Source: Flavobacteriales bacterium
GTDB taxonomy: Bacteria; Bacteroidota; Bacteroidia; Flavobacteriales_E; Vicingaceae
NCBI GenBank assembly: GCA_016763995.1
Contig: JAESST010000086.1
Span: 1 to 36,348 of the forward strand
Direction: 5' to 3'
DNA: 36,348 nt
The notes below the pieces were generated by a model. The model was not told the DNA's origin and did no database searches. It saw only the letters and a program-made list of their open reading frames with translations. Made by a program: the position numbers and the translations under genes. This document shows, in pieces, positions 1 through 36,348 of the stretch (the first letter of the stretch is position 1; each line of letters starts with the position of its first letter).

Positions 1-72
1 AGCAGCTGCAGCTGAAGCTTCGCAACCTGCGTGGCCACCACCAACAACAATTACGTCGTATTCTTTTAGCAT
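1..72 (-). CDS. mnmG: tRNA uridine-5-carboxymethylaminomethyl modification enzyme MnmG, N-terminal fragment (partial)
   Basis: The minus strand from an ATG at 72-70 reads 24 codons to the window edge, starting MLKEYDVIVVGGGHAGCEAS. This is the FAD-binding Rossmann start (GGGHAGCEA) typical of MnmG/GidA. MnmG works with MnmE to modify the wobble uridine of several tRNAs. An AAAGGA stretch sits just before the start codon. The gene lies 35 nt after the ybeY stop on the same strand, and a parS-like palindrome fills much of that gap. Only the first 24 residues are visible. The gene is too short for the ORF track, but the motif is diagnostic. Confidence 0.93.
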   Translation of the reverse strand, partial: MLKEYDVIVVGGGHAGCEASAAAA

Positions 73-82
73 ATCCTTTTAA

Positions 83-98
83 GGTTTCACGTGAAACA
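83..98. promoter_or_regulatory. parS-like ParB-binding palindrome
   Basis: The bases GGTTTCACGTGAAACA contain a perfect 14-bp palindrome, GTTTCACGTGAAAC. They match the well-known bacterial chromosomal parS consensus TGTTTCACGTGAAACA at 15 of 16 positions. The site lies between ybeY and mnmG, ending about 10 bp upstream of the mnmG start. In many bacteria mnmG (gidA) lies close to oriC, where parS sites cluster. I infer a ParB loading site for chromosome segregation. A single site by eye cannot exclude a coincidental palindrome, but a 14-bp exact match to this core is unlikely by chance. Confidence 0.8.
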
Positions 99-107
99 AT
101 TTCTTCT

Positions 108-533
108 CTAAGGGTGCAAAGTTAGATAAAAATCCTCTTTAGCCCTTATTTCTTGGGCTTCTAAGTCAGTCTTATCATTATAGCCTATTAAATGCAAAAC
201 ACCATGTATAATGACTCTATTTAACTCGTTTTGGAAAGAGGTGGTAAATTGATTAGCATTTTCTTTAACTCGTTCAATGCTGATAAAAATATCTCCTGAA
301 ATAAGCTTGTCTTCAACATAATTGAAGGTGATAATATCAGTATATGTATTGTGGTTGAGATATTCTTGGTTGATAGTGAGCAGGTATTCGTCTGTACAAA
401 ATATAAAGCTCAAATGACCAAGCTCTTTTTGTTCTTTTTTAATTGTTAGTGAAACCCATTCTTTCGTTTTTTCTAGGGGAATTAACTTAATGTCAATTTC
501 TTCTGAATGAAAATCGATAGGCAAGGAATCCAA
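108..533 (-). CDS. ybeY: Endoribonuclease YbeY (rRNA maturation factor)
   Basis: This 141-residue protein has the UPF0054/YbeY signature. TDIITF lies near residue 65, and the metal site HGVLHLIGYND occupies 110-120. YbeY is a cytoplasmic metal-dependent RNase that acts in 16S rRNA 3'-end maturation and ribosome quality control. The usual motif is HxxxHxxxxxH. Here His110 and His114 are kept, but the third ligand position (120) is Asp. I recall this as common in Bacteroidetes YbeY, so it is probably a lineage variant and not damage. The length is normal. It follows the HATPase gene by 3 nt and precedes mnmG, so it sits at the end of the DUF4175-HATPase-ybeY cluster. Confidence 0.93.
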   Translation of the reverse strand: MDSLPIDFHSEEIDIKLIPLEKTKEWVSLTIKKEQKELGHLSFIFCTDEYLLTINQEYLNHNTYTDIITFNYVEDKLISGDIFISIERVKENANQFTTSFQNELNRVIIHGVLHLIGYNDKTDLEAQEIRAKEDFYLTLHP

Positions 534-536
534 AAA

Positions 537-950
537 CTAAACTCTATTAAAAGAAATTTTCACGATTCTTCCTTCCTCTTCAAACCCAATAGTATCAGAT
601 AAATTTTTCATAATAAATATGCCTCTACCGTCTAGTTTATCAATATTATCAGGATGAGTAGGGTCAGGAGTATTTGTAAAATCGAAACCCATTCCTTGAT
701 CTGTTACTGTGAAAATATATTCTTTATCGCTAATGTCAAACGAAAAATTTACTTCTTTTTCAGGATGGTATTTATTTCCATGCTTAATGGCATTATTAAC
801 TGCTTCAGAAATCGAAACAAGAATATTTCCATAGATCTCTTCAGGAACAGAGTGTTCAGATCTAATATCTTCTATTATCTGTTCTACTTTCGCTAAAGTA
901 TCAATTGTAGAAGGCAATATATGTCGTTGTAATGAGAAACTTGTCATCAT
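537..950 (-). CDS. ATP-binding protein of the anti-sigma-factor kinase (RsbW-like) HATPase family
   Basis: This 137-residue single-domain HATPase_c protein has the N box SEAVNNAIKHGN (about 48-59), the G1 box DQGMGFD (about 84-90) and a G2-like DGRGIFIMK (about 107-115). That set is typical of RsbW/SpoIIAB-type serine kinases, which phosphorylate anti-anti-sigma factors or bind partner regulators in the cytoplasm. No sigma factor or STAS-domain partner is encoded nearby, so the target is unknown. It overlaps the preceding coiled-coil ORF by an ATGA-type 4-nt overlap and is followed 3 nt later by ybeY, implying cotranscription. From memory, this pairing with a DUF4175 gene and ybeY is conserved in Bacteroidetes. 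Calling it an ATPase is safe; the kinase role is inferred. Confidence 0.85.
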   Translation of the reverse strand: MMTSFSLQRHILPSTIDTLAKVEQIIEDIRSEHSVPEEIYGNILVSISEAVNNAIKHGNKYHPEKEVNFSFDISDKEYIFTVTDQGMGFDFTNTPDPTHPDNIDKLDGRGIFIMKNLSDTIGFEEEGRIVKISFNRV

Positions 951-2200
951 TGTTCGATCTTATTAAAATACTCCGAAACTTTTAATTTATAGTAGTTATT
1001 AAATGTAGGAGGAAGGGTTCTTAGTAATTCTATTTCTTGTTCTTTTCGTTTGTTATACTCGAAAAAAGAATTAGGGTTACGAGAAATATCATCAGTAAAC
1101 TCTGTTGATTCTCTTTTTTCATCTTTTTCTCTCTCTCTTTCTGCTTTCTCAGACTCTAACAAACGTGTAAGGATTTCTTGCTGACGAAGTAACGTTTGGT
1201 TCGTTATGTTTTTATTAACTAGATCTGTTTCGGTTTGTTCCATTAAGTCTCCTAGCTTTTTTAGATTACCACCACCTTTTCCAAGACTTTCTCCTATCTG
1301 ATTCCTTAACTGTTCTACTGCTTTTCGAATGGCAGCTTGTTTTGCAGCCATTTGAGCTAGCTCTTTACTCATTCCTCCCATTCCTCCTTGGCCTCCTGGT
1401 TTTTTACCTTTTCCAGACTTTTTACCCTCTTCCATGGCTTTTTTCAAGCCTTCCATTTGTTTATTCAGCTGTTGTTGTAGTTTTTTCATTCCTCCGGCTC
1501 CAGGTTTAGGTTTATTTCCGCCAGGGTTTTTGCATTCTCCTTTTCCTTGTTGCTGCATACTCTGTTGCATGCTTTGTACCGCCGCATCTAACAATAGAGC
1601 AAGGTTGTTTAAAGATGTCATAGAGAACTGTTGTAAGGAGTTCGCCTGTGCAGTTTTTCGCTCGCCAAGTTGGTCCAGAGCTTTTTCCATATTGAAGTTA
1701 ACCGCAGTCATCTCTTTATTGATGATGTTGCTGAGTTGTTGTATTCGTTTACTTAAGGCAAATAAAGAATCTTCAACAATTTTAGAATCATCTTTTAACT
1801 TCTTTTGCTCTTGAGTATAGATAACGTATTTTGGATCGTTAACATTTATTATTTTGAGGTTTTCCATTACAGCTTCTTGATCAAAAGAAAGTTGGATGAT
1901 ATTTTCTAATAGCGCTCTTAAGTCTTCCAGGTTTTCTTCATTCGCCTCAGATTGCATCTGTGATTGCATTTCGCTTAATTTTTTAGAGAGGTCATCCATT
2001 TTCTCTTCTGCGCTTTCTTGTTGTTCTCCTGCCTTTTTTTTGTTCTTTTTTTCTAACTCCTCAGAGCTTTTTTTCATGTCTTCTTTAATTTCTTCTTCTA
2101 AATTTTTTGTGTCTTCCAGTTTATTGGGCTCTTCTAACTCCTCGTTTTTCTTCTTAATGTCTTCTAACTCCTCAGAAAGTTTGTCAAATTCTTTATTCAA
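947..2200 (-). pseudogene. C-terminal coiled-coil part of a frameshifted DUF4175-type protein
   Basis: The predicted protein is 417 residues, almost wholly charged coiled coil, with a Gly/Lys/Gln-rich middle (runs such as GGMGGMSKELAQMAAKQAA). The ORF track opens it at a TTG (2200), which I do not think is a real start. The same frame stays open upstream to a stop at about 2242 and reads KSDAQETKEKQDEL, which continues the coiled coil of the neighbouring ORF (2197..4293). Joined, the two give about 1,115 residues, close to what I recall for intact Bacteroidetes DUF4175 proteins. It therefore looks like the 3' half of one gene split by a one-base loss near 2237-2241. A genuine second cistron with a TTG start is the less likely alternative. 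Confidence 0.75.
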
Positions 2201-4293
2201 TTCATCTTGTTTCTCTTTTGTTTCTTGAGCATCAGATTTTTATCTTGGGACTCTTCTTTTAATTTTTTTTGTTCTTCTATTAATTCGTCCAGCTTTTCTT
2301 TGGCATCTGCTAATTGTTTTTCTAATTCTAATTGTTTAAATAGTTCTAAGTTTCTATCTAGTTCTTTTTCAAGTTCTTTGTTATTTAGCTCCATTTCCTC
2401 TAAGGCTTTTTGAAGATCATCCTTTTTAAGATGATCCATCATTTCCTCCATCTTCTTCATCATCTCCTTCATCTCATCGGTCATGACTTTTTCGAAGAGT
2501 TCTTGAAGTTGCCCTTGTTTCTCTAACAAAGCTTCATCTTCAGGCGAAAACTCTTCCTGTAATTTGTTATTCTTCTCGTTTTTTGACTTGAGCTTGTCTA
2601 ATGATTTTTGTACTTTTTTCTGTTTATCTATTAGTGATTGAAGTTGCTTCTTTTCTTGAAACCCTAGTTCTTTCTTATTCAGTAGTTTTTCACTTAACGC
2701 GTCTATTTCTTTTTTTATCTCTTTAGTCAGCTCAATACTTTCCTCTAATTCTTTTTTAACTTCTTCACTGTTTTTTTTATTCTTCTCGTTTAGCTCTTCC
2801 TTTGTAGGCGCTTTATATCGAATCTTTTGTGTTCTGCTAGATTTACTACCCTTCACTCCATCGTTATCCCATACCTCGAAAAAGTACTCTATTTCATCTC
2901 CTGCTTTTAAAGCATATTGGTCTGTATTCAATAGGTGGTAAAAATCCGTTTGGGGAACATTTACATTAATGGGAATATCTTGACGAGTTAATTCTCCAAC
3001 AGAGTCGTTTATTCCAATATATTGACTGTAAAAAGTCAAGCGACTAAATCCGTAGTCATCTTTTACATACCCTTTAAAATACCTCATTTTAGGATTTAAA
3101 GAGTCAACCTTCGTGTCTACTTCAATGTTTGGCCTAAGGTCAGGAATAACATCTAGGGTATAGAAGATAGTATCTTCATGTTCTAGGTATTGATTTGCCG
3201 TGCTTAAACCGTACTTAGTGGTGTTATAGAAACGATTACTGAATAAATATTCATTTTCCCCACTTCTTGCCAAACTCACGCTAGAGTTTGCCTGAATAAA
3301 AAGCACTTTGTCTGTATTTTCTGTACGAAATGTCCACTTAACAGAAGTTCCTTCTGGCACAGTAAAGTCTCCTGTATTCGTGAGTGAAATGTCTTTTTTG
3401 TTAAGGTATTTAGGGAAAGAAAAATCTACTAAAAAATTGACTAGAAGCGGTTTTGGGAGTGTTTTTAGTTCGTATAATTGAGATTCGAATTCCCCATCGA
3501 AAAGGGTGAAATCGATATCGCTCTGAATGTTTTTAAAAGCATGAGAGAATTCGTTCTTCTTATTTTTCTTCATTAAGAATCGATTCCCCATAAAAATGAT
3601 ATTCAATTTATTGGGAATTTCTTCCCCAACAAGCTTGACTCTTAAGTTAAAATCTTCGTTTTTATAGGCGGTCAACTCCTTATTCTCTATGGTGATTAAA
3701 TAAGGTGCTGTTGGGATAAAATCTTGATTGTGAGCAATGATTCGATTAGAACTGTCTTTGATAATTTTAGGTTCGAATGCAGCAAGTCCAACAATAATAA
3801 TTACTGGAACAACAAGGTACTTTAAATACCTTCTATTCTCTTTAAAATTGATCGCTACGCCAAAAGGAATAGGACTTAACTCACTAATTTTTTGATCGAT
3901 GCTGGCTAAAATTAGATCAGAAGAACCATTGTTTTCTTGAATCTTCAATTGTAAAATATTAACCAATTTGTCGTTTACTTCATTAAAATGCTTTCCAATA
4001 ATAGTAGAGGCCTCTTTGTGGCTAATTTTCTTACCAATGGAAAGTAATTTAAGTGTAGGTTTTGCGATAAGAAGAGCAAAAACGATGAATAATAAAGAGG
4101 TAAAACCATAAAATAATCCAGTTCGAACCAGAGAGCTGAATTGGCCGAAATATTCTAGAAAAACAATACTTAAGAAAAGAGCGATCGCAAGAGCAAAGAA
4201 TAAAATGAATCCCCTAATGGTTTGGTTTACATAGTATTTCCTAACAAACTCGTCGAGTTTTTTCAGAAGTAAAGAGTAATTGTTTTTTTGCAT
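2197..4293 (-). CDS. N-terminal part of a DUF4175-type membrane protein, truncated by a frameshift
   Basis: The 698-residue product has two hydrophobic segments near residues 25-50 and 60-82 and a third near 155-172 (KYLVVPVIIIVGLAAFEP). A large beta-rich, presumably extracytoplasmic region follows, and then a long Lys/Glu coiled coil from about 500 onward. This matches the Bacteroidetes DUF4175 family as I remember it; the function is unknown. The frame ends KKQKRNKMN* just after an A5 run (coding GATAAAAATCTG). Adding one A restores the frame of ORF 947..2200 without a break in coiled-coil character. The A5 tract suggests a sequencing error, a recent mutation, or polymerase slippage. A partial -7-like box (TTCGTTTG) lies about 24 nt upstream of the ATG. 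Confidence 0.75.
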   Translation of the reverse strand: MQKNNYSLLLKKLDEFVRKYYVNQTIRGFILFFALAIALFLSIVFLEYFGQFSSLVRTGLFYGFTSLLFIVFALLIAKPTLKLLSIGKKISHKEASTIIGKHFNEVNDKLVNILQLKIQENNGSSDLILASIDQKISELSPIPFGVAINFKENRRYLKYLVVPVIIIVGLAAFEPKIIKDSSNRIIAHNQDFIPTAPYLITIENKELTAYKNEDFNLRVKLVGEEIPNKLNIIFMGNRFLMKKNKKNEFSHAFKNIQSDIDFTLFDGEFESQLYELKTLPKPLLVNFLVDFSFPKYLNKKDISLTNTGDFTVPEGTSVKWTFRTENTDKVLFIQANSSVSLARSGENEYLFSNRFYNTTKYGLSTANQYLEHEDTIFYTLDVIPDLRPNIEVDTKVDSLNPKMRYFKGYVKDDYGFSRLTFYSQYIGINDSVGELTRQDIPINVNVPQTDFYHLLNTDQYALKAGDEIEYFFEVWDNDGVKGSKSSRTQKIRYKAPTKEELNEKNKKNSEEVKKELEESIELTKEIKKEIDALSEKLLNKKELGFQEKKQLQSLIDKQKKVQKSLDKLKSKNEKNNKLQEEFSPEDEALLEKQGQLQELFEKVMTDEMKEMMKKMEEMMDHLKKDDLQKALEEMELNNKELEKELDRNLELFKQLELEKQLADAKEKLDELIEEQKKLKEESQDKNLMLKKQKRNKMN

Positions 4294-4365
4294 AAGAATT
4301 AATTCGCAAGCCCAAACGAAGGAGTTTACTTATAAGTATTTCAACCAATGAAGTTAAGTAAAAGT

Positions 4366-5268
4366 TTATTTCGAAAAACGAATTAAATTACCAAGGGGTA
4401 AAACTTGTCCTTTAGAAGATTTTAATCCTAGAATTGTTGCATCGTATTTCGTTGGAAAACGATCAACTTTGCTCAACATTGTCTTTAACTTAGGGAGAGA
4501 TAATTTGAGAGAGTAGGTGTTTAAGATAAAGAAGTGACGTTTTGGGTGAAGCAGTTGAGTGACATCTTCAAGTAGCTGTTGCAAATCGTTTTCCAATTTC
4601 CACTTTTCTTTGTTGGCTCCATATCCAAATGCAGGAGGGTCCATAATAATACCTTGGAATTTTTCTCCTCTTCGAATTGCCTTTTGAACAAACTTTCGGG
4701 CATCTTCTAGAATCCATCGAATATTTTTAACACTATTGGTTTCTGCATTTAGCTTTCCCCAGTTTAGCACTTGTTTTACAGAGTCTACATTGGTAACATG
4801 GGCCCCAGCTGCTGCGGCAACAACACTTGCCGCACCAGTGTAAGCAAATAGATTTAAAACTTTAACCTCTCCTCTATACTTTGCAATTTCTCGCTGCATA
4901 AATTTCCAATTCTCTGCCTGTTCAGGAAAAATACCTAAATGTTTAAACGCTGTGGACTTCAAGTTAAAACTCAAAAAAACATCTTGATAATTATAGTTAA
5001 TTGTCCATTCTTCGGGAGCATTAGACTTATTGGTCCAGTGACCTTTCTTTCCTCTTTCTTCGTAAAAACGCCAGTCACATTTCAACCATTCCGACTTGTT
5101 TACTTTAGGATCCCAATTGGCTTCTATTTCAGGTCGGTCAAAAATATATTTTCCAAAACGCTCTAATTTTCTCCTATTTCCGCTGTCAATTAATTCATAG
5201 TCAATTGCTGAAGAAAGGTGAAGGAAGTTGGGCTTTCCTTGTTTAGATGTTTTTTTGTTTCCGTGCAT
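4366..5268 (-). CDS. Class I SAM-dependent methyltransferase, RlmI/RlmK-like (probable rRNA methyltransferase)
   Basis: This is a 300-residue protein. The C-terminal two-thirds is a Rossmann methyltransferase with motif I LNLFAYTGAASV (about 139-150), the acidic residue of NVDSVK (about 160), an LEDAR loop (187-191) and the catalytic DPPAFG motif (210-215). DPPxFG with an FAYTG motif I is characteristic of the RlmI/RlmK/RlmL group that methylates 23S rRNA. The N terminus lacks an obvious PUA domain, so the exact target base is not assigned. It ends 72 nt upstream of the DUF4175 gene on the same strand and is divergent from gltX. The start at 5268 gives a basic N terminus, and no better upstream start is seen. 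Confidence 0.82.
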   Translation of the reverse strand: MHGNKKTSKQGKPNFLHLSSAIDYELIDSGNRRKLERFGKYIFDRPEIEANWDPKVNKSEWLKCDWRFYEERGKKGHWTNKSNAPEEWTINYNYQDVFLSFNLKSTAFKHLGIFPEQAENWKFMQREIAKYRGEVKVLNLFAYTGAASVVAAAAGAHVTNVDSVKQVLNWGKLNAETNSVKNIRWILEDARKFVQKAIRRGEKFQGIIMDPPAFGYGANKEKWKLENDLQQLLEDVTQLLHPKRHFFILNTYSLKLSLPKLKTMLSKVDRFPTKYDATILGLKSSKGQVLPLGNLIRFSK

Positions 5269-5306
5269 TTCACAGCAAACTTAACCAATAAGCAAGCTTA
5301 AAGATT

Positions 5307-5314
5307 TACCTTTG
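5307..5314 (+). promoter_or_regulatory. Bacteroidetes -7 promoter element for gltX-folB
   Basis: TACCTTTG matches the Bacteroidetes -7 consensus TAnnTTTG at all fixed positions. It lies 25 nt before the gltX ATG, implying a short leader of roughly 20 nt. No clear -33 TTTG was found at the expected distance, so this is a half-supported promoter. Confidence 0.6.
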
Positions 5315-5339
5315 CACACCTAAAATCAAAAGCATAGAA

Positions 5340-6878
5340 ATGGAAAGAAGAGTTAGAGTTCGGTTTGCACCAAGTCCAACAGGCGCGTTGCACATGGGTG
5401 GCGTTAGAACAGCTTTATACAACTACCTATTTGCCAAAAAGCATGGAGGAGATTTTTTGTTGAGAATAGAAGATACAGATCAGACCCGTTTTGTTGAAGG
5501 TGCCGAAAGTTATATTCAAGAAGCTTTAAAATGGTGTGGAATTGTTCCAAATGAAGGCCAAGGTTATGGCGGAGATCTGGGGCCGTACAAACAATCTGAG
5601 CGAAAGGAACAGGATTTGTATCGGAAGTATGCTGAACAATTAGTGACAGAAAACAAAGCCTATTATGCGTTTGATACTCCGGAGGAACTGGACAAAATGA
5701 GAGAGGATTTGAAAAAAGCAGGAGTTGCTGCACCTCAATACAATTCTATTTCTCGTGCAAGAATGCAAAACTCTATTTCGCTTTCAGCGGAAGAGGTGGA
5801 AAAAAGAATGCAAGCAGGAGAGCCCTACGTAATTAGAATTAAGATGCCTAGAAATGAGGAAATTAAATTTAAAGACATTATCCGTGGCTGGGTTTCTGTG
5901 CATACCTCTAACCTGGATGATAAAGTGTTATTTAAGGCAGATGGTATGCCAACCTATCATTTGGCAAACATTGTAGACGATCATTTAATGAACATATCTC
6001 ACGTTATTCGTGGAGAAGAATGGTTACCATCAGCACCTTTGCACATTCATTTATACGAAGCATTTGGATGGTCAGATACTATGCCAGAGTTTGCTCACTT
6101 ACCTTTGTTGTTGAAGCCTGATGGGAATGGCAAGTTGAGTAAAAGGGATGGAGATCGTTTAGGTTTTCCTGTTTTTCCTTTGGAGTGGAAAGACCCTACT
6201 TCGGGAGAAGTTTCTTCAGGGTATAGAGAAAAGGGATATTTTTCAAGTGCCTTTGTAAATATTTTAGCCTTTTTAGGGTGGAATCCGGGAACGAGCCAAG
6301 AAATATTTAGCATGGATGAGTTGGTGGAGGCTTTCTCTTTAGAAAGAGTAGGGAAAGCAGGTTCAAAATATGATCCAAACAAAGCTAGATGGTTTAATCA
6401 GCAGTATTTGAGAGAAAAAAACAACGAATCGTTAGCAGAGGAATTATTAGAAAATCATGCAGATATAGAAGAGCTAAAGGGAATTGACAAAACGTTCTTA
6501 GCAGAGGTTTGTGGAATGATGAAGGAAAGAGCTACTTTTTTGGTAGATATTCCAAAGGAAGGAGATTATTTTTTTGCTGCTCCTACTGAGTTTGATGAAA
6601 AAACAACTCGTAAAAAATGGAAAGAAGATAGTGCTTCACTAATGACAGGGTGGTTGACAGAATTTGAAGCAATAGCAGAGCCTTCTTCTGAAATCATAGA
6701 AACAAAGTTTAAGTTATTCTTAGAAAAAAGAGAACTAGGAATAGGAAGAGTTTTACCACTATTTCGATTGTTAGTAACAGGAAAAGGAATGGGTCCGTCC
6801 ATGTTTCAGATTGCAGCCTTATTAGGAAAAGAAGAAACGGCTAATCGAATGAAGGTAGGAATTTCAACCTTAGGATAA
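5340..6878 (+). CDS. gltX: Glutamyl-tRNA synthetase
   Basis: The 512-residue class I synthetase charges tRNA-Glu with glutamate in the cytoplasm. The HIGH-type signature FAPSPTGALHMGG lies at about 9-21, and the KMSKS-type loop GKLSKRDGD at about 262-270. The catalytic Rossmann fold (LRIEDTDQTR, HVIRGEEW) comes first and a helical anticodon-binding domain fills the C terminus. The length is normal for Bacteroidetes GltX. The ATG at 5340 directly precedes the conserved RRVRVRFAPSPTG, so the start is secure. folB begins one base after the stop, so the two genes form an operon. Whether it is discriminating or non-discriminating toward tRNA-Gln cannot be judged here. Confidence 0.97.
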   Translation: MERRVRVRFAPSPTGALHMGGVRTALYNYLFAKKHGGDFLLRIEDTDQTRFVEGAESYIQEALKWCGIVPNEGQGYGGDLGPYKQSERKEQDLYRKYAEQLVTENKAYYAFDTPEELDKMREDLKKAGVAAPQYNSISRARMQNSISLSAEEVEKRMQAGEPYVIRIKMPRNEEIKFKDIIRGWVSVHTSNLDDKVLFKADGMPTYHLANIVDDHLMNISHVIRGEEWLPSAPLHIHLYEAFGWSDTMPEFAHLPLLLKPDGNGKLSKRDGDRLGFPVFPLEWKDPTSGEVSSGYREKGYFSSAFVNILAFLGWNPGTSQEIFSMDELVEAFSLERVGKAGSKYDPNKARWFNQQYLREKNNESLAEELLENHADIEELKGIDKTFLAEVCGMMKERATFLVDIPKEGDYFFAAPTEFDEKTTRKKWKEDSASLMTGWLTEFEAIAEPSSEIIETKFKLFLEKRELGIGRVLPLFRLLVTGKGMGPSMFQIAALLGKEETANRMKVGISTLG

Positions 6879-6879
6879 A

Positions 6880-7230
6880 ATGCATAAAATTCTGCTAGAA
6901 AATTTGATATTCCATGCCTATCATGGTGTTTTTGAAGAAGAACAAACGATTGGAGGGAAGTTTGAAATAAATATTGAACTAGATACAGATTTCAGCGAAA
7001 GTATGGAGACCGACGCATTAGAAGGAACCATTGATTATAGCAAAGTATATGACCTGATTGCTCAGGAAATGGATAAAAAATCAAAATTGATAGAGCATTT
7101 AGGTAAACGCATTGTTGATGTGTTGTATACTAATTTTAAAGAAATCAAATTTATTAGATTAAAAATAAGCAAGTTAAACCCTCCAGTAAGTGGGGAAATA
7201 GGAAGAGTAAGTATTGTTATTGAGGAATAA
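6880..7230 (+). CDS. folB: Dihydroneopterin aldolase
   Basis: The 116-residue protein matches FolB in length and motifs: AYHGVFEEEQTIGGKFEINIE opens the fold, LIEHLGKRIVD lies at about 70-80, and LKISKLNPPV carries the catalytic lysine near 98. FolB converts 7,8-dihydroneopterin to 6-hydroxymethyl-7,8-dihydropterin and glycolaldehyde in folate synthesis. It starts one base after the gltX stop and is presumably translated from the same mRNA. A weak 5-bp hairpin followed by ATTTT lies about 20 nt after the stop, before tRNA-Cys. Confidence 0.93.
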   Translation: MHKILLENLIFHAYHGVFEEEQTIGGKFEINIELDTDFSESMETDALEGTIDYSKVYDLIAQEMDKKSKLIEHLGKRIVDVLYTNFKEIKFIRLKISKLNPPVSGEIGRVSIVIEE

Positions 7231-7286
7231 CTCGAAGGAGGACAAAAGACTAAGCGAATTGCTTAATTTTGACTTTCCTTGAAAAG

Positions 7287-7357
7287 GGTCTCGTGGCCGA
7301 GTGGCTAGGCAGTGGTCTGCAAAACCATCTACAGCGGTTCGAATCCGCTCGAGACCT
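7287..7357 (+). tRNA. tRNA-Cys (GCA)
   Basis: A full cloverleaf folds by eye. The acceptor stem GGTCTCG pairs exactly with CGAGACC. The anticodon loop is CTGCAAA with anticodon GCA between TGGT and ACCA stem strands. The T arm is GCGGTTCGAATCCGC. The discriminator base is T (U73), an identity element of tRNA-Cys. CCA is not encoded. The gene marks the left edge of the accessory stretch that follows. Confidence 0.97.
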
Positions 7358-7366
7358 CAAGATTTG

Positions 7367-7394
7367 AAAAGCCCTTCGTGAGAAGGGCTTTTTT
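7367..7394 (+). terminator. Rho-independent terminator after tRNA-Cys
   Basis: GCCCTTC (7371-7377) and GAAGGGC (7382-7388) form a 7-bp GC-rich stem with a GTGA loop, extended by AAAA/TTTT pairs and followed by a T tract on the plus strand. It lies 9 nt beyond the tRNA 3' end. The flanking A run could also let it work on the other strand. Confidence 0.9.
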
Positions 7395-7537
7395 ATTTTC
7401 CGATAGAACGTCAAAGTTATTTGTAAGTGATAATGGATCAAGATTAAAAGTTGTGGGTCAGTTAATCTCTATACTGGCGCTATAGTTTTCTGTCATTTAT
7501 TCAGTATATTCATTTTAATAGATTGTAATCTAAATTT

Positions 7538-7887
7538 TTAGTGTCGGTTAAGTGCTTTTAAAAAAATAACAAACTCCACAGTCATTCGGCTTCCTTTTGC
7601 TACTACATTCCAATCTAATTGAATCACTTCTTTCGTCGATTTGTCTAGCTATCTAGGCCGCTTAATGTGTAGAGAGATCTGTTTATCTCTTAATGGGAAA
7701 CCTTGAAAGCAATTTCCTTGTGGAACCCTTTAGGCTTTATGAGACGATGCTGAAGTTTTTGAGGAGCTTCATTCTTTTCACAAAGTGCAAGTGAAATCTC
7801 TCTCTTAATCTTATTGATGGTTGAATCAAAATGAGAAACTAGTAGTTCCGGTAGTATCTGTTTCAATAGATCTATATAATCCTCCAT
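7538..7887 (-). pseudogene. Inactivated ISAon1-type transposase N-terminal ORF
   Basis: ORF 7690..7887 begins MEDYIDLLKQILPELLVSHF and continues with EKN-P-KGF-KEI spacing, as I recall for the 'ISAon1 family transposase N-terminal region' protein. It stops early, but the next frame carries on as FPLRDKQISLHIKRPR, then LDKSTKEVIQLDWNVVAKGS and RMTVEFVIFLKALNRH*. Two lesions explain the break. One lost base near 7700-7702 (AAGGTTTCC, expected AAGGATTTCC) changes DFPLR to VSH*. A TAG at 7649-7651 stands where the family has Trp (RRRW-LDK). Repaired, it would encode about 116 residues. The catalytic second ORF that should follow is absent. The family name rests on remembered motifs. Confidence 0.7.
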
Positions 7888-8273
7888 CTAAGTTTATTTA
7901 AACTCAAATTTCCGATACTTCTCCACAATTTTTGCGCATGTTCCTTAATTACATTCCTTATACTAAGCACTTATCAAATTTAGTTGGATTTATAGATTTT
8001 AATCTCTTTGTTAAAGTTGGCTACGGGTGTAGTTAGATCGTTCTTTTGAAGAAATGAAAGTCCTTCTAGAAATAAAACTTGCCAAGGGATCTTTTTTAGA
8101 TAGGAATTTTTACCTTAAAAATAGACTAATAATCAGGCGATAGCATTTTTTAGTAGAATCGTTCAGGACATTTTTGATTAAAAATCAAAACAAAAACCCT
8201 TTATTCTCGTAGCATCAGTCATAAGAAAGTTATAAAATCATTAACTAATAAAGTTCTAGTCAAATAAATTTAT
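7888..8273. other. Gene-free stretch between the IS remnant and the orphan ORF
   Basis: These 386 bases are AT-rich with stops in all frames. I see no tRNA, strong terminator or clear TAnnTTTG promoter. A short inverted repeat (TTGATTAAAAATCAAA) lies about 100 nt before the orphan ORF. No terminal inverted repeat or target-site duplication for the neighbouring IS remnant was recognised. Confidence 0.6.
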
Positions 8274-8930
8274 ATGAAAACATTAGATAGATTAATGAGG
8301 AAGCTTAGGAAACCAATAATTGGAAAAAGTTTAGAAAAAAAAGGAAGTTATTCAAGTAGAAGTTACATTGAAAGTTTCTTAAAAAAGTATGATTCTCCAT
8401 CTATTTACCAGAACTTATTTGAGGAATGCTATGATAAATCAAGTCTTGCAACTAAGACCAATATTCGTCATTCTAAAAAAATTAAATTTGGAGACTCTTT
8501 ATCTGATATAGTAGCGATAAAGAACTCTAATTCGCTTATTATAAAAGAAATGGCCCCATTTTCTTTGTTGTTTTCGAGAACTAGAATTGGGAACTATAAA
8601 GCGAAGTCTGTTATGTCCTTTTATAACATGAAGCTTTTTGCATATAATTATTCTTTCTCTTGCCTTGATGAAGAGGATAGAAGCAATATTATTGGCAATA
8701 TTCATGAAAAATATTTAGACAAAAACTCTTCCTTCGATATTGAAAAGAATAGTATTATAGATCAATTTGGGAATTGCTTATTGATTGAAGATCAGGTTAA
8801 TTTAACTATTTACTATACTAAATTGAAAGAAGGGATTTACAATAATTTACTTTTGCTTTCGAAAGAGGAGAAGGAAAACAAAGCTTTGCTGGCTGAATAT
8901 CAGAAAAACGAGTTGCAATTACGCTTGTAA
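8274..8930 (+). CDS. Orphan hypothetical protein
   Basis: This 218-residue ORF belongs to no family I recognise. It has no signal peptide and no membrane segment. The first 40 residues are strongly basic (MKTLDRLMRKLRKPIIGKSL). The middle is mixed alpha/beta-like, and the last 40 residues form a charged helix (SKEEKENKALLAEYQKNELQ). It is the only long open frame in the decayed zone, flanked by an ISAon1-type remnant on one side and an IS110-type remnant on the other. Isolation and low GC suggest acquired or fast-evolving DNA. No ribosome-binding site is obvious, which is usual in this phylum. It could be a real gene or a chance survivor; the composition favours real. Confidence 0.5.
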   Translation: MKTLDRLMRKLRKPIIGKSLEKKGSYSSRSYIESFLKKYDSPSIYQNLFEECYDKSSLATKTNIRHSKKIKFGDSLSDIVAIKNSNSLIIKEMAPFSLLFSRTRIGNYKAKSVMSFYNMKLFAYNYSFSCLDEEDRSNIIGNIHEKYLDKNSSFDIEKNSIIDQFGNCLLIEDQVNLTIYYTKLKEGIYNNLLLLSKEEKENKALLAEYQKNELQLRL

Positions 8931-9263
8931 AAGTATTTTTTAGGTAAATATATTGCCTATAACTAGCTTGTTATTAAAGGATTGCCGCTTAACTCGATTC
9001 TCTGAGTATTGTGATCGAGTCGAGCTAAAATGGTATCAGCTACTGTTTTTTATCAATAATTCCATAGCATTCGTTATAGGAATTTGAGAAGTGAATGATT
9101 TAAACTGCTCTCTTTACTCCGGGAATAGGTACTTAACATAACTGGCACCTCCAGCTTGGGCTTTTAACGTGGAATAGATAGAGCGATGCTATATAAGGAG
9201 AAGCTTTAAATAGAGAACTTGCCTTCACACAAACCGCTTATGCTTCAGATATCTTAAGCTTTA
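8931..9263. other. Gene-free stretch with one small inverted repeat
   Basis: No convincing ORF was found on either strand. A 7-bp perfect inverted repeat, ACTCGAT (8992-8998) and ATCGAGT (9014-9020), could fold after the orphan ORF. It lacks a T tract, so it is not a clear terminator. The right part may be decayed IS110 DNA, but I could not align it by eye. Confidence 0.5.
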
Positions 9264-9640
9264 ATGACAGAAGTACTGAACCTGTTAATGATCATAGAAA
9301 CCAACCTTAACAAAAAACAACTCTCTACAGGATTGGCTTCTTACTTCTTTTTTATAATGGGAACGCTTCATAGAAGCACTCCAGTTCCTCAGACAAGTGT
9401 GCCCGAGTGGGGGATATGTAAATTGGGTAAATCACAACTTAGAAAAGCACTTTATTTATGTTCTTGGTCGACAAAAAAATGTAATAAAAATTGCATTGAA
9501 ATGTATGACAGATTGAAAGCCAAAGGAAAACCTGAGAAGGTTATAAAGGTTCCGATTGCTAATAAATGGATTAAATAAGCCTTTTCAGTTGTAAAAAAAG
9601 CAAAATCATTATGATAAAATACTTGCGAGTTAACACGGGT
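9264..9640 (+). pseudogene. Remnant of an IS110-family transposase C-terminal domain
   Basis: The 104-residue ORF ends with text typical of the IS110 C-terminal (Transposase_20) domain: GICKLGKSQLRKALYLCS, then NKNCIEMYDRLKAKGKPEKV and PIANKWIK. This follows the family pattern K.G...LRK.L......N.....Y.RL..KGK..K....A..NK. After the in-frame TAA (9576-9578) the same frame continues AFSVVKKAKS, matching the usual QAFAIVKSG with Gln changed to stop. A further shift gives HYDKILAS, resembling the usual C-terminal YD-N tail. The part before GICKLG is garbled by frameshifts, and the RuvC-like N-terminal catalytic domain is missing. It cannot encode an active recombinase. Confidence 0.65.
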
Positions 9641-9740
9641 CATTGCGAATTCAAGTAGCAAAGTGTTGAATGAAGTAATCTTGATAATTACAAAAAAAAT
9701 CAGGTCTCTAGATACTTTTTTAGTATGCTAATTGAAAATT

Positions 9741-9805
9741 ATGCATTTTGATACATCCCTCATACTTCGGAATACTCAATGTACAATTTTTGTATCGAAG
9801 TGCAT
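9741..9805. repeat. Long imperfect inverted repeat (15-bp arms)
   Basis: ATGCATTTTGATACA (9741-9755) and TGTATCGAAGTGCAT (9791-9805) pair over all 15 positions as plus-strand RNA, with two G-U wobbles, around a 35-nt loop. As minus-strand RNA the two wobbles become A-C mismatches. It lies between the IS110 remnant and the end of the secretion operon. It could be an IS or MITE end, or an RNA hairpin; the long loop and lack of a GC stem argue against a standard terminator. Confidence 0.55.
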
Positions 9806-9853
9806 TTAAAAAAGTGCTCCGTTTCCGAATAGAATGATTGCGTCGCTCCTATC

Positions 9854-10666
9854 CTATTCGTCTTTGTTTTCTTTCTTTTGAAATATTTTTTTGAGTCCTT
9901 GGAATCGTTCTTTCTTATCCTTTTTCATTTCTGTTTTTTCTGTTTTGTCTTCTTTCTTTGGGAACCATTGTTTCCATTTCATTTGAAATTTACTCTCTTC
10001 TTTGTTTTCCTGTTTAGGTTCCTTTGTTTTATCCTTCTTTATTTTTTTTGGCTTTGGAATTTGAAGTTCTCCACTCTTATACTTTTCTATTTTTCTTTCT
10101 CCATTTTCATTGTAAAGGTTTACTTTGCCATTTTTCAGCCCAGCTTTATACTTTCCTTTTTCTTTCAGCTTTGCCTTTGCGTTAAAAATTTCATACACTC
10201 CATGCTTCTGACCTTCTTTAAAATTGAATACTTCTTTTTTAGCACCTGAAGGCAAGTAAGAGATAGCTTCTCCGTCTAAACGTCCTTCTTTCCATTGGTA
10301 AGTTTGTTCATATCCTCCTTCTTCTGTCCATGCTTTCCACTCTCCCGTTTTTAGGCCATTGGCAAAGCTTCCTTTCAAAATCAACTTCTCTTTTTTGAAT
10401 AACTCGAATTTTCCATCTAATAAATTACCATGAAATCCTCCTAGGTTAGATTGGATTTTTCCTTTATAATACCAGTAGTATCGTTTAAAGTTATCTAATT
10501 CTATTTCTGTTGTAATTCGAGACACTTCTGCTAGAATAATCGAATCATTCTTTACAATTTTAATGTCCTTTCTTGTCGACACTTCATAGTTTTCTTGTCC
10601 TACTAATAAGCCAGAAGCAAAAAGAAGCATTGTCAGTATGCTTACTGCTTTTCTATATTCCTTCAT
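9854..10666 (-). CDS. Secreted MORN-repeat protein (YwqK-like), last gene of the secretion operon
   Basis: The 270-residue product starts with a signal peptide (MKEYRKAVSILTMLLFASGLLVG). About five MORN-type repeats follow between residues 75 and 190, with cores such as GLKTGEWKAWTEEG, GRLDGEAISYLPSG, GQKHGVYEIF and GLKNGKVNLYNENG. The last 70 residues are extremely rich in Lys/Glu (KPKKIKKDKTKEPKQENK) and probably disordered. MORN repeats are structural and give no single function; the family is sometimes labelled YwqK antitoxin, which is not informative here. It overlaps the PilP-like gene by 4 nt, so it is probably translated with the secretion genes. A role as cargo, periplasmic scaffold or surface factor would be inference only. 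Confidence 0.75.
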   Translation of the reverse strand: MKEYRKAVSILTMLLFASGLLVGQENYEVSTRKDIKIVKNDSIILAEVSRITTEIELDNFKRYYWYYKGKIQSNLGGFHGNLLDGKFELFKKEKLILKGSFANGLKTGEWKAWTEEGGYEQTYQWKEGRLDGEAISYLPSGAKKEVFNFKEGQKHGVYEIFNAKAKLKEKGKYKAGLKNGKVNLYNENGERKIEKYKSGELQIPKPKKIKKDKTKEPKQENKEESKFQMKWKQWFPKKEDKTEKTEMKKDKKERFQGLKKIFQKKENKDE

Positions 10667-11157
10667 TTTGAAATTACTTTTTGTTCATTCATGTATTCTA
10701 AAGAAATGTTTTCTTCCGAATAGTCCTTTACTGTTACTTTTTTCACTGTTTGCCCTTTCTTCACTAAAAAACTTCTACCTGCAATAGTTAATAAGCCTAC
10801 TTCTTTATTGTTGCTACTTTTTACCTTTCCTCCATATTTAATAAATGGCCATTGGATCTCTTTTTTTTCAACTAGTGGAGTTGACTTCCTATTAGGTATT
10901 GTAGAATTTACTGTAGAATTTATCGATCGATTTAAATTCTTCAAAGAGCTTGAAACACGAAAAGGGTCTTCATAATCAAGCGCTAACTCGTATCGCACAG
11001 TTTCTTTTTCTACTACAGGTTTTATTAGTGTTTTTTGAGAAATATTTTGCAATACTTCATCAGGTGACATTCCGTTCATAATTTGATACGCAATCCCTCC
11101 CCAAACAACTAGCATTAGAGGAATCAAAAGATATAAATTTTTCTTATTGCTTTTCAA
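10663..11157 (-). CDS. PilP/GspC-like inner-membrane alignment protein
   Basis: This 164-residue protein has one N-terminal membrane segment (about 7-27), a linker with YEDPFRVSS (DPFR at 64-67), and a small C-terminal beta domain (about 105-164: GLLTIAGRSFLVKKGQTV, then VKDYSEENISLEY). A DPF motif followed by 'value/record-G-x-V' beta strands is the layout of PilP, and resembles the HR domain of GspC, which contacts the secretin. Gene position after PilO-like and GspD supports this. The likely start is a TTG at 11157, directly after the TAG stop of the lipoprotein gene and in the same frame. A later ATG (residue 15 or 26) would remove much of the membrane anchor. Assignment is from architecture, not clear homology. 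Confidence 0.6.
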   Translation of the reverse strand: MKSNKKNLYLLIPLMLVVWGGIAYQIMNGMSPDEVLQNISQKTLIKPVVEKETVRYELALDYEDPFRVSSSLKNLNRSINSTVNSTIPNRKSTPLVEKKEIQWPFIKYGGKVKSSNNKEVGLLTIAGRSFLVKKGQTVKKVTVKDYSEENISLEYMNEQKVISK

Positions 11158-12096
11158 CTATTGTGCTGTAAATGATCTATTCGTACTAAATACACTTTCA
11201 TTATTAACGACATCAAAACTTTTGATTCTCCAAAAATAGCTACTGCCTACATTTAAACTAGAATCTATATAAGTGTTAGTTGTAATTCGATATTGAGCAG
11301 GGTTTGCAGATAAGGATCCTTCGTAGAGATACAAAATATCATAAGCCCAATTGTCATTGGCATCTACTCCACTTTGCCAAGTAAAAGTAATTACTGGGCC
11401 AATCGGAGGTGTCAGGCCATCTGCTGGAGTTTGTGGCGTTGGTGCAGAAGGACTTATTTGATCTATTTTAAAATTCGATTCTGAGAATTCTGTTTGACTT
11501 TCATTGTTAACTGCTTTAACCCTCCACGTGTACTTGTTGCTAGTTAATATTTTCCCAGTGTTGATGGTATTCGTTAGTGTTGTGTCTTGAAAAACAATGT
11601 TTCCATTTGCATTATTAATGACCTGCGTAATGTAGCTTTGTGCACTAAATAAACCTTCCCATCTAAGTGTTAAAGAAGAATCCTTGTATACACTATCTTT
11701 TAACGGAAATGTTATAATAACTGAACTTAAACTTATGTTCGTTGTGCTATCAATAGTAAACGATCGGACAACATAACTTGTGGAACTAACACTATTTAAA
11801 GCTCGTAAACTCCATTCATACTCTCCTGGGTTAAAGTTATAAGTAAACTGATTTCCCCGAATAAAGGTATCTACAGCAAAGCTAACGACACTGTCAAATC
11901 TTCCTCGAACTACCTCTAGTTGATAATCATCTGCTCCTTCTGAATAATCCCAGAAAAAATTAACAGTCGTATTTCCCGATTTAAATTGATCGGGCGGACT
12001 TAACACATTTAGCCCTTTTTTTGAGATGTCTTTTTCAATTACATCATCACAAGAAAACAAAAAAACAGCGAGAATTAATAAGCAACAATTTTTCAT
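11158..12096 (-). CDS. Outer-membrane-type lipoprotein with fibronectin III-like repeats
   Basis: The 312-residue protein has a lipoprotein signal ending LFSC (Cys16). Three FN3-like beta-sandwich modules follow, each marked by an F.W....A..Y...V pattern: FFWDYSEGADDYQLEV, LRWEGLFSAQSYITQV and FTWQSGVDANDNWAYDIL. Strands ending YEWSLRALN, YTWRVKAVN and YFWRIKSFD close each module. Such modules usually mediate protein or glycan contacts. Its place between the PilO-like and PilP-like genes suggests a structural part of the machine, perhaps a lipoprotein supporting the secretin, as pilotins do in proteobacteria. That role is inferred. Its stop codon is followed at once, in frame, by the TTG start of the next gene. 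Confidence 0.75.
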   Translation of the reverse strand: MKNCCLLILAVFLFSCDDVIEKDISKKGLNVLSPPDQFKSGNTTVNFFWDYSEGADDYQLEVVRGRFDSVVSFAVDTFIRGNQFTYNFNPGEYEWSLRALNSVSSTSYVVRSFTIDSTTNISLSSVIITFPLKDSVYKDSSLTLRWEGLFSAQSYITQVINNANGNIVFQDTTLTNTINTGKILTSNKYTWRVKAVNNESQTEFSESNFKIDQISPSAPTPQTPADGLTPPIGPVITFTWQSGVDANDNWAYDILYLYEGSLSANPAQYRITTNTYIDSSLNVGSSYFWRIKSFDVVNNESVFSTNRSFTAQ

Positions 12097-12099
12097 TTC

Positions 12100-12615
12100 T
12101 TAAACATTTATTGATTGTATATATAAGGTAAGAGAAAGACTCCTTTTCTTTGTTCTCGGCGATTCCTCAATGTTGAAATATGCCGAAGAAACTTTTCCGG
12201 ATGTATTCATCTTTTCAAACTCATCCATCAGCATTACTAAATTTTTAAAAGTGCCTTGCAACACAATTGGCGATGTAGTCAATTCAAAATTTTCTTTATC
12301 CTGTATATAATACTCTGGAAAACTCTTTAAGCTTACATTGTATTTGCTCGAGAGTTCAGATATTTCATACAAGAGAGATTCTCTCATGTCTAACACACTG
12401 GAGTAAAGCATTTTTGTGCTTCCTTGCAGCTGCTTAAGTTCTGATTCTAGTTTTGCTATTTCCTTTGGAGCTCTTTCTATATTAATTAGTTGGTTTTCAA
12501 TGTTTTCAATATTCTGACTCAAATCAAGAGTTTCTTGGAATGCTAGATTCCACGATATCATGAAAAAAAGTAAAGTTGACACCCATAGAATAATATTTTT
12601 CTTCTTAAAACTCAT
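12100..12615 (-). CDS. PilO/GspM-like inner-membrane protein
   Basis: This 171-residue bitopic protein has a short cytoplasmic tail (MSFKKKN), a membrane helix (about 8-26) and a coiled coil (about 30-90). A small ferredoxin-like C-terminal domain follows, with the PilO-type strand pattern LQGTFKNLVMLMDEFEKM. PilO and GspM dimerise through such regions with PilN/GspL and link the cytoplasmic ATPase platform to the periplasm. It overlaps the GspL/PilMN-like gene by 4 nt and is followed 3 nt later by the lipoprotein gene. Sequence identity to characterised members looks low; order and topology carry the call. Confidence 0.7.
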   Translation of the reverse strand: MSFKKKNIILWVSTLLFFMISWNLAFQETLDLSQNIENIENQLINIERAPKEIAKLESELKQLQGSTKMLYSSVLDMRESLLYEISELSSKYNVSLKSFPEYYIQDKENFELTTSPIVLQGTFKNLVMLMDEFEKMNTSGKVSSAYFNIEESPRTKKRSLSLTLYIQSINV

Positions 12616-13820
12616 CTTACCTCCACTTGCAATTTAAATTTTGAAATTTCTTTTCTTTCTAACTTTTGAAAGTTCTTTATATTGATCGTTTTAATCCATT
12701 CTTCTTGTTTCAACAAAGTAATCCAGTCGTTTAACACTGTGCTGGATTTAGCAATTCCACTTATGTTGATTGTTTTAATGTCAAACTCAATGTCTTCTCC
12801 TTTTTCAATTTTACGTTTAGAGGGATTAATGTTCAACTCATTCCATGTAATCCCCTTAGGCTTGCTAGAGGCCAAACGATCGGCATAATAAGTGCTATTT
12901 GATGCTGAGATTAAATCTGTTTTCAAAAAAAACGTCTCTTTATTTTCTTTCTCTATTCTCAATTGATTCAGGCGATCCAACTGGTTTTTATTTAATTGTA
13001 ATCGATCATTCAGCTGATTAAATTCTAACGAATAATCTTGGAAAAGGAAAAAGTTTATCAGTAGGGAACTAAGAAAAAAGGCCAAAATTACTTTCAGCCC
13101 TAAACTGAACATTTTTCTTTGAGTGAACTCTTCACGTTCATGCATTATGTTTTCAGAAAGTATACTTTCTCCGGTAGAAGCTAAAAAGTGATTAAACGCA
13201 ACTGCATAAGCCAACAACCAGTATGATGGAATGAATTCATCTCCTAGTTTTACGTTCGAACTCTCTTCCTTAGAATCATTCCAACCTAAAAGTCTCCCTT
13301 CTACTATTTCAAGCTCTTTCGACTCGAAAACGATACGTTGATTTTCTATTATGCTCGTAATATTATTCACTCCTGAAGTTCCCAAGTTAACCTCAATTAC
13401 CTGAAAACCCTCTGCTTTAAACTTCTTTAATAGCTCATCTAAAATTGACTTTCGAATGAATTGGATCCATGATTGTGAGGCTGTAATCGAAGCAGAATAA
13501 AAATATAATTCATCTGCTTTTATATTGGGTAAGCTTTTTTGAATTAAGTCTAGATCTGAGTCTCCTTCTTTATGACTACTTATTTTGCTGAGTACTCCCC
13601 TTCCTCTCACGTTCAAATAAACTGGTAGCTTATTGTCAAGATCTTTTGAAAATAATTCCTCTAGTCCATTCCCTTTTAACTTTTGCAACAATAGAACTTC
13701 GTTCTTCTTAAGACTGAGCTCTGTTAAAAAGAAATCCACCTCTCCTCTATCGGATAATTTAAGATCTATCCCATAAGCAGTATTGCCTTCAATAAAAGAT
13801 GTTAATTTCTCCTTCAGCAT
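12612..13820 (-). CDS. GspL / PilM-PilN-like assembly protein
   Basis: The 402-residue product has a cytoplasmic N-terminal domain (about 1-230), one membrane helix (about 238-260, LKVILAFFLSSLLINFFLF) and a periplasmic coiled coil plus PilN-like domain (261-402). This is the architecture of GspL, or of PilM and PilN fused. The cytoplasmic part should resemble an actin-like ATPase (AYGIDLKLS near residue 15), but no clear ATP-binding motifs are seen and it may be degenerate, as in GspL. In the complex it would tether the GspE ATPase to the membrane. It overlaps secretin and PilO-like genes by 1 and 4 nt. Confidence 0.7.
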   Translation of the reverse strand: MLKEKLTSFIEGNTAYGIDLKLSDRGEVDFFLTELSLKKNEVLLLQKLKGNGLEELFSKDLDNKLPVYLNVRGRGVLSKISSHKEGDSDLDLIQKSLPNIKADELYFYSASITASQSWIQFIRKSILDELLKKFKAEGFQVIEVNLGTSGVNNITSIIENQRIVFESKELEIVEGRLLGWNDSKEESSNVKLGDEFIPSYWLLAYAVAFNHFLASTGESILSENIMHEREEFTQRKMFSLGLKVILAFFLSSLLINFFLFQDYSLEFNQLNDRLQLNKNQLDRLNQLRIEKENKETFFLKTDLISASNSTYYADRLASSKPKGITWNELNINPSKRKIEKGEDIEFDIKTINISGIAKSSTVLNDWITLLKQEEWIKTINIKNFQKLERKEISKFKLQVEVR

Positions 13821-15745
13821 TAGTAGATAACAGTAGGTTTGATAAAAATATTCAACTGAGAACTTGATTTAGATCTAGTTCTATTTCCAAAAATCCATTT
13901 CAGAACAGGAATTCTAGCAATTAACGGTAAGCCGGAACCAGAATCATTGGTTGACTTTTCTTCTAATCCACCAAGAAGAACAATTTCATTGTCTTTCACT
14001 CTAAGGATAGATGTAAAACTTCTAGTTACCTTTCCTGGAGGAGCATCCTCAGTAATTCTCTCTGTAAAATCAGATTGCTCAACAGATATTTCCATTGTAA
14101 TTTGATCGTTACCGCTCACAAAAGGTTTAATTTTTATGGATAAATCTGCGTTAACAGCTACATAGGTTCTATTATTCTGCGTTTGAGGACTTAAACTTCC
14201 TTGAAATATACTTTGCTCATTTACATAGTATTCCGTGTTCCCAATTTTTAAATTAGCTTCATGACCGTTTAAGGTAGCCAGTTTTGGTGTCGACCTTACT
14301 TTTAAGATCCCATCTGTTTCTAAAGCCTTGATGCTCAGGTAAAAATTTGGGGTTACTTTTCCTAAGTTAATGGTACTTCCTTTGTTAATGCTACCAATTA
14401 CATTGTTCAATGAACTTGAACTAAAATTAAAGCTTGCATCTGGTAATATTTGGCCGTTAGTAGCTGCCGAAGGCTCATTTCCCAAACCAGCCGTTATTCC
14501 AGTTGAAACGCTTCTATTTTTACGATAATCAACAATAATTACTTCAATAGCAATCATTGGCACTACCTGATCAATTTTTTCTAAAAAATGAACTAGATCT
14601 TGGATTTGTGGAACAGACCCACTAATTACCAAGCTATTCAAGTCTGGAAATTCCTTTAATTCTACTTCTTTTGTTAAATCAGATGGTATAAATGTTATTA
14701 AATCTTCTATTGACCTATTTTGTAGCTGAAATATAATCGTGTTTCTTAAGCCTTCTGCTTTTCGCTCTCCAATCAAATATACTCCGTTTGATTTTGAATA
14801 GGTATAGATTGTAGACTCAAACAAGTTAGACAATAAATCATCAAAAGTGCTAGACTGTAAATTGAGGGATTTGTTTCCTTGCAAATTAGCCATAAGGTAA
14901 TAGTTCAGCTTTAACTCTGCTCCCAATGCTTTCACTATCTCATCAATTGAAATGTCTTCTGCTGATATTTCAATGTCATTTGGTCCATTTACTTTTAAGA
15001 ATAAGCCTTCTTCTTTCTTTCTTTCGTATCTCTCATTTCTTATTTTAGATTTATTTTGGTTCGCCTTTTTAAGATCTTCTGAGTTTTCTGCTTTTCCTTT
15101 CTCCGATAAAAGGTAAAAGTTGTCTTCCGTCTCTACAAGCTCCAGATCATTTGCAAAAGCAAACTTTTCAATTGCATTTTTAAAGGGTACACCTTTAATG
15201 TAAACAGATACTTTCTTACTGGAAATTTGAGGGGCTAACACCACATTCTTACCTGAAACTTCTGTTATTTTCCTCACTACTTTACTTAAATCATCGTTGT
15301 TTAAGTCCAACAGTAGAAAATCTGTGCTTTTGAAGTACTGTACTATTATCGCCTTTTCTTTTACTTCTTCGATTTCTTGTGCAGGGGGATTGTATTTCCC
15401 AATGGACATGATGTTTCCTGTAAATTCAATATCTAATTGATACTTTTTTACTAAAAAAGTCAAAACATCTGCTACAGTTACATTTGAGAAATTATTGACA
15501 ACCAATACGTCTAAACCTTTGTCAACACTAACGTTCAAATCATTGGTGTTTGCAATTCCCCTAATAAACTCATCGAGTGATGATCCATTAATTGAAAGTT
15601 CAACTAGATTACTTAAGCCTGGGTTATCTACGGCAATAATATCGAGCTGTGCTTTTATTTGATCAATCCTTCCTTGTGAAAAGCCCAAACTTCCATGAAG
15701 CATAAACAAGCTCAATAAAACAATCAATAGGTAGTTATTTTTCAT
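13820..15745 (-). CDS. Type II secretion / type IV pilus secretin (GspD/PilQ family)
   Basis: The 641-residue protein has a signal peptide (MKNNYLLIVLLSLFMLHGS). STN/N-domain modules occupy residues about 35-390 (e.g. ADVLTFLVKKYQLDI, PFKNAIEKFAFANDL). The conserved secretin pore follows at about 395-641: IAIEVIIVDYRKNRSVSTG, the gate region, then ILRVKDNEIVLLGGLEE and GLPLIARIPVLKWIFG near the end. It forms the outer-membrane channel through which pseudopilus-driven cargo or a pilus passes. No S domain for a pilotin is apparent after the pore, which fits a system using another lipoprotein. Adjacent, with no gap, to gspE upstream. Confidence 0.93.
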   Translation of the reverse strand: MKNNYLLIVLLSLFMLHGSLGFSQGRIDQIKAQLDIIAVDNPGLSNLVELSINGSSLDEFIRGIANTNDLNVSVDKGLDVLVVNNFSNVTVADVLTFLVKKYQLDIEFTGNIMSIGKYNPPAQEIEEVKEKAIIVQYFKSTDFLLLDLNNDDLSKVVRKITEVSGKNVVLAPQISSKKVSVYIKGVPFKNAIEKFAFANDLELVETEDNFYLLSEKGKAENSEDLKKANQNKSKIRNERYERKKEEGLFLKVNGPNDIEISAEDISIDEIVKALGAELKLNYYLMANLQGNKSLNLQSSTFDDLLSNLFESTIYTYSKSNGVYLIGERKAEGLRNTIIFQLQNRSIEDLITFIPSDLTKEVELKEFPDLNSLVISGSVPQIQDLVHFLEKIDQVVPMIAIEVIIVDYRKNRSVSTGITAGLGNEPSAATNGQILPDASFNFSSSSLNNVIGSINKGSTINLGKVTPNFYLSIKALETDGILKVRSTPKLATLNGHEANLKIGNTEYYVNEQSIFQGSLSPQTQNNRTYVAVNADLSIKIKPFVSGNDQITMEISVEQSDFTERITEDAPPGKVTRSFTSILRVKDNEIVLLGGLEEKSTNDSGSGLPLIARIPVLKWIFGNRTRSKSSSQLNIFIKPTVIY

Positions 15746-17197
15746 TTAGTTCGTCATCAATAAATAATATACTTCTTCAATAGAACTTGCTCCTTTTGCC
15801 AATAATTCAAAGGCAATCTGATCTAAGCCTCTAATCCCTTTCTGCTCCAAATAGTCTGTTACGTTGTATTCTGATTCCCTAACCTTTGATGCTAGGTAAT
15901 TATCAATGGGTATAATTTCATACAATGCTTTTCTTCCTGTATATCCTGTATAGTGACAACTTTCACATCCAACAGGTTCATATACTTCTTTGATGTCATA
16001 AGGTAATTCATATCCTAATGGTAATTCCGAGGAATTCAACTCCTTCTTTTGCTTACAATTGTTGCACAATAAACGCACAAGTCTTTGAGACGCGGTTACG
16101 TTTAATGTTCCTGCCAATAAATAAGGCGGCACTCCCATATCTACCAATCGGGAAATAGTTCCCCATGCTGAATTAGTATGGATAGTTGATAGGACTAAAT
16201 GCCCTGTTAAGGCCGCTCTTATGGCCATTTTTGCCGTTTCTCCATCTCGAATCTCTCCTAGCATAATAATATCAGGATCTTGTCTTAAAAACGATTTTAA
16301 AGCACTTGAAAAAGTGAGTCCAATTTGCTCCTTCAATTGAACTTGGTTAATTCCTTCTAAAGTATATTCAATTGGATCTTCAATTGTAACAATGTTTGTT
16401 TTTTCATCGTTGAGTTCCTTCAAGGTAGCATAAAGTGTTGTTGTTTTACCTGACCCTGTTGGCCCACTAATTAATACAATTCCGTGCCCCTTCTTCACTC
16501 CTTCTAAATAGTTCAACAATTGAGTTTCTTCAAAGCCCAATGCATTAATATTTATATCTGTAGCATCTCTACTCAAGAGCCTCAATACAATCTTTTCTCC
16601 ATGAAGTGTTGGTAAAACCGAAACCCGAATATCAAAGTTCTTCCCATCTTCAGAAAAAGATATCCTTCCATCTTGAGGCAATCTTTTTTCCGCAATATCG
16701 AGATTCGCTCTAATCTTTAACTTGTTAATAATTGCGGGATATTCATCTTTATGGATGATGTATTTTTCAATGAGTTTTCCATCTATTCTCAACCTTACAC
16801 GACACTTTTCTTCGTAAATTTCTATGTGAATATCACTAGACTCAAGTCGCTCTGCTTCTGAAATTAGTTCAAGAACAAAGTCATCGTTGGAATAACTTAA
16901 AACAGTATCCTTTTGTTGCTTCTTTTTACTTCTTCGATATAGGCGGCTAAGTGTTTGTTGTAAAATTTCTGTTTCTAACGATTCTAATTCTACTGTTCTG
17001 CCAAAAACCAGTTCTAGTTCTTCTTGTACTCCAACAGAATTTACCTTGCTGTCCAAGTAAAAGGTCACTTTTTCGGTGCTTACTTTTTTAGGAATAATAC
17101 GGTAATGCCATGCCTGATCAGCAGACAAAAATTGCTGATATTCAACTTTTATATCTATAAATTCTTGATTAATCATAAAAGTATTGAATTCATCCAT
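15746..17197 (-). CDS. Type II secretion / pilus assembly ATPase (GspE/PilB family)
   Basis: The 483-residue hexameric ATPase powers pseudopilus polymerisation at the cytoplasmic face. It shows Walker A GPTGSGKTT (245-253), the Asp box TIEDPIEY (271-278), Walker B with GEIRD (314-318), a His box (HLVLSTIHTN) and the GspE/PilB zinc tetracysteine site at C378, C381, C411 and C414. The N-terminal domain is short (about 100 residues) compared with typical PilB. The track start at 17197 overlaps the peptidase gene by 25 nt. The internal ATG at 17176 (residue 8) forms an exact ATGA overlap with the peptidase stop and is an equally good or better start. The zinc motif separates it from PilT-type retraction ATPases. 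Confidence 0.95.
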   Translation of the reverse strand: MDEFNTFMINQEFIDIKVEYQQFLSADQAWHYRIIPKKVSTEKVTFYLDSKVNSVGVQEELELVFGRTVELESLETEILQQTLSRLYRRSKKKQQKDTVLSYSNDDFVLELISEAERLESSDIHIEIYEEKCRVRLRIDGKLIEKYIIHKDEYPAIINKLKIRANLDIAEKRLPQDGRISFSEDGKNFDIRVSVLPTLHGEKIVLRLLSRDATDININALGFEETQLLNYLEGVKKGHGIVLISGPTGSGKTTTLYATLKELNDEKTNIVTIEDPIEYTLEGINQVQLKEQIGLTFSSALKSFLRQDPDIIMLGEIRDGETAKMAIRAALTGHLVLSTIHTNSAWGTISRLVDMGVPPYLLAGTLNVTASQRLVRLLCNNCKQKKELNSSELPLGYELPYDIKEVYEPVGCESCHYTGYTGRKALYEIIPIDNYLASKVRESEYNVTDYLEQKGIRGLDQIAFELLAKGASSIEEVYYLLMTN

Positions 17198-17682
17198 TCA
17201 TCATTTCGCATAAAATCAATCGACATTAAACGGCTTGAAGTACTCAATAGAAATAATATTCCCGACATTATTCCTGCAAGGGGGATGTTTCTTTCTTGCA
17301 TTTTAGTTTTGAAAACGACAGCAATAATAGCACTAAGCAAAAGGGAGAAAGTGAAAAAGAGAATAAAGCTTGGGAGGTTAAATATAAAGGCACAAACAAC
17401 AAAAAATAAAATATCGCCCAGTCCTATTTTGGAATCGACAATATTTACTAAAGAAGATTCCTTTATAGAGAAATAGATGGTTATCACCAATAAGTTAACG
17501 ACAATAAATAATAGATTTAATAAGAAAGAGTTTAGTATTTCATCTATTAGTTGATCCGAATACACTAAATAAGCGATTAGTGTAACAGGTAAAATCCACC
17601 ATGAGATTGACCGCTGCTTAAAATCTTGAAAAACAATAACACCAAGACTAATTAGGAAAATAATGAAGGGGAATAATTTCAT
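17173..17682 (-). CDS. Minimal prepilin peptidase (A24 aspartyl protease, peptidase domain only)
   Basis: This 169-residue, highly hydrophobic protein has about five or six membrane segments. The two catalytic aspartates of A24 peptidases are visible: D20 in VFQDFKQRSISWW, and D90 in the GxGD motif KIGLGDILFF (87-90). It would cleave the prepilin leaders of the nearby pseudopilins at the cytoplasmic membrane face. The N-terminal methyltransferase domain with its CxxC pairs, found in PilD/GspO, is absent, so the new N termini may stay unmethylated or be modified elsewhere. It lies 3 nt after the gspG-like gene and overlaps gspE. Confidence 0.88.
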   Translation of the reverse strand: MKLFPFIIFLISLGVIVFQDFKQRSISWWILPVTLIAYLVYSDQLIDEILNSFLLNLLFIVVNLLVITIYFSIKESSLVNIVDSKIGLGDILFFVVCAFIFNLPSFILFFTFSLLLSAIIAVVFKTKMQERNIPLAGIMSGILFLLSTSSRLMSIDFMRNDEWMNSILL

Positions 17683-17685
17683 GAA

Positions 17686-18078
17686 TTAGTCTTTAGTTAC
17701 TTCTTTTAATTTCTGATCCTGATCAATTTCCCAAATATTATAAATTCCATCTCCATCGAAATCTGTTACTGAAGTTGCTGTTATTTTAAAGCGATTATTT
17801 GTTGCTTCTTGAATTTCTATTTTATAATTTCCTGACCCACCATCGCTTACTAGGGTGGCGTGTTCAAAGTCAATTTCGTTAAAATCTGTAGAATACTTTG
17901 AATTCATATAGAAAAATGTTTTTTCTAAGGTATAAATGTGTTTCAGCTGCAATTGTGCTTCAGTACTCTTTGCTTTAGCTATTAAAGGCATCAACTTCGG
18001 TAACGCTAATAGAATTAAAATCCCGACAATAATTAGGACAACAAGTAGTTCGGTGATGGTAAATGCTTTCAACTTCAT
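17686..18078 (-). CDS. Major pseudopilin, GspG-like
   Basis: The 130-residue protein has a type IV prepilin leader, MKLKA|FTITELLVVLIIVG, with Glu at mature position 5 and a hydrophobic helix continuing to about residue 28. The globular part is short and ends with TDFDGDGIYNIWEIDQD (105-121), which resembles an EF-hand or thrombospondin type 3 calcium loop. GspG pseudopilins in characterised type II systems bind calcium near the C terminus, which supports a GspG role. The residue before cleavage is Ala, not the usual Gly. It lies between the GspF and peptidase genes. It is probably the main subunit of the pseudopilus. Confidence 0.85.
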   Translation of the reverse strand: MKLKAFTITELLVVLIIVGILILLALPKLMPLIAKAKSTEAQLQLKHIYTLEKTFFYMNSKYSTDFNEIDFEHATLVSDGGSGNYKIEIQEATNNRFKITATSVTDFDGDGIYNIWEIDQDQKLKEVTKD

Positions 18079-18121
18079 AAGTAAAAAAAATAGGATAGCA
18101 AATCTAAAGATTATGTTTTGT

Positions 18122-19270
18122 TTATTGAATACCTGAGCCTAATTCGAAAAGAGGTAAATACATGGCAATTAATATAATCCCAACAAAGAATCCGATAAAG
18201 ATAATTAAGAATGGTTCTAAGAGGCTACTTATGGTTTTTGAGCTATTTTCTGTTTCACTATCATATTGACTTTGTATTTGTTCAAAAACAATAGTTAACT
18301 TATTTACTTCTTCTGCCACTTTCACCAATGAGACCATCCTTTTCGGGAAAATAGAATGCTTGCTCATCGATTCATATAACAAGGAGCCTTTTAGAATATC
18401 TTTCTCCATCTGAATAAGTGCCTCTTCTAAAGGATAGAACTTCATCATTTTTCTAACCAATAACATAGAGCTCACTAAAGGGTTATTCACCCTGATTAAT
18501 AGGCTCATAGAATGGCAGAATCGTGATAGGTAAGTTTTCGAAGTAATGTCTCCTAAAATTGGTGTTTTCAAAACCACAATGGTTAGATACTTCCTAAACC
18601 AATCTTTCTTTCGCTGACTAAAAATAAATACCACAATACCTGCAATAATTAAGAGTATAATTAATCCATAAGCTTGCAACGATTCTGATAAATCCAATAC
18701 TCTTTGAGTTAAATAAGGCAACTCTCCTCCAAATCGCTTAAAAGCATCTTCAAATATGGGCACAATAAAACTCAACATAAAAACAACTGCCAGCATCGCC
18801 GTTACCAGTACAATCACAGGATAAGAAAAGGCACTGACCATTTTACGCTTAAACTCTAATCTTCCTTCATAAAAATTGGCTAAATCCTCCAGAATTGTTA
18901 TAATAGTACCACTTTCTTCTCCAATCTTTATACTATAATATTCATATTCAGAAAAGTAAGCAGTTTTTTTTAACCCTTCGGAAAAGGTTAATCCCTTAAT
19001 AATATTATCAAAAACTTCTTGTAATATATTCTTTGTCTTTATATTTTTTTCTCCATCAATACTTAACTCAATACTCATTCTGATGTCAATTCCTGCAGAT
19101 AAAAGTAAACTCAGGTCTTTATAGAATCGAAATTTCTTTTTATCAGAAAGGCTTTTTGAAAGAGAAAGGTCAGTACTTAAGAGTTCTGATAAACTTCTAG
19201 TCTTCTTTTTAAGAGAAGAATCGATGTTATCTGCTTGATTATTTTTAAGCTCTTGTATATTAATTCCCAC
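18122..19270 (-). CDS. Inner-membrane platform protein (GspF/PilC family)
   Basis: The 382-residue protein has two T2SF-type helical cytoplasmic domains and three membrane segments: VSAFSYPVIVLVTAMLAVVF (about 144-172), YGLIILLIIAGIVVFIF (about 198-216) and PFLIIFIGFFVGIILIAMYL (about 350-374). The family feature F..LS.LL.AGI..R.S appears as FYKDLSLLLSAGIDIRMSIEL (about 49-69), and EESGTI marks the conserved GE-SG motif. It couples ATPase rotation to pseudopilin insertion. The start is a GTG at 19270, inside the 3' end of a 43-codon micro-ORF, so translation may be coupled. Confidence 0.93.
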   Translation of the reverse strand: MGINIQELKNNQADNIDSSLKKKTRSLSELLSTDLSLSKSLSDKKKFRFYKDLSLLLSAGIDIRMSIELSIDGEKNIKTKNILQEVFDNIIKGLTFSEGLKKTAYFSEYEYYSIKIGEESGTIITILEDLANFYEGRLEFKRKMVSAFSYPVIVLVTAMLAVVFMLSFIVPIFEDAFKRFGGELPYLTQRVLDLSESLQAYGLIILLIIAGIVVFIFSQRKKDWFRKYLTIVVLKTPILGDITSKTYLSRFCHSMSLLIRVNNPLVSSMLLVRKMMKFYPLEEALIQMEKDILKGSLLYESMSKHSIFPKRMVSLVKVAEEVNKLTIVFEQIQSQYDSETENSSKTISSLLEPFLIIFIGFFVGIILIAMYLPLFELGSGIQ

Positions 19271-19391
19271 AGGACAGTAAAATTAAAAAAGGATCGGCTA
19301 CATTCAACTTCTTGTAAGCCTCAATTCCATCTTCTGTAAAGGTAATTGAATTCGTTTCTAAAATAGCTATAGTATTAATAGAATAAGGCAT
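19260..19391 (-). CDS. 43-residue micro-ORF coupled to the GspF-like gene
   Basis: Not in the ORF track. The minus strand from ATG 19391 reads MPYSINTIAILETNSITFTE and continues to ADPFLILLSCGN, stop TAA at 19260. AAGGA lies 4 nt before the ATG, unusual clarity for this phylum. It starts 26 nt after the GspJ-like stop and its end overlaps the GTG start of the GspF-like gene by 11 nt, so it fills the only gap between those genes. I recognise no family. It may be a small subunit, or a leader peptide that controls GspF translation. Confidence 0.5.
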   Translation of the reverse strand: MPYSINTIAILETNSITFTEDGIEAYKKLNVADPFLILLSCGN

Positions 19392-19417
19392 ATTCCTTAT
19401 TGATCTGTACAATTACT

Positions 19418-19900
19418 TTACCTTTTAAACAGGGGGCTTTTTGTTTGATTTATAAAAAAAGAAGCTTCTATGTTAATTCTTGGGCGTATATAGTGTTTTT
19501 GTTTGTTTTTGGTTATTTCTAATAGTATTGAATTTAAAACGAATGATTGTTCATTGATCTGCTGCTGCACCAAAACAGAATCAAACTGAAAAACCAGTTC
19601 TTGATTCATCTCTGATCGAGTAATCTCTTTTTCTGTAAATCGATATTGAATGCCTCCTCTGTTACTTCTTATCACTCCTCTACTTTTTGAAGACCAGTCA
19701 TGATAACGACTAAAATCATGCTTTAGTAAAAAGCGTAATTCTTGAGTTTGTTCTATGTAATTAAGATTTTCGTTTCTTAATCTTAAGACTTTACTAACTA
19801 TTTCAATGGAATGATATCCAATAGTTGTTACTATAGCTGAAATGGCTAAAGCAATGGTTAATTCAGTTATCGTAAAGGCCTTAATCTTCATCAGCTTCAT
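19418..19900 (-). CDS. Pseudopilin, GspJ-like
   Basis: The 160-residue protein carries a prepilin leader MKLMKIKA|FTITELTIALAIS with Glu5 after cleavage and a long N-terminal hydrophobic helix. The globular domain (50-160) is rich in polar beta-strand-like segments (GGIQYRFTEKEITRSEM, NSILLEITKNKQKHYI). Its place directly after a GspI-like and before the GspF gene, and its size, suggest the GspJ minor pseudopilin that forms the tip with GspI and GspK. The I/J labels are by position and size only. It overlaps the GspI-like gene by 20 nt. Confidence 0.7.
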   Translation of the reverse strand: MKLMKIKAFTITELTIALAISAIVTTIGYHSIEIVSKVLRLRNENLNYIEQTQELRFLLKHDFSRYHDWSSKSRGVIRSNRGGIQYRFTEKEITRSEMNQELVFQFDSVLVQQQINEQSFVLNSILLEITKNKQKHYIRPRINIEASFFINQTKSPLFKR

Positions 19901-20243
19901 TTATTAGAATGATTCTCTTTATTGTATATAGTACCTCTTCTTTTTGAAGCACCAATAATTGAACGGCAAAAGCACTCTCTATTCTTTCATAATTATCTAC
20001 TAGTACTGATACTTCTAACTCCCTGATTCGAAAAGAATGATTCTCTAATTTGTGCTTCCCTTCTTCCAATTCCATTAGATACTGTTCCGTAACCAAAACA
20101 GCTTCTTGCTTTAAATTTTGCCCTATAGACACCTGATTGAACACAATAAAGCAGATACCAAAGCTAACACTTATCAAAATTAGTGATACAATAGTTTCTA
20201 CTAAAGTAAAGGCTTTTAATCGATGTTTATTTAATCTAACCAT
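19881..20243 (-). CDS. Pseudopilin, GspI-like
   Basis: A 120-residue protein with leader MVRLNKHRLKA|FTLVETIVSLILI, Glu at mature position 5 and a hydrophobic helix to about residue 33. The short remaining domain (VLVDNYERIESAFAVQLL, EVLYTIKRIILI) fits the small GspI minor pseudopilin. It overlaps the upstream GspK-like gene by 13 nt and the GspJ-like gene by 20 nt, so the three are probably made together as a tip complex. Assignment to GspI is by size and order. Confidence 0.7.
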   Translation of the reverse strand: MVRLNKHRLKAFTLVETIVSLILISVSFGICFIVFNQVSIGQNLKQEAVLVTEQYLMELEEGKHKLENHSFRIRELEVSVLVDNYERIESAFAVQLLVLQKEEVLYTIKRIILINEADED

Positions 20244-21478
20244 TTTGCTATTCCCCTTATTCTTTGAGATGTTTTGATTTGAATTCCCAAATATTCTTGA
20301 GGCATTTCTTCTGCATTAATCACACCATCTAGTAAGTGATTTTCGTAAATCGAAGAGCTTGTTTTTAGAATAAATTTCTCACAAGTAATACTTCCTTTTA
20401 CCTTTCCTCTCAATTCTACTTTGTCAAAGCTATAAACATTACCTGTTAGTTCTGCTGCCTCTTTTATACTCACAACTCCTTTGTTTGTATAGTTATCTGT
20501 ACCATATAAGATCACTTCTCCTGCAATTTTTGCCGACTCTTGAATTATAATAGCCGAACGTTCTCTTTTCGACTCTAATAAAATGGAAGAAGGGTAGTAT
20601 AATTCAGAATAGGCGCCAATAATAATAGTATCAGAAGCAATTAAATGAATAGATCCTTTGAAGTTGGCTGCAAGTTCTATTCGAGGAGCTATTAGTAAAA
20701 TATCTTCTGCGAAAACCGTACCCTCTAAATAAATACTTTCTTCAGACTTTACTATAATTCTCCCCTTCAATTTTCCATCGTACAAATAGATTCTCTCGGG
20801 TGAATAATAACAAAGCGTACTGTCTTGAAAGCTTTGCTGACTTTCTAATACTCCTTCTGATGCTACATCGTTGTATGAAACTACCTTGTGAGCCTCTTTG
20901 GGAATCCCGTCCAATAAAATGCGATCTAAATAGTCTTTTAAGGGATCATTTAAGTCGGGAATCTTATTTTCACTTGTTGTTTTAGTTCCGTTTATTAAGT
21001 CTTTACCTGAATAGCTTTTCCCTTCTATGTATGCTCTTTTAAGTCCTCTTTGGGGAATAAAAGAATTCCCAATAACCCTTGCATCTCCGCACAAAGATAA
21101 GGGATGGTTATTGTCTGCTAAATACAAAGCAAAGGGTGTTTCATTTTTATACCCTAAGAGAACGGATTCTTGAAAAGAAGATTGACGAAAACTCGTTTTT
21201 GCTGTTGCTAGATAAAAGCCTCCCCAATGCTCTAATTGAAGTTGTATGGCTTGTTCATCTCTTGAAAAAAGATATGTTTTATCAGGATCAAAATCTTTAA
21301 TCTCCTGTGTTCGCAACAAATTCATTGCTGAATGAACCCGCTCAATTGCCTCTATCCGGCCTTCATACTGTGCCATTCGTAATTTCTGGTAATAGGAATA
21401 CAAGACAAAAGAGGTCGCAATCGACCCAATAATGAGCGATATAAAAATAGCATACAAAAGAGATCCGGCTTTAAGCAT
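20231..21478 (-). CDS. Large GspK-like tip pseudopilin with bactofilin-like beta-helix
   Basis: The 415-residue protein begins MLKA|GSLLYAIFISLIIGSI, a prepilin-like leader and hydrophobic helix, but mature position 5 is Tyr, not Glu. Lack of Glu5 and large size are hallmarks of the GspK tip pseudopilin. Residues about 125-160 and 225-390 instead consist of short hydrophobic repeats typical of a bactofilin or polymer-forming beta-helix, e.g. GRIIVKSEESIYLEGTVFA, ANFKGSIHLIASDTIIIGA and GEVILYGTDN. Known GspK proteins have an alpha-helical domain with a calcium site, so this is a different fold on the same scaffold. It is the first gene of the operon and overlaps the GspI-like gene by 13 nt. 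Cleavage of KA|G is inferred. Confidence 0.72.
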   Translation of the reverse strand: MLKAGSLLYAIFISLIIGSIATSFVLYSYYQKLRMAQYEGRIEAIERVHSAMNLLRTQEIKDFDPDKTYLFSRDEQAIQLQLEHWGGFYLATAKTSFRQSSFQESVLLGYKNETPFALYLADNNHPLSLCGDARVIGNSFIPQRGLKRAYIEGKSYSGKDLINGTKTTSENKIPDLNDPLKDYLDRILLDGIPKEAHKVVSYNDVASEGVLESQQSFQDSTLCYYSPERIYLYDGKLKGRIIVKSEESIYLEGTVFAEDILLIAPRIELAANFKGSIHLIASDTIIIGAYSELYYPSSILLESKRERSAIIIQESAKIAGEVILYGTDNYTNKGVVSIKEAAELTGNVYSFDKVELRGKVKGSITCEKFILKTSSSIYENHLLDGVINAEEMPQEYLGIQIKTSQRIRGIAKWLD

Positions 21479-21963
21479 AATTTAGCAATTCAATGCTGAC
21501 TTAAAACTAGGCTCAAAAATTCAATTTTGTGAATTTCCCATATTAAAAAAACTGGAATTACTTTTATTGGTCTCAAAAAGAGTTAAAACTATGCCCTTTC
21601 AGTGCATCTAGCTTTAGCTTTTAAAAATAGTAGTTTTATTGAGTATCTGAGCAACGCAATAATGCTCATAGTGTATCGAGATTAACAACTCATATAGTTT
21701 GGAGTTATCGAAGTAGAATCTCCTCACTTGAAAAATACTACTAGGGTCCTCATTTTTGAGCTATTGGATATGGTTGTTGAGGTACGTAATAGAACAGATG
21801 AAAGGGTAAATGAATATCTAGAGCACTAAAGAAAGCCATCTGATAATTCAGAAAATGCATTTTTTATTGAGAATTAATGAGGCGATCGACATCTAGTCAC
21901 TTCGAATGAAAACTATTGTACTTTCAGTCCATGGTGGGTTATTCCCAAATTAATCTAAGTTCT
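21479..21963. other. 485-bp gap between the secretion operon and the polysaccharide operon
   Basis: No intact gene is seen. The secretion-operon promoter should lie in the left part; only weak -7-like boxes (e.g. minus strand TAGTTTTA) are present. On the plus strand, 21698-21829 reads an open stretch with FELLDMVVEVRNRTDERVNE. One frame over this continues as KESHLIIQKMHFLLRI to a stop at about 21895. This may be the relic of a small helical protein. No clear terminator for the polysaccharide operon was found. Confidence 0.5.
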
Positions 21964-23343
21964 CTATTTATGGTCTTTGAATATTGCGAATACAGTTAAT
22001 AATACGATTCGGATGTCAAAGTATACTGTCCAATTGTTGACGTAGAAACGATCTAATCGTACTCTATTTTGTAACAAAGCAAAGTCATCAATTTCACCTC
22101 TAAAGCCTTTAATCTGAGCTAAGCCTGTTATTCCTGGTTTAATCGCATGGCGATTCATAAAATTCCCTACTAAATTGCTGTATTCTTCAGTATGCTTCAA
22201 CATATGAGGTCTGGGGCCCACAATACTCATTTGTCCTTTTATTACATTGATAAATTGTGGTAATTCATCCAATGATGTTTTTCTTAGAAAGGCCCCAATT
22301 TTTGTAATTCTTGGGTCGTTTTGTGTTGCTTGCAAGTTGTCTGCCTCTGAATTTGGACGCATGCTTCTAAATTTATAACAATTGAATCCTTTGTTGTTTA
22401 TTCCAGACCTTTTCTGCTTAAAGAATACTGGCCCTTTGGAACTTAGTTTCACTGCTATTGCCAAAATTGGAAACAGCCAACTAAATAATAAAATTGTAAG
22501 CAATAAAGAGAATATTAAATCAAAACTTCTTTTGATCAGTGCATTGTACTGATCATCTAAAGGAGTAAGTGCAATTTTTAACACAGTTGTTTGATTGTAT
22601 CTGCTTAGGTTTAACTTTCTTGCGCTAACCTTCTTCCAATCAAAAATTAACCGAAGGCGAATAAATCGATTATCACAGAAGTTAGAAATTACCTCAATAT
22701 CATTTTCAGTATAATTAGAAAGAGGAATAAAAATTTCAGAAATTGGGTTAACATTATTAATCCTTTCAAGTTCTTCCAATTGAACTCCTTTGGCCTCAAG
22801 TTCAATAATTTGCTGTGTTTCAGTAGAAATATTACTCTTTAAAAAATCTGATACTTCTGATAAATTATTTTTACTCCCGAAAAGTACAATTGAGTTTTGC
22901 TTCGTTTTTTTGGCTATTCTCCATTGTGAGATCCAGTAGGTAGTTTTTCTGCCAACTAATAATAGAACAGCAAAACTTAGATAGGTACTCAATAGAAATA
23001 TCCTTGAATAAAATGTTTTGATAAGCCCATTAAAAGCAATTGTGATTAAAAACTGAAGAACAATAGCAGTAGTTACTGCAAATACATAGCGGTTCTTACT
23101 CACAAAGGACTGAAGGGAATAAATTTTTTGGGAATTAGAGATAAAGAGCCAAGTAATGTTGATGAATAACAATAGACTTGCATATTCATTGTCAATGAAA
23201 GAAAAACTCAACTTTTCCTCTAAGCCTAAAAGCTCTGACAAATAAAATCTAAAGTATATTCCTAAGAAAAAGGCAATATTTAACCCTACTAGGTCTATTA
23301 CTCTATAATAGAGTGATAGAAGATATTCATGATTTTTATACAC
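21964..23343 (-). CDS. WcaJ/WbaP-type polyprenyl-phosphate sugar-1-phosphate transferase
   Basis: The 459-residue membrane protein has four N-terminal helices, a CoA-binding-like middle, a fifth helix (FDLIFSLLLTILLFSWLFPI) and the bacterial sugar transferase domain (about 268-459). Diagnostic motifs are KRSFD, GPVFFKQKRSG, CYKFRSMR, LRKTSLDELPQFINV and SIVGPRP followed by PGITGLAQIKGFRG. The enzyme starts repeat-unit synthesis by moving a sugar 1-phosphate (often glucose or galactose) onto undecaprenyl phosphate at the inner membrane. The sugar cannot be read from sequence. It is the last gene of the operon and shares one base with the GT4 gene. Confidence 0.93.
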   Translation of the reverse strand: MYKNHEYLLSLYYRVIDLVGLNIAFFLGIYFRFYLSELLGLEEKLSFSFIDNEYASLLLFINITWLFISNSQKIYSLQSFVSKNRYVFAVTTAIVLQFLITIAFNGLIKTFYSRIFLLSTYLSFAVLLLVGRKTTYWISQWRIAKKTKQNSIVLFGSKNNLSEVSDFLKSNISTETQQIIELEAKGVQLEELERINNVNPISEIFIPLSNYTENDIEVISNFCDNRFIRLRLIFDWKKVSARKLNLSRYNQTTVLKIALTPLDDQYNALIKRSFDLIFSLLLTILLFSWLFPILAIAVKLSSKGPVFFKQKRSGINNKGFNCYKFRSMRPNSEADNLQATQNDPRITKIGAFLRKTSLDELPQFINVIKGQMSIVGPRPHMLKHTEEYSNLVGNFMNRHAIKPGITGLAQIKGFRGEIDDFALLQNRVRLDRFYVNNWTVYFDIRIVLLTVFAIFKDHK

Positions 23344-24446
23344 TAATGTTGCTTTCTTTCGGCTAATTTAAGGAATAAGTCCTCATAGCTCTGAATGATA
23401 ATTTCCCAAGCATATTGTTTTTCTATTTTACTGCGATTTAATCGAATGTATTCTTTTTCAAGTTCAGGCCCTATGGGAGTATCCATAATTTTTTTAACAT
23501 CCTCTACTGAAGAGAAATAGTACGCTTCTGATTCTAATATGGCTTTATTAAATATATTATCATGAGCAACAATAAACGCAGAAGATGCCATTGCTTCCAA
23601 TAATGAAGGGTTGGTGCCTCCAACGGAATGACCATGAAAATATAAGTTAGAATAATGTCTTAGATTATTCAATACAAGTAAATCATAAATCCCTCCTAAA
23701 AATTGAATATTGGGTTTTGATTTATATTTATTTACCAAATATTTACCAAATTCATTTTCAGTTTTCCCCACGACTAAAAACGTTCGTTGGTTCGCTGCAG
23801 AAACAACTCCATCTAGAATAATCTCTATATTATTTTCAGGTTCCATTCTAGCAATCAGCATATTGTAAGACCCTTTAGACACGTTATACCGTTCTAATAT
23901 TGAAAGGTCTGGTGTCGAAAACAAATCTGAGCCATAGGCAATAAAGGTAGAATCTAATTGATATTTGTCTTTTAAATAGGACTGTATTCCTTTAGAGTCA
24001 GCAACCAAATGATTAGAACTTTCTACTGCCCACTTCTCTGCTTTTTTTAAGAACCCTTGAACTGGAGAGCTAAATTTAGTTCGTTTCCATTCTAGCCCAT
24101 CCATATTGGTAACTACAATCGACTTTCGAGGTAATAAGCTTTTCCAAATAGAACTACTTGTGTACCCTAACTGAAGAAGTATATCAAAGTTCTGCTTTCG
24201 GGCATTCATGATGCAGTTAAAATCATATAAAAACTGACCTGTTGTTCCTATTTTATCTTCCCAATCTTTACAGTGTTGAAGCCTAACCCCATTCCATTCT
24301 TTTTTTTGATATGGATGATCGGAAGAATTGTAAACCACCACCTCATGCCCTCTTTTCACCAATCCAACCGAAAGGTATTCTGCAAACTGCTCGAACCCTC
24401 CATAATGATTTGGTATCCCCCTAGTTCCGAGTATCCCTATCTTCAT
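23343..24446 (-). CDS. Glycosyltransferase, GT4 type with DUF1972 N-terminal domain
   Basis: The 367-residue protein opens MKIGILGTRGIPNHYGGFEQ, the signature of the DUF1972 subgroup of GT4 enzymes that includes several rhamnosyltransferases. The C-terminal GT-B half has YNMLIARMEPENNIEIILDG and the donor-site loop GHSVGGTNPSLLEAMA. It should add a sugar to the lipid-linked repeat unit at the cytoplasmic face. The ATG at 24446 gives the conserved N terminus exactly and overlaps the Wzy/ligase gene by 26 nt. Donor and acceptor are unknown. Confidence 0.88.
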   Translation of the reverse strand: MKIGILGTRGIPNHYGGFEQFAEYLSVGLVKRGHEVVVYNSSDHPYQKKEWNGVRLQHCKDWEDKIGTTGQFLYDFNCIMNARKQNFDILLQLGYTSSSIWKSLLPRKSIVVTNMDGLEWKRTKFSSPVQGFLKKAEKWAVESSNHLVADSKGIQSYLKDKYQLDSTFIAYGSDLFSTPDLSILERYNVSKGSYNMLIARMEPENNIEIILDGVVSAANQRTFLVVGKTENEFGKYLVNKYKSKPNIQFLGGIYDLLVLNNLRHYSNLYFHGHSVGGTNPSLLEAMASSAFIVAHDNIFNKAILESEAYYFSSVEDVKKIMDTPIGPELEKEYIRLNRSKIEKQYAWEIIIQSYEDLFLKLAERKQH

Positions 24447-25713
24447 TTAAATATGGTTTAAGTTGTAAAAGAAGGAGTAAGAAGAATATAAAAAATACAA
24501 TTCCTTTGTTTCGTTCGATAATAGACTCCGTCATTTGAAAAATAACGAAACCAATTAAAAATGCTGCTAAAAGAAAGTTTTTCTTCTCAATGGCAGCCAT
24601 TAAGAAACTAAAATGAAGCATTATGTATAGCCCTAAGCCAATCAAGCCTAGCTCAGCCAAAACTTGAACAAACTGATTGTGGATGTTATAATTTTCATAC
24701 CAAGGGTTCAAGCCATTTTTATAGAACTCTTTATTAATAATAGCTCTACGATCTCCAGGGGAATATCCTAAAATCATTGTACCTTCATCTAACATTTTGT
24801 TTACTACTACATACCAAAAGGTAATGCGCATGGAGGTTCCATTAAATTTAGGAATATCTTCTGCAACTATTAATTCTCCACGTTTAATCTTTTCTAGGTT
24901 TTCCATCCCATTCAGTTGTGCTAACTCCGCAATACGATTCTTAACCGCCGGAACTTTAGAGATTCCAAATACTGAGACAACTCCAATTAACAGTACGATG
25001 CTGACTTCTTTCCATCCAACTTTTTGTTTGATGGCACGAATTAGAAAGCCAATAATTAAGAAAAAGCTTGTTACTACCAATACATTTTTAGAAGCCGAAA
25101 TCAGCAATCCAACAAGCGATAAGACAATGCTTATTATCAAAAGAAATTTCTCTGTATTCTTTAATTCGTTCTTTTGAAAAAGAAAGGCAGTTATTAATAT
25201 GGATAGGAAAATGTAATACGAGTAAAAAACTGCATGAAATGCCAGAGAGCTTGTAAAATCATGATAGGTTAATAAGCTGCCTTCTGTAAAATAATGTGAG
25301 ATAGACTGAACCAGCAAAACAATGGTACAAAGTGCCATCGAATATACATACGCCTTTAACCAAAAAAGAAACTGCTGATAACTTGGCCTTAGATCAAATA
25401 AGATTAAAGGAAAGATCAGCAAACTTAGCTTGCTTTCCACATTCTTAATCCCATAGCTTATGTCTGTTGTATAAAACAAAGAGATGATTTGCCAAACAAA
25501 AAATCCTAAAAACGAAAAAAAGATCCATTTCTCATACCTACTTTCAAAATTGAACGACGGTTTACGTTTCGTTACTATTTTCTGAATAATCCAAAATACA
25601 AGTAAGGCAACAATCCCTAAATTAGAAACCTTGTAAGGTAGTGGAAATGAAATTGCAATAAAAAGTATACTGAAATGTATTCCTCTGCTTAAATATTGGT
25701 TTAACTTGCTCAT
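24421..25713 (-). CDS. O-antigen polymerase/ligase family membrane protein (Wzy_C type)
   Basis: A 430-residue protein with about ten to twelve hydrophobic segments. It has a large soluble loop around residues 255-340 that contains ENYNIHNQFVQVLAELGLIGL, the conserved H-N..L..L.E.G..G pattern of Wzy_C proteins. These enzymes polymerise repeat units or ligate O-antigen to lipid A at the periplasmic side. With Wzx and WcaJ in the same operon the polymerase role is likely, but ligase cannot be ruled out. A 105-bp gap separates it from the upstream GT2 gene. Confidence 0.85.
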   Translation of the reverse strand: MSKLNQYLSRGIHFSILFIAISFPLPYKVSNLGIVALLVFWIIQKIVTKRKPSFNFESRYEKWIFFSFLGFFVWQIISLFYTTDISYGIKNVESKLSLLIFPLILFDLRPSYQQFLFWLKAYVYSMALCTIVLLVQSISHYFTEGSLLTYHDFTSSLAFHAVFYSYYIFLSILITAFLFQKNELKNTEKFLLIISIVLSLVGLLISASKNVLVVTSFFLIIGFLIRAIKQKVGWKEVSIVLLIGVVSVFGISKVPAVKNRIAELAQLNGMENLEKIKRGELIVAEDIPKFNGTSMRITFWYVVVNKMLDEGTMILGYSPGDRRAIINKEFYKNGLNPWYENYNIHNQFVQVLAELGLIGLGLYIMLHFSFLMAAIEKKNFLLAAFLIGFVIFQMTESIIERNKGIVFFIFFLLLLLQLKPYLNEDRDTRN

Positions 25714-25818
25714 TTCCGATTAGAAGATTTGTAAATCTACCTTTAATAGAATAGCTAGCATCAGGTCTCAGTTATTTTTTATCCACTATAGCTCTTCAAT
25801 AAGTTTTACTTGCCAATA

Positions 25819-26637
25819 CTAAACTCTTTGCTTGTTCAATTTCCATTTAGATTGAATCAACTTTAGGATAGAAATTTCATTCCCAAAGTGGGTCCTAATG
25901 TATTTCCAACGCTGCCATATTTCCATAAGAGAACTAATCTTAGAAAAGAAATAAGACTTATTTATTTCATGAGAGCCTACTACATTTGATTGATGTTGCC
26001 TATAATAAACCGTTTTTTCTAAGCTATAACCAATAACTCCATAATAAGATGCATGCATTGTTAGCCAATGGTCGTGTTGAAATAAAGGAGCCTTTATTGG
26101 GTGCAATCTATGAATTAAAGCCTTTGTAAAAATCATAGTGCAGCCTGCAGCTATGCTTTGGGTAAAAGAATGGTATGGAGTAGCGCTCCACTCTGGGTTT
26201 AATTTTTGCTGTTCGAAAAAAGAAGGATATAATTCCGTCATGTTTTCATTTACAATCTTCATGTCAGTATAGTGCAATGCTAGAGGGTTTTGTTTTTCTA
26301 GGCTTTGGATTGCATTAAAAGCGTTTTGAACTTTTTCAGTAACCCAAACATCATCCTGGTCACAGAACATAATGTATGGAGAATCTACAAAGTGTAGCAT
26401 AGATATAAAGCTGCTACTTGCGTCTCCTCCCTTTCCTCCGGAAACAAACTTTATTCGATTTGCATGTTTAGTACAATATTCTTCAATAATTGCCTCTGTT
26501 CCATCTGATGATCCATCATCGCGAATTAAGAGCTGCCAATTGCGGTAGCTTTGGTTTACAATACTATCCAATTGTTCCCTTAAAAACCTTGATCCATTGT
26601 AGGTAGAAAGTAAAATTTGAATGAGAGGCTTATCCAT
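25819..26637 (-). CDS. Glycosyltransferase family 2 (rhamnosyltransferase-like)
   Basis: The 272-residue GT-A enzyme starts with IQILLSTYNGSRFLREQLDS and has the nucleotide-binding RDDGSSDGT (about 39-47) and metal-binding CDQDDVW (about 92-98). That CDQDD version, with the later AAGCTMIFTKAL segment, is common in GT2 enzymes annotated as rhamnosyl or alpha-1,3-glucosyl transferases. It would extend the repeat unit in the cytoplasm. It overlaps the upstream GT2 gene by 8 nt. Sugar specificity is not established. Confidence 0.87.
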   Translation of the reverse strand: MDKPLIQILLSTYNGSRFLREQLDSIVNQSYRNWQLLIRDDGSSDGTEAIIEEYCTKHANRIKFVSGGKGGDASSSFISMLHFVDSPYIMFCDQDDVWVTEKVQNAFNAIQSLEKQNPLALHYTDMKIVNENMTELYPSFFEQQKLNPEWSATPYHSFTQSIAAGCTMIFTKALIHRLHPIKAPLFQHDHWLTMHASYYGVIGYSLEKTVYYRQHQSNVVGSHEINKSYFFSKISSLMEIWQRWKYIRTHFGNEISILKLIQSKWKLNKQRV

Positions 26638-27433
26638 AAAGTCTCTTTACAAATTGAATTAGAAACCATGGTGAAGTATAATGAATTCCCAATTTTGTCG
26701 CTTTTAATTTTGCCCAAAAGTACATCATTAACTTTTCTCCTTTGCTGTCTGAAACCTCAGAGATTCCCTTCAAATATAATCCAAATCTAAACTTGACAGA
26801 AGAAAGAGTCCTTTCTTCATGCTCAGACAGGCTATGCTCTATAGTTAAAGGAATATGTTGTGCTTTAATTGATGTCTTAGAAAGCTCTCGAAAAAAGTAA
26901 ACATCACTCCAATCCAAAGGAAGCTTCTCATTAAAATTCACATTCTCTAAATGAGCCAACGGAAGCAATGATCCTGCATTAATCGCCAATTGTCTTCCTA
27001 GTTGTAAATTCCCTTCTTTTATGGAGTCTCCATAATGACTTTTCCCATTGAAAAAATAAAATGGAGAGATCTTTCTTCCTGCGGAAGTTAGACTTGGTAA
27101 TATTAGTTGATTGGGAAAATTTACTGCCGCCGTTGTATATGTTTCTAAAGCAATTTTAGGAAAATTAGAATCACTGTCCAATAGCAATAAGTGACTTGCT
27201 GAAATGCCTTTAGCCCATTTAATCGCTTCATTATATGCTTTACTTACTCCAGGGTTGTTTGAATTATGTATATAGCTTATATTTTTCTCTACTAAAGCTT
27301 GTGCATTAGGGCTATTATCATAAACCATATAAGGAATGTTTGCCCCTTCTAGAAGTGTACGATAAGTTTCTGTGTCTTTTAGAAATTGTTGGTAAACAAC
27401 TATTACGGCGACAATTTTTATTCCTACTGCCAT
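26630..27433 (-). CDS. Glycosyltransferase family 2
   Basis: The 267-residue protein has a GT-A pattern: VAVIVVYQQFLKDTETYRTL at the N terminus, YDNSPNAQ (about 38-45), NPGVSKAYNEAIKWA (about 63-77) and LLLDSDSNFP as the DxD site (about 87-96). The NxG...A.N.G-like segment recalls RfbF/WbbL-type rhamnosyltransferases, but this copy is short and divergent. It shares one base with the preceding GT2 stop and overlaps the following GT2 gene, so it is part of the tightly packed polysaccharide operon. Confidence 0.78.
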   Translation of the reverse strand: MAVGIKIVAVIVVYQQFLKDTETYRTLLEGANIPYMVYDNSPNAQALVEKNISYIHNSNNPGVSKAYNEAIKWAKGISASHLLLLDSDSNFPKIALETYTTAAVNFPNQLILPSLTSAGRKISPFYFFNGKSHYGDSIKEGNLQLGRQLAINAGSLLPLAHLENVNFNEKLPLDWSDVYFFRELSKTSIKAQHIPLTIEHSLSEHEERTLSSVKFRFGLYLKGISEVSDSKGEKLMMYFWAKLKATKLGIHYTSPWFLIQFVKRLYG

Positions 27434-28230
27434 TACTTCATCAGTTTGAGACTCATAAAAGGTTTCATCAATAAATTCCCCACCTTGTTTGCAGTACTCT
27501 CTTCTATAAATTTATACTCAAAACTTTCTGTCGGATCTACAAAATAAGTGGCATATAGGTCTTTGTGTTTGTCCCAAATTTGTCTTCTTAATAGCTTAAA
27601 ATCTTTCTGTTTTAAAGAGCTATTTCTACTTTCCTTTCTAATTCTATACCGAAATAGTGGCTCTTCTATTGTTGCTACTTTTCCACCATCTTTTAAAAGG
27701 TTAATCCAATATTCCCAATCTTCAAAGCCTAAAATAAAGTCGGCATCAAAGCCTCCTATTCTTTCCCAATCTTCTCTTTTAAATAGAGAAGTGACAACCA
27801 TTAAATTGCGTGCAAGGAGCACAGAAAAATCATAGCTTGGAAATTTTATTGTTCCTGACTTTTTACCAAACAATTCTACTTGCGTTCTCACAACAGAAAC
27901 TGTGGAATCTTTTTGCATTTGCTCTATACATTTTTCAACAAATGGAGGCTTAATTATATCGTCAGAATCAAGTGCTAGAATATACTCTCCTTTTGCTTTT
28001 TTAATTGCTACATTTCTTGCAGCAGCTACTCCAGTTCTTCCGGTATAGAGCACCTTGTATTTCTCTTGAATTTCTTTTAAATAGGCAATGGTATGTTCGT
28101 CATCTGAACTGTTATCAACAATAATTAGCTCAATATTTTCATAGGTTTGCTTGTTAACAGAAGCTATGGTTTCAGGTAAATATGCCCCTGAATTATAAAC
28201 CGGAATAACAATGCTTACTAATGGTTTCAA
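27433..28230 (-). CDS. Glycosyltransferase family 2
   Basis: A 265-residue GT-A enzyme with VSIVIPVYNSGAYLPETIAS at the start, VDNSSDD (about 38-44), GVAAARNVAIKKAKGEYIL (about 68-86) and DSDDIIKP as the metal site (about 89-96). The acceptor region has GGFDADFILGFEDWEYWINL, the usual ED-W motif. It is a canonical inverting GT2 acting on a lipid-linked or soluble acceptor at the cytoplasmic side. It begins one base after the upstream GT2 gene ends. Confidence 0.9.
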   Translation of the reverse strand: MKPLVSIVIPVYNSGAYLPETIASVNKQTYENIELIIVDNSSDDEHTIAYLKEIQEKYKVLYTGRTGVAAARNVAIKKAKGEYILALDSDDIIKPPFVEKCIEQMQKDSTVSVVRTQVELFGKKSGTIKFPSYDFSVLLARNLMVVTSLFKREDWERIGGFDADFILGFEDWEYWINLLKDGGKVATIEEPLFRYRIRKESRNSSLKQKDFKLLRRQIWDKHKDLYATYFVDPTESFEYKFIEESTANKVGNLLMKPFMSLKLMK

Positions 28231-28231
28231 A

Positions 28232-29254
28232 CTATTTTTTTTTAAGTATTGATTTTACAAAGAAAATGGAATTCCCCTTCAAATCCCCTTTAATGTATTT
28301 TGAAAGGCGTGATTTTTTGAAAAAAGAAATTGCTTTTATCCCTAATCCACTTCCCTGACAGTATCTTCTAAAGAAAAAACCACAGTAATAATTAAAAATA
28401 TCTTCAGAATAAGTCATCGATTTTTGATTTACAGAAACGAGATTTAATAACCAGTCTTCTGTAACTTGAAGATCGTTCTCGTTTGCTTTAGTAGGGCCAT
28501 GCACTAAATTTGAATGATCATCGAGCTCCTTTGATGTCGGAATTACCGTTAAAGCTTGTAACGCTCTTTCTTGAATTTTTTTTATAGCAGAAAGTTGTTC
28601 AAGCCTTTTTATACTGCTAATATTTTGGTCATGAATTCTATATTCAACAAGTTTATCGTTTAAATTCCCAATATGCCCGAGTTGACACAGTTGAGAAAAA
28701 AATTGATAATCTTCTGCTGGAGCAAAACCTTCCATATATCGAAGTGTTTTTGCCTGATCTGCTCTCATCATTACAGAAGAGTTAATAAAATAATTACTGA
28801 ATAATAGTAATGCTTTAAGATGCTCATTCGGTATGTTTCTTTTTACCGATGCAATCTTCTTCCCTTTTTCATTAATGTGAATACAGGCAGATCCTAGAAG
28901 AACATATTCTAAATTTCTCTCTAAGAAAGTTACCTGTTTCTCTAATCGATCTGAACTTGCAATGTCATCACTATCTAAATTAGCAATGTATTTTCCTCTA
29001 GCACACTCAAGTCCTTTGTTCCTCGTAAAAACTAATCCCTTATTCGTTTCATTATCAGACAAACGTAAACGCTTATCTTTCTTTAAAAATTCCTTAATTA
29101 TTTGTGACGTTTGATCAGTAGAACCGTCATTTATTATAATTAGTTCCCAATTTCGATACGTTTGATTAATAATTGATAAGATCGATTCCGAAATATATTT
29201 TTCTGCATTATATGCAGGCATGATTACACTTACCAATGGAGCTTCTGAATTCAT
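28232..29254 (-). CDS. Glycosyltransferase family 2
   Basis: The 340-residue protein has VSVIMPAYNAEKYISESILS, INDGSTDQT (about 39-47), NKGLVFTRNKGLECARGKYI (about 71-90) and the DxD-like LDSDDIAS (about 92-99). FAPAEDYQFFSQL provides the ED catalytic pair. The last 90 residues form a C-terminal extension beyond the GT-A fold with a basic end (FFKKSRLSKYIKGDLKG). It overlaps the upstream gene by 4 nt (ATGA type). It is a clear GT2; the linkage is unknown. Confidence 0.9.
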   Translation of the reverse strand: MNSEAPLVSVIMPAYNAEKYISESILSIINQTYRNWELIIINDGSTDQTSQIIKEFLKKDKRLRLSDNETNKGLVFTRNKGLECARGKYIANLDSDDIASSDRLEKQVTFLERNLEYVLLGSACIHINEKGKKIASVKRNIPNEHLKALLLFSNYFINSSVMMRADQAKTLRYMEGFAPAEDYQFFSQLCQLGHIGNLNDKLVEYRIHDQNISSIKRLEQLSAIKKIQERALQALTVIPTSKELDDHSNLVHGPTKANENDLQVTEDWLLNLVSVNQKSMTYSEDIFNYYCGFFFRRYCQGSGLGIKAISFFKKSRLSKYIKGDLKGNSIFFVKSILKKK

Positions 29255-30186
29255 CTCTTCACAAATTCTAATGTCAACTCTTGATGAGCACTGTTATTTA
29301 ATATGCCTTTGTATTTTTCGAATTCAATACGATATCCTGACAACCATTTATTGTTCAACTCTTCAATCGTCATTTCTCCAGAAATGTTATTGTTCTCTAG
29401 TTGCACCTTATTGCAAGGGTTATTGACAATAATAGATTCTTCATAACAAAGACCAACTCTATTCTCAAATAAAGGATTCATTAATTGAAGGGCTTCTTCA
29501 AAAGAATTTGGTGCTTTAAATTCGAGTTCACCCACAATAATTTTTAGCTCATTGAAGTCAAATAAATGTCCATCAACTGAAAGCGGGTAGGCCCAATCTA
29601 GTTCAGAATTTCTATAAGACCAACTCATCATGTCAGGGTATTTCTTTGATTTATTGAACTTTGGTAGACCCTGTTCTTTTTGCAAAGTGTATGCAAAGCT
29701 TAAATGCTTCCCCATCCTTAAACTCGCAACGTATTTTTTTGTATCAATTGAGGTAAACGTATTAAGATCTAAAGGGTTCTTAAAAACCAAATCATCTACT
29801 AAAAACAAGATCTTAGAAGCCGAAATTCGATCAAAGACTCTCACTAGATCATTCCTGAAAGATTGCTCTTCATTAAATTCAACGTTTTTGTCTTTGTAAC
29901 TTGAAATAAGTTCTTTGTATCCATTTTTAAATTCCTCTGCCGAAGCATGATATAAGATATAAACAGGAATTGTATTCTTGCAAAAATGAAAATAACTTCT
30001 CAATAATGCATCTAATTGCATTGCTCTATCTTTTGAAAAAATCACTATAACAGCACTAGAGTCATTAGAAAAAGAGGTATGTTGTTCTATCTTCCGGTTT
30101 AATTCGGAGAATTTACGAAACCTATGATTATCGTATTTATTACGAATGCCTATTGCAGCTAGTGCTTTTTTAATTAGGCTTTTCAT
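29251..30186 (-). CDS. Probable GT-A-like glycosyltransferase of uncharacterised family
   Basis: The 311-residue protein is not a standard GT2, but has a GT-A flavour. SAVIVIFSKDRAMQLDALLR (about 43-62) resembles a nucleotide-sugar-binding start, IPVYILYHAS a second strand, and KILFLVDDLVFKNPL (about 125-139) a DxD-like site. The N terminus is basic (MKSLIKKALAAIGIRNKYDN) and could bind the membrane surface. It sits between a DUF268 gene (1 nt gap) and a GT2 (4-nt overlap) inside the polysaccharide operon. I infer a glycosyltransferase from fold-like motifs and context; I do not recognise a named family. Confidence 0.55.
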   Translation of the reverse strand: MKSLIKKALAAIGIRNKYDNHRFRKFSELNRKIEQHTSFSNDSSAVIVIFSKDRAMQLDALLRSYFHFCKNTIPVYILYHASAEEFKNGYKELISSYKDKNVEFNEEQSFRNDLVRVFDRISASKILFLVDDLVFKNPLDLNTFTSIDTKKYVASLRMGKHLSFAYTLQKEQGLPKFNKSKKYPDMMSWSYRNSELDWAYPLSVDGHLFDFNELKIIVGELEFKAPNSFEEALQLMNPLFENRVGLCYEESIIVNNPCNKVQLENNNISGEMTIEELNNKWLSGYRIEFEKYKGILNNSAHQELTLEFVKR

Positions 30187-30187
30187 C

Positions 30188-30982
30188 TTAAGAACTTTTC
30201 TTTTTCAATTCAAAGATTCCACAAGCATAATTGAAATTGTACTTGTGCTTTACTGAATCTTGATCTAATTCTGCGTTCTCAAAAAAGTCTCCTTCATCAT
30301 TTACATAAGAAAACCTTTCTACTTGATAATTTTCTTCGAAAATAGAGAGAAGGTATTCAACAGAAAACACACGATGTGCATTAAACTCTATACGCTGTCT
30401 CCCAATTGGGGTTGAAAAGTAAAAAGTACCACCGACTTCCAATAATTTAGTAATGTTTTCTATCGCCTTTAAGTATCCAAAATAGTCAATAGGGTCACCA
30501 TATCTACCCAATCCGAAATGCTCAATAACATGCAAAGATGAAATCGAGTCATATTTCCCTACTAGGTCGGCAGGAAGAACCATCAGGTCTGCCTGTCTAA
30601 ATGAAATATTTTCAATATCGATATTTTGAGGTCGAATATCCATAACCTCTATTTCTCTATAACAAGCAACATGAGCAACAAATCCATCTGTTCTAGAGCC
30701 AATGTCTAAATGTTGCTTTGGGCTTGCTTTAAAAATTCTTCTGGCTACATATAAATCTTGATGAAAGTAATGCCCCGTCATATTTCCTGAAGATTCTGTT
30801 CTCTCATCAAGTATGGGTTTCTTCTCTCCTAAAGGGAAGGTATTATCTTGCCCTTTTTGCTTTAGCAGTTCCTTTAAATCTTTTTTATAGAATGAGAGGC
30901 CTTTAATGCTTCTTTTAAATTTATACACATCAAAACCAAACAAATAAGCTTTGGAAATGTATTTTCTTAATCTTTCTTTCAT
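30188..30982 (-). CDS. DUF268 protein, methyltransferase-like
   Basis: The 264-residue protein matches DUF268 as I remember it: GHYFHQDLYVARRIFKASPK (about 70-89), then HLDIGSRTDGFVAHV as the SAM-binding motif I, VMDIRPQNI, and SLHVIEHFGLGRYGDPIDY (about 147-165). LEVGGTFYFSTPIGRQRIEF follows. The fold is class I SAM-dependent methyltransferase. Such genes often occur in polysaccharide loci and may O-methylate a sugar. Substrate unknown. Confidence 0.8.
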   Translation of the reverse strand: MKERLRKYISKAYLFGFDVYKFKRSIKGLSFYKKDLKELLKQKGQDNTFPLGEKKPILDERTESSGNMTGHYFHQDLYVARRIFKASPKQHLDIGSRTDGFVAHVACYREIEVMDIRPQNIDIENISFRQADLMVLPADLVGKYDSISSLHVIEHFGLGRYGDPIDYFGYLKAIENITKLLEVGGTFYFSTPIGRQRIEFNAHRVFSVEYLLSIFEENYQVERFSYVNDEGDFFENAELDQDSVKHKYNFNYACGIFELKKKSS

Positions 30983-31043
30983 AGCATTCGTACTTAATAA
31001 ATAGGATACTTAACAGGCATAAATTAGCTTACTCTTCTCCTCT

Positions 31044-31688
31044 TTAATAGGTAACACTAATTGTATCCGAAGCAACATTAATTTTAGCATTTGGTCGGTT
31101 TTCCAAAATATATGCTTTTAACTCTTCTAACTTAGGGTAATCTTCGGTTCCATTAAATAATCTAGCATCGTCAATTAGCAGGCAATGGGGCAAAGTTGAA
31201 CTAAATATTGCTCTTAATTCTTCATAAATAGGAGACATTTTTTCTCCCATTGCAGTATTGGCTCCAGAATAATGACCATCTAACCAAAATACTGCAGGAG
31301 TGCTTAGTTGCTTAATTAACTTATGCATTACTTCTCCGCTATCTCCATTCAATAACTTTACTTTCGGCTCATCATTAAACAATACTTGTGCATTCTCCCA
31401 AAACTCCTTACTCAACTCTATGGAATAAATGGTGTCAAAGTTTTTTAATTGAGATAGGATCATATCTCCCATAAACGTTCCAGTCTCTACTAATACGGTA
31501 TAATTTGTTTGTTTTTGAAACTGTGTAACAGTTCTTACCTTTATTGCATGTGGGGGTGGTAATAGCTTATCTGATTCTTCCCATTTTATAATGTTTCTCT
31601 CATCTATCTTCTTTTGATAGCTCTTTTTTCTATTTACTGGCAAAAGGCTCTTCATCCACCTTTCTGCTCTACTATTGTACCTGCTCAT
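31044..31688 (-). CDS. Class I methyltransferase-like protein of the polysaccharide locus
   Basis: A 214-residue protein with a Rossmann pattern: VLVETGTFMGDMIL (motif I, about 69-82), TIYSIELSKEFWENA (motif II), VKLLNGDSGEVMHKL, VFWLDGHYSGANTAMGE and HCLLIDDARLF. The D-x-G-H-Y segment with IDD recalls TylF/FkbM-neighbour sugar methyltransferases, though I cannot name a family. The basic N-terminal 50 residues are extra. It lies 61 nt upstream of the DUF268 gene on the same strand; the two may modify the glycan. Enzymatic activity is inferred. Confidence 0.65.
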   Translation of the reverse strand: MSRYNSRAERWMKSLLPVNRKKSYQKKIDERNIIKWEESDKLLPPPHAIKVRTVTQFQKQTNYTVLVETGTFMGDMILSQLKNFDTIYSIELSKEFWENAQVLFNDEPKVKLLNGDSGEVMHKLIKQLSTPAVFWLDGHYSGANTAMGEKMSPIYEELRAIFSSTLPHCLLIDDARLFNGTEDYPKLEELKAYILENRPNAKINVASDTISVTY

Positions 31689-31771
31689 GAAATGCTTTTA
31701 TTGCCAAAAATACAAATCTAATAGCTGTTAACCTGAATTCGGTTATTCTTAAGGATTCGAGAATTACCTGT

Positions 31772-33079
31772 TTAATATTTTAAAAATCTCCTTATCGAGG
31801 AAAGGTTAAACGGAGATAAAATTAGTTCTAATTGAGAGTGATTATCTTTCAAAGCTAAAATTAAGAAGGTAGAAACAAAGTTTGAAACCATAGAAGCTAT
31901 TGCTGCACCAATGATTCCCATTTTAGGAATCAACCATAAATTGAGGCCAATATTTAATCCAAGGCCAATGATGCTTTTAAAAAAGATGAACTTTTTTAGA
32001 TTTCGAACAATCAAATAGCTCCCAGTCGCCATTCCTATAAAAACAAAATAGAAGCCTAGTCCAATAATTTGTAAAACCTCTCCTGAACCTTCATAAGCCT
32101 CTCCGTACAACAGATTCATTACCCAAGGCCCAAAAAACCAAACTCCGATTGTAAAAATGAGAGCCAAATAAGTCACAATGCTATACAGTTGCTTTAAACT
32201 CGCTTTAAATTCAAGCCCATTTTTCTTATAATTCTGAGTAAGAACTGGTAAAAATGATGAAACTAAAACAGCGGGTAATAAGGTAAACAGTTCATAAATT
32301 CGAATTGCAATGGAGTAAATTCCATTTTCTTGTTCCCCCAGAATCTCAGTTACCATAATTTGATCTATTTTATAATAGATTACTATTACCAATGCACTGA
32401 TCGAAAAAACCAAAGAATCTTTTAATAATGCCTTTGCCAATTCCCAATCAAACGTTTTTAATTTTAACTGGATTGGGGATTTTTTAAGGGAATAAATCAA
32501 GCCTATTGCTCCAAGGCCAAAATCTATTGTTGAAGAAGCCACGAACCAAATCAATGGAGCTCCAGATTGAACAAGGTACAGTTTGTAAAGAGAGACCAAT
32601 ACGAAAGCAATCATGCGGGCTATTACAGATTTTTTCTGCTCTAGTTTTGATTGATAATAATAGTCTATTACATCTAATGATTGAAACAGATAACCGGAGG
32701 TTAGAATAAAAATAAGAGGGATAAGGTAACTTGAAAAACCTTTGAAAAACCCCATGAAAAGAACTGCAAATACAATTCCTAGGGTAGCCCCAATAAATTT
32801 TAGAACAATAGAGGTATTCAACAGTTTTTCCTCCTCGCCCGATCTATTTACAAATTCTCTTGGTCCAATGTATTCCAAGCCTAAAGAAGGGAAAACGATA
32901 AAAAAAGTAAATATGGCTATGCAATAATTCCAGATGCCCATTTTTTCGGGACCTAAATATCTCGCCACCAAAACACCAACAAACAAGCCAACAAATAATC
33001 GAACTAACTTATCTATGAACAGCCACATAGAGTTCCCTAAAAGCTTTCTGCCAATCTTATCTATTAGCCTTTTAATCAT
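31772..33079 (-). CDS. Polysaccharide flippase (Wzx family)
   Basis: The 435-residue protein is strongly hydrophobic with about twelve membrane segments and opens with the Wzx/PST pattern GNSMWLFIDKLVRLFVGLFV, then ARYLGPEKMGIWNYCIAIFT. It should move the lipid-linked repeat unit across the inner membrane for the Wzy-type protein downstream. It is the first gene of the polysaccharide operon; a 119-bp gap separates it from the divergent vWA gene and presumably holds both promoters, although no consensus TAnnTTTG is exact there. Confidence 0.92.
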   Translation of the reverse strand: MIKRLIDKIGRKLLGNSMWLFIDKLVRLFVGLFVGVLVARYLGPEKMGIWNYCIAIFTFFIVFPSLGLEYIGPREFVNRSGEEEKLLNTSIVLKFIGATLGIVFAVLFMGFFKGFSSYLIPLIFILTSGYLFQSLDVIDYYYQSKLEQKKSVIARMIAFVLVSLYKLYLVQSGAPLIWFVASSTIDFGLGAIGLIYSLKKSPIQLKLKTFDWELAKALLKDSLVFSISALVIVIYYKIDQIMVTEILGEQENGIYSIAIRIYELFTLLPAVLVSSFLPVLTQNYKKNGLEFKASLKQLYSIVTYLALIFTIGVWFFGPWVMNLLYGEAYEGSGEVLQIIGLGFYFVFIGMATGSYLIVRNLKKFIFFKSIIGLGLNIGLNLWLIPKMGIIGAAIASMVSNFVSTFLILALKDNHSQLELILSPFNLSSIRRFLKY

Positions 33080-33198
33080 TCTGTTTATCTTGCTTTATTT
33101 TAAAGCTAAACTACTTCAAATTTTGATTCTTTAACGAGGGAGTAGGCTTCATGTTCAATTTGATTTAAAAAAACACACTTTTGCACGGTATTTGAATA

Positions 33199-34548
33199 AT
33201 GCCTCTTATGAGAAATCTAGTCCTGCTTAATCTTTTGGTTTTTATAAGCGCTCCAATCTTTGCTCAAACACAAATGAGTCAGCAGTCTTTTGACTTAGGA
33301 GAAATTTCACTTTTAAATGAGGATGTCGTAGACCTAAGTGTAAAAAACCTTACTTCGAAAGATATTTTTATTCTTAGAATAGATTCCGAAGAAAATACAA
33401 GCATCAAGTATACTTCGAAAACTTTAGCCGTTGGTCGTCCACAAACAATTCGAATCAAGTTGAACCCAAGTCGCAAAGGGAAAACGAATAAGACAGTTAA
33501 AGTTTACCTCAGCAGTAATTCAGATCCAATAGAATTGAATTTTTCTGCGAATATTAAGGCAATTCCAAAAGACAATAAACAAGCTTGTCCCGACTTTAGA
33601 AATATTCCCACTCAGAGCAGTGCTCCACAAAAAGTAGCGGGAATTAGAAAAAAATTCTACGTGACTCTTTATGATGAAATCTCTGAAGAAAACCACATTG
33701 CAGAAAATAGAGCTACCATCGTTACTACGAAAGCTGTTACTCGTACTGAAACAGCCATAAAACCCCCTTCAAAAATCAAAGGGAAAAAAGTTAGAAAAAC
33801 TCCTGAGGAAAGAAGAAACAGCCCTTCGTTGGGAAAAATATTGTTTGGTAAGCAAGATTTACCTGAAGTAGCAAGCGTAGAAAAAGATACTATTTCAAAA
33901 GAAATAATCGTTGAAAAAGAAGAACCAGAGGTTTTAGTATCAAAAGAGGTCACATCAAAGTCGGTTCCTGTTGACTCCTTGCTTTTAGATGATCGTTTTA
34001 AGCCCAACAACATTGTTTTCTTAATTGATGCTTCTACTTCTATGAAGCAGGAAGAGAAAATGGACATTCTAAAAGAAGCAATGATTACTTTATTAGAACC
34101 TCTAAGGTCAATAGACTATATCTCGATTGTAACGTATTCAGGAGAAGCAAAAGTTGTATTGGCTCCGACGTCAGGGGATAAAAAAGAAGCCATTGCTGAA
34201 CAGATCAGAAATTTAAATACAGATGGTAGTACAAATGCGGTAAAAGGGATTAAAAAAGCAATTGTCGTAGGAAAAGGGAACTTTATTGATGGGGGAAATA
34301 ATCAAATATTCCTTGCTTCTGATGGAGCATTTGATATCGGGGAGAGGAATCAAAGTTTAAGAAGAAAGATAGAGTCTACTGCTAGAGAGGGGTTGACGAT
34401 TACTGTTTTGGGAATCAAAAATGATAATTGGACCAACAAATCGTTAAAAGAAATAGCAGAGCTTGGAAAAGGAGATCTAATCAGAATTAAAAGTATGACC
34501 GGAGCCTCTAAGGTATTAAAAGAGGTGAAAAAGAAAGCTGCTCGTTAA
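33199..34548 (+). CDS. Secreted von Willebrand factor A protein with N-terminal Ig-like domain
   Basis: The 449-residue product has a signal peptide (MRNLVLLNLLVFISAPIFAQ after a 3-residue lead). A DUF1573/ASH-type beta domain (about 27-122: VDLSVKNLTSKDIFILRI, RIKLNPSRKGKTNKTVKV) follows, then a charged linker and a vWA domain (about 271-449). The MIDAS residues are complete: DASTSM (277-282), DGSTN and ASDGAFD. It would act in the periplasm or at the surface through metal-dependent protein binding. ATG 33199 or 33208 (Met4) are both possible; the second gives a cleaner signal peptide. It stands alone between the polysaccharide operon and dxr. Partner unknown. Confidence 0.8.
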   Translation: MPLMRNLVLLNLLVFISAPIFAQTQMSQQSFDLGEISLLNEDVVDLSVKNLTSKDIFILRIDSEENTSIKYTSKTLAVGRPQTIRIKLNPSRKGKTNKTVKVYLSSNSDPIELNFSANIKAIPKDNKQACPDFRNIPTQSSAPQKVAGIRKKFYVTLYDEISEENHIAENRATIVTTKAVTRTETAIKPPSKIKGKKVRKTPEERRNSPSLGKILFGKQDLPEVASVEKDTISKEIIVEKEEPEVLVSKEVTSKSVPVDSLLLDDRFKPNNIVFLIDASTSMKQEEKMDILKEAMITLLEPLRSIDYISIVTYSGEAKVVLAPTSGDKKEAIAEQIRNLNTDGSTNAVKGIKKAIVVGKGNFIDGGNNQIFLASDGAFDIGERNQSLRRKIESTAREGLTITVLGIKNDNWTNKSLKEIAELGKGDLIRIKSMTGASKVLKEVKKKAAR

Positions 34549-34716
34549 TCATTTTTTCATCAAATAGGAAGCTTTTGGATAAACCTTGGCTTCGAATTTG
34601 TTGTTTTTTAAATCACTTTCTGTCGTATAATTCTGAATCAGCAGGGACAAAAAAGCTGTCGCCAAAGCTATACTAAATGATATAGCTGTTCGTTTTACTG
34701 TATTTTGATTTCCCAT
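34549..34716 (-). CDS. Small single-pass membrane protein (55 residues)
   Basis: Too short for the ORF track. From ATG 34716 the minus strand reads MGNQNTVKRTAISFSIALAT, then AFLSLLIQNYTTESDLKN, ending ASYLMKK*. Residues 10-28 are a likely membrane helix with a positive cytoplasmic side and a soluble 25-residue tail. Its stop abuts the vWA stop (convergent, no gap), and it fills most of the otherwise empty 264 bp before dxr. No family recognised. Codons look natural, but small ORFs carry risk. Confidence 0.5.
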   Translation of the reverse strand: MGNQNTVKRTAISFSIALATAFLSLLIQNYTTESDLKNNKFEAKVYPKASYLMKK

Positions 34717-34812
34717 GATTAGATTAATATACCTTTAAGAGACAAATATCCCTATTTGGTTATTCATACACGGTTAAATCTACGTTACTTTTACAAAAAA
34801 AGTTTTTATAAA

Positions 34813-35976
34813 ATGGGAGAAGGCTCGAAAAAGAAGAGAATTGCTCTTCTTGGATCTACAGGATCTATTGGTAGACAAGCACTTGACGTTGTGAGGCAAA
34901 ATTCGGATAAGTTTGAAATTGAGGTGCTTACCGCTTATTCAAATGACGAATTATTGCTTGAACAAGCCTTAGAGTTCAAGCCTAATACAGTGGTTATTGT
35001 AGATGAATCTAAGTATGAAAACCTTTCTGAACGATTATGGAAAGAAGGTATTAAGACCTATACAGGAGAAAGTTCCTTAGAAGATGTGGTTCGAATGGAA
35101 GATGTAGACTTGGTACTAACCGCATTGGTTGGATATTCTGGTTTAAAACCAACCATTGCTGCCATAGAAGCGAAGAAAGCAATAGCTCTCGCTAACAAAG
35201 AGACTCTTGTTGTTGCAGGAGATCTCATTACTGATTTAGCCAACAAGAATAGAGTTCCTCTTTTACCAGTAGATTCAGAGCATTCTGCAATTTTTCAGTG
35301 CTTAGCAGGAGAATTTCACAATAAAATAGAAAAAATATACCTTACTGCTTCTGGTGGCCCCTTTAGAGGCTGGACAACCGAGCAACTCGCGCAAGTAACA
35401 AAGGAAAAAGCGCTAAAACACCCAAATTGGGAAATGGGAGCTAAAATAACGATTGATTCTGCCACTCTCATGAATAAAGGTTTAGAAGTAATCGAGGCAA
35501 AATGGCTTTTTCAATTAGAAAGTAGTCAGATCGATACTATTGTTCACCCTCAATCTATTATCCACTCGATTGTTCAATTTGATGATGGAAGTATGAAAGC
35601 TCAGATGGGCTTACCTGATATGAAACTTCCGATTCAGTATGCTATGGCTTATCCCACTAGAATCAAATCTGACTTTCCCCGATTCAATTTTATGGATTAC
35701 CCACAATTGACTTTTGAAAAAGCTGATATAGAAACCTTTAAAAACCTAGGTTTAGCATACCAAGCTCTTGACTTAGGAGGTACAGCAGCCTGTGCACTCA
35801 ATGCTGCAAACGAGATAACTAACGCTGCTTTTTTGCAAGATAAAATTAAATTTTTGCAAATTGCCGAAATAAATGAGAGGGTAATGAATACTGCCTCTTT
35901 TGTAAAAAAGCCAAGTCTAGAAGATTATGTCAGTTGTAACTCTGAAGCAAGAAGATTAGCCGTTGAACTTCTCTGA
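34813..35976 (+). CDS. dxr: 1-deoxy-D-xylulose 5-phosphate reductoisomerase
   Basis: Dxr makes 2-C-methyl-D-erythritol 4-phosphate with NADPH in the MEP isoprenoid pathway. Visible are the NADPH-binding GSTGSIG (14-20), LANKETLVVAG, the metal-binding VDSEHSAIFQCL, SGGPFRG, MNKGLEVIEAKWLF and HPQSIIHSIVQF. I set the start at ATG 34813, giving 387 residues. The track's TTG start at 34756 adds 19 residues (VIHTRLNLRYFYKKSFYK) with no place in the family. rseP follows after 79 nt on the same strand, a common pairing. Confidence 0.96.
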   Translation: MGEGSKKKRIALLGSTGSIGRQALDVVRQNSDKFEIEVLTAYSNDELLLEQALEFKPNTVVIVDESKYENLSERLWKEGIKTYTGESSLEDVVRMEDVDLVLTALVGYSGLKPTIAAIEAKKAIALANKETLVVAGDLITDLANKNRVPLLPVDSEHSAIFQCLAGEFHNKIEKIYLTASGGPFRGWTTEQLAQVTKEKALKHPNWEMGAKITIDSATLMNKGLEVIEAKWLFQLESSQIDTIVHPQSIIHSIVQFDDGSMKAQMGLPDMKLPIQYAMAYPTRIKSDFPRFNFMDYPQLTFEKADIETFKNLGLAYQALDLGGTAACALNAANEITNAAFLQDKIKFLQIAEINERVMNTASFVKKPSLEDYVSCNSEARRLAVELL

Positions 35977-36055
35977 TATAATTCTTGTTAAAGCTTTTAC
36001 AAGAGCAACTCCACAACTTTTATTAATGATTACCTTTGCCCCTTAATTTTTTTGA

Positions 36056-36348
36056 ATGGAAATTCTTATCCAAGCTGCACAGCTTCTCTTGAGCTTATCG
36101 ATTTTAGTGATCCTACATGAATTAGGTCATTTTATTCCTGCTAAACTTTTTAAAACTCGAGTTGAAAAGTTTTACCTCTTTTTCGATCCATGGTTCTCTC
36201 TTTTTAAGTTTAAAAAGGGGGATACTGAGTACGGTATTGGCTGGTTACCTTTAGGTGGATATGTTAAGATTTCGGGAATGATTGACGAGTCTATGGATAA
36301 GGAGCAGATGAAAAAGCCTGCTCAACCATGGGAGTTTAGATCTAAACC
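36056..36348 (+). CDS. rseP: RIP metalloprotease RseP, N-terminal part (partial)
   Basis: The frame from ATG 36056 runs off the window (97 codons). It reads MEILIQAAQLLLSLSILVIL, then the site-2 protease zinc motif HELGH (residues 21-25) in the first membrane helix, and GIGWLPLGGYVKISGM, the conserved LGGYV loop. RseP cleaves membrane-bound substrates such as anti-sigma factors within the membrane. It is 79 nt after dxr on the same strand. The catalytic Asp and PDZ domains lie outside the window. Confidence 0.93.
   Translation, partial: MEILIQAAQLLLSLSILVILHELGHFIPAKLFKTRVEKFYLFFDPWFSLFKFKKGDTEYGIGWLPLGGYVKISGMIDESMDKEQMKKPAQPWEFRSK

Follow-up and report, generated by a model that had tools for sequence, protein, structure and literature searches.

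Introduction

Which protein occupies the K position in the machines annotated as type II secretion systems (T2SS) in Bacteroidota? The system described in C. hutchinsonii comprises D, E, F, G, O, two minor pseudopilins (CHU_3200, CHU_3201) and named candidates for L, M and C, with no GspK, and its cluster includes a gene, chu_3202, that is given without a role; in Flavobacterium johnsoniae there are three minor pseudopilins, none of them singled out as K (PMC5553014). In a published tree of the type IV filament superfamily, the Bacteroidetes "T2SS" always clusters with T4aP, and it has been suggested that it may represent a new secretion system that arose from T4aP independently (PMC6668835). 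In this work we analyze the first gene of one such operon, which may fill the empty K position of a widespread, little-studied secretion system and which bears on the published open question of whether type IV pili gave rise to the Bacteroidota system separately from the T2SS. If our reading is true, a single tip slot has come to hold proteins with unrelated inserts: an alpha-helical domain in GspK and a beta-solenoid in the protein studied here.

A type II secretion-like operon and its first gene

The window (the whole stretch of DNA that was analyzed, 36,348 nucleotides from a Flavobacteriales bacterium) contains a complete type II secretion-like operon on its minus strand. As proposed in a first-pass annotation, the gene of interest, hereafter the lead gene, comes first; it is an open reading frame of 415 codons with an ATG start (21478..20231) and shares 13 nt with the pilin gene that follows. 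Two Glu5-bearing prepilin-type genes follow, and after them the genes for GspF, a G-like pilin, an A24 peptidase, GspE, a secretin and the PilN-like and PilO-like proteins:

20231..21478, minus strand: putative modular tip pseudopilin in the GspK position, 415 aa (ORF; AlphaFold2 pLDDT 93.6; ComZ the only PDB match at E<=0.001)
19881..20243, minus strand: minor pseudopilin, GspI position, 120 aa, Glu5 present (N_methyl, 20.4 bits; follows the lead gene in most loci)
19418..19900, minus strand: minor pseudopilin, GspJ position, 160 aa, Glu5 present (TIGR02532 above cut-off)
18122..19270, minus strand: GspF/PilC platform protein (T2SSF, 2.9e-39)
17686..18078, minus strand: major pseudopilin, G-like (NCBIfam)
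17173..17682, minus strand: A24 prepilin peptidase, 169 aa (Peptidase_A24 above cut-off)
15746..17197, minus strand: GspE/PilB ATPase (T2SSE, 1.2e-124)
13820..15745, minus strand: secretin (Secretin, 2.4e-35)
12612..13820, minus strand: PilN/GspL-like platform protein (PilN above cut-off)
12100..12615, minus strand: PilO/GspM-like protein (weak PilO match, E 0.028; position)
11158..12096, minus strand: Ig/Fn3-like protein (linked in many related loci)
10663..11157, minus strand: GspC/PilP-position protein (position and linkage; no family match)
9854..10666, minus strand: repeat protein of MORN/YwqK appearance (directly upstream of the lead-gene homologue in 50/67 loci; no Pfam match)

The peptidase consists of the A24 domain alone. 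The Ig/Fn3-like gene, located between the PilO-like and GspC-position genes, has the same place in many related loci. The repeat protein, whose MORN/YwqK name is a reading of its appearance, looks secreted and lies within 20 nt of the lead-gene homologue in 42 of those 50 loci; it looks like an uncharacterized, conserved component of the Bacteroidota secretion system. Many relatives present the order G, O, E, D, L, M, Fn3, C and repeat protein, followed by a block formed by the lead gene, I, J and F. The window has this block at the front, and its operon is therefore rearranged relative to those relatives.

Prepilin-type N terminus

The regions of the lead protein discussed below map to the window as follows:

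21467..21478, minus strand: predicted prepilin leader, residues 1-4 (MLKA), putatively cut after Ala4 (conservation of position 4; covariation with the next pilin)
21308..21469, minus strand: long pilin-type N-terminal helix, residues 4-57, no Glu5 (alignment, AlphaFold2 model)
21146..21277, minus strand: pilin-like strands, residues 68-111, with a conserved WG at 85-86 (DSSP on the model; conservation)
20300..21127, minus strand: predicted beta-solenoid domain, about residues 118-393, with a Pfam Bactofilin-like part at 312-377 (Pfam, AlphaFold2 model, Foldseek, periodicity)
20237..20260, minus strand: last strand, residues 407-414, which would complete the pilin sheet after the solenoid (DSSP on the model; putative pairing)

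The protein begins with MLKA, followed beyond the predicted cut by GSLLYAIFISLIIG. Position 4 holds A, G or S in 61/61 aligned homologues and the +5 column (residue 9) contains E in 0/61. The N terminus is of the prepilin type and lacks Glu5, in agreement with the first-pass annotation. Relatives from other classes of the phylum start with EEG/SALITVLI (the slash marks the predicted cut), to be compared with QRG/VALLIVL in E. coli GspK. The motif [LI]KA precedes the predicted cut in the lead protein and in the three other pilins of the window, and the four pilins of the operon have Ala, not Gly, before that point. At 43 of 54 loci the -1 residue of the lead protein matches that of the next pilin, where 27.7 matches are expected (0/100000 shuffles); this agreement suits processing by a single common peptidase, and kinship of the genomes also contributes to it.

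Predicted fold and repeat periodicity

Structure prediction with AlphaFold2 on the single sequence gave a pLDDT of 44 and was discarded; the model used here was obtained from the alignment of 61 sequences (mean pLDDT 93.6, pTM 0.90). As assigned by DSSP, it consists of a helix (4-57), strands at 68-70, 78-85, 88-97 and 100-111, numerous short strands starting at residue 118 and a final strand at 407-414. A beta-helix, as anticipated in the first-pass annotation, is predicted over about residues 118-393, and the alpha-domain of GspK is absent from the model, with the beta-helix there instead. In this model the solenoid does not appear to form the whole body of the protein but to interrupt the pilin domain ahead of a last strand: strand 407-414 comes after the solenoid, and the placement of the solenoid between the penultimate and last strands depends on a putative strand pairing.

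The short hydrophobic strands that the first-pass annotation had read as repeats exceed chance expectation. An 18-residue repeat on its own was not significant (P 0.12), and a 6-residue period was chosen for testing after that outcome. Over residues 222-385 the hydrophobicity of the family profile shows this period with a value of 1.64, against 0.0 +/- 0.2 in shuffled profiles (0/20000), and the window protein alone yields 0.93 (4/20000 shuffles). The period is found neither in residues 1-164 nor in a stretch of GspE. Judged from sequence, the 6-residue rhythm is that of a triangular solenoid.

Foldseek searches of the PDB with the model returned only three chains at E<=0.001, all of them ComZ (6QVI; 6.6e-6, 2.1e-5 and 2.6e-4), followed by ice-binding proteins of the DUF3494 type with E from 0.014. 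The TM-scores against ComZ are only 0.2-0.3, with an rmsd near 19 A, which counts against a ComZ-like reading; it follows that the common ground lies in the order of the elements, with no rigid overlay. Among the 50 best PDB matches there is neither a GspK nor a bactofilin, and a viral fold search with the model gave no significant match.

Comparison with bactofilins and GspK

The only Pfam match of the lead protein is Bactofilin (PF04519), at residues 312-377 (E 3.5e-6), with 27.6 bits for a cut-off of 27.9; NCBIfam gave no match. The same profile matches 40/61 homologues at E<=0.05, and that of DUF3494 (PF11999) weakly matches 3/61. The Bactofilin matches lend some credit to the view of the lead protein as a membrane-anchored bactofilin that would act as a polymerizing scaffold of the machine, outside the pseudopilus. 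Bactofilins have a beta-helix, and one is predicted for the lead protein. However, the match falls below the curated cut-off and is limited to 66 of 415 residues, no bactofilin figures in the top 50 structural matches, and the lead protein has a prepilin-type leader, a long pilin helix and pilin strands, all of which make the scaffold the least likely of the alternatives considered here and a very improbable one. The bactofilin likeness put forward in the first-pass annotation stands as a partial profile match, but the closest solved structure is ComZ and the label is better given as ComZ-like.

A second alternative is that the lead protein is a true GspK that has diverged, with a beta-solenoid in place of the alpha-domain. 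Both proteins have a slot beside two minor pseudopilins, lack Glu5 and carry a large insert in the pilin domain (predicted, in the case of the lead protein); the start of the mature protein, [AGS]/xAL, is as in E. coli GspK, and the pilin domain of ComZ is itself nearest to that of GspK (PMC6561018). Against this view, a comparison of the family profile with E. coli GspK gave no match, the T2SSK profile (PF03934) has no match in the genome of the window or at the lead-gene loci, and GspK is missing from the 50 best structural matches. Moreover, the GspK insert is alpha-helical and sits between the third and fourth strands of the pilin sheet (PMC6561018), whereas the solenoid of the lead protein appears, in the model, to lie just before the last; E. 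coli gspK comes after gspI and gspJ, whereas the lead gene precedes its two minor-pilin genes; and the Bacteroidetes system branches apart from T2SS (PMC6668835). We therefore consider descent from GspK improbable.

The T2SSK profile does match in 117/395 genomes, away from the lead-gene loci and mostly in open reading frames of ~700-1200 aa, as well as in Gram-positive controls. We rejected these matches as GspK and read them as probable helix-hairpin-helix proteins.

Genomic linkage and co-occurrence

A search for related loci with the single lead protein found nothing, and the alignment of 61 sequences contains no segment of sufficient conservation for such a search. Homologues were identified in 16 of 46 genomes of the same order (that of the window included), with 32-38% identity among those that are full-length. 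A profile built from these order-level homologues located the gene in 63/395 Bacteroidia genomes, and with the 61-member profile it was also identified outside Bacteroidia, in 12 genomes from other classes of the phylum, with weak matches in two. The carriers include Acidiluteibacter ferrifornacis and Mucilaginibacter polytrichastri, together with assemblies labelled Flavobacteriales, Cytophagales, Chitinophagales and Saprospiraceae.

The gspF gene of the operon is present in 61 of the 395 Bacteroidia genomes and the lead gene in 63, with 60 genomes carrying both, three only the lead gene and one only gspF (Fisher P 3.6e-66, a value that ignores shared ancestry). Two of the three lead-gene-only assemblies are 69% and 78% complete and in the third a contig end cuts the lead gene; in the single gspF-only genome, a very fragmented assembly, gspF is at a contig edge. 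The lead gene lies 0.77-1.25 kb upstream of gspF and on the same strand for 57 of 62 gspF genes, a space that corresponds to two minor pilins, and gene maps of most loci show the order lead gene, pilin, pilin, gspF. In other classes of the phylum it is likewise found just upstream of gspF in most loci, usually with two pilin-sized genes between them. Tight linkage to pilin genes, on which the first-pass annotation had made its proposal depend, is thus observed well beyond the window. From gene order, chu_3202 of C. hutchinsonii should be a member of this family.

Relationship to ComZ and competence pili

ComZ of Thermus thermophilus is a large minor pilin for which a tip position has been argued and DNA binding reported (PMC6561018). 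It lacks Glu5 and bears a beta-solenoid before its last pilin strand (PDB 6QVI; PMC6561018). The lead protein likewise lacks Glu5, its model combines pilin helix and strands with a large beta-solenoid that may have the same placement, and ice-binding proteins are the nearest solenoid structures for both; those proteins are the next matches after ComZ, but they are free-standing solenoids with no pilin part. The two differ in that ComZ belongs to a competence T4aP, with a DNA-binding role, and the lead gene to a T2SS-like operon, and in the extent of the solenoid (about 380 residues in ComZ, about 275 here). Neither profile nor single-sequence searches detected sequence similarity between ComZ and the lead protein. 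Large modular pilins are a recognized theme (PMC8179133). PilBac5 (SO_0850) of Shewanella oneidensis is among the closest known systems and differs in belonging to a T4P cluster. Since ComZ is the closest solved structure, a competence pilus already provides a precedent for tip pilins with a beta-solenoid.

The likeness to ComZ could also mean that the operon encodes a type IV pilus or DNA-uptake machine, with the lead protein as a ComZ-like tip adhesin or DNA receptor. The DNA binding of the closest structure, the position of the Bacteroidetes core proteins in a cluster with T4aP (PMC6668835) and the PilN- and PilO-like nature of the platform proteins all speak for it. Several observations weigh in the opposite direction. 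The genome of the window (an assembly 87% complete) has GspE and no PilT above its cut-off, which argues against a retracting pilus, and no com genes were noticed in the mapped loci. The solenoid of the window protein is acidic (pI 5.1, net charge -9), though the family median is 7.8. In addition, C. hutchinsonii mutants in D, F and G are affected in cellulose use and outer-membrane proteins (PMC5553014). What counts against the secretion reading, in turn, is that extracellular protein profiles hardly changed in the mutants and that the case for protein secretion by the machine comes from this one organism. On balance, a pilus or DNA-uptake function seems unlikely, if less so than descent from GspK.

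A probable beta-solenoid tip in the GspK slot

Taking these results together, we favor as probable the reading that, in the Bacteroidota "type II secretion" machine, the lead protein is the counterpart of GspK, in the form of a ComZ-like modular tip pseudopilin. A predicted beta-helix with no GspK alpha-domain, combined with the observed linkage to pilin genes, supports the proposal of the first-pass annotation that the GspK slot holds a different, non-GspK tip architecture. Within the partial coverage of our literature search, no paper reported a beta-solenoid tip protein of the Bacteroidota T2SS.

From the sequence features, from the linkage and co-occurrence observed across the phylum and from the predicted fold, we infer the following mechanism. 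The A24 peptidase of the operon would cut the short leader after Ala4. Lacking Glu5, the mature protein would start the filament instead of being added to it, and a role as first subunit of the pseudopilus suits the absence of this residue. It would then cap the two minor pseudopilins encoded next, at the pseudopilus tip, where the beta-solenoid would head the pseudopilus as it rises into the secretin and could present a surface to cargo or to the gate of the secretin. A tip complex of M. xanthus pili plugs the secretin at its vestibule (PMC7541494), and by analogy secretin plugging, which the first-pass annotation had raised along with cargo docking, would be a reasonable option.

A tip that resembles a T4aP competence pilin rather than GspK fits the proposal of an independent origin from T4aP (PMC6668835). 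We extend this, with somewhat less than even confidence, to the suggestion that the Bacteroidota "T2SS" is a protein-secretion machine of its own that derives from a type IV pilus, with a ComZ-like beta-solenoid tip replacing GspK as its hallmark throughout the phylum.

The assembly of the window also contains, on another contig (C454, locus L038, 1561-5540), a group of T4P minor pilins and a pilin, proteobacterial-looking and beside unrelated genes. This N_methyl cluster is a separate T4P minor-pilin set, and its contig is probably a contaminant of the bin.
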